From positions 1,116,001-1,180,000 of the forward strand of contig NZ_CP009291.1 in the NCBI RefSeq assembly GCF_000767465.1: DNA of 64,000 bases, read 5' to 3'. Shown one piece after another: positions 1 to 64,000 of this stretch. Positions within the stretch are counted from its first letter, which is position 1. Every line of letters begins with the position of its first letter. A program made the translations under genes and the position numbers. Under the pieces are notes generated by a model. It saw only the letters and a list, made by a program, of their open reading frames with translations, did not search any database and was not told where the DNA came from. Source of the DNA: Novosphingobium pentaromativorans US6-1 (lineage in GTDB: Bacteria; Pseudomonadota; Alphaproteobacteria; Sphingomonadales; Sphingomonadaceae).

Positions 1-547
1 CAACACCTTCGGCCCCGTCCCCTTTGAGCGCAACAGCGAGAGCTTGCGATGCAGCATAGTTGTCGGGATCAAGCGCGGGATCGCCTGCGGCAAGGCTCCT
101 GAGATCGTGAAAATCGGCGCTTACCGAAAGGATGATCTCACGGAACTGTGAGGTCCAGCCTGGCGCTTCTACAGTGCGAGCCATGAAGCGGGCATGGTGA
201 TGGATTGTCTCGAACAGCGCAGTTTCGAATGCATCCCCCGCGTATAGGACGCCGTAGGTCCCATCGGTGAAGCGACTAGGCCGGTCAATGCTGACATGCG
301 TGAACGGGGCCATCAGATAGGATGCGCCGTTGCCCCCTACCCGGCGGTCAGCAGGTACTAGATCGAGATTGCCGATCGTCGCCATGATGCGGGGATTGGT
401 TTTTTGCTCGGCAGAGATCAGCAGTGGCCAATCTGCGGGGTCTGCGATATCTTCGAACAGGTCGATCGGTGGAAAGGCACTGCGGATAATCCGTACAGCA
501 CCTTTCCACTCGACCTGGGCAACCGGAATCGCCTTGGGATCAATCAC
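1..547 (-). CDS. RES-domain toxin (NAD+-degrading type), 3' end beyond window
   Basis: Reads from a GTG at 547, whose GTGA overlaps the stop of the antitoxin gene, to beyond base 1; about 182 codons are visible. The segment RFTDGTYGVLYAGDAFETA fits the RES core, in which an Arg, a Tyr and a Glu line the NAD+ pocket, and the early VRIIRSAFPP also fits. Known RES toxins (MbcT, ParT) degrade or modify NAD+ and are neutralised by an Xre/MbcA/ParS antitoxin encoded just upstream, which is the arrangement here. Translational coupling through the 4-base overlap would keep toxin output tied to antitoxin. It probably stabilises the mobile element. The C-terminus cannot be judged. Confidence 0.85.
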   Translation of the reverse strand, partial: MIDPKAIPVAQVEWKGAVRIIRSAFPPIDLFEDIADPADWPLLISAEQKTNPRIMATIGNLDLVPADRRVGGNGASYLMAPFTHVSIDRPSRFTDGTYGVLYAGDAFETALFETIHHHARFMARTVEAPGWTSQFREIILSVSADFHDLRSLAAGDPALDPDNYAASQALAVALKGDGAEGV

Positions 548-957
548 CAGGCACCACGTTCGGCATCAAGATAGCGACGCACCCGCATGATATCGGTCAG
601 TTCGCCGCCAAGCATGACGTCGAGCGCACTCGCTCCGGCAAAGGCGGCGTTACCTGCCTTGATCCAGGCGTAGCCACGTTGGGCTTCGGAAAAGATGATC
701 CTCAGCGCCTTGTGGATACCCATCAGGTTGGAGAGCCGCGCCGCTCCATCGCGCGAGACACGGCCCGCACCCTCAGCCTTCCATCGCCGGTAGGAGCGAA
801 CCGGCATGTCGAGCAGAGTCGCTGCCTGCTCGTCTGTGAGTTCCCATTTGCCGAACAAGTTCAGCACGGCGCGAAACATCGCCGATGCTTCCTCCTGAGT
901 TATAGGATCGGGCCGGAAGGGGTGGGGGACGGTATCAACGGGTTGCAGTGCCAACAT
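544..957 (-). CDS. Xre/MbcA/ParS-type antitoxin (DUF2384 toxin-binding domain)
   Basis: 137 residues if started at the ATG at 957, which has GGAG seven bases upstream; an ATG at 963 is too close to that site. The N-terminal half has an Xre-like helical region (LTDEQAATLLDMPVRSYRRWKAE reads as a helix-turn-helix, quoted in part: LLDMPVRSYRRWK). The C-terminal half, around LDVMLGGELTDIMRVRRYL, fits the MbcA/ParS toxin-binding domain. It is followed with a 4-base overlap by the RES toxin and preceded by a palindrome that may be its operator. Family members bind the toxin active-site entrance and autorepress the operon. The domain call is by eye. Confidence 0.85.
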   Translation of the reverse strand: MLALQPVDTVPHPFRPDPITQEEASAMFRAVLNLFGKWELTDEQAATLLDMPVRSYRRWKAEGAGRVSRDGAARLSNLMGIHKALRIIFSEAQRGYAWIKAGNAAFAGASALDVMLGGELTDIMRVRRYLDAERGAW

Positions 958-993
958 GAGCATTCTCCATATGGCATCATATATCACTTTAGA

Positions 994-1005
994 TGCCAAT
1001 TGGCA
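994..1005. promoter_or_regulatory. Candidate operator of the Xre/RES operon
   Basis: A perfect 12-base palindrome, TGCCAATTGGCA, lies in the AT-rich 61-base gap between the stop of the helicase fragment (1019) and the antitoxin start (957). Xre-type antitoxins usually autoregulate by binding such a palindrome. A partial repeat (ATGGCATCAT) lies nearer the start codon. The palindrome is seen; its role as operator is inferred. Confidence 0.5.
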
Positions 1006-1018
1006 ATATAGGTGTGCC

Positions 1019-2857
1019 TCATCCGACAAGTCCCGCCAAGACCGCCACCGCGCTCGTCGTCGGAACGAAAAGCCGCGTCTGATAGCGTATGATCTCGGTG
1101 AAGCACCCATGTGCCTTGTACCAGTCGAGGCGCGACGCCGACCAACCAGTCAGTTCGAGCCGCTGCGCGCCATTGACGAGGCTGCGCTTGAGCGTAAGCG
1201 CTTCGCGGCTTTTGATTTGCATCGGTCGCCCTGTTGCTAGCACAGCATCGACGATTTGCTCTGCCGAAAAGTCATGTTCGTCTTCGAGCCCAAGCGCCTG
1301 GCACAGTTCAGGCACGCAATGGAGCGGAACCTCCCGACCTAATAGCGAGCGTCCGTCTCGCGCCGAGATCCGGCTGACCCGAACATAGTCGGAAGGTAGT
1401 TTGTCCCACACCGGAAGCAGTAGGCCGGTTGCAAGATGCAGGCGCTCGCGCTTGTGATTTGATGCGGCGTCATCGACCTCCGCCTGCCACAGGCGCTGAA
1501 ATTCGGTTGGATCCACCGTTTCCCAGTTGCTCTCCGCGAGTTGATCGGCGGTGATGTGCCCATGCTTCAAGGGACGGACAAGCTCGAAGCGGGCCACCCG
1601 CATACCTTCGTCTGTGAGCAGGCTGCGCGCTGGGACAAGCAGCCCGATCCGGCCTGAGCGCGTATTACGCAGAAGCTGCTGACGCGAACCTGAAAAGCCG
1701 TAGAGCTCCTCGAGGCGTTCGAGACGCAAAGGCTTGAGCGCGCGAGCGATCTCAAGTTCCAGGAGATGTGTAGTCGCACCCGACAGCGCATCGGTGCGCA
1801 GTAGCGTGTCGGTCAGCACCTCGTAATGCTCTACCGCAATGGTCTCGACCCCAATGTCGAGCGTGCCGGCCTGGCGTGCTGCATCTATCCGCGCTTCGAC
1901 GAGGCCGAGAAACTCGTCAAATATGCCGTTTTGCAGAGCAATCGGCAACGCGAGGATGCGATTGAGCCAGCGCTGGATTGTTGGCAGATCATCTACCATC
2001 GCGCCGTCGGGCCCTTCGACCCTGAGCCCGCTCAATTCCTCAAACCGAGAAAGCGTAACGGCTTCCAGCTTGCCTTCGAACAACAGGCCGAACCAGCGGT
2101 GAAGCGCCTCCTTGGCGTATGTGCTCTCGAGATTGTCGGCAGGATCGAAGAGGTTCTGCCCACCCGTCTGGCGCTGCCCGCGGGTCAGTGCGCCGAGGCT
2201 GTCGAGCCGACGTGCAATGGTCGATATAAACCGACGTTCGCCACGCACATCGGTGGTCACCGGGCGGAACAGAGGGGCCGATGCCTGATTGGTGCGGTTG
2301 GTGCGACCAAGGCCCTGGATTGCGGCATCGGCCCGCCAGCCCGGCTCAAGCAGGAAGTGGACCCGGCGCATCTGGTTCTTTGCCGCAAGGTCGGCATGAT
2401 AACTGCGGCCGGTGCCACCGGCATCGGAGAAAACCAGAATTCGTTTGGTCCCGTCCATAAAATCTCGCGTCTCGGCGACATTGGCGCGCGGAGAGCGCGA
2501 CTGGAGCACCTGGCGTCCATCGCGTCCGACGATCAGGCGGCGGGTACGACCGGTGACTTCGGCCACCTGATCGACACCGAACCGTTCGATGATCGCATCG
2601 AGCGCCGTCGCGATCGGCGGCAAGGCACAGAGCTGTTCGATCATGCGATCGCGCGCGGCAAGCGCCGAACGGCAGAGAACAGGAGCACCGTTCTCATCAC
2701 TCATCGGTTCGGACCGGGCATTGCCATTCTCGTCCGTGAACACCGCCATCAACCGAACCGGGAAGCTTTTGGTGAGGTAATCGACCACGTATTCTTTGCA
2801 GTCGCAGTTTATGTCGAGCGTCGCAGCCGGAGGCGCGGGATTGCGTCGGTTCGTCAT
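1019..2857 (-). pseudogene. SNO-family helicase, C-terminal fragment fused to RIT1 repeat start
   Basis: Native gene sequence runs 2785-1019 (588 codons plus stop) and begins at VDYLTKSFPVRLMAVF. It holds the C-terminal half of the strawberry-notch helicase, including FSDAGGTGRSYHADL and the motif-VI-like GLGRTNRTNQASAPLF. The upstream part of the gene lies at 6826-6509 and 12805-10658, separated by two RIT elements. Codons 1-24 of the present frame come from the RIT1 inverted repeat: ATG at 2857 preceded by GGAG with a seven-base spacer, in frame with the helicase remainder. The cell may therefore still make a 612-residue C-terminal piece lacking the methyltransferase and Walker motifs. Whether it is transcribed is unknown. 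Confidence 0.85.
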
Positions 2858-2876
2858 GATTTTACTCCAGATAATT
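2786..2876. repeat. RIT1 left terminal inverted repeat (91 bp)
   Basis: The exact reverse complement of 6398-6488 over 91 bases. The outer end is CACGTATTC. It contains, reading outward on the minus strand, GGAG, a seven-base spacer and an ATG (2857) opening a frame that continues into the helicase fragment. Confidence 0.95.
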
Positions 2877-2882
2877 ACCGGT

Positions 2883-2906
2883 CCTTCGACCTCAACATGT
2901 CGAAGG
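2883..2906 (+). promoter_or_regulatory. Hairpin covering the ritA1 Shine-Dalgarno
   Basis: Perfect 8-base arms CCTTCGAC (2883-2890) and GTCGAAGG (2899-2906) with the 8-base loop CTCAACAT. The right arm includes most of the AAGGA that serves ritA1 (ATG at 2914). In RNA it could hide the ribosome site; in DNA it could be a protein operator. The loop sequence recurs inside the RIT1 core palindrome (6499-6506). Confidence 0.5.
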
Positions 2907-2913
2907 AACCACC

Positions 2914-4458
2914 ATGCCAACAAGATCATTTGTGTCGTTTCAGCCTGCACCAAGCAGGGTTGGAGAGCCGCCCAGTACTAACGCCCTATTCAGTGCATTC
3001 CTCTCCTCTCTGTCGGTTGAAGAGGGAACAGCCTGTGCGGTCCTGTACAGCGCAGCGATCCGCCATTTTCTGTGTTGGCTGGGACTACGCGGGATTGCGC
3101 TCGGGACGGTTGATGATCGCATCGTGCGCCGTTTTGAGCAGCATCGATGCCGGTGCCCAAGGTATTCAGCGCAAGCGACAGCCTACAAGGCCGATCTTGC
3201 GGCGCGTGTCAGGCGCTTTGTCCGGTTTCTCGAAGACCAGGGTTACATCGACGTAGCCGATGGGATTTACGATCTCGGGCGTCATCTTGCTGACTATTCG
3301 CATATGATCGATGGCCTCCAACTCGCGAAGGGGGTGGCGCAAGCCTACCGTTCAGAGGCGGAGCACTTCGCGGCCTGGCTGCGGGTATCGCGATGTCCAT
3401 GGACCGATGTCGATGACACGGTCACCAAACAGTATGCCGATCACGATTGTCGGTGCCCGGTTTTCCGCAAGCGCGGCAAGCTGACCACTTCCGGCAGGAA
3501 GCGACGGCGGCGTTGCACACGGCACTTCGTTGAGTTTCTTCGTGATCGGCGCGCCATCGCTCCGGTCGCGGTGAAGGTGGTCGAAGATCCGCAGGTCGCG
3601 GCATATGTCGGTTGGCTCAGGCAGGATCGAGGCGTGACCGACGAGACGATCCGGCGATACCGGGCAGAGATTGAGCGGCTGATGCCCATGCTCGGCGCGC
3701 CGGCACAATGGGATGCTGCCACTCTGCGAGATGCGTTCGAGCGTCGCAGCAAGGAGATCCCGGGATCGGCTTCGCTGCTCGCCACGATCATGAGGAGCTA
3801 TCTTCGGTTTCTTATTGGCCGAGGCCAATGCCGCCCAGCGCTGCTGCACGCAATGCCTTCCGTACGGAGATACCGGCTTTCGGCATTGCCGCGCTACATC
3901 GACCCGGCAACGATCGAGAGGATCATTGCAGCCTGCCCGACAGGTCGGCCGGTGGAAGTTCGGGATAAGGCGATCATTCTCCTGCTTGCCAGACTTGGCC
4001 TGCGAGCAGGAGATATTCGGGATATGCGTCTCGACGATATCGATTGGCGATCCGGCCATCTGAAGGTCAAGGGCAAGACGCGTCGACCGGATCGTTTGCC
4101 ATTGCCACAGGGTGTTGGCGACGCGATCTTGGCATATCTTGCTGCGGCCCGCCCGACGGCCATCGAAGCGCACCTGTTCTTGCGTTCGCAAGCCCCGTTC
4201 CGGCCATTCAGTTCGTCAGCCGAGATCGCCGGCATCGTTGCACGCACACTCGAGCGCGGCGGGATCGAAGGTCTGCCGACCGGATCGCACATATTCCGGC
4301 ATTCGCTTGCAACCAACATGCTGCGCTCTGGTGCAGGCCTGGAGTCCATCGGGACCATCCTGCGCCACAGCTCGCCCGAGACCACCGCCATTTACGCCAA
4401 GACCGATCTGCCGATGCTCTTGAAGATCGCACAACCCTGGCCCGGAGACCTGTCATGA
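2914..4458 (+). CDS. RIT1 tyrosine recombinase A
   Basis: 514 residues; start chosen at the ATG six bases after AAGGA. The C-terminal catalytic domain shows the full tyrosine-recombinase set: R364 (LGLRAGD), K388 (VKGKTR), H459-x-x-R462 (HIFRHS), H485 (LRHSS) and nucleophile Y494 (TAIYAKT). The N-terminal 210 residues contain what looks like a duplicated DNA-binding module: HRCRCP at 77-82 and HDCRCP at 177-182, each followed by an arginine-rich helix (RVRRFVRFLED; RCTRHFVEFLRD). It is longer than its two partners. The stop overlaps the start of the next gene by ATGA, implying coupled translation. It presumably acts with B and C on the element ends; the division of labour is unknown. Confidence 0.92.
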   Translation: MPTRSFVSFQPAPSRVGEPPSTNALFSAFLSSLSVEEGTACAVLYSAAIRHFLCWLGLRGIALGTVDDRIVRRFEQHRCRCPRYSAQATAYKADLAARVRRFVRFLEDQGYIDVADGIYDLGRHLADYSHMIDGLQLAKGVAQAYRSEAEHFAAWLRVSRCPWTDVDDTVTKQYADHDCRCPVFRKRGKLTTSGRKRRRRCTRHFVEFLRDRRAIAPVAVKVVEDPQVAAYVGWLRQDRGVTDETIRRYRAEIERLMPMLGAPAQWDAATLRDAFERRSKEIPGSASLLATIMRSYLRFLIGRGQCRPALLHAMPSVRRYRLSALPRYIDPATIERIIAACPTGRPVEVRDKAIILLLARLGLRAGDIRDMRLDDIDWRSGHLKVKGKTRRPDRLPLPQGVGDAILAYLAAARPTAIEAHLFLRSQAPFRPFSSSAEIAGIVARTLERGGIEGLPTGSHIFRHSLATNMLRSGAGLESIGTILRHSSPETTAIYAKTDLPMLLKIAQPWPGDLS

Positions 4459-5369
4459 TAAACGCACAGATTTCGCGGTACGTCGCTTTGCATCGCAGCC
4501 TCGGTCGCAAATTTTTCGAGCAGGAGCGCCTGCTTCGCAAGTTCGGCACCTACGCGACTGGCTTCGGAGACAGCCACACCCGTATCGACCGCATCTACGA
4601 CTGGTGCCGAGCGACGACTTCGCAGAACACCGCGCGGACCGGCTTCACTTTCGTGCGCAACTTCTGCTTGTTTGCCCATGCCGAGGATCCAGCCAACCAG
4701 GTTCCGCCCGCCGGTGTGTTTGGCCGGGGGAAGCGTCCGCGACCAACGCCGCACATCATCCAACCGGAACAGGTCCGGGCGATCATGAAGGCGGCGCTCG
4801 ATCTTCCGCCCAAGGGCATGATCAGTCCCTTCACCTATCATTACCTGTTCGGTCTGCTGGCGGCGACCGGTCTGAGGATTTCCGAAGCTCTAGCACTACA
4901 GTGCGACGATCTGGTCGAAGACGGTCTGATCGTCCGCGACGGCAAGTTCGGCAAGCAGCGCCTAATCGCCTTGCAGCCATCAATCCGTCAGGCTCTCGAG
5001 GCCTATCTCGCAACCCGGGCAAGGCTCGGTGCCACGGGCAACGATCTGTTCGTGACGATCCGGGGAAGAGCACCCCATAAGGTCCGCGCCCACGTCGTGT
5101 TCGTCAGGCTGGCGCGACAGCTCGGATATCGTGGACCAACCGGGACTGCAGGTATGCGGCTTCACGATTTGCGGCATACCTTCGCCGTACGCTCGCTCGA
5201 GTCCTGCTCGCCGGACCGGGACGCCGTGACGCATCACATGGCCGCGCTCAGTGTCTATCTCGGTCACACCTCGGTCGCCAACACCTACTGGTATCTCGAA
5301 GCCACGCCAGTGCTGCTGCGCGACATCGCTGCCGCGAGCGAGGATCTGTATCTGGGAGAAGCGGCATGA
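4455..5369 (+). CDS. RIT1 tyrosine recombinase B
   Basis: 304 residues from the ATG in the ATGA overlap with recombinase A. The same frame is open upstream of 4455, but the overlap and the recombinase N-terminus (SRYVALHRSLGRKF) support this start. Catalytic residues are R141 (TGLRISEA), K164 or K167 (GKFGKQR), H237-x-x-R240 (HDLRHTF), H271 (YLGHTS) and Y280 (YWYLEA). Second gene of the trio, it overlaps the third gene by ATGA. All active-site residues are intact, so it is probably functional. Confidence 0.92.
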   Translation: MINAQISRYVALHRSLGRKFFEQERLLRKFGTYATGFGDSHTRIDRIYDWCRATTSQNTARTGFTFVRNFCLFAHAEDPANQVPPAGVFGRGKRPRPTPHIIQPEQVRAIMKAALDLPPKGMISPFTYHYLFGLLAATGLRISEALALQCDDLVEDGLIVRDGKFGKQRLIALQPSIRQALEAYLATRARLGATGNDLFVTIRGRAPHKVRAHVVFVRLARQLGYRGPTGTAGMRLHDLRHTFAVRSLESCSPDRDAVTHHMAALSVYLGHTSVANTYWYLEATPVLLRDIAAASEDLYLGEAA

Positions 5370-6370
5370 CGGCGCTTGCTCCCCATCTCACAGCCTTCCT
5401 GCGCGAACATCTGCCGCGGGAACGCGCCGTAAGCCCGCATACGGTGAAGACCTATGCCAACTGCTTCGTCCTGCTGGTCCGGTTCGCATCCGATCGGCTG
5501 AAGCGTCGACCGACCGATCTCGAGATCGAGGATTTCGGCACCGACATGATCATGGCCTTTCTCGGCCATGTCGAGGTCGAGCGCGGCAGCTGTGTGCGGA
5601 CCCGCAATGGCAGGCTCGCTGCGATCAGATCCTTCTTCCGGTACATCGAGTATCGGGTTCCGGCGTGTCTTGACCAGGCGCTTCGGGTTCGATCGATCCC
5701 CAGCAAGAAGGCAGACAAGACGCTGATCGATTATCTCGACCGGGCCGAGATCAAGGCATTACTCGACGCGCCCGATCCTCGGACACGGCTCGGTACGCGC
5801 GATCGCGCTATGCTGCACTTGACCTATGCAGCGGGGCTTCGGGTATCGGAACTCGTGTCGCTGCAACTGCGCGATTTCCCGGATCGATCGCTCTCGACGG
5901 TCCACATCATGGGTAAAGGCCGTCGCGAGCGGGTCTTGCCGCTATGGAAAGAGACCCAGTCCGCACTCCGCGCATGGCTTGTCATCCGTCCTGAGACTGA
6001 GGTCGCCGAGGTATTTCTCAACGCGAACGGGCAGCCCATCACCCGCGATGGCTTCGCATTCCGTCTCGCCAAACATGTCAACGCGGCAGCAAAGAAGCAG
6101 CCGTCGTTGCTGCGCAAACGAGTCACGCCGCATGTATTGCGTCATTCCTGCGCGATGCACACGCTCGCAGCGACAGGCGATATTCGCAAGGTCGCACTAT
6201 GGCTTGGACATGCCAGCATCCAGAGCACCGAAACATATCTGCGCGCCGATTCAGAGGAGAAGCTGCGGATTTTGGCTGCGCATGGCGGGCCGGAAATCAG
6301 CCCTGGACGCTTCAAGCCGCCGTCAGACACTCTGATCGCCATGCTCAACGACGTCCGCAAGCGGGCATAG
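5366..6370 (+). CDS. RIT1 tyrosine recombinase C
   Basis: 334 residues, XerC/XerD-like size, starting in the ATGA overlap with recombinase B. An N-terminal SAM-like core-binding domain (SPHTVKTYANCFVLLVRFA region) precedes the catalytic domain with R159 (AGLRVSEL), K184 (MGKGRRER), H256-x-x-R259 (HVLRHS), H282 (WLGHAS) and Y291 (TETYLRAD). It ends 27 bases before the right inverted repeat. Residues match the family throughout; which strand or step it acts on is not known. Confidence 0.93.
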   Translation: MTALAPHLTAFLREHLPRERAVSPHTVKTYANCFVLLVRFASDRLKRRPTDLEIEDFGTDMIMAFLGHVEVERGSCVRTRNGRLAAIRSFFRYIEYRVPACLDQALRVRSIPSKKADKTLIDYLDRAEIKALLDAPDPRTRLGTRDRAMLHLTYAAGLRVSELVSLQLRDFPDRSLSTVHIMGKGRRERVLPLWKETQSALRAWLVIRPETEVAEVFLNANGQPITRDGFAFRLAKHVNAAAKKQPSLLRKRVTPHVLRHSCAMHTLAATGDIRKVALWLGHASIQSTETYLRADSEEKLRILAAHGGPEISPGRFKPPSDTLIAMLNDVRKRA

Positions 6371-6397
6371 CCTTCGGCCACGCTGCCCCAACCGCAC

Positions 6398-6488
6398 AAT
6401 TATCTGGAGTAAAATCATGACGAACCGACGCAATCCCGCGCCTCCGGCTGCGACGCTCGACATAAACTGCGACTGCAAAGAATACGTG
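6398..6488. repeat. RIT1 right terminal inverted repeat (91 bp)
   Basis: Perfect inverted copy of 2786-2876. On the plus strand it reads outward through GGAG and ATG (6417) to GAATACGTG at its outer end, which abuts the 20-base core palindrome. Confidence 0.95.
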
Positions 6489-6491
6489 TAA
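6417..6491 (+). CDS. 24-codon open frame in the right repeat of RIT1
   Basis: ATG with GGAG seven bases upstream, 24 codons and a TAA formed by the first bases of the core palindrome. The peptide is proline-rich in the middle and ends NCDCKEYV. The same codons in the left repeat are fused to the helicase remainder. It may not be expressed; it is listed because an outward ribosome site is conserved in both repeats. Confidence 0.3.
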   Translation: MTNRRNPAPPAATLDINCDCKEYV

Positions 6492-6508
6492 TGCTGAGCT
6501 CAACATTA
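6489..6508. repeat. RIT1 20-bp terminal palindrome (putative recombination core)
   Basis: TAATGCTGAGCTCAACATTA lies between the right repeat and the resumed helicase gene. It is an imperfect palindrome centred on GAGCTC. The flanks GAATACGTG and GACGTATTC form an outer inverted pair. The left end of RIT1 has no equivalent. A related palindrome sits at the right end of RIT2. Confidence 0.75.
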
Positions 6509-6826
6509 GACGTATTCGCGAGGGGAGAGATCGATTTCGAGTGCTTCGCGTTCCGCATCGGAGAGATCAGCGAGGCGGCGGTTGAGCATGGCTTCGGCGG
6601 TCGAGACGAGTTGCACGACAACCGCGTTGCCGTCCGCAAGTGCCGCGTCGATTGCAGGCAGCAGGCTCGGCAGCTTCATGGATAGAAGGAGCTGCGCGAA
6701 GAAGCGCTGCTTGGTGCCTTCAAATACCGAAAGCGCAGCCGATTTGGCACCTGAATTCAGGGTATCGCCACTGTCAGTGTCGACGATCCGGGTTGCCTCG
6801 AGAGCCTCTCGCAGGTTGGCATGAAT
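6509..6826 (-). pseudogene. SNO-family helicase, middle fragment
   Basis: 106 codons on the minus strand, open from IHANLREALEAT at 6826 to LSPREYV at 6509. The stretch FEGTKQRFFAQLLLSMK is characteristic of the strawberry-notch helicase between its two helicase lobes. No start codon with a ribosome site precedes it, and a TAA lies just upstream in the RIT2 repeat, so it is unlikely to be translated alone. It joins fragment 12805-10658 (…ADAWAV) upstream and 2785-1019 (VDYL…) downstream without a frame change. Confidence 0.88.
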
Positions 6827-6871
6827 GATTGCTTATCGCGAGGAAGCGGTAATGCGGAGGAACGCGGCGTA
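6827..6871. repeat. RIT2 left terminal inverted repeat (45 bp)
   Basis: Begins GATTGCTTATCGCGAGG and matches the reverse complement of 10593-10637 with one mismatch (A versus G before CGCGGCGTA). It directly abuts the helicase fragment at 6826. The next 45 bases up to the stop of recombinase C hold no recognisable signal. Confidence 0.9.
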
Positions 6872-6916
6872 GTCCTGCAAAGCTGCGGAACATTTCGCCA
6901 CGTCCTTCACATTATT

Positions 6917-7921
6917 CTATAGGGTGTCGAGCCATCCCATCAGATTGGCATCTCGCTTCCACGAAGGTGGCACGTTGCTCGCCGCCGGGGCGCCAACCTG
7001 TTCCAGCGCCTTTCGTTTGGTCTCCAGATTGGCCTGAGCATAGTGATTGGTCGTATCGAGACTGACGTGCCCGAGCCAACTGCGGATGACGGTGATATCG
7101 ACCCCGGCGGCAACGAGGTGGACGGCGGTCGCGTGCCGGAAGCTGTGAGGCGTAACGTGTTTTGACTGGAGGGTCAGCGTCGATTTCGCGGCTTGTTCCA
7201 CGTAGGCGTTGAGCTTGAACCGCACCCCTGACGCCCCTAGCGGTTCACCGTATCGATTGACGAAGATCCGCTCATCGGGCGCACGCGGCTGTCGCTCCAG
7301 TAGCTTCCTGAGCAATGCCACGGTTTCTGGCCAGAGCGGGCAGATGCGTTCCTTGCGCCCCTTGCCGTAAAGACGCACGAAGTTCGGTGCATCGAACCGG
7401 ATTGCTTCGGGACAGAGGTCAAGCGCCTCTTGGATTCGCGCGCCACTGTTATAGAGGAACGAGAGCAGTACATGGTCGCGCAGCCCTTCGAGTGTCGATC
7501 GGTTGGGCTGGGCGAGGATGGCCTCGACCTCCTCGGGCTCGAGGTAGCACGGCGCGGAGGTGGGCTCCCGCTTCAACGGAACAGCCAGGACCTCTGAGCA
7601 CTGCGCGATGTATTCCGGATTCTTGTCCGCCACGAAGCTGAAGAAGCTGCGGATGGCGGCCAGTCGGCAGTTCCGCGTGCCGATCGTGGTCTTGCGGCCA
7701 TGCTCGGTATGATGAAGGAACGCGCGCACCTCGCCGGCCGAGACGTCGGTGAGCGTCAGCCGCGCGACCCCGCAGCCTTTTCGCTCCGCGACGAACCGAA
7801 GCAGCAGCCGCCAGGTGTCGCGATAAGAGCGGATCGTGTGGATTGACGCGCTGCGCTGCTCGGCCAGCCACTCCTGGAAGAACGCCCGCAACAACGCGGG
7901 CAATGGATTGCCTTTCCTCAT
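6917..7921 (-). CDS. RIT2 tyrosine recombinase C
   Basis: 334 residues from the ATG at 7921, whose ATGA overlaps the stop of recombinase B; an upstream in-frame ATG at 7945 would overlap more. Active-site residues are R162 (SGARIQEA), K187 (YGKGRKER), H259-x-x-R262 (HSFRHA), H285 (WLGHVS) and Y294 (TNHYAQA). It is equal in length to recombinase C of RIT1 and similar in layout, with an N-terminal SAM-like domain. The catalytic set is complete. Confidence 0.92.
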   Translation of the reverse strand: MRKGNPLPALLRAFFQEWLAEQRSASIHTIRSYRDTWRLLLRFVAERKGCGVARLTLTDVSAGEVRAFLHHTEHGRKTTIGTRNCRLAAIRSFFSFVADKNPEYIAQCSEVLAVPLKREPTSAPCYLEPEEVEAILAQPNRSTLEGLRDHVLLSFLYNSGARIQEALDLCPEAIRFDAPNFVRLYGKGRKERICPLWPETVALLRKLLERQPRAPDERIFVNRYGEPLGASGVRFKLNAYVEQAAKSTLTLQSKHVTPHSFRHATAVHLVAAGVDITVIRSWLGHVSLDTTNHYAQANLETKRKALEQVGAPAASNVPPSWKRDANLMGWLDTL

Positions 7922-9273
7922 GGCCGCGCCTCCGTGACAAGGCACGGGGCGCCGAGCGCGCGGAACCGTTCACTGGCTTCCTGCAACAGATCCTGCGTGA
8001 CGGTGATGTAGACCAGCGTGGAGTGGAGATCCCGGTGCCCCATGTAGGTCGAGAGGAAGTGCAGTTTTTCCTGAGGGTTAATGCCGGACCGGTACCACTG
8101 GAGGATGCGGTTCACCACCATCGAGTGACGAAGGTCATGGACCCGCGGCCCGGTCCGGCCCGAAGCGGGCTTGAGCCCAGCACGGCGCATGACGTTGGTA
8201 ATCATTGTCGTAACCGCCTCGGGCCTGTAGCGGTCATTTAAGTGGGCATGCCAGAACAGCCCTGATTTCGGGTTCTGTGGGCCGCCAGCGCGCCGCCTCG
8301 CATCGATGTACGCGCGCAGTTCGACCGCGACACTGTCGGATAGAGGCAAGATCCTGGTCTTGTAGAACTTCGTTTCCCGGATCGTGATCGTGCTTGATTG
8401 CAGGTCCACGTCACCAAGATCGAGCCATGCCAGCTCGCTTCGCCGTAGCCCGGCACAATAGGCCAGCATGATCATGGTGTAGAGGGTCAACGGCCGCAGC
8501 GGAGCGTCCGGCGACGGATAAGTCCGTGCGGTATCGAGCATACGCCGAACGTCAGCCGGGCTGAAGATATGCGGTTGCCGATGCTCCCGCGCTACTTCCC
8601 GCTCTGGCCGGGGATTGAAGCGCTTTGGCGGGATAGTCGGATCGAGGCGGAACCGCGCCTTGGTCAGGATGCGCGCCAGCTTCTGGCATTCAGCCGCGTG
8701 GTTGCGGGTCGGCTTGGCAGCCGCCCAGCTCGCAATCATTGCCTCAAGTGGTTGCTCCGCGAGGTCGGGACGGGCCTGAAGGAACCGATCGAACCGCAGC
8801 AGCCAGTGAGCCTGCGCTTCATATTGATATCCCCGGCTGCGCATCAGCATGACATGGTCTTGCATGAAGTCACCCAGCACGCTGCCGAAGGGCGCAGGCC
8901 GTCGTAACGCGGCCAAGGATTCGTCGGGATTCGGGGAAGCCAAGGCCCGCCAGATCGGCTTGCTTTGCTTGACGTTGTACCGACGGCGAAGTGCAGCAAC
9001 AGGGTTGTCGGCGATCAGCCCGATTTCGACGAGGTGGTCGAGGAAGCGGTCGACAATGCAGACCTGATTGAGCAGCGTCGACAATCGCCAACGTTTTTGC
9101 ATCTCCTTCAGCCAGGCGTCGAGCATCTGCCGGTCCACCGCCGGATGCCGGCGGGCAACATCTTCGAAGGTGCAAAGGAACCAGCGATATGTCGGTACGC
9201 TTCCCGGCCGGAACTGCGATTTTACCAGGAAGGCGTCGACGACGGTGCGATCGGGATCGTGCCAGGCGCTCAT
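7918..9273 (-). CDS. RIT2 tyrosine recombinase B
   Basis: 451 residues, much longer than recombinase B of RIT1 (304). The first 130 residues form one helical DNA-binding module and residues 130-210 a second. The catalytic domain has R277 (AGLRRSEL), K302 or K305 (ETKFYKTR), H379-x-x-R382 (HDLRHS), H413 (YMGHRD) and Y422 (LVYITV). It overlaps recombinase A upstream and recombinase C downstream by 4 bases each. It is intact and could still act on related ends. Confidence 0.92.
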   Translation of the reverse strand: MSAWHDPDRTVVDAFLVKSQFRPGSVPTYRWFLCTFEDVARRHPAVDRQMLDAWLKEMQKRWRLSTLLNQVCIVDRFLDHLVEIGLIADNPVAALRRRYNVKQSKPIWRALASPNPDESLAALRRPAPFGSVLGDFMQDHVMLMRSRGYQYEAQAHWLLRFDRFLQARPDLAEQPLEAMIASWAAAKPTRNHAAECQKLARILTKARFRLDPTIPPKRFNPRPEREVAREHRQPHIFSPADVRRMLDTARTYPSPDAPLRPLTLYTMIMLAYCAGLRRSELAWLDLGDVDLQSSTITIRETKFYKTRILPLSDSVAVELRAYIDARRRAGGPQNPKSGLFWHAHLNDRYRPEAVTTMITNVMRRAGLKPASGRTGPRVHDLRHSMVVNRILQWYRSGINPQEKLHFLSTYMGHRDLHSTLVYITVTQDLLQEASERFRALGAPCLVTEARP

Positions 9274-10501
9274 GACAGCACCTCCATTCCAGGCACCTCG
9301 AGTGCCACGGCTCGGAGATCATCTGTTGCCAGTTTGAGATAAGTATTGGTGGATTCGGTGGATCGATGCCCGAGCACGTCGCCGATGATCTTTTGCGGGA
9401 CCGATGCCCGCAGCATTTCGACCGCACGTGCGTGGCGAAAGACATGCGGCCCCCGCTTTCCTGCTGGCACTACGCCTGCGGCGGCCAACCGACCGCGGAT
9501 CATGCCGTACAGGTTCGTCATTGCGATATAGGGTGCGCAGGATCGGACGAAGATTTCCCGCACTTCAACCTGGGGCCGCCCAAGGCGCAGATAATCCAGC
9601 AGCGCTTCACCAACAGTCACCATTAGCGGCATGTACGAGTACGCGTTGGTCTTGGTGTGGCAGATCCGGAGGGATTCTGCGCGCCAGTCCACGTCATCGA
9701 GCCGAAGGCGGCATATCTCACCTTCGCGCAGCCCATACGTGGCAAGCAGCTGAAGTATCGCATAATCGCGTAGTCCGCGTGGCGATCTGTCCTCCTGCGT
9801 TGTCGCCAGAACCGCGGCGATTTGGCTCCTTTCCAGCGTCGACGGCACATCTTCGTAGGCATAGAGCATGGGGCCGATGATGTGTGGCGTCAGATCGGTC
9901 GGGATGCGACCCGTCCGATGCAGATGGCGAACCACCGAACGGAGACGCTCAGCGACATCGGCCAATGATTTGCGCCGTAAACCAGGCGCGCGCATGTCCA
10001 TGTAGAGATCGATGTCCACGATGCTCAACGTTTCGAGGCTGGCGGCACCGGCCCGGTCGAACTGCCATCGCAGGAAGTTTCGCGCCTCCCACATCAGCGC
10101 CGCAATGGACGCGCTTGCCAAACCGCGCTCCTCGCGCAGCCATGCCTCGTATTCGCGGCAAATTTCATGTCGATGCTCGTCATCGGGACCGATCATTTCT
10201 GCGTCCGGGGGCCAATTGCCTTGAGCAAGCCGGAGGAGCTTGGCGATCGCGGTGCGGGGCAACATGTGCCAACGCGCACTGGGAGGCCGACCGTACTGGA
10301 TCTCAAAATCCTGAACGCATAGCCAAAATACTGATCGACCTGCTGCGGCGTCACAGTCTCGACCTGTATATCGCACTCGGCCAGATAATCGAGAAACGCG
10401 CGGGCGTAGAGACGGTGGTTCGCCACGACCACGGGATTGTAATTCTGTGTGGTGAGCGAATTCGAGAGTTCGGTGATCAACTCGTCATGCAACTTCAACA
10501 T
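9270..10501 (-). pseudogene. RIT2 tyrosine recombinase A, single frameshift
   Basis: Begins at the ATG at 10501, with GAGGAGG five bases upstream, and reads about 64 codons of recombinase N-terminus up to DQYFGYAFR. The frame then shifts by one base near 10309-10312, and the rest (DFEIQYGRPPSARWH onward, about 346 codons) continues to 9270. The catalytic domain is complete: YGLREGE, HTKTN, HVFRHA, LGHRS, NTYLK. One missing base (probably a G after AGG) explains it. No classical slippery heptamer is seen, so a true mutation is more likely than programmed frameshifting; a sequencing error cannot be excluded. Confidence 0.85.
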
Positions 10502-10552
10502 GATTGCCTCCTCAGCTGGTCCAGGGACCGCCGAGGTTCGCAACCAATATAA

Positions 10553-10569
10553 TGCGCAGCAACTGCGCA
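10553..10569. promoter_or_regulatory. Inverted repeat upstream of RIT2 recombinase A
   Basis: Perfect 7-base arms TGCGCAG and CTGCGCA separated by CAA, 52 bases upstream of the recombinase A start. The left arm with its flank (ATGCGCAGC) also occurs in the RIT2 core palindrome. This suggests a recombinase-binding or autoregulatory site. It is seen as sequence; the role is inferred. Confidence 0.45.
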
Positions 10570-10592
10570 CACTATCATGGGAATTCGCCGGT

Positions 10593-10637
10593 TACGCCGC
10601 GCTCCTCCGCATTACCGCTTCCTCGCGATAAGCAATC
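10593..10637. repeat. RIT2 right terminal inverted repeat (45 bp)
   Basis: Inverted copy of 6827-6871 with one mismatch. The minus-strand helicase frame enters it from 10658, crosses the core palindrome and ends at a TAA at 10592-10594, adding 21 foreign residues to the N-terminal helicase fragment. Confidence 0.9.
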
Positions 10638-10657
10638 TTATGCGCAGCTCGCCATAA
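10638..10657. repeat. RIT2 20-bp terminal palindrome (putative recombination core)
   Basis: TTATGCGCAGCTCGCCATAA lies between the right repeat and the resumed helicase gene. It aligns with the RIT1 palindrome at 14 of 20 positions, sharing T-x-ATGC at the left, AGCTC in the centre and CAT-x-A at the right. The left end of RIT2 has no such sequence. Confidence 0.75.
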
Positions 10658-12865
10658 TACCGCCCAGGCGTCTGCATAGGCGTCATAAACCGCTACCTGG
10701 TCGGAGGTCAGGCAATGCTCGAGAATCTCGTACTCAACTCCGGCGAATGAAAGTGCCCTCGCCGCGTACAGTCCGAGTGCCTTCAGATCACGGGCGACCA
10801 GTTCCATTGCAGCGATACCGCCATCGCGGATATCTGCGACGAAGGCTTCGCGATTGGCAAAAGCCGTCTCGGGACCCCACAGGCCAAGACGGGTGGCATA
10901 GGCGAGATTATTGACGTCGGATGCCCCGGTCGCCGATGCGTAGAGCACGCGGGCGCGCGGCAACAGATTCTGGATGCGAACACCGGCAATGCCCTGTTCC
11001 GACCCTTTGACCTTACCACGTGAGCCTTCCCCGCCAGCGGCGTTGGCCATCGCATGGGCTTCGTCAAAGACGATGAGCCCGTCGAAGTCCTCCCCTGCCC
11101 ATTCGAGAATCTGCTCGAGCCGGGTCGCATCGCTGCGGCCCGAGCGTAGTGTCGGATAAGTCACGAAGAGTATGCCCTCGCGCATCCCGATCGGGACACC
11201 GAGCTTCCATTGACCAAGGGGCTGAACGTCGATGGGAAGGCCGCCGAGGGCGCTCCAATCGCGGCGGGCATCTTCGAGCAAAGCTTCGTTCTTGGAAATC
11301 CAGATGTGGCGCCGTTCACCCCTCACCCACCGGTCGAGGATGACGGAAGCGACTTGCCGGCCTTTGCCTGCACCAGTTCCGTCACCAAGAAAGTAGCCCA
11401 TGCGGTAGGCGTGCCCCTCGGCGCTCGCCTTCAAGGCGCAGCCCTTGTCGTCGGGCTCAAACCGGCCCGGCAGATCGCGGGCATGAGCGCTTGCGGCATA
11501 GATCAGGGTCTCGGCCTGCGCAGCGGATAAGGCGCCTCCAGCAATGATGCTCGAAGGAAGCTGAGGCACCACTTCGGGCACGGGTGCGGTTATCGAACCC
11601 ATCGCGACAGATTCGACCAGCTGCGTCGGATGCGGGACAGCATCTGCAATCGAGATCCGGCTCGGTCGGTAAGGCAAATAATGCCCAACCTGGCTTTCGA
11701 TCGGCGCAGGTGCTTCGAGCGGAGTAAATTCAAGCGGCAGGATCGACGCCGCTGCCGCGGCTGGATGGATCTTAAGTGGAACCGGTTTCGTCCTGTTCGC
11801 CACCAATCGAAGCGGCAAGGCTGGCTTGGTGCCGATGCTGGGTTCGGCGGGCAGGCTTACCCGGTCAGGCAGCATATCGATCAGCAAATGAAGCTCGACA
11901 AAGTTTGCCGGCTGGGCGATGATCGGGCTGTTATCATCCTCAGCCTTGTCGAGAACCACGAGCCGGGTTGAGATAGAGGTGCCCTGCTTGACGAAACCGC
12001 GCTCGATCGTCGCGTTGAGACGCAACGAGACGGGACCGGCGATCCCGACAAGAAACTTCGGAAGCTCGAACCATTCGGGCATCACTGCGACCAGGCGGCC
12101 ACCGGGCAGAAGGCGCTTCCAGGCAGAACGCAAGTGCCGATCGCCAGTGCGACTATCGTGGCCCCTCTCGATACCGTGTGAATAGGGCGGGTTCATCAGC
12201 ACCACGCTCGGACCCACGTCGGGCGTGAGAAGTTCGTCGATCAGTTCCCCGTCAAATCCCGTGACTGTCGCCTCCGGAAACACGGTGCCCAGGCATTCGC
12301 GGCGCAGCGGCGAAATCTCGTTGAGAGCTAGACGCGAAGTTGTCTTTGCTGCCCATACGCCCAGCATCCCGGTCCCGGCCGACGGCTCGAGAACCAGTTC
12401 ATTGGCAGAAATCGCGCATGCCTTTGCAGCCATCCAGGCCAGACGGGGCGGCGTCGCGAATTGTTGCCACTCGATCTGCTCATCGCTCCGGTTGGACTGG
12501 GTCGGGACCAGACCTTCAAGGCGCGTGAAAGCCTCATCGGCAAAGCTGGATGACATTGCAGGTGAGAATTCGGTTGCCTGCGTCAGGAACAGCACCTGCG
12601 CCAATTCAAGTGCGGCATGGGCATCACGTACGGACCAGCGTCCTTCGGCGTCGCTACCGCCGAAGTGATCGGCCATTGTTGCATTCACAGTGAGCCGTGA
12701 AATTGCTTGATCTGCAGCGAGCCGCGCGGCCAGCGCCCTCGCCGCTGCCAACACTTGCGGCTCGGCGGGATCGGAGAATGCGAAAGCGGTATTTGCGTGT
12801 AACATGAGAGACCTCCTGAAGAGGCCCTGGGTTTGTCCGGGTGTCCGTTCGGATGGATCCGCCCG

Positions 12866-12883
12866 GGGGCCTCACAAGGCCCC
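12866..12883. other. GC-rich hairpin in leader of the SNO gene
   Basis: GGGGCCT-CACA-AGGCCCC, a perfect 7-base stem with a 4-base loop, lies between the primase stop (12909) and the SNO start (12805). It has no T-run on either strand, so it is a weak terminator at best. It may be an mRNA processing or attenuation element. Confidence 0.35.
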
Positions 12884-12908
12884 AAGCCCGCTTTCCTCTC
12901 ACCGACAT

Positions 12909-13817
12909 TCAGACCGCAGCTCGGACTGAGCGCTTGAGCACATCATTCCAGTCGTCGCCGGTTAGCTCCGGACGCCTGGTGACAATCAGCCGCCCTTCGC
13001 AAGCGTAGGCCTCTCGCGCACGCTCTTCAGCAAGGTGCCCGCCCGCATCATTGTCGACAAAGAGATACAGCTGGCGCACCGATTCCGGGATTGTGGCCAG
13101 GCCGAAGCGTTCGTTTCCTAGCGTCGCCCAGCAGGGAACATTGAACATTTGCATCGCTGAGAGGGCCGTTTCGTTTCCTTCTGCGAGGCCAAGGCGTCCC
13201 CCATTCGGGTACGCGAAACGCACCGCGCCAGAACCGGGGCTGCCTAACGCACGCCTGGGCTGATCGAAAGAAGCCAAGCTGGTTTTGTCGAGGTCAAGGA
13301 AGGAGCGGTGCAGCGCCAGAATTCCGGCATCATTGCGCACGGCCGCCACCATCGCGGGTAGAAACCGGACAGCACCCTTTGGCCCCAGCGGCATATGCGG
13401 GTGGAAACGCAGCTCCGGCGAAGAAATCGTGATGCCTCTGGACACGAGGTACTTTTCGGCGGGGCTGCCAGCGATGGTCGACGCCTCACGCCAGAGCCTC
13501 AGCGCATTGCGATTGGCGACTTCCTCGCGCGGTTCGGCCACGATCGGACCACTCGTGCCATCGAACAGATCCGCAATTCGTATTCCGAGCCCGGCCATGG
13601 CTTCTATCACCGCCTCGTTCGTGCAGCCGGCAAAGCAATGAACAAGAATTGCGCGCTTTCCGAGTGTGATGCTTAGCGAAGGAGTGCGGTCGTTGTGGGC
13701 CGGGCAGCAGCACATTCCGCGCGAACGCGACCAGGCACCGCCCAGCTGCTCGACTATCTTGCGGGCGCGGGTTTCCAGTTGCAGACCTTGGAACTGGGAT
13801 GATCGGTGTTGGTGCAT
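12909..13817 (-). CDS. Toprim-domain primase with CHC2-like zinc finger
   Basis: 302 residues from the ATG at 13817; GGAG lies eight bases upstream, and an in-frame start at 13883 is an alternative. The N-terminal zinc-binding part shows MCCCPAHNDRTPSLSI followed by VHCFAGC, the primase zinc-ribbon pattern. The Toprim core follows with the Glu in LAEGNETALSAM and the metal-binding VDNDAGG. The C-terminus ends DDWNDVLKR, typical of mobile-element Toprim proteins. It probably makes primers for element replication after excision or transfer. It precedes the SNO gene on the same strand with a 103-base gap; its divergent neighbour is the transglycosylase, with a LexA-type box between. Confidence 0.87.
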   Translation of the reverse strand: MHQHRSSQFQGLQLETRARKIVEQLGGAWSRSRGMCCCPAHNDRTPSLSITLGKRAILVHCFAGCTNEAVIEAMAGLGIRIADLFDGTSGPIVAEPREEVANRNALRLWREASTIAGSPAEKYLVSRGITISSPELRFHPHMPLGPKGAVRFLPAMVAAVRNDAGILALHRSFLDLDKTSLASFDQPRRALGSPGSGAVRFAYPNGGRLGLAEGNETALSAMQMFNVPCWATLGNERFGLATIPESVRQLYLFVDNDAGGHLAEERAREAYACEGRLIVTRRPELTGDDWNDVLKRSVRAAV

Positions 13818-13898
13818 TGGGGCATCTCCATCGTAACGTGCCTCCAACCGCGCAGCCTCCGCTCTGCGTCGCTGACGTTTCATTTTCCTACATCAGCT

Positions 13899-13913
13899 GT
13901 TCTCTATATGTTC
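13899..13913. promoter_or_regulatory. LexA-type SOS box (GTTC-N7-GTTC)
   Basis: GTTCTCTATATGTTC exactly matches the alphaproteobacterial LexA consensus GTTC-N7-GTTC. It lies in the 127-base divergent region, 32 bases before the transglycosylase ATG and 82 before the primase start. One or two such matches are expected by chance in 64 kb on two strands, so the position in a promoter is the main support. Confidence 0.6.
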
Positions 13914-13944
13914 TTTCACGATTCGACCACCAAAGGATTCGGGA

Positions 13945-14604
13945 ATGAGACTGAAATGGGCAGTAGTTGCAGGGGCAACGACAGGATTTGGGTCCGTCCT
14001 CCCCGCTCACGCGCAGGAGATGGAGCCCCCTCTGATGACCGTTGCCTCGGAGTTGACGACCGACGGCTTCCGCGTTGCAGAAGGGACTGATGGCTTCCTT
14101 CTCGTCGAACATGGCATTTGGAGAAAGCCTCCAACGGCCTCGCCCGAGCCGCCGGCTACCGATGCGGGTCGAACCTATCTGCCCTATCGATATCCAAAGC
14201 CCCAAGGCAGCGCGCCATCGGGATTCCGTCGGGCAAGCTACCTTCCTCATGTTTACGCTGCTGAGGCTCAATACTCGCTACCAAGCGGCCTTCTCGACGC
14301 TCTTGTATGGACGGAATCACGATATAACCCGATGGCCATCAGCAAGGCCGGGGCCGCAGGTTTGGGGCAATTGATGCCAGGGACAGCGCGGGACCTTGGC
14401 GTTTCAAATCGCTTCGATCCCAAGGCGAACATCTTGGGTGCGGCCCGATACCTACGCCAGATGCTTGACAAGTTCGGGGTAGTTCATCTGGCCCTCGCTG
14501 CCTACAACGCAGGTCCAGGTGCCGTCGAGCGCGCAGGCGGTATTCCTCGCAATGGCGAGACGCCGGCCTATGTGCGCGAAGTGCTGCGCCATTGGCGTTT
14601 TTGA
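13945..14604 (+). CDS. Lytic transglycosylase (SLT family, VirB1-like)
   Basis: 219 residues. An N-terminal signal peptide ([18 protein letters not shown] to LPAHAQ) sends it to the periplasm. A proline-rich linker of about 70 residues leads to the SLT domain: catalytic Glu in [14 protein letters not shown], then [26 protein letters not shown] and [15 protein letters not shown]. It cleaves peptidoglycan glycan strands with 1,6-anhydro product formation. On mobile elements such enzymes open the wall for the transfer apparatus, but no transfer genes are visible in this window. AGGA lies upstream of the ATG at a spacing of seven bases. Confidence 0.9.
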
Positions 14605-14616
14605 ACGGGGGGTGTT

Positions 14617-14814
14617 GTGAGCGCGGGTCGAATACGCGTCTCGGGAATTTTAAGCCGCGGTAGACGCGGGATGTTCCTGACCACGACAGACGAAGTCGTC
14701 TGGATCATCGAGAGCGAAGAACCCGAATGCGAATTCGTCGGATCAGCGGTGATTGTCGAGGGGGTTGTTGCAGGTCGAGATCGTTTGCGCGCAGACTGGA
14801 TTGGACCGGTCTGA
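14617..14814 (+). CDS. Small DUF5818-like protein
   Basis: 65 residues from a GTG preceded by a G-rich ribosome site, 12 bases after the transglycosylase stop and so probably co-transcribed with it. The pattern RVSGILSRGRRGMFLTTTDEVVWII followed by GSAVIVEGVVAGRDRL (quoted in parts) resembles a small beta-barrel of the DUF5818 kind common in sphingomonads. No function is known. The family assignment rests on pattern recognition only. Confidence 0.55.
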   Translation: MSAGRIRVSGILSRGRRGMFLTTTDEVVWIIESEEPECEFVGSAVIVEGVVAGRDRLRADWIGPV

Positions 14815-14829
14815 TCGAAGCCATAGTTA

Positions 14830-16083
14830 TCAGGCTGCGCGCTTCCCTGCCTTCTTGATGTCGATCACCTTCCCGCCGCTCAGATAGTCAGCCCAGTCCT
14901 GCATCATCCGGCGCCGAGGAGCCAGGTATTCAGCGGCATTGTAAGCTCCACGCACGTCGTTTTTCTCCGAATGCGCGAGCTGTAGTTCGACCCAATCCTC
15001 ATGGTATTTCCTGATCCACATGGGCGGCTTACCGAACTCGACCAACTGCTCATTGGCCCAAGTGCTCGCCAAGCCCCGGAAGCCGTGTACGGTTTGGCGG
15101 CTGTGGTATCCGAGGCGATAGAGCGCGTAGATCATTGTGTTCTCTGAAAGCGGCTTGTTCGGGCCGTTGCCCGGGAAGAGAAACTCGCCAGGCGCTGCTG
15201 CTATCATGGATTTCGCGATGTGCGTTGCCTGCTGCGAGAGGGGTACCAAATGCTCTCGTCCCATCTTCATTCGCTCGGCTGGTATCCTCCAGACAGGTGA
15301 TTTTCCGCACAGGTCTTCAAACTCGGATTTGGCGGCGAAACGCAGTTCCTTGGTTCGAACCCAAGTCAGGAGCGCAAAGAGAACTGCGTCACGGGTGATC
15401 GCGGACCGTCGTTCGCCCTCTTCCTGGTAGGCATGCAGCTTCTCGATGAATCCGGGCAACTCGCTGAGCGGCAGCCGGCTCATATGCTTCACTCTTGGTC
15501 GCGGCTTTAGAGCCCCGCGCAAATGCGTCGTCGGATCGTTCGAGGCCAGACCACACGCGATTGCGAACTGGAAGACTTGCCCCACCCCTTGTTTCGCACG
15601 CCGGCTGATATCGAGCGCGCCTCTTGCTTCGATCTTGCGGATCATTGCCAGGACGTCGGGTGCCGTGATTTCATTCACGAGTTTCTCGCCGATGACTGGA
15701 AAGACGTCCCTTTCCATGCGCGACCAGACGCGTTCGGCGTGCGCGGCATTCAACGCGCTTTTTCGATTTTCATGCCAGCGCTTTGCGACCTCGAAGAAGG
15801 TGGCTCCTTCCTGCGAGATCACTTCTCCCTTGGATTTCATTGGATCCTTGCCCTCGGCTAGCAACGCCTTTGCGGCTGTGCGCTTGTCGCGCGCGGCAGC
15901 TATCCCGAGATCTGGGTAAGCGCCGAACGAGAGCAACTTCTCCTTGCCCGCGAAGCGGTACTTCATCCGCCATAACTTTGACCCGTTCGGCTGTACGAAC
16001 AGGAATAAGCCCTCCCCGTCGGCCATCTTGTAGGCGCGCTCGCGTGGCTTGGAATTTCGGGCCTGAATCTCCGTGAGAGGCAT
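14830..16083 (-). CDS. int: P4-type tyrosine integrase (N-terminal DUF4102)
   Basis: 417 residues from the ATG at 16083 (MPLTEIQARNSK), with AAGGAG 11 bases upstream; the longer open frame to 16257 lacks family similarity. The DUF4102 arm-binding domain (GLFLFVQPNGSKLWRMKYR, LSFGAYPDLGIAAAR) is followed by the catalytic domain with Arg in LTWVRTKELR, the HGFR box (TVHGFRGLAS), His in LAHSEKND and the nucleophile Tyr in GAYNAAEYL. It integrates and excises the island at the neighbouring tRNA-Met. Transcription runs away from the attachment site, as in P4-like islands. Confidence 0.93.
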   Translation of the reverse strand: MPLTEIQARNSKPRERAYKMADGEGLFLFVQPNGSKLWRMKYRFAGKEKLLSFGAYPDLGIAAARDKRTAAKALLAEGKDPMKSKGEVISQEGATFFEVAKRWHENRKSALNAAHAERVWSRMERDVFPVIGEKLVNEITAPDVLAMIRKIEARGALDISRRAKQGVGQVFQFAIACGLASNDPTTHLRGALKPRPRVKHMSRLPLSELPGFIEKLHAYQEEGERRSAITRDAVLFALLTWVRTKELRFAAKSEFEDLCGKSPVWRIPAERMKMGREHLVPLSQQATHIAKSMIAAAPGEFLFPGNGPNKPLSENTMIYALYRLGYHSRQTVHGFRGLASTWANEQLVEFGKPPMWIRKYHEDWVELQLAHSEKNDVRGAYNAAEYLAPRRRMMQDWADYLSGGKVIDIKKAGKRAA

Positions 16084-16114
16084 TGGGGGTATCGCTCCTT
16101 TCCGATACTCCGCG

Positions 16115-16136
16115 AAAATACCCCCAAAATACCCCC
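16115..16136. repeat. Tandem 11-bp repeat, candidate integrase arm sites
   Basis: AAAATACCCCC occurs twice head to tail (16115-16125 and 16126-16136), one helical turn apart, and an inverted partial copy TGGGGGTAT lies at 16084-16092. They sit between the integrase start and the tRNA attachment site, where arm-type sites of P4-like integrases are expected. The role is inferred. Confidence 0.45.
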
Positions 16137-16261
16137 ACACCAAATCTGGCTGCATGTGGAAGACCATGGGCGCATGCGGACGCGAATCACCCGCAACCCT
16201 CTGCTTTTCTTTCGATTTTTGGAAAAATGCGGAAGCTAGTGGAAGCTTCCGGATCAAGGAA

Positions 16262-16338
16262 TGGTAGCGGAGGAGGGACTCGAACCCCCGACACGCGGAT
16301 TATGATTCCGCTGCTCTAACCGGCTGAGCTACTCCGCC
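16262..16338 (-). tRNA. tRNA-Met (CAT), island attachment site
   Basis: 77 bases with encoded CCA. The cloverleaf is readable: acceptor GGCGGAG/CTCCGCT with a G-U at 1-72, D-arm AGCTCAGCCGGTTAGAGC, anticodon stem GCGGA/TCCGC around loop ATCATAA, and T-arm GGGGGTTCGAGTCCCTC. CAT is Met, or Ile if the wobble C is lysidinylated; the elongator Met type fits better. Its 3' end faces the integrase gene, so it carries the island junction, and the tRNA sequence stays intact. Confidence 0.93.
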
Positions 16339-16434
16339 ATACCATATGGCCTGTTCCGGCCGCCCCGGTTTGCCCGGTGCAGGCCGCGTCCTTTAGGGGG
16401 GAGGTCGGGATCGGTCAACACCTGAAATGACGAA

Positions 16435-16983
16435 TTATCCGCGAAAAGGAATCGTCCTGATTTCGCGCCACAAGCCGTCTTCCCAGGCATAGAGTCCAAA
16501 GCCGCGGAAACGGAAAGCGAAGGGCTGCAATTGGGGGGCCAGTTCGGCTTGCAGGGCCCTCGCCGCTTCGCCCGTAACCTTGTTCTGGATCGTGATGTGA
16601 AGACGCAGCGGGCGAGCGTCCTGATGCGTCAGCAGGCCATGCATGCGTTCAGCGATCACGCCGTGCAATTCGACCACCTCGGGAGACTCGAGCGCAAGCG
16701 CCGTGCCATGTCCCAGCTTCATCAGGCCGGTCATGCGAGCGCTCGGCGGCGGGCTTGCGGAGAGGTCCTTGAGGACCTGCACAAGTTCCTCCTCCACAGT
16801 GGCCGGCAGAGCGTGGAATAGCGTGACATGAGCCCGCAGGCGATTGCGTTCGGGCGGGTAGTGGGCGCGGCGCAGGCCATCGGCCCACGAGAGGACGTCG
16901 CCCGGGAGTTCGGCCGTGACCAGCAGGGGCGCGCCGGGCTTGCGCTCGGGACTAAGGGCTTGTCCGGGCAGGTTCGCGCCGAT
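16435..16983 (-). CDS. 2'-5' RNA ligase / cyclic phosphodiesterase family, apparent ATC start
   Basis: The two HxT motifs of the 2H phosphoesterase superfamily are present: AHVTLFHAL and RLHITIQNK. The frame containing both is open only to a TAG upstream and holds no ATG, GTG or TTG before the first motif. An ATC at 16983 follows AAGGAGG at an ideal five-base spacing, giving 182 residues. The GTG at 16797 would lose the first motif. Either a rare ATC start is used or a base is wrong near 16980. It lies just downstream of mltG on the same strand. The cellular substrate is unknown for most bacterial members. Confidence 0.8.
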   Translation of the reverse strand: MGANLPGQALSPERKPGAPLLVTAELPGDVLSWADGLRRAHYPPERNRLRAHVTLFHALPATVEEELVQVLKDLSASPPPSARMTGLMKLGHGTALALESPEVVELHGVIAERMHGLLTHQDARPLRLHITIQNKVTGEAARALQAELAPQLQPFAFRFRGFGLYAWEDGLWREIRTIPFRG

Positions 16984-17043
16984 GGTGGCCTCCTTGGGGT
17001 GCGCGCCGTCAGCGGCGCGGCCGGCAACCTAGCGCATCAGGCG

Positions 17044-18018
17044 TCAGAGTTCACCGCGCTGGCGACGGATCGCGAACCACTTCTTCACGTTGTCGTTATG
17101 CTCGGCCAAAGTCGCGGCGAAAGCATGGCCCCCGGTACCGTCCGCAACCATGTAGAGCGCATCGGTCCTGGCCGGATGCAACACAGCCTCGATCGAAGCG
17201 CGGCCGGGATTGGTGATCGGATGCCTGGGCAGGCCGACCATCGTGTAGGTATTGTAGTCGTTGACCGCCTGGATTTCCGACTGGAGGATGCGGCGGCCCA
17301 GCGGCTTGCCCCTGGTGATCGGGTAGATGATCGTCGGGTCCGCCTGCAAGAGCATGCCTTCGCGCAGCCGATTGGAATAGAGGCCGGCCACCATGCGCCG
17401 CTCGGAAGCCTTGCCGGTCTCCTTCTCGACGATCGAGGCGAGGATCAGAGCTTCCTCGGGCGTCTTCACCACAAGGTCCTTGCCGCGCTTGCCCCACTCC
17501 TCCTTGAGCGTGCGGGTCATCGCGGCCTGCATGCGGCGCAGAACGTCCTCCCGGCTGTCGCCCGACTGGTAGGCATAGCTGTCGGGCAGCACCGAGCCCT
17601 CTTCGGGCACCGGCACTTCGCCGGTCAGTTCCGGCGTCGCCATCAGCCGCTCCTGCACCATGATCGAGGGCATGCCCTCGGGGATGGTGACATAGCGGCG
17701 GATCACGTCATCGCTGGTGATGATGCCGAGCACCCGCGAGGGGCTGGCATGGGCGGGGATGGCGAACTCGCCGGCCTTGATGGCGCCGCCGCCGCCGAAG
17801 ATCCGCGCACGCAGCGCGAAGCCGGAAGCGGAGCGGATCACGCCCTGCTCTTCCAGCCTTTCCGCAACTGCCGTCAGGCTGGCGCCCGCAGGCACGATGA
17901 AGTTGCGGTCCTTCTCCAGAGGGCCGGAACCGAACCAGCCGCCCAGGAAGCTCCAGAGAGCCAGGAGGACGGCCGCGGCAAGCACCGCGGCCAGAACCCA
18001 TCCGCGCCGGGACATCAT
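17044..18018 (-). CDS. mltG: Endolytic transglycosylase MltG (YceG-like)
   Basis: 324 residues with one N-terminal membrane segment (WVLAAVLAAAVLLALWSFLGG), a LysM-like region (FIVPAGASLTAVAERLEEQG) and the YceG catalytic domain containing the active Glu in ASIVEKETG. The C-terminal signature (LQADPTIIYP, YNTYTMVGLPRHPITNPG) fits the family throughout. It cleaves nascent peptidoglycan and is thought to end glycan chain synthesis. It follows fabF by 28 bases, and the acpP-fabF-mltG order is common in alphaproteobacteria. Confidence 0.95.
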   Translation of the reverse strand: MMSRRGWVLAAVLAAAVLLALWSFLGGWFGSGPLEKDRNFIVPAGASLTAVAERLEEQGVIRSASGFALRARIFGGGGAIKAGEFAIPAHASPSRVLGIITSDDVIRRYVTIPEGMPSIMVQERLMATPELTGEVPVPEEGSVLPDSYAYQSGDSREDVLRRMQAAMTRTLKEEWGKRGKDLVVKTPEEALILASIVEKETGKASERRMVAGLYSNRLREGMLLQADPTIIYPITRGKPLGRRILQSEIQAVNDYNTYTMVGLPRHPITNPGRASIEAVLHPARTDALYMVADGTGGHAFAATLAEHNDNVKKWFAIRRQRGEL

Positions 18019-18046
18019 CGGCCCGTCCGCTCCATCGGCTATCGCC

Positions 18047-19309
18047 TCAGTCGATCTTGCGCATCACCAGGCTGGCGTTGGTACCGCCGAACCCGAAGCT
18101 GTTGTTGAGCACGGCGCGCACTTCGCGCTTCTTCGCGGTGTGCGGCACAAGGTCGACGCCCTGGCAGCTCTCGCTCGGGTTATCGAGGTTGAGGGTCGGC
18201 GGCACGATCTGGTCGCGCAGTGCGAGGATGCAGAAGATCGATTCCACCGCACCAGCACCGCCAAGCAGGTGCCCGATCGCCGACTTGGTCGAGCTCATCG
18301 AGACATCGTTGATGGCATCGCCGAAGAGGCGGCGCACCGCGCCAAGTTCGAGCTCGTCGCCAAGCGGGGTCGAGGTGCCGTGGGCATTGATGTAGTCGAT
18401 GTCCTTGGGCTCGACGCCTGCCTTGCGCAGCGCCATCGCCATCGAGCGGTATGCGCCCGAGCCTTCGGGATGCGGCGCGGTGACGTGGTAGGCGTCGCCC
18501 GAAAGGCCGTAGCCGATCACTTCTGCATAGATCTTGGCACCGCGGGCCTTGGCGTGCTCGTACTCCTCGAGCACGACGACGCCAGCGCCCTCACCCATGA
18601 CGAAGCCGTCGCGGGCCTGATCGTAAGGGCGGCTGGCCTTGCTCGGATCGTCGTTGAAATTGGTCGAGAGCGCGCGGGCCTGCGCAAAGCCGGCAATGCC
18701 GATCGGACAGATGGTGCTTTCCGCGCCGCCCGCCAGCATGATGTTGGCATCGCCGTCCTTGATCATGCGCGCCGCGTCGCCGATCGAATGGGCACCGGTC
18801 GAGCAGGCAGTGACGACCGCGTGGTTCGGGCCCATCAGGCCGTACTTGATCGAGACCTGACCCGAGATCAGGTTGATCAGGCGGCCGTGGACGAAGTGCG
18901 GCGAGACGCGGCTCGGGCCCTTCTCGGCCAACACGAGCGATTCGCTTTCGATGCCCGGCAGGCCGCCGATGCCCGAACCGATCGAGCAGCCGGCCATGAG
19001 GCGGGTTTCCTCATCCATGTCGGCAAGACCGGCGTCTTCGATCGCCTGGCCCGCGGCATCGATGCCGAAGACAATGAAGGGATCGACCTGACGCTGGACC
19101 TTGTGGTCGACGCGCTTGCTGGCGTCGAAGCCATATTCATGATCGGCCGGCTTCACTTCGCAGGCGATACGGCATTTCTGGTCCGAGGCATCGAACTTGG
19201 TGATCGGCCCAGCGCCGCTCTTGCCGGCGAGGATATTGGCCCAGGTGGTCTCAACATCGGCACCCAGCGGGGTGACAAGACCAAGTCCGGTAACGACGAC
19301 GCGACGCAT
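18047..19309 (-). CDS. fabF: Beta-ketoacyl-ACP synthase II
   Basis: 420 residues, full length. Catalytic triad: C169 in VVTACSTGAHS, His in INAHGTSTPLGD and His in SAIGHLLGGAGAVE. It condenses malonyl-ACP with acyl-ACP in fatty-acid elongation. Start MRRVVVTGLGLVTPLG with GGAGAG upstream. It lies between acpP, its carrier substrate, and mltG. The gap to acpP contains two copies of CAGTTGGCCG about 44 bases apart, of unknown meaning. Confidence 0.97.
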   Translation of the reverse strand: MRRVVVTGLGLVTPLGADVETTWANILAGKSGAGPITKFDASDQKCRIACEVKPADHEYGFDASKRVDHKVQRQVDPFIVFGIDAAGQAIEDAGLADMDEETRLMAGCSIGSGIGGLPGIESESLVLAEKGPSRVSPHFVHGRLINLISGQVSIKYGLMGPNHAVVTACSTGAHSIGDAARMIKDGDANIMLAGGAESTICPIGIAGFAQARALSTNFNDDPSKASRPYDQARDGFVMGEGAGVVVLEEYEHAKARGAKIYAEVIGYGLSGDAYHVTAPHPEGSGAYRSMAMALRKAGVEPKDIDYINAHGTSTPLGDELELGAVRRLFGDAINDVSMSSTKSAIGHLLGGAGAVESIFCILALRDQIVPPTLNLDNPSESCQGVDLVPHTAKKREVRAVLNNSFGFGGTNASLVMRKID

Positions 19310-19481
19310 TCATGCTCTCCAAAAATGCAGTTGGCCGGTAATGCATCTGGCCAGGGAAATTCAGTTGGCCGAAACGGCAACAGGCCCGCCCCTTAGAGGT
19401 CGAGCCTGTCGATATCAATCCGGGTTCCGGTATCCCGCCCCCTGACATCAGTCAGGGAAGCGGCGAAACCGAAGGACTGGC

Positions 19482-19718
19482 TCAGCCCTTGTTTTCTTCG
19501 ATGTACTTGATCGCATCGGAAACGGTGCTGATCTTTTCAGCAGCATCGTCCGGGATCTCAACGCCGAACTCTTCTTCGAAGGCCATGACCAGCTCGACGA
19601 TGTCGAGGCTGTCTGCGCCCAGATCGTCGATGAAGCTTGCTTCTTCGGTCACCTTGTCGGCTTCGACGCCGAGGTGCTCAACGACGATCTTCTTAACCCG
19701 ATCGGCGGTATCGCTCAT
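19482..19718 (-). CDS. acpP: Acyl carrier protein
   Basis: 78 residues, strongly acidic. The phosphopantetheine attachment serine is S37 in [19 protein letters not shown]. It carries growing acyl chains in type II fatty-acid synthesis and donates to lipid A and phospholipid enzymes. It is the first gene of the acpP-fabF-mltG group. The 210-base gap upstream to the end of aspS presumably holds its promoter; no clear consensus was recognised. Confidence 0.98.
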
Positions 19719-19928
19719 TTGAATAGACCCCTTCTCAATCCGGAGGATAAAATCTCGAAAGTCGCCCTAATGACAACGAGTCGAGCTGGCAAGCCTCCCG
19801 CTGAACTTAGGAGGATGTCGGCAAGGTGACATACCCCCTGTTATCCACTGTCCAGGCGGGATTCCAGGCAATTTCCCAGGCATGGCCGTCCGGGGTCGGC
19901 CTATCCATCTCAGGCGGACGTCAGCCTA

Positions 19929-21755
<1,827 letters not shown>

Positions 21756-21971
21756 GGCGTGGTCGCGCTTCTTCTCAAGAAAACTGGTTGCAAGCGCAGC
21801 CCCCTAGAGGACTGCCGCCACGATTTCCAGATGGCGTTTGCCCTGAGCCGATTTCCGCCCTCGCCCGCAGGCCCGCAAGATGCCGGGGCGTTACCCGAAA
21901 TTAATCTCGTAACCCGAAATAAACGATTGCACTTCTATCTGCGATCCTACGGGTCATCAGGAGAGAATAAC

Positions 21972-23033
21972 ATGCTGGCCGAAATCACGATCGACGGAAT
22001 GGTCGATGAGGAATTCCGCCATGCCATCGAGGTCCTGTTGCGCGAAGGCCAGGCCGAACAGGCGGAAACCTGGCTGCGAAGCCGAATCGCCCTGGTCAGC
22101 GGCCCGGGACTTCCTCTGCCCGAACGTTTCCCGCAGATCACCTCCGCAGACCTCCTGATCACGGGATGGGAAGACATCGCCGGACGACTGGCGCACCTGG
22201 ACGCGCTGGGCGCGCCGATCACCGCCATCGGCATCGACCTCAGCGACCCGGGCCACATCGGCCTCTCGCCCGACCCTTCCGGCCTGATGCCGCCGCACGT
22301 CGAGACGCATTACTACAGCGATGACGCCTGGCCTTTCTCGCGCAGCGACCGCGCTTCGCTTCTGGGCGGCTACGTCGGCGCCGCAAGCCGCTGGACGGAT
22401 CGATTTGTCGAAGTGGACGACACGATCGGCATTGCCGGCATCGACGATCTCTACGGCGCAGTTTTCGCGCTCGAGCAGCGCTGCCGTCCCGGCGGCGACG
22501 CCAGCGAAGAGGAACGCCGCGCCTATATGCTGGGCGCCAGCTTCATCGCCGTCCTTGCCCATATCGCCGTCCGCGACACGGCCATGCGCGATGGCCTGCC
22601 GCGCCCCATGGCGGTGCTGGTCGGCAGCAACGAATCCTATCCTTTCGTCGCGGCTCCCGCCGTGGCCGCGCCCGATGCCTTCGTCTGCGAGCCGGCACTG
22701 CAGCCTGCGCCGATTGCCGGCCCCGCCGCCGATGCGGCTGGTCTCGGCTACGGCAGCTTCGCGCCCGCGACTGGCCAGCCTGCGACCGGCCCTGCGGAAC
22801 TTTTCGAGGACCACCGCCCGCTCGAGGAAACCGCTGCTCTTCTGGAGCTTCGCGAACTGGCCGATCCCGGCGTCGATCCGGGCCTCGAACCCGAAGGATG
22901 GGAACCCCCGGAAGTCCCGGCGCACACCACCGGAACGCAGTTGCGCAGGCGAATCGTCACTCCCGAAAGTATCGCCGAACTCGAAGCCTTGGAAAAACCG
23001 AGCCTCTTTCAGAGACTATTTCGTCGCAAATAG
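21972..23033 (+). CDS. Conserved-looking hypothetical protein
   Basis: 353 residues from the ATG at 21972 with AGGAG eight bases upstream. I do not recognise a family. The first 230 residues are globular and mixed (LLITGWEDIAGRLAHLD, THYYSDDAWPFSRSDR, GIAGIDDLYGAVFALEQR). Residues 230-320 are Ala/Pro/Gly-rich and probably disordered. The C-terminus is basic and amphipathic (SLFQRLFRRK). There is no signal peptide or membrane segment. It lies between the divergent aspS and rnd. Strong start signals and GC-rich codon use suggest a real gene. Confidence 0.75.
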   Translation: MLAEITIDGMVDEEFRHAIEVLLREGQAEQAETWLRSRIALVSGPGLPLPERFPQITSADLLITGWEDIAGRLAHLDALGAPITAIGIDLSDPGHIGLSPDPSGLMPPHVETHYYSDDAWPFSRSDRASLLGGYVGAASRWTDRFVEVDDTIGIAGIDDLYGAVFALEQRCRPGGDASEEERRAYMLGASFIAVLAHIAVRDTAMRDGLPRPMAVLVGSNESYPFVAAPAVAAPDAFVCEPALQPAPIAGPAADAAGLGYGSFAPATGQPATGPAELFEDHRPLEETAALLELRELADPGVDPGLEPEGWEPPEVPAHTTGTQLRRRIVTPESIAELEALEKPSLFQRLFRRK

Positions 23034-23106
23034 TGGGGGAGCCTTCCCCTAAACCTTATCCGAGAGCGTTGATCCTGCGTCCTGTTAGGCGTAACGCCGC
23101 TGTTCA

Positions 23107-24351
23107 ATGATCATTCATCCGCTCATAACCCAGACCGAAGATCTCGCTGCCCTGTGTGAACGACTGGCAAAATCCGATTTCGTCAGCGTCGACACCGAAT
23201 TCATGCGCGAGAACACCTATTGGCCCGAACTCTGCCTCGTGCAGATCGCCAATACGGAGGAAGCTGCCGCGATAGATCCGATGGCCGAAGGCCTCGACCT
23301 GTCGCCGCTGCTCGACCTGCTGACCGACAACGAGGAAGTCCTGAAGGTCTTCCACGCCGGCGGCCAGGACGTCGAGATCATCTTCAACGCCACCGGTCGC
23401 ACCCCGCACCCGATCTTCGACACCCAGATCGCAATGATGGCGATCAGCCAGTCGGAGCAGATCGGCTATTCCAACCTCGTCGAATCCTGGCTCGGCCTGA
23501 CGATCGACAAGGGCGCGCGCTTCACCGACTGGTCGCGCCGCCCGCTCACCGAGCGGCAGATCGAATATGCCATCGGCGACGTCACCCACCTTTCCAAGAT
23601 CTTCCCGAAGATCCTCAAGCGCCTGATCAAGACCGGGCGCGGGGCCTGGCTCAATCAGGAAATGGAAAAGCTCGCCGATCCGGACAATTACCGCAACGAT
23701 CCCACCCAGGCCTGGAAGCGGATCAAGGCGGCAGGGCGCAACCCGACCATGCTCGGCCGCCTCAAGGCGATCGCCGAATGGCGCGAGCATGAAGCGCAGG
23801 GCAAGAACATCCCGCGCGGCCGCATCGCCCGCGACGAAACCCTCGCCGACCTGGCCAACCACCCGCCCAAGCAGCAGTCGGACCTCGCCAAGGTGCGCGG
23901 TCTGTCGCAAGGCTGGAAGGACAACGAAATCGGCAAGCGCCTGATGGCAACGATCGCCAAGGCCCAGCCGCTTCCCGACGACGAGATGCCGCCGCGCGCA
24001 CCCCGCGGTGCTCCTCTCGGAAAGGAAGGCGCCCTGGTGGCAGACCTGCTCAAGCTGCTGGTCAAGATCCGCGCGCGCGAGATCGACGTGGCCGCCCGCC
24101 TGCTTACGCGCAGCGATGAACTCGAACTGCTCGCAGCCGGCGTGCGCAAGAACCTGCCGATCCTGCAGGGCTGGCGCTACGAGGTCTTCGGCAAGGATGC
24201 ACTGGACCTGGTAGAGGGCAAGCTGGCCTTCGCGGTCGAGAACGGCAGGCTCAAGATGACCCACGTCGATGACGAGGTGCCGCAGGAAGCGGCCACGGAA
24301 ACCGGCGAGATGGCGACGGCGGAGGACGAAGGCGGCCAGGCCACCGGATGA
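23107..24351 (+). CDS. rnd: Ribonuclease D
   Basis: 414 residues. The DEDDy 3'-5' exonuclease domain shows DTE in FVSVDTEFMREN, the second Asp in FHAGGQDVEIIF and Y-x3-D in IEYAIGDVTHL. An HRDC-like C-terminal domain follows (around residues 210-290 and in the last 100). It trims the 3' ends of tRNA precursors and other stable RNAs. It overlaps oxyR downstream by ATGA, so the two are co-translated, an arrangement seen in related bacteria. Confidence 0.95.
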   Translation: MIIHPLITQTEDLAALCERLAKSDFVSVDTEFMRENTYWPELCLVQIANTEEAAAIDPMAEGLDLSPLLDLLTDNEEVLKVFHAGGQDVEIIFNATGRTPHPIFDTQIAMMAISQSEQIGYSNLVESWLGLTIDKGARFTDWSRRPLTERQIEYAIGDVTHLSKIFPKILKRLIKTGRGAWLNQEMEKLADPDNYRNDPTQAWKRIKAAGRNPTMLGRLKAIAEWREHEAQGKNIPRGRIARDETLADLANHPPKQQSDLAKVRGLSQGWKDNEIGKRLMATIAKAQPLPDDEMPPRAPRGAPLGKEGALVADLLKLLVKIRAREIDVAARLLTRSDELELLAAGVRKNLPILQGWRYEVFGKDALDLVEGKLAFAVENGRLKMTHVDDEVPQEAATETGEMATAEDEGGQATG

Positions 24352-25244
24352 CCGTTTACCAGCCCACGCTCAAGCAGCTGCAGTATCTCGTGGCCCTGCA
24401 TGAGCATGGGCACTTCGGACGCGCAGCCGAGGCCTGCTTCGTGTCGCAATCGACGCTTTCGGCAGGCCTGCGCGATCTTGAGACGCTGCTGGACGTGACG
24501 CTGGTCGAGCGCACCAAGCGCGCGGTGCGCTTCACTCCGCTGGGCAATGCCGTCGTCGCCAAGGCCCACCGCATCCTGCGAGAGACCGAGGAGCTTTCCG
24601 AACTCGTCCAGTCGAGCGGAAAGCCGCTCTCGGGCGAAGTGCGCATGAGCGTGATCCCGACGATAGCGCCCTTTCTCCTGCCCCGGATGCTGCCCCGCCT
24701 GCGCCGCGAAAGGCCCAACCTCAAGCTGTTCCTGCGCGAGGAGCCTAGCGCAGCCGCCATCGAATCGCTTCACCACGGCCGGGCCGACTGCGTGCTGCTG
24801 GCCCTGCCCTACGCAACCGGCGAAGTGGAGAAGGAGACGATCGAACTCGACGCCTTCTACGTCGCCTTTCCGCACGACGATCCGCGCAATCCGCCAGAAG
24901 AAGTCGCTCCCGACGTCATCGACGAGAACCGGCTATTGCTGCTCGAGGACGGGCATTGCCTCAAGGACCATGCGCTGGCTGCCTGCAACCGTCCGGAGCT
25001 GCGCGCCAGCGCAACGATGATCGGTACCAGCCTGCACACGCTCGTGCAGATGGTCGATAACGGCCTCGGGCTGACGATGCTGCCGGAGATGGCGCTCGAC
25101 GCAGGCATCCTCAACGGCACCAACGTCGTGGCCCGCCCTCTCGTCTCGCCCAATGCCAACCGCGAGATCGCGCTAGTCTGGCGCAAGAATTCCCCGCGTT
25201 CGGACGAATTCCGGATGCTGGCGGACGAATTGCGGGCGGGATAG
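24348..25244 (+). CDS. oxyR: LysR-family peroxide sensor OxyR
   Basis: 298 residues. A winged helix-turn-helix (TLKQLQYLVALHEHGHFGRA region) precedes a periplasmic-binding-like sensor domain. The redox pair is present with family spacing: C204 and C213 in GHCLKDHALAAC, equivalent to C199 and C208 of the E. coli protein. Oxidation by peroxide forms a disulfide and turns on catalase and peroxidase genes. It is coupled to rnd by a 4-base overlap. No katG or ahpC lies nearby. Confidence 0.93.
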   Translation: MTVYQPTLKQLQYLVALHEHGHFGRAAEACFVSQSTLSAGLRDLETLLDVTLVERTKRAVRFTPLGNAVVAKAHRILRETEELSELVQSSGKPLSGEVRMSVIPTIAPFLLPRMLPRLRRERPNLKLFLREEPSAAAIESLHHGRADCVLLALPYATGEVEKETIELDAFYVAFPHDDPRNPPEEVAPDVIDENRLLLLEDGHCLKDHALAACNRPELRASATMIGTSLHTLVQMVDNGLGLTMLPEMALDAGILNGTNVVARPLVSPNANREIALVWRKNSPRSDEFRMLADELRAG

Positions 25245-25306
25245 TCCTCCCGGACTGCACTTTGCGATAACGCGTATGGCGACGACGGCCTGATCGGCCC
25301 GCCGCA

Positions 25307-25900
25307 TCAGTCCATGTGCTTGAGGCCGACGCGCATGTAGTCCCAGCCGGTGATGATCGTCAGCGCCGCAGCCGCCCAGAGCGTCGTCAGGCCCACGGTA
25401 TGCGGCAGGTTGATCTCGATTCCGGCGAAGGGCACGTTCCACCAGGGCATCGCTCCGCCGAGAATCAGCGCACCGAGCGAAACCATCTGGAAAGTCGTCT
25501 TCCACTTGGCGAGCTTGCTGACCGGAACCGAAACCTGAAGCGGCCCGAGGAATTCGCGCAGGCCCGACACCGCGATTTCGCGCACGAGAATGATCAGCCC
25601 GGCGATGACGTGCATGTCGCCCACATAGGGTCCGCGCAAGATGCCCTGCGCCGTCAGCACGAGGATGACTGCAGCCACCATGATCTTGTCAGCGATCGGG
25701 TCGAGGAAGATCCCCAGCTTCGATACCGTCCCGCTCGAGCGGGCGAGATACCCATCGAAATAATCGGTAATGCCCATGAGGCAGTAGAGCCCGAAGGCAA
25801 GGCCATATCCGAACTCCCACTTCGGCCACCACAAGAGAAATGCCAGAAGCGGCACGGCCAGGATGCGGGACAGCGTGAGGAGATTCGGCAATGTGAGCAT
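25307..25900 (-). CDS. pgsA: CDP-diacylglycerol-glycerol-3-phosphate 3-phosphatidyltransferase
   Basis: 197 residues with several membrane helices. The CDP-alcohol phosphotransferase motif D-G-x2-A-R-x8-G-x3-D-x3-D is complete in DYFDGYLARSSGTVSKLG followed by IFLDPIADKIM. It makes phosphatidylglycerol phosphate, the committed step to phosphatidylglycerol and cardiolipin. It converges with oxyR; the 62-base gap has only a weak GGCC hairpin. Confidence 0.95.
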   Translation of the reverse strand: MLTLPNLLTLSRILAVPLLAFLLWWPKWEFGYGLAFGLYCLMGITDYFDGYLARSSGTVSKLGIFLDPIADKIMVAAVILVLTAQGILRGPYVGDMHVIAGLIILVREIAVSGLREFLGPLQVSVPVSKLAKWKTTFQMVSLGALILGGAMPWWNVPFAGIEINLPHTVGLTTLWAAAALTIITGWDYMRVGLKHMD

Positions 25901-26021
25901 TCAGGCAATCCCCATAGCCGGGAACGCAGGAAGGAATAAAGTGCCGATCAGGGGTTGTGCCCCTCGCCCACCGCTTTAAGTGTCCGCGCACCAGAATTTG
26001 AGGCCGGTTGCAGATCAACAG

Positions 26022-27335
26022 ATGACAACTACGTCAAAACTCATTCGGGCCCGACGTTTCCTTCCGCTGTTCGTCACCCAGCTTCTCGGCGCGTTCAATG
26101 ACAACCTGTTCAAGAACGCGATGGTCCTCTACGTGGTCTACAGCGTCTACAACTCCGAGGCCGACGAGGCCCGGTTCAGCGCGCTGGCCTCTGCGATCTT
26201 CATCATTCCCTTCTTCGCGCTTTCCGCCCTGTCCGGCCAGCTTGCCGACATGCGCGACAAGGCGAAGATCATCCGCATCATCAAGTTCTGCGAAATCCTG
26301 ATCATGCTGGTGGGCGGCGCCGGACTGGCGCTCGCCTGGCAGGGCATCGGCCTGCACACCATCGCGATTCCGCTGATGCTTCTCGCGCTTTTCGCGATGG
26401 GCATACATTCGACGTTCTTCGGCCCGATCAAGTACGCCATCCTGCCGCAGCACCTGCGCGATGGCGAAGTACTCGCCGGCACCGGCCTCGTCGAGGCGGG
26501 GACCTACATCGCAGTCCTGGCCGGAACCATCGTCGCCGGCTGGATCAGCGTCGATGCCGCGGCGATCAGCGTCTTCGTGGTCGCCTGCATCGGCTATATC
26601 GCCGGGCGGCAGGTCCCGCCCGCACCGCCGATGTGCAAGCCCGAACCGCTCGACTTCCATATCTGGCGCTCCTCTATCCAGCTCGTGCGCACGACGATGC
26701 AGGACAAGCGGGTGTTCCTGGCAATCTGCGCGATCAGCTTCTTCTGGGCGATCGGCACTGTCCTGTTCATCCAGTTCCCGCCGCTTGCCAAGAATATCCT
26801 GGCTGCCAGCAAGGAAGTCGCCAGCCTGTTCCTCGTGATGTTCTCGGTCGGCGTCGCCATCGGCTCGATTGCGATCAACGCCCTGCTCAAGGGCACGGTC
26901 TCGGCCCGTTTCTCACCGCTCTCCGTGATCGGCATGGGCCTGTTCCTCTTCGCATTCGAAACCGTCTGCAGCGTCTGGACGCCCGGCGGCGCACCGGGCG
27001 AACTGATGGACGTGGCGACCTTCGTCTCGCAGCCGCTGGCAGTGCCGCTGTTGCTGACGCTGCTCGGCATCGCCGTGTGCGGCGGCATGTTCGTCGTGCC
27101 GCTCTATGCCTTCCTGACCACTTTCGTGGACAAGTCGCAGACCGCGCGCACGGTGGCCGCCAACAATATCGTCAATTCCGGCGCAATGGTGATGGGCTCG
27201 CTGCTCACCGGCCTGCTGACCCTGCTCGGGCTCGCGATCGTACAGCAATTGCTGGTCGTGGCGCTGTGCTGCGTCGCTTCAGCCTGGCTCGGCTACCTGC
27301 TGTTTCGCGCAGAAAAGGCCGCAGAAGCGGCCTGA
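26022..27335 (+). CDS. MFS transporter, LplT-like
   Basis: 437 residues from the ATG at 26022; a GTG at 25980 adds 14 residues but has no better ribosome site. About 12 membrane segments. The N-terminus FLPLFVTQLLGAFNDNLFKNAM is the signature of the LplT/Aas-associated transporter family, which flips lysophospholipid inward for re-acylation. No acyltransferase domain is fused or adjacent, so the substrate is uncertain. Its neighbour pgsA (divergent, 121 bases away) is also a phospholipid gene, consistent with a membrane-lipid role. Confidence 0.82.
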   Translation: MTTTSKLIRARRFLPLFVTQLLGAFNDNLFKNAMVLYVVYSVYNSEADEARFSALASAIFIIPFFALSALSGQLADMRDKAKIIRIIKFCEILIMLVGGAGLALAWQGIGLHTIAIPLMLLALFAMGIHSTFFGPIKYAILPQHLRDGEVLAGTGLVEAGTYIAVLAGTIVAGWISVDAAAISVFVVACIGYIAGRQVPPAPPMCKPEPLDFHIWRSSIQLVRTTMQDKRVFLAICAISFFWAIGTVLFIQFPPLAKNILAASKEVASLFLVMFSVGVAIGSIAINALLKGTVSARFSPLSVIGMGLFLFAFETVCSVWTPGGAPGELMDVATFVSQPLAVPLLLTLLGIAVCGGMFVVPLYAFLTTFVDKSQTARTVAANNIVNSGAMVMGSLLTGLLTLLGLAIVQQLLVVALCCVASAWLGYLLFRAEKAAEAA

Positions 27336-27365
27336 CATCAATCCCTTTCCCGGGAAGATCTGCCC

Positions 27366-27590
27366 TCAGGCGATAAAGACAAGCATCGCGACGAGCGATG
27401 CGCAGTAGGCCTGCAGGAAGCTCTGCCAGTCCCCGCCCGTCATCTTCCAGCGCAACCTGGCAAGGGCATTGTCCTGTTGCACCTCCTGATCCAGCGGCGC
27501 CAGGCGCACATGGGCAGGAAGCGAGCGCCGGAACGGATGCCGGGCGGCTTCATCGGTCAGGACAAGGGCGCGTCGCTTCATGGCTTTCAT
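27366..27590 (-). CDS. Small tail-anchored membrane protein, unknown
   Basis: 74 residues from the ATG at 27590 (a second Met is three codons later). The N-terminal 50 residues are basic and soluble; the last 20 (FLQAYCASLVAMLVFIA) form a single membrane segment ending exactly at the stop, a tail-anchor layout. No Shine-Dalgarno is clear; a TATACA hexamer lies about 20 bases upstream. It converges with the MFS gene, 30 bases away. No family is recognised. Confidence 0.45.
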   Translation of the reverse strand: MKAMKRRALVLTDEAARHPFRRSLPAHVRLAPLDQEVQQDNALARLRWKMTGGDWQSFLQAYCASLVAMLVFIA

Positions 27591-27707
27591 GAAGCGGAAA
27601 TTAAGACTTTGTATACTTTTGCCGCAAGCAGCTTGTCGCGCCCCTCCCAAAACGGGACGGCTCACGCGAGCGTGTGCAAGCCCGGCACAGCGCATTGGCG
27701 TACAACG

Positions 27708-27736
27708 CAAAAGGGCCGCCTTGCGGCAGCCCTTCA
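27708..27736 (-). terminator. Rho-independent terminator of the CsbD gene
   Basis: Minus strand AAGGGCTGCCGCAAGGCGGC followed by CCTTTTGCG: a stem pairing GGGC-GCCGC with GCGGC-GCCC, then TTTT. It lies 30 bases after the CsbD stop. Confidence 0.7.
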
Positions 27737-27766
27737 ACCGGTTTCCTTGCGGAACCTGCATGCGAC

Positions 27767-27949
27767 CTAGACCTTGTCGCCCAAAGCGCCCTTCACCTTG
27801 CCCTTCAGGTTCTGCATCTCGCCCTTCTTTTCTTGGGCCTTGCCTTCGGCTTCGAGTGAAGGATCGTTGCGGGATTGGCCTGCAGCCTGCTTGATGTTGC
27901 CGGCTATTTCGTTCGCGAGGCCCTTGGCCTTGTCCTTGAGTTCACCCAT
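27767..27949 (-). CDS. CsbD-family stress protein
   Basis: 60 residues from the ATG at 27949 with AGGAG upstream. The CsbD pattern (MGELKDKAKGLANEIAGNIK, then DPSLEAEGKAQEKKGE) is complete: small, Lys/Gly/Glu-rich, helical and hydrophilic. Members are induced by general stress in many bacteria; the molecular action is unknown. It has its own terminator downstream and stands alone. Confidence 0.9.
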   Translation of the reverse strand: MGELKDKAKGLANEIAGNIKQAAGQSRNDPSLEAEGKAQEKKGEMQNLKGKVKGALGDKV

Positions 27950-28079
27950 CAAATTATCTCCTTGTTTCAGCGGAATAAATTTCCCGCCGTCACAAGGGTA
28001 GAACGGGCAGACAGGCCATCCGGTTGCCATCGGCGCGCCCGGCCGTGGCTGAGACGCGACCAATCAACCGGATGCCCGG

Positions 28080-28493
28080 TCAGCCTCCCGACTTGGCGAT
28101 GAGGTAGTCCCATTCCTCTGGCGTGATCACCGCAACCGAAAGCCGCGAGAGCTTGACCAGCTCGATCTCCGCCAGTTCGGGATCGGCCTTGATCTCCTTG
28201 AGCGTAACCGGGTTCTTCAGCTTGCGAACCGGCTTGACCTTCACGGCCGCCCACTTGCCTTCCGGATCGGTGGGATCGGCAATCCCCGATTTGCTGATCG
28301 TGACGATGCCGACAATCTCCTTGCCGATGTTCGAATGGTAGAAGAATGCCTCGTCACCCACTTCCATCGTACGCAGGTTATTCGCCGCACGGTGGTTGCG
28401 CACGCCGTCCCAGGTACCTTCGCCCTCTGCGACGAGGTCATCCCAGCTGTATGCGTCGGGTTCTGACTTCATCAGCCAGTAGCGCTTCGCCAT
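28080..28493 (-). CDS. EVE-domain protein
   Basis: 137 residues from the ATG at 28493 with AAAGG upstream. The EVE signature is clear: MAKRYWLMKSEPDAYSWDDL, GVRNHRAANNLRTM and GDEAFFYHSN. EVE domains (PUA-like) are thought to recognise modified bases in DNA or RNA; the human relative THYN1 binds modified cytosine. No restriction partner is nearby, so this is the stand-alone housekeeping type. It is divergent from the oxygenase gene. Confidence 0.9.
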   Translation of the reverse strand: MAKRYWLMKSEPDAYSWDDLVAEGEGTWDGVRNHRAANNLRTMEVGDEAFFYHSNIGKEIVGIVTISKSGIADPTDPEGKWAAVKVKPVRKLKNPVTLKEIKADPELAEIELVKLSRLSVAVITPEEWDYLIAKSGG

Positions 28494-28572
28494 CTTTCGC
28501 CTTTCCGTTTCGACTAAATCCCAGAAACAAATTAGGTAGGCCGCATAACGATTCACTACGGAATGCACCACC

Positions 28573-29508
28573 ATGGACCTTGCCGAAATCCCCGTCCTCA
28601 GTCTCGACACCGACCGCGAAGCCCTGCCCGCGCTCATCGGCGAGAGCTTTCGGACTTTCGGTTTCGCCATGGTGCGCGATCACGGTATCGCCCCGGATCT
28701 GATCGAGCGGGCCTGGGACCTGACCCGAGAGTTCTTCGCGCTGCCGGTCGAGACGAAGATGCGCTACTTCAAGGCGGGCCAGGGCGGGGCGCGCGGCTAC
28801 ACGCCGTTTCGCACCGAAGTCGCCAAGGGCGCGACGGAGAAGGACCTTAAAGAGTTCTGGCACATCGGGCGCGACCTGCCGGAAGGCTCCCCGCTCGGGG
28901 CAACCATGCCTCCCAACGTCTGGCCCGCTGAAATCGAAGGCTTCCAGGAAACCTTTACCCGCCTTTACGCCGCCTTCGACATTGTCGGCGCCGAACTGCT
29001 CTCGGCCATCGCCATCGATCTTGGCCTCGATGCGCGCTGGTTCGACCCGGCCATCAAGGATGGAAACTCGGTCCTGCGCCTGCTGCATTACCCCCCGGTC
29101 AGCCATGACGCGGGCGGCGCGATCCGGGCCGGTGCGCATGAGGACATCAACCTCATCACGCTTTTGCTTGGCGCAGAGGAGGCCGGCCTCGAGCTGCTTG
29201 GCAAGAATGGCCAGTGGCTCTCGGTGGCGCCGCCCGAAGGGGCGATGGTGGTCAATATCGGCGACATGCTGCAGCGCCTGACCAACCATGTCCTGCCCTC
29301 CACCACGCACCGCGTGCGCAATCCCGATGGAGACCGCAGCGCGCACAGCCGCTTCTCGATGCCGTTCTTCCTGCACCTGCGCAGCGATTTTCCCTTCGTC
29401 ACCCTGCCCCAGTGCATCACTGCGGAAAACCCGGATCGCTATCCGCAAGCGATCACTGCCGACGAGTATCTGCAGGAGCGGCTGCGGGAAATCGGACTTA
29501 TCGCATGA
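28573..29508 (+). CDS. Isopenicillin-N-synthase-like Fe(II)/2-oxoglutarate oxygenase
   Basis: 311 residues. An N-terminal DIOX_N-like part (GFAMVRDHGIAPDLIERAWDL) is followed by the jelly-roll with iron ligands H-x-D in AHEDINLITLL and the distal His in STTHRVRNP, then the co-substrate Arg in HSRFSMPFF. Such enzymes hydroxylate or desaturate small molecules; the substrate cannot be read from sequence. Family members are often mis-annotated as flavanone hydroxylase or IPNS. It is monocistronic, with a hairpin after the stop. Confidence 0.88.
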   Translation: MDLAEIPVLSLDTDREALPALIGESFRTFGFAMVRDHGIAPDLIERAWDLTREFFALPVETKMRYFKAGQGGARGYTPFRTEVAKGATEKDLKEFWHIGRDLPEGSPLGATMPPNVWPAEIEGFQETFTRLYAAFDIVGAELLSAIAIDLGLDARWFDPAIKDGNSVLRLLHYPPVSHDAGGAIRAGAHEDINLITLLLGAEEAGLELLGKNGQWLSVAPPEGAMVVNIGDMLQRLTNHVLPSTTHRVRNPDGDRSAHSRFSMPFFLHLRSDFPFVTLPQCITAENPDRYPQAITADEYLQERLREIGLIA

Positions 29509-29522
29509 TAACAGGAAGTTGA

Positions 29523-29556
29523 GAGGCCTTGATCGGGTACGGTGACAAGGCCCCTC
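29523..29556 (+). terminator. Hairpin after the oxygenase gene
   Basis: GAGGCCTTG (29523-29531) pairs with CAAGGCCCCTC (29546-29556) with a bulge; the T-run is weak. A probable but not strong terminator. The remaining 85 bases to the next gene presumably hold its promoter. Confidence 0.4.
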
Positions 29557-29641
29557 CACGACAATAACGGCAGGCTTTACGGAAATTTCAGCTTAATCCC
29601 GTAAAAACCCGAGAACATTCCAGTTCAGGGGGATTCTTTCG

Positions 29642-31369
29642 GTGGTAGCAACCAAGGTGGCAGACATTCAGGACGTCTGCGCCGATCACGCAGAGGACCG
29701 TCAGATCGACGTCGTTGCGCTCGGCATTGTCACCGCCGCGATCCTCCTGTTCGTCGCGACCGGGAGCGAAGTCGGCCCTGCCGTCGTGCGCTCGATCCTC
29801 GAGCGCGGACCCGGCCCCGACAACTTCATCCTCAATGCCTTCCTGCTCAACATCGCGATCATCATCTTCGGCTGGAGCCGCTATCGCCAGCTGTGCGACG
29901 AGATCAAGCTGCGCAAGCGCGCCGAGCGGCAGGCCCGCCTCCTGGCCGAGACCGATCCGCTGACCGGCTATCTCAACCGCCGCAGCTTCAACACCGGCGT
30001 CGCCAAGCTCCTGGCCGACAACCAGGCCGAGGATCGCGCGGTCGTGCTGATGATGATCGACCTCGACAACTTCAAGCAGATCAACGACTACAACGGCCAC
30101 AAGACCGGTGACCTGCTGCTGCAGGAATGCGCACGCCGCATTTCGGCCAGCCTGCCTCAGCAGGCGATCGTCGGAAGGATCGGCGGTGACGAATTCGCCG
30201 TCGCCCTCGCCTTCGACAAGGGTCGTGACGAGATCCTCGACCGGGTCGCCGAATCCCTCGTCGACCGGATGAGCCGCCCGATCGCCATCGAGGCGCTGCG
30301 GCTCGAAGTGACCGCCTCGGTCGGACTCGCCCGATCCGACCTGCTGGGCATCGACGAGGAATTGCCCGATGCGCGCACGCTGCTCGAGCGCGCCGACATC
30401 GCGATGTACCATGCCAAGCGCCGCGGCCGGAACAGCTACTACTGGTTCGAAGCGCAGATGGCCGACGAAATGCGCTTTCGCAGCGAGATCGAACACGGCA
30501 TCCGCCAGGGCATCCCGCGCCAGGAATTCGTGCCCTTCTACGAACAGCAGATCGACCTGCAGACCGGCAAGCTGATCGGCTTCGAAATGCTCGCACGCTG
30601 GGATTCGCCCAAGTTCGGCATCGTCGCACCGGACCTGTTCATTCCCATCGCCGAAGAGATCGGCGCGATTGCCGACCTGTCGGAAAGCGTGATCTCGCAG
30701 GCGCTCGAAGATGCCAAGACCTGGGACGACCATCTCACCCTCTCGGTCAACATCTCGCCCCTGCAGCTGCGCGACCCCTGGTTCGCCCAGAAGTTGATCA
30801 AGCTGCTGATCGAGGCGAAATTCCCGCCGCACCGGCTGGAGATCGAAATCACCGAATCGTGCCTGCACCAGAACATCGGCCTGGTCCGCTCACTGATCAC
30901 CAGCCTCAAGAACCAGGGCATCAAGGTCAGCCTCGACGATTTCGGCACCGGCTACAGCTCGCTTGCACAGCTGCGCAGCCTGCCCTTCGACCGCATCAAG
31001 ATCGACCGCAGTTTCGTCTCCAGCCTTGTCGACAACAAGGACAGCGCCGCCATCGTCAATGCCATCGCCCAGCTCGGCAAAGGGCTGGACATGCCGATTA
31101 CGGCCGAGGGTATCGAGAACGGAGCGGTCCTCGAGCGGCTGATGGAATTCGGCAGCATCACCGGACAGGGCTATTACTATGGCAGGCCCCAGCCGGCCCG
31201 CGAAGTCAGCGAATGGCTGGGCGGCATCGAACTGATCGCCAACCGCCAGTTCCTCGAGAGCGAACTGCCGCAGTTGCGCTGCGCCGCCTCGCAGGAAGTG
31301 CCGGCCCCACAGCCGGAAGCGCCGGACGCCCCTTCCGACCCTGCGATCAAGCCCGCAAAGCGCGCCTGA
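29642..31369 (+). CDS. Membrane GGDEF-EAL cyclic-di-GMP protein
   Basis: 575 residues from a GTG. Two membrane segments (about 25-41 and 62-78) anchor the N-terminus. The GGDEF domain has the intact GGDEF motif at 181-185 with no RxxD inhibitory site before it. The EAL domain has E315-M-L in place of EAL, keeping the metal-binding Glu, plus ITESCL and DDFGTGYSS (432-440). Both diguanylate cyclase and phosphodiesterase activity are therefore possible. The C-terminal 40 residues are Pro/Ala-rich. There is no sensor domain beyond the membrane part. Confidence 0.93.
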   Translation: MVATKVADIQDVCADHAEDRQIDVVALGIVTAAILLFVATGSEVGPAVVRSILERGPGPDNFILNAFLLNIAIIIFGWSRYRQLCDEIKLRKRAERQARLLAETDPLTGYLNRRSFNTGVAKLLADNQAEDRAVVLMMIDLDNFKQINDYNGHKTGDLLLQECARRISASLPQQAIVGRIGGDEFAVALAFDKGRDEILDRVAESLVDRMSRPIAIEALRLEVTASVGLARSDLLGIDEELPDARTLLERADIAMYHAKRRGRNSYYWFEAQMADEMRFRSEIEHGIRQGIPRQEFVPFYEQQIDLQTGKLIGFEMLARWDSPKFGIVAPDLFIPIAEEIGAIADLSESVISQALEDAKTWDDHLTLSVNISPLQLRDPWFAQKLIKLLIEAKFPPHRLEIEITESCLHQNIGLVRSLITSLKNQGIKVSLDDFGTGYSSLAQLRSLPFDRIKIDRSFVSSLVDNKDSAAIVNAIAQLGKGLDMPITAEGIENGAVLERLMEFGSITGQGYYYGRPQPAREVSEWLGGIELIANRQFLESELPQLRCAASQEVPAPQPEAPDAPSDPAIKPAKRA

Positions 31370-31431
31370 GCAGCGCCTTTTCGAAGCATCACCACTGGAC
31401 CTGAGGCCCGCCAGCGCATAGATCGCGCGCC

Positions 31432-32265
31432 ATGCGGATCGAATTCACCAAGATGCATGGGCTGGGCAACGACTTCATCGTGCTGGACGCGCGCGAACGC
31501 GCCCTGCCGCCGATCGACTCCGCCGCCGCATCTGCCCTTGCCGACCGCCACACCGGCATCGGCTGCGACCAGCTGATCCTGCTCGAGCCCTCCTCCGAGG
31601 GGGATTTCCGCATGCGCATCTTCAATGCCGACGGCAGCGAAGTGGAGGCTTGCGGCAATGCTACCCGCGCAGTCGGCCTGCTGCACGGCCAGCCGGCCCG
31701 GATCGAGACGCTGGGCGGCCTACTCCACGCCTCCCCAAGCGACAGCGGCATTTCCGTCGAAATGGGCAAGCCCCGCTTCGACTGGGACCGCATTCCGCTT
31801 GCCTATGCGATGGACACCCATTCCATGCCGGTCGGCTGGGATGAGCTGACCGATCCCATCGCCGTCAACGTCGGCAATCCGCACGTGATCTTCTTCGTCG
31901 CCGATCCCTATGCGGTCGAAATGGACCGGCTCGGCCCGCTGATCGAGACCGACCCGCTGTTCCCCGAGAGGATCAACGTCAATGTCGCTGCAGTGACCGC
32001 ACGCGACGCGATGACCCTGCGCGTGTGGGAACGCGGCGCCGGCCTTACCCGCGCCTGCGGCACCGGCGCCTGCGCGACGGCCATCGGAGCGATGAAGCGC
32101 GGCCTGGTCGATCGCCGCGTCACCGTGACCCTTCCCGGCGGGCCGCTCGTCATCGAATGGCGCGAGGACGGCGAGATCGTCATGACCGGTCCGGCGACCG
32201 AGAGTTTCCGCGGCTCGTTCGATCCGGCCGATTACGGGATGCCTGCGGGCGGGACCAAGGTTTGA
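31432..32265 (+). CDS. dapF: Diaminopimelate epimerase
   Basis: 277 residues. The two catalytic cysteines are C74 (VEACGNATRA) and C209 (RACGTGACATA). It converts LL- to meso-diaminopimelate for peptidoglycan and lysine. The stop overlaps the TTG start of mtaB, beginning the dapF-mtaB-ftsY-yciB group common in alphaproteobacteria. Full length, nothing unusual. Confidence 0.97.
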   Translation: MRIEFTKMHGLGNDFIVLDARERALPPIDSAAASALADRHTGIGCDQLILLEPSSEGDFRMRIFNADGSEVEACGNATRAVGLLHGQPARIETLGGLLHASPSDSGISVEMGKPRFDWDRIPLAYAMDTHSMPVGWDELTDPIAVNVGNPHVIFFVADPYAVEMDRLGPLIETDPLFPERINVNVAAVTARDAMTLRVWERGAGLTRACGTGACATAIGAMKRGLVDRRVTVTLPGGPLVIEWREDGEIVMTGPATESFRGSFDPADYGMPAGGTKV

Positions 32266-33440
32266 CGGTCGAAGTCCATTCCCTCGGCTGCCGCCTCAAC
32301 ATCGCGGAAAGCGAATCCCTGCGCGGCCTGCTCGGCGAGGCGCGGGATCTTGTCGTGATCAATTCCTGCGCCGTGACGGCCGAAGCGGTGCGCCAGACCC
32401 GGCAAGCGATCCGCCGCGCCCGCCGCGCGCGGCCCGACGCGCGCCTTATCGTCACCGGCTGCGCCGCCGAAGTGGAGCGCGAGATGCTGGGGCAGATGCC
32501 CGAGGTGGACGGCCTCGTTGCCAACACCGCCAAGCTCGATCCACGCGCCTGGAACGTGCCTGCTGCCCCGCCCCTTCGCGCAAAGGGTGGCTACACGCGC
32601 GGCTTCGTGCAGGTGCAGAACGGCTGCGACCATGCCTGCACCTTCTGCGTGATCCCGCAAGGCCGTGGTCCGAGCCGTTCGCGCAGCGTGGCCGAAGTGA
32701 TCGAAGACATCGCCGTGCATGTCGATGCGGGAGTGGGCGAGATCGTCCTTACCGGCGTCGACCTTACCTCCTGGGGCAGCGACCTGCCCGGCGCTACGCG
32801 ACTGGGTGCACTGTGCGAAGCGATCCTGGCCCGCTTCGCCGCCCTGCCCCGCCTGCGCCTGTCCTCGATCGACGGCGCGGAAGTGGACCCCGGCCTGTTC
32901 GAGCTGCTTGCGCATGAACCGCGCATGATGCCGCATGTGCATCTTTCGCTGCAGCATGGCGACGACCTCATCCTCAAGCGGATGAAGCGGCGCCACAGCC
33001 GCGCCGATGCCATCGCGCTTGTCGAAGGGCTGCGGGCCCACCGCGGCGATCTTGCCGTGGGCGCGGACATCATCGCCGGATTCCCTACCGAAGACGAAGC
33101 GGCGCACGCCAACAGTCTCTCGATCGTCGAAAGCCTGCAGATCGTGCACGGGCACGTCTTCCCCTACTCGCAGCGACCGGGTACCCCGGCCGCTCGCATG
33201 CCGCAGGTCAGCGCGCCGCTGATCAAGGCCCGTGCCGCCGAACTGCGTGCGGCCATCACCCGCCAGCGCGACACTTGGCTGGAAGGCCTTGTCGGCAAGG
33301 CGCTGACGGTGCTTGCCGAGAAAGGCGGGACCGGCCATGCCGAGAACTTCGCGACCGTGCGCCTTCCCGAGGGCACGCAGCCCGGCGCACTGCTACGCAT
33401 CACGCCTGGAAAGGCAGTCGAAGGAATACTGGAAGTATGA
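32262..33440 (+). CDS. mtaB: tRNA t6A37 methylthiotransferase MtaB
   Basis: 392 residues from a TTG at 32262 that overlaps the dapF stop; the frame is open further upstream, but family similarity begins at TVEVHSLGCRLN. Three N-terminal Cys (LGCRLN, NSCAVT, GCAAE) bind one iron-sulfur cluster, and the radical-SAM CxxxCxxC is in GCDHACTFCVIPQGRG. A TRAM-like C-terminus follows. It adds methylthio to t6A37 of ANN-decoding tRNAs. MiaB/RimO were considered, but the LGCRLN-x-E start fits MtaB. Confidence 0.92.
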   Translation: MTVEVHSLGCRLNIAESESLRGLLGEARDLVVINSCAVTAEAVRQTRQAIRRARRARPDARLIVTGCAAEVEREMLGQMPEVDGLVANTAKLDPRAWNVPAAPPLRAKGGYTRGFVQVQNGCDHACTFCVIPQGRGPSRSRSVAEVIEDIAVHVDAGVGEIVLTGVDLTSWGSDLPGATRLGALCEAILARFAALPRLRLSSIDGAEVDPGLFELLAHEPRMMPHVHLSLQHGDDLILKRMKRRHSRADAIALVEGLRAHRGDLAVGADIIAGFPTEDEAAHANSLSIVESLQIVHGHVFPYSQRPGTPAARMPQVSAPLIKARAAELRAAITRQRDTWLEGLVGKALTVLAEKGGTGHAENFATVRLPEGTQPGALLRITPGKAVEGILEV

Positions 33441-34375
33441 GTGACGAAGGCGCCCCCAACGACGCCTGGTCCGAACGCCTCTTCGGAGGCTTTCGCAAGA
33501 CCTCCGAACGGCTGACCGGCAACCTCGCCGGTATCGTCGGCAAGACCCGCCTGGACGATGGCCAGCTCGACGACATCGAGGACGCCCTGATCATGTCGGA
33601 CCTCGGCCCGCGCGCCGCGGCCCGCATCCGCGAGCGGCTCGCCGAAGAACGCTTCGAGCGCGACGCCGATGAGCGCGCGATCATGGAAGTCGTCGCGCGC
33701 GAGATCGCCGACATCCTGCGCCCTGTCGCAAGGCCGCTCGACGTGGTGGCTTTCCCGCGTCCGCAAGTGATCCTCGTGATCGGCGTCAACGGATCGGGCA
33801 AGACCACGACGATCGCCAAGCTGGCGCACCTGTTCCAGGAACAGGACTATTCGGTCATGCTGGCAGCGGGCGATACCTTCCGTGCCGCGGCCATCGGCCA
33901 GCTTGGCGTCTGGGCCGAACGGCTGGGCGTTCCCATCGTCAAGGGGCCCGAAGGCGGCGATCCGGCTTCCGTCGTGTTCGATGCGGTCAAGGCTGCGACC
34001 GACCAGGGCATCGACGCGCTGATTGTCGACACCGCAGGACGCCTGCAGAACAAGCGCGAGCTGATGGACGAGCTGGCCAAGATCCGCCGCGTCCTGGGCC
34101 GCCTCAACCCCGAGGCCCCGCACGACGTGGTCCTGGTGCTCGATGCCACCAACGGTCAGAACGCGCTGTCGCAGATCGAGATCTTCAAGGAAGTCGCGGG
34201 CGTCTCCGGCCTGATCATGACCAAGCTGGACGGCACCGCACGCGGCGGCGTCCTCGTCGCAGCGGCCGAGCAGTACGGGCTTCCCATCCATGCCATCGGT
34301 GTCGGTGAAAAGATCGACGACCTGCGCCCCTTCAACCCGGACCTCGTGGCCCGGGTTATCGCCGGAATCGCCTGA
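33437..34375 (+). CDS. ftsY: Signal recognition particle receptor
   Basis: 312 residues, a short form with almost no acidic A domain. N domain, then the SRP GTPase: GVNGSGKTTTIAKLAHL (P-loop), DTFRAAAIGQL, DTAGRLQNKRELM and TKLDGTARGG. It docks ribosome-nascent chain-SRP complexes at the SecYEG channel. It overlaps mtaB by ATGA and yciB by one base, so it is part of one operon. Confidence 0.97.
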   Translation: MSDEGAPNDAWSERLFGGFRKTSERLTGNLAGIVGKTRLDDGQLDDIEDALIMSDLGPRAAARIRERLAEERFERDADERAIMEVVAREIADILRPVARPLDVVAFPRPQVILVIGVNGSGKTTTIAKLAHLFQEQDYSVMLAAGDTFRAAAIGQLGVWAERLGVPIVKGPEGGDPASVVFDAVKAATDQGIDALIVDTAGRLQNKRELMDELAKIRRVLGRLNPEAPHDVVLVLDATNGQNALSQIEIFKEVAGVSGLIMTKLDGTARGGVLVAAAEQYGLPIHAIGVGEKIDDLRPFNPDLVARVIAGIA

Positions 34376-35049
34376 TGACCCAAGCATCCCCCGCCAAGGC
34401 CGAGGAAAAGCCGCGCAGCTCGTGGCTCAACCTCGTGGTCGACTACGGACCGCTGCTGATCTTCTTCCTTGCCTACCGGCACTATTCGCCGGCTGACAGC
34501 GAGGACAGCATCGCCACTGTAGCCGCCGTCATCAAGGGCACGCTGGCCTTCATGGCTGCCACCGTGATCGCCCTCGTCGTCTCCAAGTGGCGGCTGGGCC
34601 ATATCTCGCCGATGCTCTGGCTGACGACGGTGCTGATCGTAGGCTTCGGCGCGCTGACCGTGATCTTCCACGATCCGCTGTGGATCATGATCAAGCCGAC
34701 TGCGGTTTACCTGATGTTCTCCGGGGTACTCTTCATCGGGCTTTGGCGCGGCAAGCCGATGCTCAAGTATCTTCTGCAGTCAGCCTTCGAGGGTCTGGAC
34801 GAGACCGGCTGGATGAAACTCTCGCGCAATTGGGCGTGGTTCTTCCTGTTCCTGGCCGTCCTCAACACCGCGCTCGTCTATGCCAAGCACATCGGGGTCA
34901 TTACTTTCGATACGTGGCTGCAGGCCAAGCTCTGGGGTTTCACGGTGATTTCCTTCCTCTTTACCTTCTCGCAGCTGCCCATGGTGCTCAGGCACGGCAT
35001 GGGCGAAACTGCGAAGGAAGAGCTGATCGAGAATCCCCCGCACGACTGA
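34375..35049 (+). CDS. yciB: Inner-membrane protein YciB (IspZ/septation protein A family)
   Basis: 224 residues with about five or six membrane segments. Signatures NLVVDYGPLLIFFLAYR and ETGWMKLSRNWAWFFLFLA are typical of the family. YciB is linked to cell-envelope synthesis and septation in E. coli and Shigella; its biochemical activity is not known. It overlaps ftsY by one base (TGATG), the last gene of the dapF operon. Confidence 0.93.
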   Translation: MTQASPAKAEEKPRSSWLNLVVDYGPLLIFFLAYRHYSPADSEDSIATVAAVIKGTLAFMAATVIALVVSKWRLGHISPMLWLTTVLIVGFGALTVIFHDPLWIMIKPTAVYLMFSGVLFIGLWRGKPMLKYLLQSAFEGLDETGWMKLSRNWAWFFLFLAVLNTALVYAKHIGVITFDTWLQAKLWGFTVISFLFTFSQLPMVLRHGMGETAKEELIENPPHD

Positions 35050-35183
35050 GCCTGCGGGAAGGTCCTCCTCCCCATCCCATGATTTCATGTGACAAGTCGT
35101 GCCGGAATCGCGATAGTGCGTTGCCGGTCGCTGACTAACGCCAACAGCAGGGGGGCCGGCGCAAGAACATAAAGGGGGATGCA

Positions 35184-35756
35184 ATGGCGAAACTGTTCGG
35201 AAACCTGAATCTCGTCCTGGGTGTAGGTATCGCGCTCGCGATCCTGATCATGCTGGCCTTCGCGCCATACTCACCGGTCAATCTCAATTCGGTCTTCCGC
35301 TGGCTCCACGTCTTTTTCGGGATCCTGTGGATCGGCCTGCTCTACTATCTCAACTTCGTGCAAGTGCCGCTGATGCCGTCGATCCCGGCGGAGCAGAAAG
35401 GCGCGGTCACCGGGCACATCGCGCCCAAGGTGCTATTCTACTTCCGCTATGCGGCGCTGTTCACGGTCATCACCGGGCTCGTCGTCGCGTGGGCCAGCGG
35501 CTACCTCGTCCAGGCGCTCAGCTTCGCGGGCGTTGGAGCCGTCGCGCTGATCGGCGTGGGCATGTGGATGGCCCTCGTCATGGCCTTCAACGTCTGGTTC
35601 ATCATCTGGCCCGCCCAGAAGAAGATCCTGGGCATCGTCGAAGCCAGCGCCGAGGAGAAAGCCGCCGCCGCGCCGCGCGCGCTGATTGCCAGCCGTCTCA
35701 ACACGCTGCTGTCGATTCCGATGATCTACTGCATGGTCAGCGCCAACCTCGGCTGA
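35184..35756 (+). CDS. PuuD-like membrane protein (urate oxidase N-terminal domain family)
   Basis: 190 residues with about five membrane helices. RWLHVFFGILWIGLLYYLNF and the following GHIAPKVLFYFRYAALFTVI resemble the membrane domain of the urate hydroxylase PuuD, but the cytochrome c domain found in true PuuD is absent. Stand-alone forms are common in sphingomonads and their function is unproven. AAAGGGGG lies before the ATG, and a strong terminator follows. Confidence 0.75.
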   Translation: MAKLFGNLNLVLGVGIALAILIMLAFAPYSPVNLNSVFRWLHVFFGILWIGLLYYLNFVQVPLMPSIPAEQKGAVTGHIAPKVLFYFRYAALFTVITGLVVAWASGYLVQALSFAGVGAVALIGVGMWMALVMAFNVWFIIWPAQKKILGIVEASAEEKAAAAPRALIASRLNTLLSIPMIYCMVSANLG

Positions 35757-35773
35757 TCGGTCACCGGAAACGC

Positions 35774-35813
35774 AAAGGGCGGGCCTGCCTTCGCAGCAGG
35801 TCCGCCCTTTTTG
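35774..35813 (+). terminator. Strong rho-independent terminator
   Basis: AAAGGGCGGGCCTGC, a short loop, then GCAGGTCCGCCCTTTTT. It ends the PuuD-like gene; the kup gene converges from the other side and may share the stem. Confidence 0.88.
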
Positions 35814-35846
35814 CTGTCCTCTCAAGAGGGAAGACGGACTGCGCGA

Positions 35847-37814
35847 TCAGATCTCGAGCTGGCTGCCCAGTTCGACGACGCGGTTGGTCGGCAGGCGGAA
35901 GAACTCCATCGCACTGGCCGCATTGCGCATCATCCAGGCAAAGAGCTTTTCGCGCCAGATTGCCATGCCCGGCTTGGCCGCCGGAAGCAGCGTCTGACGG
36001 GAGAGGAAGAAGCTGGTCTTCATCATCTCGAACGGAGCGCCGCAGATCTGGGTATTGGCCAGCGCTACGGGGATATCGGTCTCTTCCATGAAGCCATAGC
36101 GCAGCGTCAGGCGATAGAAGCCCTGCCCGAGGTCCGAAACCTCGTAGCGCTCGCTTGCCTCGACATAGGGGACATCGGCCACTTCGACGGTCAGCACGAC
36201 AACGCGCTCATGCAGCACCTTGTTGTGCTTGATGTTGTGCAGCAGCGCCGAAGGCACGCCGACATTGCTCGATGCCATGAAGATCGCCGTACCCGGTACG
36301 CGCGCGGCGCTGCCGTGCGCGCTCTTGGCGAAGACGTTGAGCGGCAAGGCGGCCTCGGTCATGCGCAGGCGCATGAGGCGGCGGCCCTTGTTCCAGGTCG
36401 TCAGCAGCGTGAAGGCAATACCGCCGATCAGCAGCGGGAACCAGCCACCGTCCGCGATCTTGGTCGCGTTCGCAGCGAAGTAGGCACCGTCCACGATAAA
36501 GAACGTCACGATGACCGGGATCGCCAGCCACAGCTTCCAGCGCCACAGCACGATCAGCAGAACGGTCATCAGGCAGGTGTCGATGAGCATCGCACCGGTA
36601 ACCGCGATACCGTAGGCCGAAGCGAGGTTCGACGAGTTCTGGAAGACGAGGACCAGCACGATCACGCCGGTCATCAGCGCCCAGTTCACGAAGGGAATGT
36701 AGATCTGGCCGACTTCGTGCTCGCTGGTGTGACGGGTCGAGAGGCGCGGGATGAAGCCAAGCTGCATCGCCTGGTGGGTGATCGAGAACGCACCCGAGAT
36801 CACCGCCTGGCTGGCGATGAACGTCGCGCAGGTGGCCAGGATGACGAGCGGCAGGCGCAGGTATTCCGGCGCGAGGTTGAAGAACGGGTTCTCCATCGCC
36901 TCTGCCGCCGAAGCATCGTCCAGGCCGAGAATCATCGCCGCCTGGCCGAAGTAGTTGATCAGCAGGCAGGGCATGACGAAGCCGAACCACGACATGCGCA
37001 TCGGGCCGCGCCCGAAGTGGCCCATGTCCGAATAGAGCGCTTCCGCGCCGGTCACGGCCAGCACGACCGAGCCGAGAGCCAGGAAGCCGAGCATCTTGTC
37101 GGTCAGGAAGAACTGGATCGCGTACCACGGGTTCAGCGCGACGAGCACGCCGGGCATCTGCACGAGGTGATAGATGCCCAGGATCGCCAGGACCGAGAAA
37201 TAGATCACCATGACGGGCGCGAAGAGCGCTCCCACCTTGGCCGTCCCGCTTTTCTGCAAAACGAACAGGCCAATCAGCAGGACCAGCGCAATCGGCAGGA
37301 CGAGCGGCGCCAGGCGCGATTCGACGACTGTCAGGCCTTCGACCGCCGAGAGCACCGAAACCGCCGGGGTAATCATCGAGTCGCCATAGAACAGCGAGGT
37401 CGCAAAGACGCCCAGCAGCACGACTAACCCGCCGTAGCGAGATTTCTTGATGTGGCCGGAGATCAAAGCAACAAGGGCAAGGCTGCCGCCCTGCCCCTTG
37501 TTGTCCGCGCGCATCAGGATACCCACGTACTGGATCGAGACGACCAGCGTCATCGACCAGAAGATCAGGCTGACGACGCCCAGAATGTGCAATTCGTCGA
37601 TGGCCAGCGGGTGCGGGCCGACGAACGTTTCACGAAAGGCGTAGATCGGGCTGGTACCGATGTCTCCAAAAACGACGCCGATCGCCCCGAAGGCGAGCTT
37701 GGCGACGTTGTTGGAACCATGACCATGGCCCCCGGGGACTGGATGCGCGGAAGATATCGCCGGATTGATTACCGACGGGGTTTCAGCACCACGACCCGAT
37801 TGTTCATCACTCAT
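35847..37814 (-). CDS. kup: Low-affinity potassium uptake protein Kup
   Basis: 655 residues with about 12 membrane helices after a disordered N-terminus. [20 protein letters not shown] is the family signature, with [19 protein letters not shown] (part) and a cytoplasmic C-terminal domain. A proton-coupled K+ importer. Full length. It converges with the PuuD-like gene. Confidence 0.96.
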
Positions 37815-37915
37815 TCCTGCGCCCCGTCATGGACTGGATAAGCCATCTCGCAGCTGCGGCAAGGGGTGGCCGTTAGCAGCATGCAGAGACCCAAGCAACG
37901 ATAGTTAAATCAGGC

Positions 37916-38581
37916 TCAGGGGGTTGACTGACCCGAAGAGGGACCTTGCCCACCCGATTGTCCGGCAAGGAACGCCTCCAGCTTGGACAGCTGATCCGCC
38001 AGAGGCGCGCGCCAGGGAGCATCCTCGGGCGCGCGTTCGAGCAGGTCGGACCACAGCTGGCGAGCCTCGGCGTAGCGACCCGACTGGGCAAAAGCGAGGC
38101 CCAGGAAGAACGGCGGGCCCGGCGCATCCGGGTCCGACAGGGCCGCCTTGCGGAAGGCATAGAGCGCCGCGGGCGTCAGCAGCCCATCGGCATGGGAGAC
38201 CAGCGCGTTGCCCATCGCCAGCCATGCCTCGGTGTTCTTGGGATCGGCGTTAACCGCACCGCGCAGAACCTCGGCAGCATCGCCGTAACGGCCGTTTCGC
38301 GCCAGTCCGTCGGCAATCACGACCCAGCGATCGCTCGGCGGCAGGCTGCTGTCGCTGACCTTTCCGCGCGCATCGACCATCGCCGCTGCGTCCTTGGAGA
38401 CCTGCTCAGACGCCGCCTTGGGCGCAGCGGGCAGCCCCGGGCTTGCCTGCGAAGCGTAACCGGCAATGCCCAGGACGAGCGCGGCGGCGATCGCTTCCCA
38501 GCCGCTGCGCGGCGCCTTGAGGACAAAGGCAATGCCTATGAAGGCGACCACCGCCAGAACGACGACGAGGACCCAGGTCAT
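37916..38581 (-). CDS. ccmI: TPR protein of cytochrome c maturation (CcmI/CycH-like)
   Basis: 221 residues from the ATG at 38581 that overlaps the ccmH stop. Two membrane segments at the N-terminus (VLVVVLAVVAFIGIAFVL; AIAAALVLGIAGYA) are followed by TPR repeats (DAAEVLRGAVNADPKNTEAW, ALYAFRKAALSDPDAPGP). It is shorter than typical CcmI, matching the C-terminal half with its apocytochrome-binding TPRs. Position at the end of the ccm operon supports a role as apocytochrome chaperone for haem ligation. Confidence 0.82.
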   Translation of the reverse strand: MTWVLVVVLAVVAFIGIAFVLKAPRSGWEAIAAALVLGIAGYASQASPGLPAAPKAASEQVSKDAAAMVDARGKVSDSSLPPSDRWVVIADGLARNGRYGDAAEVLRGAVNADPKNTEAWLAMGNALVSHADGLLTPAALYAFRKAALSDPDAPGPPFFLGLAFAQSGRYAEARQLWSDLLERAPEDAPWRAPLADQLSKLEAFLAGQSGGQGPSSGQSTP

Positions 38582-39030
38582 TGTTCCCCTCCCCTGCGAA
38601 AGCGCCGGCGCAGCAACAGCACGGCCAGCAGGATGAGAAAGGCAGGCACAGCAAAAAGCGGCCAGGTGAGGCTGGTCAATTGCGGGGCGTAGCTGACGTA
38701 ATCGCCGTAACGTTCGATCAGCCAGCCGCGAATCGCCTCGGGATCTTCGCCTGCAGCGATCCGTTCCCGCACGAGCGAGCGCATCGAACCGGCAATCGGC
38801 GCATCCGAATCGGCAATGGACTGTCCCTGGCACTGCAGGCAGCGCAGCGTCTCCATCAGCGCCTGCGCCTTCTCCTCCTTCGCCGGGTCTTCCAGCTGGC
38901 GATAGGCATAAGGCGCGGTGGACTGCTCTTCCTGCGCCACGGCCGGCCCAGCGCACAGCAGGCCCAGAGCGGCCACGATCAGCGCGAACAGGCGGTGGGG
39001 CAGGCGAAGACAGACTGGCAGGCGGCTCAC
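38578..39030 (-). CDS. ccmH: Cytochrome c maturation protein CcmH
   Basis: 150 residues from a GTG overlapping the ccmG stop. Signal peptide, then the redox motif LRCLQCQGQSIADSDAPIA, and a C-terminal membrane anchor. It reduces the haem-binding CxxCH thiols of apocytochrome c before ligation. The short CcmH (CycL) form; the TPR half is a separate gene. Confidence 0.95.
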   Translation of the reverse strand: MSRLPVCLRLPHRLFALIVAALGLLCAGPAVAQEEQSTAPYAYRQLEDPAKEEKAQALMETLRCLQCQGQSIADSDAPIAGSMRSLVRERIAAGEDPEAIRGWLIERYGDYVSYAPQLTSLTWPLFAVPAFLILLAVLLLRRRFRRGGEQ

Positions 39031-39581
39031 TGCGCGGCCTCCTTCAGCTTGTCGAGAATCATCGGGACATGTTCGGGACGGATTTCGCCGATGTGCTGGT
39101 AGCGAATCACGCCCTTGCCATCGATCACGTAAGTCTCCGGCACGCCAGAGGAGCCGAGCGCGAGCTGGACCTTGCCGTCATCATCGGCACCGATTCGCTG
39201 GAACGGATCGCCATGTTCGGCAAGGAAGCCCTGCAGCGCCTCGGTCGTGTCACGCACGGAGATGCCTTCGATCGGGACCCCGGCCCTGGCCAGTGCCGCC
39301 AGTTGCGGTGCCTCGACGCGGCAAGGCAGGCACCAGCTGGCAAAGATGTTCAGGAGGTGCGGCGAACCATTGGCGAATTGCCGGCTGTTGAGCCCGGGAC
39401 GACCGGGCAATGCCGGCGGAAGCTGGAACTCGGGCATGGGCTTGCCAACCAGTGTGCTGGCCACGTTGCGGTCCGCCGGACGATAGAGCCCGATCATGAC
39501 GAGCGCGACGAAGGCCACGAACAGCACCAGGGGCAGCCAGATCGCCCACTTGGGGGCCTTGGGAGGCGTTGGCTCGCTCAT
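39027..39581 (-). CDS. ccmG: Thiol-disulfide oxidoreductase CcmG/DsbE
   Basis: 184 residues from the ATG at 39581, which overlaps the ccmF stop by ATGA; an ATG two codons upstream is possible. N-terminal membrane anchor, thioredoxin fold, active site FASWCLPCRVEAPQL. It keeps CcmH and apocytochrome thiols reduced in the periplasm. The family Pro loop is present (GVPETYVIDGKG). Confidence 0.95.
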   Translation of the reverse strand: MSEPTPPKAPKWAIWLPLVLFVAFVALVMIGLYRPADRNVASTLVGKPMPEFQLPPALPGRPGLNSRQFANGSPHLLNIFASWCLPCRVEAPQLAALARAGVPIEGISVRDTTEALQGFLAEHGDPFQRIGADDDGKVQLALGSSGVPETYVIDGKGVIRYQHIGEIRPEHVPMILDKLKEAAQ

Positions 39582-41524
39582 CGGCACTGACTCTCGCGCC
39601 TGTCGGCAATCTTGTCACGCGCGATGAGGCGGCGCAGGTCGCTCTTCACGCGGCCGATCAGGGCCAGCACACCGCCCAGGGCAATCAGCAGACCCCCCAG
39701 CCAGATCAGCGTGACAAAGGGTTTCCACCACAGGCGAAGCTGCCAGCGACCGTCTTCCGCTTCCCCGCCCAGAACCGAGTAAAGCTGCCCGTTCCAGCGC
39801 GTCAGCAGCGAAGATTCGCTGGTCTGCTGCGGGGGCGCCCAAAAGCTGCGCGACTGCGGCCGGGCGATGACCGGGGCCGAATCCTTGTACCGCACCTTCA
39901 GTTCCGCCTCGAGCGCGGTCCAGTTGGGGCCGGCCACCGGTTCGACCCGTTCGAGGCGGACAAGCCACGGACCGACCTGCGTCGTCTCGCCGGGCCTCAC
40001 CGCAACCAGCTTCTCGACCGAGAAGGCGCTCTCGCTGCTCATGCCGAACAGCGCCACGGCAATACCGAAGTGTGCGATCACCATACCCCACACAGGCAGC
40101 GGCGTGCGGCGCAGGTTGCGTTCGCGCAGCGGCATCAGGCTTGCCCAGGCAAGCCCTGCGGCCAGCGCCAGGCCGATGAACGGCAGGAATGCGACGCCGC
40201 CGATGACCAGCAGCGCAATCACGCCTGCCGCAACCAGCATGGCGGGGATCACCAACCGCTTGCCGACCCGGGAGAAGGCATCGCGCCGCCAGCGCAGCAG
40301 CGGACCGACCGCCAGGACCATCAGCATCGGCACGGCGAACAGGGCGCTCATCGGGTTGAAGTACGGCGGCCCCACCGAGACCTTTGCGCCCATGGCCTCG
40401 GCCACCAGCGGATAGAGTGTCCCGAACAGGACGATGCCGAGAATCGCCGAAAGCATCACGTTATTGAACACCAGCGCGCCCTCGCGGCTGACGACGGCGA
40501 AGCGTTCGCCCTCGGTCACGGTTGCTGCGCGCAAGGCGAAAAGCGTGAGCGCCCCGCCAATGTTGATCGCCAGAAGCGCGAGGATGAATGTCCCGCGCTC
40601 GGGGTCGACGGCAAAGGCATGGACGCTGGTGAGAATGCCCGAGCGCACCAGGAAGGTGCCGATCATCGACATCGAGAAAGCCACGACGCCCAGCATGATC
40701 GTCCAGGCGCGCAAGGCATTGCGCGCGGCGAGAACGCTGGCCGAATGCAGCAGCGCGGTCGCCGCCAGCCAGGGCATGAGCGAGGCGTTCTCGACCGGAT
40801 CCCAGAACCACCAGCCGCCCCAGCCCAGTTCGTAATAGGCCCAGTAGGAACCGGCGGTGATACCCACCGTCAGGAAAATCCAGGCACCCATCACCCATGG
40901 GCGCATGGCGCGGGCGAAGGCCGGCCCGACCTCACGCGTGACCAACGCGCCGATTGCGAAGCTGAAGGCCACCGAAAGGCCGACATAGCCGAGGTAGAGC
41001 GTGGGCGGGTGGAACGCGAGGCCAAGGTCCTGCAGCAGCGGATTGAGGCCGTTGCCCTCCGCCGGAACCGGCGAGAGGCGTTCGAACGGGTTCGAGGCGA
41101 TCAGCAGGAAGGCATAGAAGCCGAGGCTGACGAAGGCCTGTCCGGCCAGCGTTGCCAGCATCGTCGGCTCGGGCAGGCGCCTCTCGATCAACGCAACGAA
41201 ACCGCCCGCCATGCCCATGACGGTGACCCACAGGAGCATCGAACCCTCGTGGTTGCCCCAGGCACCGGCGATCTTGAAGACCAGCGGCTTCATCGAATGC
41301 GAGTTCATCGCCACCAGCTTCACCGACAGGTCGGTGACGGCAAAGACGTAGATCAGGCACAGGAACGAGACGAGCGCGAGCAGCCCCTGCACGACCGCGA
41401 CCGGGCGCACGACGCCGCCCAGCGCTTCGCCGCGCCGGGTCAGGCCAAGCGCACCGGCAACGAGCTGCAGCGCGGCGAGCGCGGCGGCAAGCCAGAGCGC
41501 TGCGAGTCCGAATTCCGCGATCAC
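39578..41524 (-). CDS. ccmF: Haem lyase subunit CcmF
   Basis: 648 residues with about 14 membrane segments, from a GTG overlapping the ccmE stop. The tryptophan-rich haem-handling motif is present (YYELGWGGWWFWDPVENASL), with LLWVTVMGMAGG and HSASVLAARN. It takes haem from CcmE and attaches it to apocytochrome c with CcmH. Full length and in the standard order. Confidence 0.97.
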   Translation of the reverse strand: MIAEFGLAALWLAAALAALQLVAGALGLTRRGEALGGVVRPVAVVQGLLALVSFLCLIYVFAVTDLSVKLVAMNSHSMKPLVFKIAGAWGNHEGSMLLWVTVMGMAGGFVALIERRLPEPTMLATLAGQAFVSLGFYAFLLIASNPFERLSPVPAEGNGLNPLLQDLGLAFHPPTLYLGYVGLSVAFSFAIGALVTREVGPAFARAMRPWVMGAWIFLTVGITAGSYWAYYELGWGGWWFWDPVENASLMPWLAATALLHSASVLAARNALRAWTIMLGVVAFSMSMIGTFLVRSGILTSVHAFAVDPERGTFILALLAINIGGALTLFALRAATVTEGERFAVVSREGALVFNNVMLSAILGIVLFGTLYPLVAEAMGAKVSVGPPYFNPMSALFAVPMLMVLAVGPLLRWRRDAFSRVGKRLVIPAMLVAAGVIALLVIGGVAFLPFIGLALAAGLAWASLMPLRERNLRRTPLPVWGMVIAHFGIAVALFGMSSESAFSVEKLVAVRPGETTQVGPWLVRLERVEPVAGPNWTALEAELKVRYKDSAPVIARPQSRSFWAPPQQTSESSLLTRWNGQLYSVLGGEAEDGRWQLRLWWKPFVTLIWLGGLLIALGGVLALIGRVKSDLRRLIARDKIADRRESQCR

Positions 41525-41973
41525 TGCGTTTCCGCCACGATCTTGTCGGCCTGCGCTGCAGTCATCTCCTGCATCTCGCGCGGGACGTAGTTCTCGTCAT
41601 GCTTGGCCAGCAGGTTGTCGGCAATGAAAGTCCCGTCCTTGCCCATCCGGCCTTCGGCGACGACACCCGACCCTTCGACGAAGAGCGAGGGGACGATGCC
41701 CTTGAAAGTCACCGGCACGCGCGCCTTCCCATCCTCGACGACAAAGGCGATGGTCACACCGTCGCCCTCGGTCTTGAGCGAGCCCTTCTCGACCATGCCG
41801 CCAAGGCGCACGGCGCGGTCGGGCGCTGGCGGACTGGCGACAATCTCGTTCGGGACATAGAAATAGCTCGCCTGATTGCGCAGCGCCCAGGCCGCGAGCA
41901 GGCCAGCGCCAATCAGCACGACCAGCGCGAGGACGAGGAGGACCAGCCTCTGGTGTTTCGCTTTCACGGCCAT
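41521..41973 (-). CDS. ccmE: Periplasmic haem chaperone CcmE
   Basis: 150 residues. One N-terminal membrane anchor and an OB-fold. The covalent haem-binding His is H125 in AKHDENYVP, with Y129 as axial ligand (HxxxY type). It carries haem from CcmC to CcmF. It overlaps ccmD upstream by one base and ccmF downstream by four. Confidence 0.96.
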   Translation of the reverse strand: MAVKAKHQRLVLLVLALVVLIGAGLLAAWALRNQASYFYVPNEIVASPPAPDRAVRLGGMVEKGSLKTEGDGVTIAFVVEDGKARVPVTFKGIVPSLFVEGSGVVAEGRMGKDGTFIADNLLAKHDENYVPREMQEMTAAQADKIVAETQ

Positions 41974-42116
41974 CAGCGCTGCCCCCGCGCCTTGTCGCGG
42001 CGGGCCTCGGCCCGCTTCATCGAGATCAGCGACCAGGCAATCATCGCAAGCGTCGCCCCGACGCCCACGGCGTAGGACGCGATCACGAAAGTCCAGGCAT
42101 CCATTGCCTCGCGCAT
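41973..42116 (-). CDS. ccmD: Haem exporter small subunit CcmD
   Basis: About 47 residues from the ATG at 42116 (GAGG ten bases upstream), or 43 from the ATG at 42104. One membrane segment (WTFVIASYAVGVGATLAMIA) is followed by a basic tail (KRAEARRDKARGQR), the CcmD layout. It helps release holo-CcmE from CcmC. It sits exactly between ccmC and ccmE; its stop overlaps the ccmE start (TGATG). Confidence 0.88.
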   Translation of the reverse strand: MREAMDAWTFVIASYAVGVGATLAMIAWSLISMKRAEARRDKARGQR

Positions 42117-42159
42117 CAGATAATTGCCTCGCTCATCCCGTAAATGCCGTTTGTCTTTA

Positions 42160-42891
42160 TCAGAATGCCGCTTCGCTCATCGCCTTGCGGCGCAAGCGGG
42201 CCTCTGCCTGCTGGTCGGCGAGAATGGCCCGCATCCGGGCCAGCACGACGCCGGCAAATATCAATGTGAAACCCAGGGTAGCGGCCAGCAACGGCCACAG
42301 GAAGGCCCCGTCCATCGCCGACTTGCCCATGGTGATGCTCGGCGGTTGGTGCTGGCTGTTCCACCAGATCACCGAATAATGGATGATCGGAATGTTCACC
42401 GCCCCGACCAGCCCGAAGATCGCCGGTGCCCGGGTATGCCCGCCGGCGCTGGCCTCGCTTGCCTGCGACAGCGCCATCCAGCCGAAATAAAGAAACAGCA
42501 GCACCAGCATGCTGGTCAACCGACCGTCCCAAACCCACCATGTCCCCCAGGCCGGACGCCCCCACAGAGAACCGGTTATCAGGCAAACCGCGGTAAAGAC
42601 CGCACCTGGCACCGCGCAGCCGCGCGCGGCGATCCCGGCGAGCGGATGACGCCAGACCAGTTCGCTAAAGCTGGCCGCGGCAATGCCCATCCAGCCTGCC
42701 ATGCCCAGCCAGGCAGCGGGAACGTGAAGGAAGACGATGCGCACGGTCTCGCCCTGCAGGCGCTCCGGCGGGGCGCGGAACAGCCCCCAGTAAAGCGCGA
42801 CCGTCGCGATGACGACTCCGACGCCCATGCAGAGCGGCATCAGCCAGCGGGCGATGCGCAGAAAACGGGCAGGATTGGCAAAGCCGTGCAT
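42160..42891 (-). CDS. ccmC: Haem exporter protein CcmC
   Basis: 243 residues with six membrane helices. The WWD haem-handling motif is WGTWWVWDGRLTS, with His on either side (FLHVPAAW; PIIHYSVIWWNSQHQP). It loads haem onto CcmE. First visible gene of the ccm operon; ccmAB are not in this window. The short gap before the tRNA-His gene presumably contains the promoter. Confidence 0.96.
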   Translation of the reverse strand: MHGFANPARFLRIARWLMPLCMGVGVVIATVALYWGLFRAPPERLQGETVRIVFLHVPAAWLGMAGWMGIAAASFSELVWRHPLAGIAARGCAVPGAVFTAVCLITGSLWGRPAWGTWWVWDGRLTSMLVLLFLYFGWMALSQASEASAGGHTRAPAIFGLVGAVNIPIIHYSVIWWNSQHQPPSITMGKSAMDGAFLWPLLAATLGFTLIFAGVVLARMRAILADQQAEARLRRKAMSEAAF

Positions 42892-42997
42892 GACAGGCGC
42901 GTTCTATCGACAGACGCGCGCGGGGCAAGTGGACTTAGGGTCCACGCTGCAGATTTTCACCCGCATAGTGCCAAACCGCTCAGGCAAAGGAAGAAAA

Positions 42998-43075
42998 TGG
43001 GGCGATCGATGGGGTTCGAACCCACGACCTCCGGTACCACAAACCGGCGCTCTAACCAACTGAGCTACGATCGCC
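42998..43075 (-). tRNA. tRNA-His (GTG)
   Basis: 78 bases including an extra G at -1 and encoded CCA. Acceptor GCGATCG/CGATCGC, anticodon stem CCGGT/ACCGG with loop TTGTGGT (anticodon GTG), T-arm GTGGGTTCGAACCCCAT. G(-1) faces C73, the canonical His identity pair. It is oriented the same way as ccmC, upstream of it. Confidence 0.95.
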
Positions 43076-43252
43076 ACACCGGGACAGGGGCAATGACGCC
43101 TGTCTCCGGAAAGCCGCCCGGAACGCTGCAAGCAGCGATCAGTGCGGGAGCGCGCCTTTGCACAAGGGAGGCGATCTTGCAAAGCAAAAATTCGGATCGA
43201 TGCAAGACTCCTGCAATTTTCCCGCGACAAACGTGCCGCTAGTGTCCGCCCC

Positions 43253-43882
43253 ATGACGGCTCCAGGCGAATCATCCGGCGCTGCCCTCTTACGTACGGGC
43301 ATGCAACGCTTCCCTTCCTCGCGGCTCGAACTCTTCGTGAAGCGCGATTTCCTCGACACTGCGCAGTGCGATGCCCTGATCGCGCTGATCGAGGCGGAAC
43401 ACCGGCCCTCGACTGTCGCCAACTACAACGGCGACGACGTTTTTCGCACCAGCTCCACCTGCGACCTGTCCCCCGACGTTGGCGCCGTGGCCGCCCTTGC
43501 CCGAAAGCTCTGCGATATTTCCGGCATCGACCCTGCCCATGCCGAACCCTTGCAGGGCCAACGCTACGAGGTCGGCCAGGAATTCAAGGCCCACACGGAC
43601 TATTTCGAGCCCAACAACAGCGATTTCGAAAAGTACTGCAGCGTTTCCGGCCAGCGCACCTGGACCTTCATGATCTACCTGAACGACGTGGATGCCGGCG
43701 GCGCCACGCGCTTCAAGGTGATCAACAAGCTGATCCAGCCCGAACGCGGCAAGCTCGTCGCCTGGAACAACCGCCGCCCGGACGGCAGCCTCAATCCCGC
43801 CACCCTGCACCACGCAATGAAGGTGCGTCAGGGCCGCAAGTACGTCGTCACACAGTGGTTTCGGGAACGGCCGTGGAGTTGA
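43253..43882 (+). CDS. Prolyl-4-hydroxylase-type Fe(II)/2-oxoglutarate oxygenase
   Basis: 209 residues from the ATG at 43253; GTG/ATG further upstream lack similarity. Iron ligands are H-x-D in AHTDYFEPN and the distal His in LHHAMKVRQG, with the 2-oxoglutarate Lys in GRKYVVTQWFRE, the P4Hc pattern. Bacterial members hydroxylate proline in proteins such as EF-Tu or free amino acids; the substrate here is unknown. It converges with sodC across a hairpin. Confidence 0.88.
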   Translation: MTAPGESSGAALLRTGMQRFPSSRLELFVKRDFLDTAQCDALIALIEAEHRPSTVANYNGDDVFRTSSTCDLSPDVGAVAALARKLCDISGIDPAHAEPLQGQRYEVGQEFKAHTDYFEPNNSDFEKYCSVSGQRTWTFMIYLNDVDAGGATRFKVINKLIQPERGKLVAWNNRRPDGSLNPATLHHAMKVRQGRKYVVTQWFRERPWS

Positions 43883-43912
43883 GCCGAGGGGGAGCTAGTG
43901 CCCTCCCCCGGC
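43883..43912. terminator. Bidirectional hairpin between P4H-like gene and sodC
   Basis: GCCGAGGGGGAG, loop CTAGTGC, CCTCCCCCGGC. A strong GC stem between two convergent stops, without a clear T-run. Confidence 0.55.
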
Positions 43913-43922
43913 CGAACATCGC

Positions 43923-44468
43923 TTATTTCGGCGCGCTGATCACCGCGCAGGCGATGCGTCCGCCCGCAGCGCCCGAGGGCTGGCTCTTGTAGTCGTCCGC
44001 ACCGGCGTGAATCACCAGGGCCGAACCATCGGCATCCTCCAGAGACTTCGGTCCCGGCGCGAGCGTGACTCCGGTATTGAGGATCTGCGTTTCGAGCACG
44101 CCATCGGCGCCCACGTGCTGGTTGGGCATATCGCCGCCGTGCGGACCGCCCTCGACCATCAGGCCATGCATGGCACCCCCTGCGGCAAAGTGCCCGCCCG
44201 CAGTCGCGAACTTTTCCGCAGGCTGGCACACGCCCTTCTCATGGAAGTGGAAGCCATGCTCACCTTCGGGCAGCCCCTTGATGTCGGTCGAGACGAGAAC
44301 GCCGGTCGGGGTGTCCTGCAGGGTCACCATCCCGAGCGCTTCGCCGTCGAGCCCGATCACGGTCGCATGGACCGCGGGCGCAGCCGCTTCGCCGTGATTG
44401 TCGGCCAGGGCGGCATGCGCACTGAGAGCCGCTGCGCACACGGTTAGGGTTCGGACGGTACGGATCAT
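43923..44468 (-). CDS. sodC: Periplasmic Cu/Zn superoxide dismutase
   Basis: 181 residues from the ATG at 44468 with GGGAG upstream. Signal peptide (TVCAAALSAHAALA). Copper ligands in GFHFHEKGVC, bridging and zinc His/Asp in GGHFAAGGAMHG and GGPHGGDMPNQHVG, the disulfide Cys pair, and the C-terminal Arg in GGRIACAVI. It dismutates periplasmic superoxide. Stand-alone gene. Confidence 0.94.
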   Translation of the reverse strand: MIRTVRTLTVCAAALSAHAALADNHGEAAAPAVHATVIGLDGEALGMVTLQDTPTGVLVSTDIKGLPEGEHGFHFHEKGVCQPAEKFATAGGHFAAGGAMHGLMVEGGPHGGDMPNQHVGADGVLETQILNTGVTLAPGPKSLEDADGSALVIHAGADDYKSQPSGAAGGRIACAVISAPK

Positions 44469-44721
44469 CGGTATTCTCCCTTTGGGGCCGGTAAGTCTTG
44501 TCCTGACAGGACGCCGCGGACGAGGCACTTCCTCAAGTCGCAAGCGACCCGTCCGGTTCCTGTTAAAGGCGCGCGCCGTCGGGCTGCGCGACGTTCCCCA
44601 AGCTAGGCCGATCAGCCTGAAAGGCAATTACCGACAACAGCTTGGCATTCCCGAACATGGCCGCCGGACCTGCTTGGCACCCCCGGCGCCAAGCGAATGC
44701 GCCTCAAGTGGGAACTGAAAC

Positions 44722-44752
44722 AAAAAAGGCGGCCCTTGCGGACCGCCCTTCC
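44722..44752 (-). terminator. Rho-independent terminator of rpmE
   Basis: On the minus strand GGGCGGTCCGCAAGGGCCGC, then CTTTTTTG: stem, 4-base loop and T-run, 25 bases after the rpmE stop. The rest of the 308-base gap 44469-44776 holds only low-similarity sequence and presumably the sodC promoter. Confidence 0.85.
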
Positions 44753-44776
44753 GTGTGTTCGCGATGGAACCTTCGC

Positions 44777-45004
44777 TCACTTCTTCTTGAGCGAGAGTCC
44801 GCCGAAACGCTTGTTGAACTGCGCGACGCGGCCGCCTTCGTTGACGCGCTGCGTGCCACCGGTCCAGGCCGGGTGCGAAGTCGGGTCAACTTCCAGGACC
44901 AGCGTGTCACCTTCCGAACCCCAGGTCGAGCGGGTCTGGAACTTGGTGCCGTCGGTCATCTGGACGGTGATCATGTGGTAGTCGGGGTGCGTATCGGCCT
45001 TCAT
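44777..45004 (-). CDS. rpmE: 50S ribosomal protein L31
   Basis: 75 residues from the ATG at 45004. [20 protein letters not shown] and [11 protein letters not shown] are the L31 signature. The zinc-binding cysteines of the C+ form are absent, so this is the zinc-free C- type. Own terminator downstream. Confidence 0.95.
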
Positions 45005-45163
45005 TTCGAATCTCTTTCGCATATGGCCGGTTCCGACCGGCCTGCCTTGGAAAGCGGCGCGCTTACAGCGAAGCGGGCCGAAATGCAAGTGGGAGTGGGG
45101 CTTCCCGTCCGTGTGCCCATCCCGCTGGCGGGAGAGCCGACCGGAAGGCCCCATCCCGAAAAA

Positions 45164-45616
45164 TCAGCTGTCGGCGATCATTGCCGTGAAGTTCACTTCA
45201 CAGGTGACCTTGTCGCCGATCGACGCCTTGCCCCAGAACTTGCACACGCGCGAACGCTTCTGGACGAAGCCGGCGCGCAGGTCGAGCAGGTTGCCGGGGG
45301 TTACGGGATTGCGGAACTTCGCGTCCTCGATCGCCATGAAGTAGACCAGCTTGCCGGTCCCGGCGAGGCCGAGGGACTCGATGGCAAGGATACCTGCCGC
45401 CTGCGCCAGCGCCTCTATCTGGAGAACGCCGGGCATGATCGGACGGCCCGGGAAATGTCCCTGGAAGAAATCCTCGTTGAAGCTGACGGCCTTGACCGCA
45501 TGGATCTCCTCCTCGGTGAAGGAGACCACGCGGTCGACCAGCAGCATCGGGTAGCGGTGCGGAAGCGCCGCCAGGATCTTCGCGGTATCGTAGACCTGTT
45601 CGGTCGTCTCGCTCAT
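45164..45616 (-). CDS. fabZ: 3-hydroxyacyl-ACP dehydratase
   Basis: 150 residues. The hot-dog active site is [23 protein letters not shown] (His in GHFPG, Glu in QIEA), quoted here beyond need only in part: [17 protein letters not shown]. It dehydrates beta-hydroxyacyl-ACP in fatty-acid synthesis. It follows ompH by 20 bases at the end of the bamA cluster; lpxA and lpxD, usual neighbours elsewhere, are absent here. Confidence 0.96.
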
Positions 45617-45636
45617 GTCCTGCCCCCGATCAGCTC

Positions 45637-46323
45637 TTAGCGTCCGGTCGGCTGGGCAGCCGTGCTCGGCGCAGCCTGGCCCTGGGCGGCGGCCTGCTGG
45701 GCACGCGCTTCACGGATCTGGCGCGGTTCCCAGCCCGAGGGCGGGACAAGCTGTGCAGACGGAATCGAGGCGTTCAGCTCGTTCAGGATGTCCTGGTTGA
45801 GGTTGTAGGCGCTGCCGTTGACGGCAAGGATCGCGTCCGGCGAAAGCAGGATCGAGATCTTCTTCTTGGCCATCGCGGACTTCACCGCTGCGTCGAGCTT
45901 GTCCTCGATCTGCTCGTTCACATAGGCCTGCGAAAGACCCACCGGCGCGAGGATGCGCTGGATTTCCTGCTTGCCGCTTTCCTGCAGCTGCTGGATCTGG
46001 GCGGCCTGCTGCTGCAGCGCGGCCTGGTTCGGCTTGGCGACCTGACGGTCGGCGTTGAACTTGTCGATCAGCGGCTTGAGCTGCGCATTGAGCGCTTCGC
46101 TGCGCTGCTTGGCCTGGTCGTACTGCGCCTTGTAAGTCGTCTCGCGCTGCTGCTCGGCGGTCTTGAAGGCGTTCGAATTGGCGATCACGGCATCGAAGCT
46201 GGCAATGGCGAGGCCCTGAACGATGGTGCCGCCGTTCTTGTCCTGCGCAAGAGCGGGCTGAGCAGCGACGGTAACCAGCGCCAGGCTCGAGGCCAGCGCG
46301 GCGGACTTGAGAAGAGTCTTCAT
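45637..46323 (-). CDS. OmpH/Skp-family periplasmic chaperone
   Basis: 228 residues. Signal peptide ([20 protein letters not shown]), a central coiled coil of about 90 residues rich in Gln and Lys ([38 protein letters not shown]), and a Pro/Gln/Ala-rich tail. Skp-type trimers grip unfolded outer-membrane proteins. Its start codon abuts the bamA stop, consistent with joint outer-membrane biogenesis. Confidence 0.9.
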
Positions 46324-48953
46324 CAGAATTGTGTTCCCACGTTGAAGGTGAATGCCTTGGTGTCGTCGCCCTTCTCCTTGAGAAGGACCTTCGAGAAATC
46401 GATCCGGAACGGACCGAAGGGCGAATTCCAGTTCACGCCGATACCCACGGCAACACGCGGCTTCCAGGTGTTGCCCAGGTACTGTTCGGTGAAGTAGCTG
46501 GTGCTGCCGGCAGGGTCGCCATTCGGCGTGGTCGTTGTGCCGGTGATGTTGTTGTCGGCGTCGCGCGTATAATAAAGCTGGTTGCCATCGGAATCGCGCT
46601 GCTCGATGAAACAGCCATCGCTACAGTTGAGCGTGTCCGGCGTCTTGGTACCCCAAACTGCGCCTGCATCGACGAAGATGGATGGGCGCAGGCCCATTTC
46701 GCGGGCCCCGGAACCGAGCGGAATCTCCATCTCACCGCGGGCCTTGTAATAGTACTTGCCGCCGAGTGCGTCGTCGGAATCGTTGGACGCGGTCGTGTTC
46801 TCGTCGTCAACGGCGCCGCTGTAGTACTGACGGATAACGCGCGGACCGACACCGCGGATACCGAAGCCGCGCATCTGCGGCTCACCCAGGTAGAAGCGAT
46901 CGGTCAGACGCACGCTGTCGCCGCCGTAACCCTTGATCACGCCGCCTTCGCCCTGAACCGAGAAGACGAAACCACCGCCGAGCGGCCAGTACTTGGCCGC
47001 GTTGGCACGCAGGCGAGCGTACTTCACGTCACCGCCCAGCCCGGCGATATCGAGGTTGATCGATGCGGTTTCGCCCTTGGTGGGACGCACGCGGTTGTCG
47101 AGCGTGTCGTAGATCAGCGACATGCCGACGATCGAACTCAGGCGCTTGCCGATGGCTTCGCACAAGTAGCGGCCGGCACGCAGCGGATCGCACGCGAAGT
47201 CGCCATTCTGGTTGACCGAGTAGAACTGGCTCTTGCTGACCGAGATGTCGTCATAGTTGAGCGTATAGCGCCCGACTGCCGTCAGGTACTCGGTCAGCGG
47301 CACGCCGGCGCGGACCTGGAAACCGGTGGTCGACTGCTGGTAGTTGGTCTTGCGGCTGGAATTGTAGTAGTTGAAGCTGTTGTAGTCGCGGCGATAGATG
47401 TCGACGCCCAGCGACACGTTCTTGTCGAACAGGTACGGCTCGACGAAGCTGGCCTCGACGCTCTTCGAGTAGCGCGAATAGCTGCCCGATAGGCCGACCG
47501 TCTGGCCGCGGCCGCGGAAGTTGCGCTGGCGGATCGAGGCCTGGAAGATGAAGCTCTCAAGGCTCGAGAAACCGGCCGAGAGCTGCAGCTCGCCGGTCGG
47601 CTTTTCCTCGACGTTCGCTTCCAGGATGATGCGGTCGTCGGCGCTACCGGGTTTCTGCTCGACCTCGAACTTCTCCTGGAAGTAGCCGAGCGACTTGATG
47701 CGGTTGGTCGAACGCTTGACCTGCAGCGAGTTGAACGCGTCGCCTTCGGCCAGACGGAACTCGCGGCGCACGACCTTGTCCTGGGTCAGCGTGTTGCCGT
47801 TGATGTCGATACGCTCGACATAGACGCGCGGCGCTTCCTGGATGACGAAGGTCAGACCCATGGTGAGGTCGTCCTTGTTGCGGTCGTACTGCGGCCGCAC
47901 GTCGGCGAAGGCGTAGCCATAGGCACCGGCGGTGTCGTTCAGGCTCTCGATCGTGTCTTCGACGAGCTTGGCGTTGTACCAGTCGCCCTGCTTCATCGGC
48001 AGGTTCTTGGTCAGGCGCTCGCCGTCGAAGTCGCGCAGCTGGCTTTCGACCTTCACATCGCCGAACTTGTAGCGCTGACCTTCCTCCACCACGTAAGTGA
48101 TGATGAAGTCCTTCTTGTCCGGCGTCAGCTCGGCGACCGCGGAGACGACGCGGAAATCCGCGTAGCCCTCGGTCAGATAGAACTGGCGCAGCTTCTGCTG
48201 GTCGAACGCCATGCGATCGGGATCGTAGCTGGTGCTCGAGCTGAAGATGCGGGTGAAGCGCGCCTGCTTGGTCACCATCTCGCCGCGCAGCTTGCCGTCG
48301 GAGAAGTGCTCGTTGCCGATGATGTTGATCTGGCGGACCTTGGACTTGTCGCCCTCGGTGATCTCGAAGACGATGTCGACGCGGTTCTGGTCGAGCATGA
48401 CCATCTTCGGTTCGACCGTCGCTGCGTAGCGGCCCTGGCGTTTGTAGAGTTCGATGATACGGGCGACGTCGGCACGGATCTTGGAACGGGTAAAGATCTG
48501 GCGCGGCGCGACCTTGATCTCGGGAAGGATCTTGTCGTCCTTGATGCGCTTGTTGCCCTCAAGGATGATGCGGTTGACGACCGGGTTTTCCTTCACCTGG
48601 ATGGTGACATTGCCGTTATCGTTGGAAATCTGGACGTCGGCGAAAAGCTCGGTCTCGTAGAGGTCCTTGAGCGCAGCGTCGGCCGATGCCTTCGAGTAAG
48701 GCTGGCCGATACGCAGCTTGATATAGGAGAGGACCGTCTGTGGCTCGAGACGCTCGGCACCGGTCACCTGGATCGACTGGATCGTCTGGACAGGCGCAGT
48801 CTGGCTCGAGGCCGCATCGCCGCCCGCATCCTGAGCGAAGGCAGGCGCAGGCAATCCGGCAAGGATCGTGGTGCCGAGAAGCACGACTGCGATCTGCGAA
48901 GCACGGTGGGCGTCAGTGCCTCGAACCATTTCCAATCCCATCATTCTACGCAA
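46323..48953 (-). CDS. bamA: Outer-membrane protein assembly factor BamA
   Basis: 876 residues. A signal region ending APAFAQ is followed by five POTRA repeats (about 70-440) and a 16-strand Omp85 barrel with the lid-lock RGFGIRG motif. The last residue is Phe (FNVGTQF), the usual barrel end signal. It inserts beta-barrel proteins into the outer membrane. Several Met codons crowd the start; 48953 and two later ones are all possible. It is located between rseP and ompH, the standard alphaproteobacterial order. Confidence 0.96.
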   Translation of the reverse strand: MRRMMGLEMVRGTDAHRASQIAVVLLGTTILAGLPAPAFAQDAGGDAASSQTAPVQTIQSIQVTGAERLEPQTVLSYIKLRIGQPYSKASADAALKDLYETELFADVQISNDNGNVTIQVKENPVVNRIILEGNKRIKDDKILPEIKVAPRQIFTRSKIRADVARIIELYKRQGRYAATVEPKMVMLDQNRVDIVFEITEGDKSKVRQINIIGNEHFSDGKLRGEMVTKQARFTRIFSSSTSYDPDRMAFDQQKLRQFYLTEGYADFRVVSAVAELTPDKKDFIITYVVEEGQRYKFGDVKVESQLRDFDGERLTKNLPMKQGDWYNAKLVEDTIESLNDTAGAYGYAFADVRPQYDRNKDDLTMGLTFVIQEAPRVYVERIDINGNTLTQDKVVRREFRLAEGDAFNSLQVKRSTNRIKSLGYFQEKFEVEQKPGSADDRIILEANVEEKPTGELQLSAGFSSLESFIFQASIRQRNFRGRGQTVGLSGSYSRYSKSVEASFVEPYLFDKNVSLGVDIYRRDYNSFNYYNSSRKTNYQQSTTGFQVRAGVPLTEYLTAVGRYTLNYDDISVSKSQFYSVNQNGDFACDPLRAGRYLCEAIGKRLSSIVGMSLIYDTLDNRVRPTKGETASINLDIAGLGGDVKYARLRANAAKYWPLGGGFVFSVQGEGGVIKGYGGDSVRLTDRFYLGEPQMRGFGIRGVGPRVIRQYYSGAVDDENTTASNDSDDALGGKYYYKARGEMEIPLGSGAREMGLRPSIFVDAGAVWGTKTPDTLNCSDGCFIEQRDSDGNQLYYTRDADNNITGTTTTPNGDPAGSTSYFTEQYLGNTWKPRVAVGIGVNWNSPFGPFRIDFSKVLLKEKGDDTKAFTFNVGTQF

Positions 48954-49115
48954 AATCCTGTAATCGATATCGCGAGACTATCTGCCGTCGGCGACAAGAC
49001 ATGAACCCGACCGCTAACCTGTATGGCAGGCAGTCGCAGCCATCTGCCCGATGGATGGCTTGCGATCAAGCAGCCAAACCCGGCAAGATTGTGATCGCGA
49101 GTGAATTCCTCCTGG

Positions 49116-50501
49116 CTATCCCCCGAAAATCGGGAGAGACGCCACATCATTGACCGTTACGAAGACCATCAGGGCCAGCACCAGTGCCACGCCCGTCCGG
49201 ATCGCCCACTCCTGACTGCGCACACTGAGCGGCTTACGACGGACCGTTTCGGCCGCGTAGAAAGCCAGGTGCCCGCCGTCGAGGCCAGGGATTGGCAGGA
49301 GGTTGATGAATGCCAAGTTAATCGAAATCAGCGCCGCGAAACTGATGAAATCCTCCCAGCCGAGGGAGAACTGCTCACCCGAATATTTGGCGATCTTGAT
49401 CGGTCCGCCAAGCTCCTTCACCGAGCGTTCGCCGGTGAAGATCTGGCCGATGCCGGTTACCATCATCTTCATGATGCCGAAGGAATTCTCGAAGCCGAGC
49501 TGCACCGCCTCAGCCGCGCCGACCGGCTCGATCTCGCCGAACCCGGCCTTGATCCCGAGCTGACCGACAGTGACCTTGTTACCCTTCTCGTCGACCGCCT
49601 CACCCCTGCCCAACGTGACCGGGAAGACACGGGTCTGTCCGTCGCGATTGACCACGACCGAGATCGTATCACCAGCGCGCGGCTGCACGAGTTCGGGAAT
49701 CTGGGTGAAGCTGCGGATCTCGTGATCGTCGATGGCGGTAATGCGGTCGCCTACCTTCAGGCCGCCCGCCTCCGCGGCAGAATCGCCGAAGAAGCCCCCA
49801 ACCGTGGGCACCGCGAAATCGATGCCCAGATCGCCGATGCGCGACTGGTTCCCGAAGCTATCGCTGACGGTCCGGTCGGCCAGCTTGACCGGTAGCGAGA
49901 TATCGCGCCCGTCACGCCGGATGCCAAGCGTGACAGTCCGCCCCGGAAACGGGACGATATGCTCGGGCAGGTCGGAAATCGTGGCGACCTTGTCGCCATC
50001 GACGGCGACGATCTTGTCGCCGATTTCCACGCCGGCCGCCTGTGCCTGCGAATCCTGGGTGAACATTGCCACTTCCGCCGGCGATACGATCTTGCCGTGG
50101 GCGAAGTTGAACGCAGCGATGATGGCGACGGCGAACAGCAGGTTCGTCAGTGGCCCGGCCAGCACGATCAGCGCGCGCTGCCACAGGGGCTTCACATGAA
50201 ATGTCTGGGCTCGCTCCTGCGGGGTCAGCCCATCCTCGGCGGCCGTTGGGGCGCTGGCGGCATTCATGTCGCCGGCGAACTGAACGTAACCGCCCAGCGG
50301 CAGCGCCGAGAGCTTCCAGCGGGTTCCACGCCTGTCGGTCCAGCCGGCGATCTCCTTGCCGAAGCCGATGGAGAACGCGTCGGCCTTCACACCGAACAGC
50401 CGTCCGACGAGGTAGTGTCCCAGCTCATGGATCAGCACAAGCGGGCCAAGCACGAGCAGAAACGCGAAGATCGTCGTCAGCAGGTTGGGTGAACCGGTCA
50501 A
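49116..50501 (-). CDS. rseP: Site-2 intramembrane metalloprotease RseP
   Basis: 461 residues. Zinc site HELGH in LVLIHELGHYLVGRLFG and the second motif LPIPGLDGGHLAF, four membrane helices and two PDZ domains between them (EVAMFTQDSQAQAAGVEIGD; FFGDSAAEAGGLKVGDRIT). It cleaves anti-sigma factors and leftover signal peptides. It lies one base from the dxr stop and upstream of bamA. Confidence 0.95.
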   Translation of the reverse strand: MTGSPNLLTTIFAFLLVLGPLVLIHELGHYLVGRLFGVKADAFSIGFGKEIAGWTDRRGTRWKLSALPLGGYVQFAGDMNAASAPTAAEDGLTPQERAQTFHVKPLWQRALIVLAGPLTNLLFAVAIIAAFNFAHGKIVSPAEVAMFTQDSQAQAAGVEIGDKIVAVDGDKVATISDLPEHIVPFPGRTVTLGIRRDGRDISLPVKLADRTVSDSFGNQSRIGDLGIDFAVPTVGGFFGDSAAEAGGLKVGDRITAIDDHEIRSFTQIPELVQPRAGDTISVVVNRDGQTRVFPVTLGRGEAVDEKGNKVTVGQLGIKAGFGEIEPVGAAEAVQLGFENSFGIMKMMVTGIGQIFTGERSVKELGGPIKIAKYSGEQFSLGWEDFISFAALISINLAFINLLPIPGLDGGHLAFYAAETVRRKPLSVRSQEWAIRTGVALVLALMVFVTVNDVASLPIFGG

Positions 50502-50502
50502 G

Positions 50503-51660
50503 TCAGGCAGCCTCCATCAATATCCGCGCCCTTGCCCGCGCTTCCCCGTCGACAGCCAGCACTTCGGCAAGGCCGGTCGGCGCGGGCGGCGCGAAGGACC
50601 CGAGTACGTCTTCCACATGTGCCGCAATGCGGGTGAACCCAATCTGACCGTTCAGGAACGCGGCAACGGCGACTTCGTTCGCGGCGTTGAGAACGGCGGG
50701 AATGCCGCCCCCTGCCTGCGCCGCCTCACGCGCAAGGCGCGTGGCCGGGAAGCGCTCTTCGTCCGGCTTGCGGAAGGTCAGTTCGCCGATCTCGGCAAGA
50801 TCGAGCGGCGCACAAGGCGTGTCCATACGCTCCGGCCAGGCCAGGGCCGATGCGATCGGCACCCGCATGTCCGACGGGCCAAGCTGGGCCAGCGTCGAGC
50901 CGTCGCGATACTCGACCATGGAATGCACGATCGATTGCGGGTGAACGATGATGCGCAACCGGTCGAGCCCGACCGGAAAGAGGTAGTGCGCCTCGATCAG
51001 TTCGAGGCCCTTGTTGAACATCGTGGCGGAATCGACGCTGATCTTGGCGCCCATGTCCCAGTTGGGATGCTTGATCGCCTCGGCCGGAGTGGCGCGAGAC
51101 AGACGCTCCCACGACCAGTCGCGGAACGGGCCGCCACTGGCAGTCAGGGTGATCCAGCGCACATGCTCGGCCGCATTGCCCTGCAGGCACTGGAAGATGG
51201 CGTTGTGTTCGGAATCGATCGGCAGGAGCGTCGCGCCATGCCGGGCCACCGCCGCGGTCATGATTTCGCCCGCCGAAACGAGCGCCTCCTTGTTGGCAAG
51301 CGCGATGACACCGCCCCGCTCGATCGCGGCCATGGTCGGGGCCAGGCCCGCACAGCCGACGATGGCAGCCACGGTAAAGTCCGCGCCGCGCCCCGCCGCT
51401 TCTGCCAGCGCAGACGCGCCGCCAGCCGCCTCGATCCCGCTGCCGGACAGCGCATCGCGAAGTTCAGGCAATTTCTCTTCGTCCGCGACGACCGCGATGC
51501 TGGCGGAAAACTCCCGCGCGAGCCTCGCCAGTTCGGCGACATTGCCGTTGGCGGTCAGGGCCTCGATGCGCCAGGCATCCCGATTGCGCCGGAGCAGGTC
51601 CAGCGTCGAGGCGCCAATCGAACCGGTGGCGCCGAGAACGGAAATGCTGCGCATCATCAC
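50503..51660 (-). CDS. dxr: 1-deoxy-D-xylulose 5-phosphate reductoisomerase
   Basis: 385 residues. NADPH-binding GATGSIGASTLDLLRR at the N-terminus, metal-binding IDSEHNAIFQCLQG and substrate-loop ASGGPFRDW. It makes MEP, the committed step of non-mevalonate isoprenoid synthesis. The GTG at 51660 overlaps the cdsA stop; ATG codons at 51657 or 51654 are alternatives. Adjacent uppS uses the isoprenoid product. Confidence 0.97.
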   Translation of the reverse strand: MMMRSISVLGATGSIGASTLDLLRRNRDAWRIEALTANGNVAELARLAREFSASIAVVADEEKLPELRDALSGSGIEAAGGASALAEAAGRGADFTVAAIVGCAGLAPTMAAIERGGVIALANKEALVSAGEIMTAAVARHGATLLPIDSEHNAIFQCLQGNAAEHVRWITLTASGGPFRDWSWERLSRATPAEAIKHPNWDMGAKISVDSATMFNKGLELIEAHYLFPVGLDRLRIIVHPQSIVHSMVEYRDGSTLAQLGPSDMRVPIASALAWPERMDTPCAPLDLAEIGELTFRKPDEERFPATRLAREAAQAGGGIPAVLNAANEVAVAAFLNGQIGFTRIAAHVEDVLGSFAPPAPTGLAEVLAVDGEARARARILMEAA

Positions 51661-52424
51661 GAGCCCGGTTGAAACAGGATCATCAGGCCTAGCACGAAAA
51701 GCACTGCCAGCAAGCCATCAACGCGATCGAAGAATCCACCATGTCCGGGAATGAGACTGCCCGAATCCTTCACCCCGGCGCGCCGCTTCAGCCAGCTTTC
51801 GAAGAAATCCCCACCCTGCGCGCAGATCGCGAAGAGAATCCCGGTCATCAGGCAGGTGGCGAAAAGCGGGACCACGCGGGCTCCGAGATACCAGCACGGC
51901 TGCATGCCGAAGCAGGACACTTCCTCGACCGCCCGGCCCGCCTGGGTCAGGGAAATCGCGCCGGAGCGCCAGAGCATCGCTGCGCCGAACAGGACCAGAG
52001 TCGCAGCCGCTATCGCACCGAACAGTCCGGCCCATGTCTTCGAGGGGCTGATGGCCGGAGCGACCTTCGGCCCTCCGAAAGTCCGTCCGGCAAAATAGGC
52101 GCCGACATCGACCGCAATGACACCGCAGACGACCGTCAGCAGGGGCGCAAGGGTAAAGGCCGGATTGCGCAGGAACAGCAGCATGGCCGCGCAGGTGCCC
52201 ACATAGAACATGCCGGCAAAGTTCCAGAAGCCGCGCTCCGCGGGGTTCTGTGTGCCTGCGCGGGTCAGCCTGACCCACTCCCACAGCACGCCCACAGCGA
52301 TCGCGCAGACGAAAGCGGTCCATATCGGGCCGCCCAGCCAGATCGCGAGACCCGCGACAGCGACCATCACGACGGCGGAAATTGTCCGCACCCGCAGATC
52401 GGATTTCTTTGGAGCATCGCTCAC
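51657..52424 (-). CDS. cdsA: Phosphatidate cytidylyltransferase
   Basis: 255 residues with about seven membrane segments. The C-terminal family signature is KDSGSLIPGHGGFFDRVDGL. It makes CDP-diacylglycerol, the precursor for pgsA and pssA products in this window. It overlaps dxr by four bases. Confidence 0.95.
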   Translation of the reverse strand: MSDAPKKSDLRVRTISAVVMVAVAGLAIWLGGPIWTAFVCAIAVGVLWEWVRLTRAGTQNPAERGFWNFAGMFYVGTCAAMLLFLRNPAFTLAPLLTVVCGVIAVDVGAYFAGRTFGGPKVAPAISPSKTWAGLFGAIAAATLVLFGAAMLWRSGAISLTQAGRAVEEVSCFGMQPCWYLGARVVPLFATCLMTGILFAICAQGGDFFESWLKRRAGVKDSGSLIPGHGGFFDRVDGLLAVLFVLGLMILFQPGS

Positions 52425-52500
52425 GTCAGCATCCCCTGCCCCGCATCGTCACGCAGGGTCCCTTTTCGTGTCTCGTTCCGAGCCGCGCAGACCGATCCGT

Positions 52501-53190
52501 TCAGCGCCCGCCATAGCGACGCTCACGGGTGGTGAAAGCCTCGAGGGCGTCGCGCAAGTGCTCGGCCGTGAAGTCCGGCCACAGCACGTCGGTGAACATC
52601 ATTTCGGCGTAGGCCGCCTGCCAGAGCAGGAAGTTCGACAGCCTCACTTCGCCGGAAGTCCGGATCAGCAGGTCGAGCGGCGGCAGGTCCGCCGTATCCA
52701 GTTCGGCGGCGATGGTCTCGGGCGTGATCGGTCCCTTGGCCGCAGCCCTGGTTGCCGCGCGGGCGATCTCGTCCTGCGAACCGTAGTTGAGAGCAACGGC
52801 CAGCGTCGTGCCGGAATTGCCGGCAGTACGAGCGATCGCCTTCTCCACCAGTTCGACAACATCGGGCTTGAAGGCCTTGTAATCGCCGATGATCTTGAGG
52901 CGCACCCCGGCCTCGGCGAATTCGTCGAGATCGGAAAGGATGAACCGTTTCATCAGGCTCATCAGGTCCGAGACTTCTTCCTCGGGGCGGCGCCAGTTCT
53001 CGGTCGAGAAGGCATAGAGGGTGAGCGCTTCGAGACCCATCTCACGGGCGCCGCGCACGACCTTGCGCACGGCCTCGACACCGCGCTGGTGCCCCAGCGC
53101 GCGCGGCATCAGGCGCTTCTTCGCCCAGCGCCCGTTGCCATCCATGATGATGGCAACATGGCGCGCCCTTACGGGTTCGGCCTTGCTCAT
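52501..53190 (-). CDS. uppS: Undecaprenyl diphosphate synthase (cis-prenyltransferase)
   Basis: 229 residues. Substrate motif HVAIIMDGNGRWAKKRLMPR with the catalytic Asp, GHQRGVEAVRKVV, YAFSTENWRRP and the C-terminal RTSGEVRLSNFLLWQAAYAE. It builds the C55 lipid carrier for peptidoglycan. It lies 34 bases after frr and 76 before cdsA. Confidence 0.97.
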   Translation of the reverse strand: MSKAEPVRARHVAIIMDGNGRWAKKRLMPRALGHQRGVEAVRKVVRGAREMGLEALTLYAFSTENWRRPEEEVSDLMSLMKRFILSDLDEFAEAGVRLKIIGDYKAFKPDVVELVEKAIARTAGNSGTTLAVALNYGSQDEIARAATRAAAKGPITPETIAAELDTADLPPLDLLIRTSGEVRLSNFLLWQAAYAEMMFTDVLWPDFTAEHLRDALEAFTTRERRYGGR

Positions 53191-53224
53191 CCCATACGCC
53201 TCGATCCGGACCGAACGCGTATCC

Positions 53225-53782
53225 TCACTTGTTGAGGATTTCCTTTTCCTTGTGCGCCAGCGCGTCGTCGACGGCCTTGATCTGCTCGTCGGTCAGCTTC
53301 TGGACTTCGGCCTCGGAGCGCTTGCGCTCGTCTTCCGAAATTTCCTTCTTGTTCTCGTCGGCCTTGAGGGTTTCCATGCCATCTCGGCGCACGTTGCGGA
53401 TCGCCACGCGGGCCTTTTCGGCATACTGTCCGGCCAGCTTGGCGAGTTCCTTGCGGCGCTCCTCGGTCAAATCGGGGATTGGCAGACGCAGCGTATTGCC
53501 GTCGTTGATCGGGTTGAGGCCGAGGCCCGCCGAACGGATCGCCTTTTCTACCGGGCCGATATTCGACTTGTCCCAGACCTGCACCGAAAGCAGGCGCGGT
53601 TCGGGCGCCGAGATCGTCGCGACCTGGACGATCGGCATCATCGCTCCATAGACCTCGACATTGATCGGCTCCAGCAGCGCGGTGTTGGCGCGGCCGGTGC
53701 GCAGACCGGAGAGGTCGTGCTTGAACGATTCCACAGCGCCGTGCATGCGGCGTTCGAGGTCGGCCTTGTCGTACTTGGCCAT
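53225..53782 (-). CDS. frr: Ribosome recycling factor
   Basis: 185 residues, full length. [20 protein letters not shown] and the helix [20 protein letters not shown] are typical. It splits post-termination ribosomes with EF-G. AGGAG lies before the ATG. It follows pyrH by five bases. Confidence 0.98.
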
Positions 53783-53787
53783 GGCTA

Positions 53788-54510
53788 TCAGGCTCCTTTC
53801 TGGACGATCGTCTGCGTGCCCTCACCCGCGAGGACCTGGGCAAGGTTGCCCTTCTCGCGGATCGAGAACACGACGATCGGAATCGAATTGTCGCGGCACA
53901 GGGCAACGGCGCTGGCGTCCATCACCTTGAGATTGTCGGCGAGGACAGTGTCGTAATCCACTGTCTGGTAACGCTTTGCTTCGGGATTGGTCTTGGGGTC
54001 GCTGTCATAGACCCCATCGACGCTGGTTCCCTTGAGCAGCGCATCGCAGCCCATTTCGGCGGCTCGCAGGGCGGCGCCTGAATCGGTGGTGAAGTAAGGT
54101 GCGCCAACCCCGGCGGCGAAGATCACCACGCGTCCCTTTTCGAGGTGGCGTTCGGCCCGGCGGCGGATCACCGGCTCGCAGACCTGGTCCATCTGCACTG
54201 CCGACTGCACCCGCGTCTCGACGCCGAGCTGCTCGAGCGCGTTCTGCATCGCCAGCGCGTTCATGACGGTCGCCAGCATGCCCATATAGTCGGCCTGGGC
54301 GCGGTCCATGCCCTTGGCCGCACCGGCCATGCCGCGGAAAATATTGCCCCCGCCGATCACCAGGCAGATCTCCAGCCCGGTCTCCTTGGCCGCCTTCACT
54401 TCCTTGGCCAGTTCGGCCACGAATTCCGAGTCGATGCCGAACTGCTGCTCCCCCATAAGAACCTCGCCCGACAGCTTCAGCAGGACGCGTTTATAGGAGG
54501 GATTGCTCAT
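53788..54510 (-). CDS. pyrH: Uridylate kinase
   Basis: 240 residues. Amino-acid-kinase fold: [58 protein letters not shown]. It phosphorylates UMP to UDP and is allosterically controlled by GTP and UTP. Located between tsf and frr, the near-universal bacterial order. Confidence 0.98.
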
Positions 54511-54918
54511 TGGCCGATTTTCTCACGCAGGGGGATGAACGGCCATCGCATTAGGGGGCGGCGCGCGGATTGCCAAGGGGCGAGCTTGCGCAAATGCGCC
54601 TCGCCGCGACCCGCACCTCGATCGTTTCGACTGATCGCCGCGATCTCGATGCAAGATCGGGCGCAGCGCCTACCCGACCTGCCCCTGCAGGATCAGGCCG
54701 CCGCGCTGCGAGGATTGCACGGCAAGCCGCTCGCGCTCGCTCAGAGAGGAAAGATCAATGTTAACCACCCCCGGCACATCGCCTCGTCGGGCGCATCGTC
54801 CTGGTCGATCACGCCATGTTCGCTGACAAGCAGGCGCGAGACACGCTGCGAACACGAGTTTCATGGACAAGAAGTCGAACATGCCCGTGTTACAATGCAG
54901 CAGGTGGAGCCTCAACGA
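54511..54918. other. Non-coding gap between pyrH and tsf
   Basis: About 400 bases without a convincing gene. Short frames on both strands lack ribosome sites and recognisable sequence. It probably contains the pyrH promoter; nothing else is seen. Confidence 0.5.
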
Positions 54919-54954
54919 GAATGGGCCGGGAAGCGATCACTTCCCGGCCCATTC
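54919..54954. terminator. Long perfect hairpin after tsf
   Basis: GAATGGGCCGGGAAG, loop CGATCA, CTTCCCGGCCCATTC: a 15-base perfect stem 29 bases after the tsf stop. There is no long T-run, but it is very stable; it probably terminates or processes rpsB-tsf mRNA. Confidence 0.75.
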
Positions 54955-54983
54955 TGCTAATTCCCGAAGGAAGCTGGCTGAAA

Positions 54984-55907
54984 TCAGCCCGCAACCGCCG
55001 CGGCGACTTCGGCTGCGAAGTCCGACTCTTCCTTCTCGATGCCTTCGCCGAGCTGGAAGCGCACGAAGTCCTTGAGGACGATCTTCGTGCCGGCTTCCTT
55101 GCCGGCCTGGTCGACGACCTGCTGAACCGGGGTCTTGTTGTCCATGACGAAGACCTGGCTGAGCAGCGCGTTTTCCTTGGCGTACTTGGCGATCGCGCCT
55201 TCGACCATCTTTTCCTGCACGTTCTCGGGCTTGCCCGATTCGGCGGCCTTTTCCTTGGCGATCTTGCGCTCACGCTCGATCAGCTCGGCATCGAGATCGT
55301 CGGCGTTGAGGGCCAGCGGGAAGGCAGCGGCGATGTGCATCGCAATCTGCTTGCCCAGGCCTTCGAGGACCTCAGCCGAAGCGTCCGACTCGAGAGCAAC
55401 GAGGACGCCGATCTTGCCGAGGTTCGGAGCGGCCGCGTTGTGCATGTAGGGAACGATGAGGCCCTGCGAGACTTCAACGGTCTTCATGCGGCGAACCTGC
55501 TGGTTCTCACCGATGGTGGCGACGTTGTTGGTCAGCGCGTCGGCGACAGTGCCGCCGTTCGGGTAGCCAGCAGCCTTGAGCGCTTCGACGTCGTCACCGG
55601 CAACGCCCAGGGCGACTTCGGTGGTCTTGCGCACGAAGTCCTGGAACTGCTCGTTCTTGGCGACGAAGTCGGTTTCCGAGTTGACCTCGACGGCGACGCC
55701 CTTGGTGCCGGTCACGGCAACGCCGACCAGACCTTCGGCAGCGGTGCGGCTCGACTTCTTGGCAGCGGCGGCAAGACCCTTGGCGCGCAGCGCGTCGACG
55801 GCGGCTTCGATGTCGCCGTTCGATTCGTCGAGAGCCTTCTTGCAGTCCATCATGCCGGCGCCGGTGCGCTCGCGCAGATTCTTCACGTCAGCGGCGGTGT
55901 AGGCCAT
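54984..55907 (-). CDS. tsf: Elongation factor Ts
   Basis: 307 residues. UBA-like N-terminus ([16 protein letters not shown]) and the TDFV motif in [16 protein letters not shown]. It exchanges GDP on EF-Tu. It follows rpsB by 97 bases; the hairpin behind it separates the pair from pyrH. Confidence 0.98.
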
Positions 55908-56004
55908 CGCTTTTATCCTTCTTCAGTAATTGACAGGCGCGCCGGGCCCGATGGACCCGGCGCGCGACATTTCAATGACGAAAATGCCGATTGCGTCGGG
56001 CCGA

Positions 56005-56769
56005 TCAGGCCCCTGCGGTTTCCGCAGCGGCTTCGGCGACCGGCTCTTCCATGGCGCCGATGTCGGCACCCGAGTCGACAACCGCGTTCTGGCCACCCTT
56101 GGTCGCAGCCTGGGCGATCGCTTCGCAGTAGAGGCGAACAGCGCGGCTGGCGTCGTCGTTGCCCGGGATCGGGAACGCAATGCCTTCGGGGCTGACGTTG
56201 GTGTCGAGCACGGCGACGACCGGAATGCCGAGGGTGTTGGCTTCCTTGATCGCCAGGTCTTCCTTGTTGGCGTCGATCACGAACATGACGTCCGGAATGC
56301 CGCCCATGTCGCGGATACCGCCGAGCGAAAGCTCAAGCTTGTCACGCTCACGGGTCAGCTGAAGGACTTCCTTCTTGGTCAGACCGGCCGTGTCGCCGGC
56401 AAGCTGCTCTTCAAGAGCCTTGAAGCGCTTGATCGACTGCGAAATGGTCTTCCAGTTGGTGAGCATGCCGCCCAGCCAGCGATGGTTGACGAAGTGCTGA
56501 CCGCAGGCGCGGGCGGCCTGGGCGATCGGCTCCTGGGCCTGGCGCTTGGTGCCGACGAAGAGCACCTTGCCGCCGGCCTGCACGGTGGCCGAGACGAAGT
56601 CGAGCGCGCGGGCCATGAGCGGCACGGTCTGCGACAGGTCGATGATGTGGATGCCGTTGCGGGCGCCGAAGATGTACGGCTTCATCCGCGGATTCCAGCG
56701 GTGGGTCTGGTGGCCGAAGTGAGCGCCGGCCTCGATGAGCTGCTGCATGGTGACGACAGGAGCCGCCAT
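56005..56769 (-). CDS. rpsB: 30S ribosomal protein S2
   Basis: 254 residues from the ATG at 56769 ([20 protein letters not shown]). [20 protein letters not shown] and [13 protein letters not shown] are S2 signatures. An Ala/Glu-rich C-terminal tail extends beyond the core. First gene of the translation/envelope cluster reading leftwards. Confidence 0.98.
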
Positions 56770-57131
56770 AAGTAAATTCCTTTCCGGTTGCACCTCTGGA
56801 AGGCTGGAACCGTGCGGCCGGGCAAGAAGCCCCTCGATCCGCTGCGGCACCGGTATGTGCGCCTTCCATGTGGATTTGCCCTCCGCGATCTGCCGGGAAT
56901 CGACAGGCACCGCTCAGGCGGGGCCGCCCATAGCCCTCTCCACTCGAGAAATCCAGCGCGAAATTGCGCCGGAACCGCTGTGCCTCGGCCAACTCGCCTC
57001 GGGAACGGAGCCAGGTCTCGGGGACAATCCCATGTCCGCTGTCCTAGTTCACGCTCCCAAGGGCAACCCGAAATGCTCCATGCTCAAGCCGCCCGATCGC
57101 GCTGCATGCAGAAACAGGCTTGACTTGGATG
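56770..57131. other. Intergenic region between rpsB and SOS boxes
   Basis: 360 bases without a supported gene. It should contain the rpsB promoter on the minus strand. At its right end TTGACT (57120-57125) could be a -35 element of the plus-strand gene at 57252; the LexA-type boxes follow immediately. Confidence 0.4.
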
Positions 57132-57173
57132 GAACAAAATAAGAACAAGGGCTGCAAGGAACATTGGTAGAAC
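57132..57173 (+). promoter_or_regulatory. Two tandem LexA-type SOS boxes
   Basis: GAACAAAATAAGAAC (57132-57146) and GAACATTGGTAGAAC (57159-57173) are both exact GAAC-N7-GAAC, the reverse complement of the alphaproteobacterial LexA site GTTC-N7-GTTC, with centres 27 bases apart. A TTGACT hexamer just upstream would be blocked by LexA. Two exact sites so close together are very unlikely by chance. Confidence 0.8.
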
Positions 57174-57251
57174 AGATTCGTTATTTCCACAAGCTGTCCA
57201 CAGCCCTGTCCCCTCACGGGATCGGGCGCTGGCCCTGAAAGGAAGATGGTC

Positions 57252-57524
57252 ATGACTGCATTTGCCGCTTCGCTCTTCACCCTTGGCGCAATCGTGTCGC
57301 TCTGGGTCATCGCCGCAAGCTGGATGCGCCACGGCCGCAAGGCATTCGCGCTCCGGGCGCAGCTTCATGCTTGCCCCGGTACGCTGACTGTCTCGTGGAA
57401 GATGATCGAGCGGGTGCCGGTTCCGGCCCTTGCCGCGCTCAGGACGGATCGGAAGGTGCGTCCGGCTCGTCGCCAGGCCCAGCGGCCGGCACTGGTTTGG
57501 CCTGGCCTTGAGCACGCCGCCTGA
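57252..57524 (+). CDS. Small single-pass membrane protein, putative SOS-induced effector
   Basis: 90 residues from the ATG at 57252, with AAGGAAG six bases upstream. One N-terminal membrane helix (FAASLFTLGAIVSLWVIAAS) is followed by a basic cytoplasmic tail of about 65 residues ([33 protein letters not shown]). Two LexA-type boxes lie 79-120 bases upstream. Its 3' end overlaps the 3' end of convergent pssA by 86 bases. I recognise no named family. SOS-induced small membrane proteins such as Caulobacter SidA block cell division, so such a role is possible but not shown. Confidence 0.7.
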   Translation: MTAFAASLFTLGAIVSLWVIAASWMRHGRKAFALRAQLHACPGTLTVSWKMIERVPVPALAALRTDRKVRPARRQAQRPALVWPGLEHAA

Positions 57525-58293
57525 CCTTGGCGTAGGACGCGATTCCCAACGGGATCAGGGCAAGATAGCCCAGCGTGATCACCGCCAGAGTGTACCAGGG
57601 CTCGGTCAACAGCGCCGCCACGGTCAGGCCGACCACCGCGATGAGGCCAATGCGCAAGTCGCGCGGGGGCTGCATCTTCGACCAACTCAGGGTGGGCACG
57701 CTCGAAATCATCAGGAAGGCGATGAGGACCATCCAGATGCTGACGGCAACGTCATTGGCGAATTCGGGAATGCCGGTCGCGATCCACAGGTAAATCGGCA
57801 GGAAGGCAAGGCCCGCACCCAGCGGTGCGGGAACGCCGGTCAGGAAGCCCGCCTGCTTGTGCGGCTGATCGAGCATGTCGAGGCGCGCATTGAAGCGCGC
57901 GAGGCGCAGCACGCAGCAGATTGCAAAGGCAAGCGATGCGATCCAGCCCAGGCTGGGCAGCTGGTGGAGCGTCCACAGATAAACGATCAACGCCGGGGCG
58001 ACCCCGAACGAAATCGAATCTGCCAGGCTGTCGAGCTCGGCCCCGAAGCGGGTCTGGGCGCGCAGCAGCCGGGCTGCACGGCCATCGATGCCGTCGAGCA
58101 GGCCGGCTAGAATCACGGCCTGCACCGATTTCTCGAAATCCCCGGCAATCGCAAAGCGAATCCCCGTCAGGCCGGAACACAGTGCTGCCGCAGTGATGGC
58201 ATTGGGCACGATCGCCCGCATCGAGAGCCCGCGCGCAAGCCGGCGGCGCGGCGAAAGCCGATCCTCGGCAAGCGGATCGGGCTCATCGATCAC
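57439..58293 (-). CDS. pssA: CDP-diacylglycerol-serine O-phosphatidyltransferase
   Basis: 284 residues with about seven membrane segments. The CDP-alcohol phosphotransferase motif is complete: [18 protein letters not shown] then [13 protein letters not shown]. It makes phosphatidylserine, which psd (overlapping upstream by ATGA) converts to phosphatidylethanolamine. The C-terminal 28 codons overlap the convergent small gene. Confidence 0.94.
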
Positions 58294-59039
58294 TGCGCAA
58301 CGCCCTCGATCACGCGGGCTTCGGACACTTCGGCAAGGACGGTTTCACCGGCAACGATGCGCTGCCCCATGAGAACCTTCGGCTCGGTGCCGGCGGGAAG
58401 ATAAACGTCGACGCGGCTGCCGAAGCGAATCAGTCCGACGCGCTGGCCTGCGGCGAGAATGTCGCCCGGCTTGACGAAAGGAACGATCCGGCGCGCGACC
58501 AGACCGGCAATCTGCGTGAAGCAGATGCGCAGGCCATCGCCGCGTTCGATGAGGATGTGCTGGCGCTCGTTCTCTTCGCTCGCCTTGTCGAGATCCGCAT
58601 TCATGAACTTGCCGGGGATATAGATCACCCGCCGAACGGTGCCGCCGATCGGCGCGCGATTGATGTGGACGTCGAACACGCTCATGAAAATGGAAACGCG
58701 CGTAACCGGCTGCGTATCCATTGGCTTCGCGCCGCTACCGTCTTCCATGGTTAGCTCACGCGGCGGCGCAACCTTCTGGATCAGCGTCACGAGGCCATCG
58801 GCCGGCGCAACGATCGCACGCTCGTCCTGCGGCGTCACACGCACCGGATCGCGGAAGAAGGCCAGTACGCACAAGGTGAGCACGGCAAGCGGCCAACCGA
58901 CCAACGGACCCAGCAGCAACCAGCCTGCCACCGCGATCACCCCGGCGATGCCGCCGAACTTGCGACCTTCGGGATGGATGGAGGGCCAGCGCCACGAAGC
59001 TTCGCCGCGACCTTGGTTATCGAGAATATCTCCGGGCAT
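58290..59039 (-). CDS. psd: Phosphatidylserine decarboxylase
   Basis: 249 residues, the short proenzyme type. Self-cleavage at Gly-Ser in [14 protein letters not shown] would create the pyruvoyl group; His in [14 protein letters not shown]-terminal membrane region ([20 protein letters not shown]). It produces phosphatidylethanolamine. First gene of the psd-pssA pair. Confidence 0.95.
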
Positions 59040-59136
59040 GGCTCTCTTCTAGAAGTGCTCGTCGGATACCGCAATGCCAAGGAATACCGTAGCTTCCCTG
59101 GAGGGGTATCGCCGATGTCGGTGATGGGGAAGCTGG

Positions 59137-59222
59137 TGGTGGACAGGGCTGGATTCGAACCAACGTACGCTTGCGCGGGCAGATTTACAGTCTGCTGCCT
59201 TTAACCACTCGGCCACCTGTCC
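59137..59222 (-). tRNA. tRNA-Tyr (GTA)
   Basis: 86 bases with encoded CCA and a long variable arm, as expected for a type II tRNA. Acceptor GGACAGG/CCTGTCC, anticodon stem GCAGA/TCTGC with loop CTGTAAA, T-arm with GGTTCGAATCC. Confidence 0.95.
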
Positions 59223-59373
59223 ACACCAGTTCTGGCTTGCGGGAAAACCCGCTTTGGTGAGGCTCCCGGAAGGAGCCCGTTGCCGAGGAGCCGCGCCTTT
59301 GCCGAAGCGAGCCTTGCCTGTCAATGGGGTGACTGGCAGGAGCGAAAATAGTTTTTTGTTGAAAGGACATTTC

Positions 59374-60183
59374 ATGAGTAAGCGCGGCGATCATCAGGGC
59401 GGTGGAAAACCAGCCCGGGCCCTACGTGGAAGGGCCGGCCGCATGAAAAACGGGCGCGGTAGCGGACGTGCTTCCTCGGGCATGGTTCGCCTGTGGGGAA
59501 GACATGCCGTTGAAGCCGCTCTCAAGAATCCCGACCGCCATCACCGCAAATTGTGGGCCACTCGAGAGGGCGTTGATTCGCTCGACGGCGAATTACCCAC
59601 CGATTTCACGGTCGAATGGGCACAGCCCGCCGACCTTGCCCGGCTCGTCGCCCGCGACGCGCCACACCAGGGCCTCGTTCTCGAATGCGAACCACTGGAT
59701 GATGTCTTTCTCGCCGATGTGCTCGACGGCGACCCGGCACGGCCCGTTCTCGTGCTGGACCAGGTCACCGATCCTCATAACGTCGGCGCGATCATGCGCT
59801 CGGCCCTCGCCTTCAATGCCTGCGCCATCGTCACGCAGGACCGTCACGCTCCGCCCGAATCGGGCACTCTGGCCAAATCGGCCTCCGGCGCGCTCGAAAC
59901 GCTGCCCTGGGTACGCGTGGTGAACCTGGCCCGCGCGCTCGAGGAGATCGCCGAAGCCGGATACTGGCGACTCGGCCTGGATGGTGAAGCGGAGGCCACG
60001 CTGGCCGAAGCCCTCCCCGCCGGTCCTGTCGCGCTCGTGCTCGGCGCTGAAGGCGACGGAATGCGCCACAACATCGTCCAGCACTGCGACGCCGTCGCCA
60101 AGCTGCCGATCAGCAGCGAGATGGAAAGCCTTAACGTCAGCAATGCCGCTGCCATCGCGCTTTACGCGGTGGCGACGCGCTGA
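59374..60183 (+). CDS. rlmB: SpoU-family rRNA 2'-O-methyltransferase RlmB
   Basis: 269 residues from the ATG at 59374 with AAAGGA upstream. A basic Gly/Arg-rich N-terminal extension of about 45 residues, a substrate-binding domain (LWGRHAVEAALKNP), then the knotted SPOUT domain: LDQVTDPHNVGAIMRSA (motif 1), VLGAEGDGMRH (motif 2), LPISSEMESLNVSNAAAIAL (motif 3). It methylates G2251 of 23S rRNA in E. coli. Close relatives (TrmH) act on tRNA; the N-terminal domain favours RlmB. Confidence 0.93.
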   Translation: MSKRGDHQGGGKPARALRGRAGRMKNGRGSGRASSGMVRLWGRHAVEAALKNPDRHHRKLWATREGVDSLDGELPTDFTVEWAQPADLARLVARDAPHQGLVLECEPLDDVFLADVLDGDPARPVLVLDQVTDPHNVGAIMRSALAFNACAIVTQDRHAPPESGTLAKSASGALETLPWVRVVNLARALEEIAEAGYWRLGLDGEAEATLAEALPAGPVALVLGAEGDGMRHNIVQHCDAVAKLPISSEMESLNVSNAAAIALYAVATR

Positions 60184-60226
60184 CTTGAGAAAATCAGCCA
60201 CAGCTCTGAAACCAGGGGGAACAGAG

Positions 60227-61072
60227 ATGCGACACTTTGCAATGTCCAAAATACACGGCCGCAGAGCGCTAACCGCGCTGGCGGCCGGGGCCCTCACCCT
60301 GCTGCTGGCCGCGTGCATCTTCGCGCCCGGCAAGTTCACCTCGCAGCTCGACGTGCGCAAGGATCGCAGCTTTGCGTTTCGCTACACCGGCGAGATCCTG
60401 ATGATGCCGCTGATGGAGGCGTCGAAGAAGCAGAACTTCGAGCCGGAGACCTGCTACGAAGAAGACAGCTTCGACGAGCGCAAGTGCACCGACGACGAGA
60501 TCGCGCAGCAGAAGCAGGAATGGGAAAAATCGCGCGAGGAAAGCAAGCAGAAGGACGCGCAGGCCGCGCAGATGCTGCTGGGCGGCATCGACCCGAGTAA
60601 CCCGGAATCCGGCAAGGCGATTGCCGAGAAACTGCGCCGGCAGGCCGGCTGGAACAAGGTCGAGTATATCGGCAAGGGCAAATTCGATGTCGACTTCGCC
60701 ATCGAGGCCCGTCTCGACCATGACTTCACCTTCCCGACCTTCGAAGGCATGCCGATGACCAATGCCTTCGTGCAACTCTCGCTGCGCCAGGACGGCACAG
60801 TGCGGGTCGACGCCCCCGGGTTCGGTCCGGCCAACAGCCCGGGCGCGATGGCGGGCATGATGTCGGGCATGGCCAAGGGTGCAGCGGGCGGGGATGACGG
60901 ACCGGCCACGCTGGCGGATGGTACCTTCACTATCCGTACCGATGCGCAGATCCTTGCCAACAACACCGATGAAGGCCCCAAGGCCGCTGCAGGAAGCACA
61001 CAGTCGCTGACCTGGCAGGTCAACCCGCGAACGCCTGCAGCCCCGACAGCCCTGCTCAAGCTGGCGCCCTGA
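60227..61072 (+). CDS. Predicted lipoprotein, unknown function
   Basis: 281 residues from the ATG at 60227 with AGGGGGA upstream. The signal peptide ends in a lipobox, LLLAACIFAPGKF, so it should be lipid-anchored. A charged coiled-coil-like stretch (QQKQEWEKSREESKQKDAQ) and a Met/Gly-rich loop follow. I recognise no named family, though similar proteins seem usual in sphingomonads. It is downstream of rlmB by 43 bases and may share its transcript. Confidence 0.8.
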   Translation: MRHFAMSKIHGRRALTALAAGALTLLLAACIFAPGKFTSQLDVRKDRSFAFRYTGEILMMPLMEASKKQNFEPETCYEEDSFDERKCTDDEIAQQKQEWEKSREESKQKDAQAAQMLLGGIDPSNPESGKAIAEKLRRQAGWNKVEYIGKGKFDVDFAIEARLDHDFTFPTFEGMPMTNAFVQLSLRQDGTVRVDAPGFGPANSPGAMAGMMSGMAKGAAGGDDGPATLADGTFTIRTDAQILANNTDEGPKAAAGSTQSLTWQVNPRTPAAPTALLKLAP

Positions 61073-61168
61073 AGGCGAAAGGGTCCGGTGACGCCGTGCG
61101 CTACCGGACCCTGTCTGAACCTGGCTTTGGACACTGCGCTATCGCGGCGTCGAAGAACCAATAAGAAA

Positions 61169-61199
61169 CGCCGCGCTGACCCTGGGGTCGGCGCGGCGC
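61169..61199. terminator. Bidirectional terminator between lipoprotein gene and hupB
   Basis: CGCCGCGCTGACCC, loop TG, GGGTCGGCGCGGCG with a short mismatch; the plus strand continues CAATCTTTT and the minus strand TTTCTT. It serves both convergent genes. Confidence 0.8.
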
Positions 61200-61240
61200 A
61201 ATCTTTTCAACCTGTGAGGCGAACAGGCTGGCCGTCTGGA

Positions 61241-61513
61241 TTAGTTGACGGCGTCCTTGAGGCCCTTGCCAGCCTTGAACTTCGGCTGAGCCGAAGCCTT
61301 GATTTCCATGGGCTCGCCGGTGCGCGGGTTGCGGCCGGTCGAGGCCTTGCGCTTGGCAACCGAGAAGGTGCCGAAACCAACCAGGCGGACCTCGTCACCC
61401 TTCTTCAGCGCGCCGGTGATGGCGTCGAAGACGCCTTCAACGGCCTTGGTCGCATCGCTGCGGGTCAGACCGCTGGTGTCGGCAACTGCGCTGATGAGAT
61501 CGTTCTTGTTCAT
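61241..61513 (-). CDS. hupB: DNA-binding protein HU
   Basis: 90 residues. MNKNDLISAVADTSGLTRSD and GFGTFSVAKRKASTGRNPRTG are the HU signature, with the DNA-intercalating Pro in GRNPRTGEPM. Nucleoid architecture. AGGGGG precedes the ATG. Monocistronic. Confidence 0.97.
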   Translation of the reverse strand: MNKNDLISAVADTSGLTRSDATKAVEGVFDAITGALKKGDEVRLVGFGTFSVAKRKASTGRNPRTGEPMEIKASAQPKFKAGKGLKDAVN

Positions 61514-61856
61514 TATGGGTACCCCCTAACCTTTCAGTGGAACCGGATGTGATGGGATAGTTGAATCGCCTCTTGAATGGCCCGGGAATTGAGCGGGTTT
61601 TCTCTGCCGTGTCAAAGGCAAAACAGGCGAAAAACCCGCACTTAATCGCGTTTTTCCGCCATTCTTGTGACGAATTGCGATTGTGCAGCGCAACATCGAA
61701 GGTGTGGCGACATTCCGACTCGCTGCGCCAGTGCAAACCTTGCGGGGTCAAAACCGAAAGATCGCAACCGCGGCATTCGGCGTAACCCCGATTCGGGTGT
61801 TAACATCCTGTAATCTGGAGCCCTTGCCACGGACCCGCAGGATTGCAGGAGCGCGC
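61514..61856. other. Non-coding gap between rplS and hupB
   Basis: About 340 bases with no supported gene. It presumably contains the hupB promoter region on the minus strand. Short frames on both strands lack start signals. A T-rich stretch (GCGTTTTTCCGCC) at about 61650 is unremarkable. Confidence 0.5.
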
Positions 61857-61887
61857 AAAAAAGGCGGTCCGAACCGAACCGCCTCTC
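61857..61887 (-). terminator. Rho-independent terminator of trmD-rplS
   Basis: Minus strand GAGGCGGTTCGGTTCGGACC followed by GCCTTTTTTG: stem GGCGGT-CCG with CGGACCGCC and a six-T run, 37 bases after the rplS stop. Confidence 0.88.
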
Positions 61888-61923
61888 AAGCTGCCTGCCG
61901 CAAGACAGGCAATGTGCCGATGC

Positions 61924-62292
61924 TTACGCGTCGGCGCGAACGTCGCGGCGCTCGGCGATGCGGGCGCGCTTACCGGTACGACCACGCAGGTAGTACAGCT
62001 TGGCACGACGCACGACGCCGCGGCGAACCACGGTGATCGAATCGATGTTCGGCGAGTACAGCGGGAAAACGCGTTCCACGCCTTCACCGAAGCTGATCTT
62101 GCGGACGGTGAAGTTCGAACCCATGCCACGGTTCGAACGCGCGATGCACACGCCTTCGAAGTTCTGGACGCGAGTACGGGTACCTTCGACGACCTTCACA
62201 CCGACGCGGACGGTATCGCCCGGACGGAACTCAGGGATATCCTTGCCGGCCTTGGCAATTTCCTCGGCCTCGATCTGCTGAATCAGGTTCAT
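61924..62292 (-). CDS. rplS: 50S ribosomal protein L19
   Basis: 122 residues. [20 protein letters not shown] and [20 protein letters not shown] are L19 signatures. The ATG overlaps the trmD stop (ATGA); trmD-rplS is a conserved pair. Confidence 0.98.
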
Positions 62293-63035
62293 GAACCCAA
62301 ATCCTCATCTTTGTGCCGCGCGCCAGAGGCAGACTGGTCCCGAGCGCCCCTATGACGCTCCCAAAGGTCCGGTCTGCGTAACCGTGTGTCTTCCTCCGCC
62401 TTTTGTTTCCGCCAGGCGGCGATCTTCGCATGATCCCCCGATCGCAGCACTTCAGGGATCGTGCGCCCTTCCCACTCGGTGGGTCGGGTATAGTGCGGAT
62501 ACTCGAGAAGACCGTCCTCGAACGATTCCTCGGCCCCGCTGGAAGCCGCGCCCATTACGCCGGGAAGCAGGCGAATGCAAGCGTCCAGCAGCATCAGGGC
62601 CGCAGGTTCTCCGCCAGACAGGACGATATCGCCGACCGACACCTGCTCCACGTTGCGTCCCTCGAAGATCCGCTCGTCAAAGCCCTCGAACCGGCCGCAC
62701 AGGATGGTCACGCCCGGCCCGGCCGCAAGCTCGCGCACCCGGGCCTGCGAAATCGGGCGGCCGCGCGGCGTCATAGCGATCACCGGGGCCTCGGGGCTGA
62801 GGCTGCGCGCATGGTCGATGGCGGCGGCCAGAACGTCGGCCTTGAGAACCATGCCCGCGCCACCGCCGGCAGGCGTATCGTCGACCGTGCGGTGCTTGTC
62901 CCTGGCGAAGTCGCGGATCTGCACCGTCTCGATCGACCACTTGCCTTCGGCCAGTCCGCGCCCGGCAAGCGAAATGCCGAGGGGGCCCGGAAACATGTCA
63001 GGATAAAGTGTGAGGACGGTGGCCGCGAATGTCAT
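62289..63035 (-). CDS. trmD: tRNA (guanine37-N1)-methyltransferase
   Basis: 248 residues from the ATG at 63035 ([17 protein letters not shown]); an upstream start at 63053 is possible and neither has a clear ribosome site. The trefoil-knot SAM site is [16 protein letters not shown], with [17 protein letters not shown]. It makes m1G37 and prevents +1 frameshifting. The C-terminal 25 residues after [11 protein letters not shown] are an unusual basic/Ala extension. rimM and rpsP, its usual partners, are not adjacent on this side. Confidence 0.95.
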
Positions 63036-63090
63036 GGCCGCGGCAAAGCCCAAATCGGCAGCGCGGGCAAGAGGCGCGGACGCGAAAATG

Positions 63091-64000
63091 TCACAAGGGC
63101 TTGAAGATCCGGTCAGGCAAGAGACCGCGACAGGCTTCGAGTTCCTCCAGCAGCCATTCGCGCAGGCGCTCGATCTTGCGTACCCCGACGCGGTTGACCG
63201 GATGGACCAGCCAGTGTGCGCTTCCCGGCATATAGAGTGTATCGAAGGGCTGGATCAGCCGCCCGCTCTCCAACTCTGCCTGCCAGAACAGCGGGGACAT
63301 CAGAGCCACGCCGTAACTTTCCCGGACGATGCTCGCTTCCTGGGACTGGTTGTCCATGACGATGCCGCGGCGCGGCGCGAGCTTCGCTTCCACCCCGGCA
63401 GCAGCGAACCACCCGGCCCACCCGGCATCGTTCGGCGCGAGCCGCTCGGCGCGCAGGAGATCCTCAGGCCTGCCGATCGCATTCGCCTCAAGGAATTCGC
63501 GCGTGCAGATCGGCGTGAAGTGCTGCCGGAACAGGAACGTGCTGCGCAGCCCCTCCCAGACGCCGGAACCCGCGCGGATCGCCACGTCGAAAGACGAATT
63601 GCCCAGATCGATCGTCTCGTTCGCCAGCGACAGGCGCACCGCCAGGTCCGGAAAACGCATCTGGAAGCGGCCGATGCGCCCGCTCAACCAGACGCTGCCG
63701 AGCGAGATCGCGGCATTGATCGCAAGGACCTCGTGATCCTCCTCCCTCAGCGCCGCGAAGGCGTCCGCCATGCCGGCAAAGGCTGCCGTGACGGCCGGGA
63801 GCAAACGGTGCCCCGCCTCGGACAGGCGCACCCTGCCCTTCTCGCGCACGAAAAGAGAGCGGCCAAGACGATCCTCCAACTGGCGCACCTGATAGCTGAC
63901 CGCAGCCTGCGTCATCCCGAGTTCCTCTGCCGCGCGCGAGAAATTCTCGAGGCGACCTGCGGCTTCGAAGGCGCGCACGGCACTGAGCGGAGGAAGCGGT
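63091..64000 (-). CDS. LysR-family regulator (GcvA-like), 5' end beyond window
   Basis: At least 303 codons are visible. The frame runs through the right edge: [20 protein letters not shown] shows that the usual start lies a few codons outside; the GTG at 63978 is probably internal. Helix-turn-helix [23 protein letters not shown], then the substrate-binding domain; LPPLxAxRAFEAAxR starts are typical of the GcvA/AmpR branch. Target genes are not visible. Confidence 0.88.

Follow-up and report, generated by a model that had tools for sequence, protein, structure and literature searches.

Two RIT elements, RIT1 and RIT2, interrupt one strawberry-notch gene in the window, a stretch of 64,000 nt from Novosphingobium pentaromativorans US6-1 (NZ_CP009291.1, positions 1,116,001 to 1,180,000, forward strand). 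Its features are as follows.

1019..2785, minus: target gene, 3' part (domain match to Helicase_C_4, strawberry notch C-terminal domain)
2786..2791, plus: RIT1 plain-side 6-mer (L6) CACGTA, taken as native target sequence from the 6-mer rule
2792-6482: RIT1 body, 3691 bp
2792..2876, plus: RIT1 left inverted repeat, 85 bp (right arm match 85/85)
2914..4458, plus: RIT1 ritA, tyrosine recombinase, 514 aa (Phage_integrase)
4455..5369, plus: RIT1 ritB, tyrosine recombinase, 304 aa (Phage_integrase)
5366..6370, plus: RIT1 ritC, tyrosine recombinase, 334 aa (Phage_integrase)
6398..6482, plus: RIT1 right inverted repeat, 85 bp
6483..6488, plus: RIT1 spacer 6-mer (x6), repeat to core
6489..6508, plus: RIT1 20-bp core TAATGCTGAGCTCAACATTA (9/10 self-complementary pairs)
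6509..6514, plus: RIT1 6-mer outside the core (R6) GACGTA, taken as circle-delivered
6515..6826, minus: target gene, middle piece between RIT1 and RIT2 (frame joins across both sites)
6827..6832, plus: RIT2 plain-side 6-mer (L6) GATTGC
6833-10631: RIT2 body, 3799 bp
6833..6871, plus: RIT2 left inverted repeat, 39 bp (38/39)
6917..7921, minus: RIT2 ritC (Phage_integrase)
7918..9273, minus: RIT2 ritB (Phage_integrase)
9270..10570, minus: RIT2 ritA, split in two frames (9270-10376, 10193-10570)
10593..10631, plus: RIT2 right inverted repeat, 39 bp
10632..10637, plus: RIT2 spacer 6-mer (x6), repeat to core
10638..10657, plus: RIT2 20-bp core TTATGCGCAGCTCGCCATAA (7/10 self-complementary pairs)
10658..10663, plus: RIT2 6-mer outside the core (R6) TACCGC
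10664..12805, minus: target gene, 5' part (domain match to AAA_34, strawberry-notch-like)

The catalytic motif of tyrosine recombinases is R...HxxRH...Y. All six Rit proteins of the window have a Phage_integrase domain and, by unaligned pattern match, HxxRH with a downstream Y; their NCBIfam matches were XerC/XerD-like, none of them above the curated cut-off. Table 1 of PMC3414803 gives an RH-Y motif for RIT recombinases, in agreement with this pattern. Both elements thus have the RIT hallmarks of a recombinase trio on one strand, the catalytic motif, terminal inverted repeats and a length of about 3.5 kb. The RIT1 genes overlap by 4 bp at each junction, and ritA of RIT2 is frameshifted in the window copy and a single open frame in the sister copy L020.

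The original prediction had described related 20-bp palindromes at one end only of each element, and both 20-mers lie at the coordinates it gave (6489-6508 and 10638-10657). They agree at 14 of 20 positions, as claimed, and their palindromy was borne out, as was their restriction to one end, since the best 20-mer within 50 bp outside the plain end pairs at only 5/10. Despite the opposite directions of the two trios, the core does lie toward the 5' part of the target gene in both RIT1 and RIT2. It is indeed outside the inverted repeat but does not directly adjoin it, because a 6-bp spacer (x6) intervenes between the core and the true repeats of 85 and 39 bp. In both window copies x6 and the plain-end 6 bp are complementary, which is why the spacer was mistaken for part of the inverted repeat. 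These spacers, overlooked at first, hold the strongest evidence and are the source of the flipping pattern described below. In the 5.46-Mb genome the RIT1 core pattern (≤ 3 mismatches) occurs at three places, all of them RIT1 ends.

A single core in related copies

Alignment of other RIT copies, which the original prediction had proposed, generally revealed a single core at one end: this was so in 57 of the 62 RIT1/RIT2-type copies whose two ends could be read, and 16 of the 19 readable distant RITs also had it. The 57 copies came from plasmids (26), a RitC search of genomes (17), the home genome (8) and genomes found by core pattern (6; L053-L058, which are no evidence for core presence). Plasmid stretches were selected from 565 matching records, mainly from strains with several copies. 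L052, equal to L091 in ends and length, was omitted from the parsed set, and L074 (core on both sides), copies missing an end, L164, L197 and L198 were left out of the 57. A search of 12 genomes for distant RITs in several identical copies listed 32 ritC-like matches, the sole equal-score set being a weak pair in G532.

Copies that the original prediction had named as refuting, with no core or with two, do exist. The core is absent from L063, L083, L099, L110 and L129 and present at both ends of L074, while L093 is ambiguous. However, L063, L083, L129 and L074 are flanked by two different target genes, each represented by the same half, and these four look like chimeras between oppositely inserted copies; this reading does not extend to L099 and L110. 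Among the 57 complete copies the core was at the ritA end in 32 and at the ritC end in 25, which rules out that it is tied to one gene end.

Six-base-pair tags, orientation and polarity

The 6-mers beside core and body relate copies to one another. Under a rule in which the L6 of a donor would enter the core-repeat junction (x6) of its product, the fit held for 18 of 24 pairs within strains but for only 19 of 992 pairs between strains; the within-strain pairs come from 11 strains picked for holding several copies and are not independent. This is the footprint of the SE (strand-biased circularizing integrative elements) type, in which 6 bp pass from donor left flank to product right flank. When x6 was permuted in 5000 trials, at most five pairs fit. 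Six of the 24 pairs had no direct fit, and the alternative rules L6 to L6 and R6 to R6 fit only five and seven of the 24. A reverse rule, with R6 carried, fits unordered pairs equally (18/24); the direction of transfer rests on the native character of L6 and on analogy with SE.

Eight home-genome pairs with different cores were omitted from these counts. The xenophagum RIT1 pair L143/L144, in which both 6-mers fit, stands outside the 24 because one L6 is cut off. A later pair, L195/L196, lacks a direct fit and would bring the count to 18/25; with equal R6 and equal x6, its members look like two products of one donor, which the rule predicts in Sphingobium JS3065 with x6 GATGCC and L6 AACCGC if inverted. 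For L147 the rule demands CAGGCT as L6 of the second YBL2 copy, and the stretch, when then read, had CAGGCT, a prediction that was unrecorded beforehand.

Fit to the rule depended on relative orientation. Pairs in opposite orientation fit in 15 of 16 cases and pairs in the same orientation in three of eight, namely a whole-region duplicate (CFD-1), an uninformative pair and a pair also explicable by two flips. Most jumps thus seem, from these sequences, to flip the element and to use the other 6-bp site beside the core. RIT probably flips at nearly every jump: the circle would close at one side of the core and integrate at the older side, so that orientation alternates, L6 marks the present site and x6 and R6 are tags of the two previous sites. 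Possibly the fresh junction is nicked and the older site alone is intact. A rather unlikely alternative is that the circle uses its two sites at random and that sampling produced the excess of flipped pairs; the sites are nearly symmetric, nothing known requires alternation and the sample is 11 strains, but 15/16 has P = 0.0005 against even odds, a value calculated from non-independent pairs.

The polarity of the core bears on a second alternative, in which the core belongs permanently to one end as a third terminal repeat and flipped copies arise by inversion in place between the repeats. The long, near-perfect repeats make such inversion possible, and the core of Sphingobium TKS (L164), whose opposite polarity is the sole exception found, fits it. 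However, inversion in place would keep the strand of the core, and both identical-body sets in the home genome show the core reverse-complemented together with the body. The 3691-bp bodies of RIT1 copies L024 and L020 are 100% identical but lie in opposite orientations with respect to the target, and each core is the reverse complement of the other; three 3801-bp RIT2 bodies (0 mismatches) likewise occur in both orientations, core end and strand changing with the body. Asymmetric cores had one shared polarity in 20 copies of multi-copy sets. Of 14 plasmid records, 11 matched a repeat-plus-core query along 116 bases at 94.8%; its six N account for all unmatched positions, hence the polarity is as expected, and five of these 11 records are also among the 20 copies. 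As core polarity follows the body, inversion in place is ruled out as a general cause and, as it also leaves the 6-mer matches unpredicted, is a very improbable reading overall.

Empty sites support a native origin of L6. L139, an empty homologue with 94.3% identity across the joined flanks, has just 6 bp between them, as do several genomes among the matches listed, and the window flanks joined over 6 bp form an open reading frame. Where an empty site shared the 15-bp flank of a copy, its 6-mer was identical to L6 in seven of eight copies and to R6 in one of eight; for L148, whose L6 was entered by hand, L6 and the 6-mer of empty sites sharing its flank disagree. On these sequences L6 is taken to be native target sequence and R6 to be delivered by the circle. 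Although the core lies outside the inverted repeat, the 6-bp gap between empty flanks and the open frame across it make it scarcely credible that the core stems from the target, as native sequence or as a target-site duplication, and is foreign to the element.

A candidate circular form

The core is very probably part of the RIT element and the centre of a circular form with a 6-core-6 layout and transfer of donor L6. Such a circle would run ritA-inverted repeat, 6 bp, core, 6 bp, inverted repeat-ritC, and would offer a crossover site to either side of the core, the two being near-symmetric; integration would cut one of them. On the plain side, 6 bp native to the target (L6) would connect it with one repeat. 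The core would stay bound to the other repeat through the 6 bp left uncut (x6) and meet the target at the 6 bp brought by the circle (R6). Target asymmetry would pick the gene half that receives the core, which would allow the core at either end of the element. Formation of a further circle would place the donor L6 in its core-repeat junction, in the manner of SE elements and Tn554.

The sequences themselves show the 6-core-6 layout, the relations among the 6-mers and, with one exception, a core polarity that is constant with respect to the element. From them we infer the circle, the order of its steps, copying rather than cutting of the donor, and the roles of the Rit proteins. The circular intermediate put forward in the original prediction is thereby supported, with a core at one end, at either end possible and of fixed polarity, each with few exceptions. 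For the RIT2-type copy L197 (Sphingobium herbicidovorans MH, pSHV1), whose R6 is likewise GATCGC, the predicted junction is CCTCGCGATAA-CAGGTG-TTATGCGCAGCTAAGCATAA-GATCGC-TTATCGCGAGG. L6 and R6 do differ in copy L152 on Pseudosulfitobacter plasmid g (L6 GATCTG, R6 CGTCCG, x6 GATGGC), whose strain has four copies distinguishable by x6 and L6.

Circle or tandem junctions were absent from the 163 sequences examined, as were repeat-core-repeat junctions of the RIT2-type pattern from viral contigs and of one RIT2 type from 72,556 plasmids. Contigs of about 3.8 kb, considered as circles, were uninformative, their ends lying in the body, at the repeat or no more than 6 bp from it.

Relation to known elements

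The window elements resemble described RITs in their trio of overlapping, same-strand tyrosine recombinase genes, their length of about 3.7 kb and their terminal inverted repeats, and in inserting within genes of other mobile DNA. The palindrome at RIT ends is already published: Van Houdt 2012 (PMC3414803) describes 'a 28-9 bp inverted repeat and overlapping palindromic sequence flanking ritA and ritC'. A circle, 6-bp spacers, a donor-product rule or flipping are not described for RIT in the passages of PMC3414803 and PMC10214605 that were covered. Table 1 of PMC10214605 (2023) gives target specificity, empty site and movement of RIT as 'not tested'.

GInts share a tyrosine recombinase gene group, a circular form and sequence variants of the attachment site after excision, but according to passages of PMC5385486 have four essential genes; 'Palindrom' and 'inverted repeat' are absent from the main text of that paper. 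The SE elements share the same 6-mer rule. Their circle holds 6 bp of the donor left flank, which become the new right junction, the new left 6 bp coming from the target (PMC9345347). The SE genes are IntA, Tfp, IntB and Srap (PMC10214605), a set unlike that of the two window elements, which are filled by three integrase-type genes each. RIT also differs in its three recombinases, its palindromic core with two usable sites and its use of both orientations; passages of PMC9345347 and PMC10214605 describe no palindromic core for SE. Judged by its sequences, RIT works like an SE, yet is no SE by gene content. In Tn552-II the 7-bp att of the donor is delivered to the right end via a circular intermediate (PMC12486829). 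Tn554-like transposons (Tn554, Tn552-II) encode TnpA/B/C and RIT elements RitA/B/C, and passages of PMC12486829 describe neither a shared palindromic core nor alternation for them.

These results supply a concrete RIT attachment site, a rule for tracing a copy to its donor and a predicted junction sequence. If true, the alternation would amount to an SE/Tn554 mechanism with two sites used in turn, and the 6-bp tags may make the succession of earlier jumps readable in genome sequences alone. This could make the widespread orphan RIT family a testable system, linked to the SE and Tn554 elements.

The core at one end of each element

Both RIT elements of the window, each with the three tyrosine recombinase genes ritA, ritB and ritC, interrupt the same gene, leaving it in three pieces. 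This minus-strand gene codes for a strawberry-notch-type protein, with AAA_34 in its 5' part and Helicase_C_4 in its 3' part.

2792-6482: RIT1; inverted repeats of 85 bp, perfect
6833-10631: RIT2; inverted repeats of 39 bp, 38/39 matching

As the original prediction had stated, a 20-bp near-palindrome (the core) is present only at the right end of RIT1 and of RIT2. Three 6-bp stretches can be read in each: x6 between repeat and core, L6 at the plain (coreless) end and R6 beyond the core. Because the target-gene flanks give an open frame when joined over either 6-mer, the insertion comprises body, x6, core and 6 bp. In the window's RIT2, ritA is broken into two frames (9270-10570), while it is a single open frame in the sister copy L020 (L-numbers denote single RIT copies or loci); the bodies are 3799 and 3800 bp, respectively. 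The window's RIT2 may thus have lost self-mobility.

Searches of the US6-1 genome revealed eight copies, three of RIT1 type and five of RIT2 type; their target genes are homologous, and the same two sites are used throughout. In all eight the single core faces the 5' side of the target, the arrangement first noted for the two copies in the window. The window's RIT1 is identical over 3691 bp to RIT1 at C1:7311-11033, which lies in the opposite orientation relative to its target, and each core is the exact reverse complement of the other. Among the RIT2 copies, three without a single difference over 3801 bp likewise show inverted bodies with reverse-complement cores. Since identical inverted bodies carry reverse-complement cores, the core is part of the element, with a polarity fixed to it, and can be found at either end. 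A circular form, IR-6 bp-core-6 bp-IR (IR, inverted repeat), would yield a core at either end if cut on either side, and the movement of the core with inverted identical bodies supports the circular intermediate originally envisaged.

L021 (G000:C4:175582-180717) and L057 are RIT1-type copies of 5110 bp instead of the usual ~3690 bp. Between ritC and its right end, L021 has an additional 517-amino-acid reading frame, encoded on the opposite strand; RIT elements may therefore carry cargo.

Distribution and polarity of the core

Copies were parsed from relatives (via core patterns), from 80 of 99 genome loci found by RitC and from plasmids. Exactly one core was present in 57 RIT1/RIT2-type copies with both ends readable (ritA end 32, ritC end 25), six of which (L053-L058) had originally been picked via the core pattern, compared with five copies lacking exactly one core: L063, L083, L099 and L093 have none and L074 has two. 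L093, which has an identical flank at both sides, probably reflects a mistaken match of the repeat. Five copies found later (L164, L195, L196, L197 and L198) have one core each.

Among distant RITs, 44 loci were scanned, of which 20 were without a repeat, five ran off the contig end and 19 were readable. A core-like palindrome was found on exactly one side in 16 of the 19 (ritA end nine, ritC end seven), including RITs from Acidobacteria, Schaedlerella and Prevotella; in shuffled windows, 8 of 10 pairs were reached in 271 of 19,000. L122 was counted for its core form despite 7 of 10 pairs, although a 7-pair stretch is present on its other side too, as on that of L131. No core was found in L099 (where an 8-pair stretch is not of core form), L110 or L129; L099 and L103 belong to both the distant and the RIT1/RIT2-type sets. 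The single core thus holds for most copies, but coreless (L063, L083, L099, L093, L110, L129) and two-core (L074) copies, which were to count against the prediction, do exist.

Several of these exceptions have unusual flanks. L063 and L083 each lie between 3' halves of two distinct target genes and L074 between 5' halves, a pattern that would be expected of remnants of recombination between two oppositely inserted copies. L129 also looks like a chimera, as its two flanks match an IstB-like gene in the same half; L110 has an IstB-like half on one flank only. L063, L083, L074 and L129 look like RIT-RIT crossovers and may mark rearrangements of plasmids or chromosomes.

Core polarity was uniform in 20 copies from sets with near-identical bodies and an asymmetric core (13 of the 100% RIT2 type, three of the own-genome type, L091 and L092, and two own RIT1 copies). 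Of 14 plasmid records matched by a junction query, 11 have repeat plus core arranged in the expected polarity (ritC end seven, ritA end four), five of the 11 being already among the 20. Of the other three records, MM-1 (L163) shows the plain end alone in the stretch read, Sphingomonas koreensis was left out of the reading, and L164 (Sphingobium sp. TKS pTK1), alone among the copies seen, has its core in the opposite polarity to its trio; it may have undergone in-place inversion between its repeats.

A proposed donor-to-product rule for the 6-mers

The rule was derived from the US6-1 genome and two Sphingobium strains, then applied to sets of plasmid copies. The circle would take up the L6 of the donor; an inverted product would then have the donor's x6 as its R6 and the donor's L6 as its x6, and a same-orientation product would have the donor's L6 as its R6 and keep x6. 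Among all complete copies, the rule fits 18 of 24 within-strain pairs compared with 19 of 992 cross-strain pairs, with at least one fitting pair in each of 11 strains; in 5000 permutations of x6 the fits averaged 0.6 and never exceeded 5. Two of the 18 carry little weight, since CFD-1 is a duplicated region and the 6-mers of Pseudosulfitobacter d/e are identical throughout. The sample consists of US6-1 and alphaproteobacterial strains with two or more copies; within-strain pairs share history, and all but the RIT1 pair of US6-1 are RIT2-type (a xenophagum RIT1 pair can be added outside the 24). In YBL2, L147 required CAGGCT as the L6 of the other copy, beyond the end of the record; that stretch does read CAGGCT.

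Six pairs do not fit. L149/L152, L150/L152 and L155/L157 can be related indirectly via a third copy that is present, while L021/L023 would take one intermediate copy that is not seen, and L022/L023 would then be indirect via L021. For L020/L024, a RIT2 pair of US6-1, the rule gives no account.

Fits are found in 15 of 16 within-strain pairs in opposite orientation and three of eight in the same orientation; of these three, one is a duplicate, one is uninformative and one is also explicable by two flips. In a near-symmetric circle either site should serve by chance; we infer that integration would usually use the site other than the one just closed. The fresh junction might be nicked, leaving the other site to be used; a nicked junction is reported for SE circles in the consulted part of PMC10214605. 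The JS3065 copies (L195, L196) have R6 and x6 in common and differ in L6, as two products of a single donor would.

Targets, direction and known elements

Flank sequences and plasmid annotation informally place most of the RIT1/RIT2-type copies viewed within strawberry-notch genes, their cores towards the 5' side; L090, L091, L092 and L198 lie outside them. A Pfam match was obtained for six of ten flank pieces of distant RITs.

Pfam families beside distant RITs
IstB: L113, L131, L122 (both sides)
RadC: L130
DUF932: L115

From these neighbours, different RIT groups seem to favour conserved spots in particular genes. Targeting of RadC and of an IS66 tnpA by RITs had been known before (PMC2864759, seen in part). 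Van Houdt 2012 (PMC3414803), in the portion consulted, mentions that ritA and ritC are flanked by an inverted repeat and an overlapping palindrome, and states that these poorly match the usual core and arm binding sites. The excerpts examined of the RIT literature in open PubMed Central papers describe no RIT circle, 6-bp rule or flipping.

The whole account rests on sequence comparison, and because the reverse rule fits unordered pairs equally, its direction requires separate evidence. Among the matches listed, L6 is the 6-mer of an empty site with the same 15-bp flank in seven of eight copies (L023, L067, L075, L142, L144, L161 and L162; not L148) and R6 in one (L075). Of 19 pairs of copies whose plain flanks agree at no fewer than 32 of 34 positions, 17 share L6 and five share R6, the CFD-1 duplicate being included twice; with agreement at no fewer than 29 positions, the numbers are 33 and 15 of 65. 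The native 6-mer is itself variable, as one of these flanks has at least three empty sites with GATGCC, GATGCT and GATTCC, the last in L139. This locus of Sphingopyxis sp. 113P3 has a piece of a strawberry-notch gene with two recombinase genes adjoining and the RIT2 site empty, and is perhaps an intermediate state of the double insertion. For SE elements the same direction is reported from observed transpositions (PMC9345347, in the part consulted); the direction proposed for RIT, from comparing copies, matches it.
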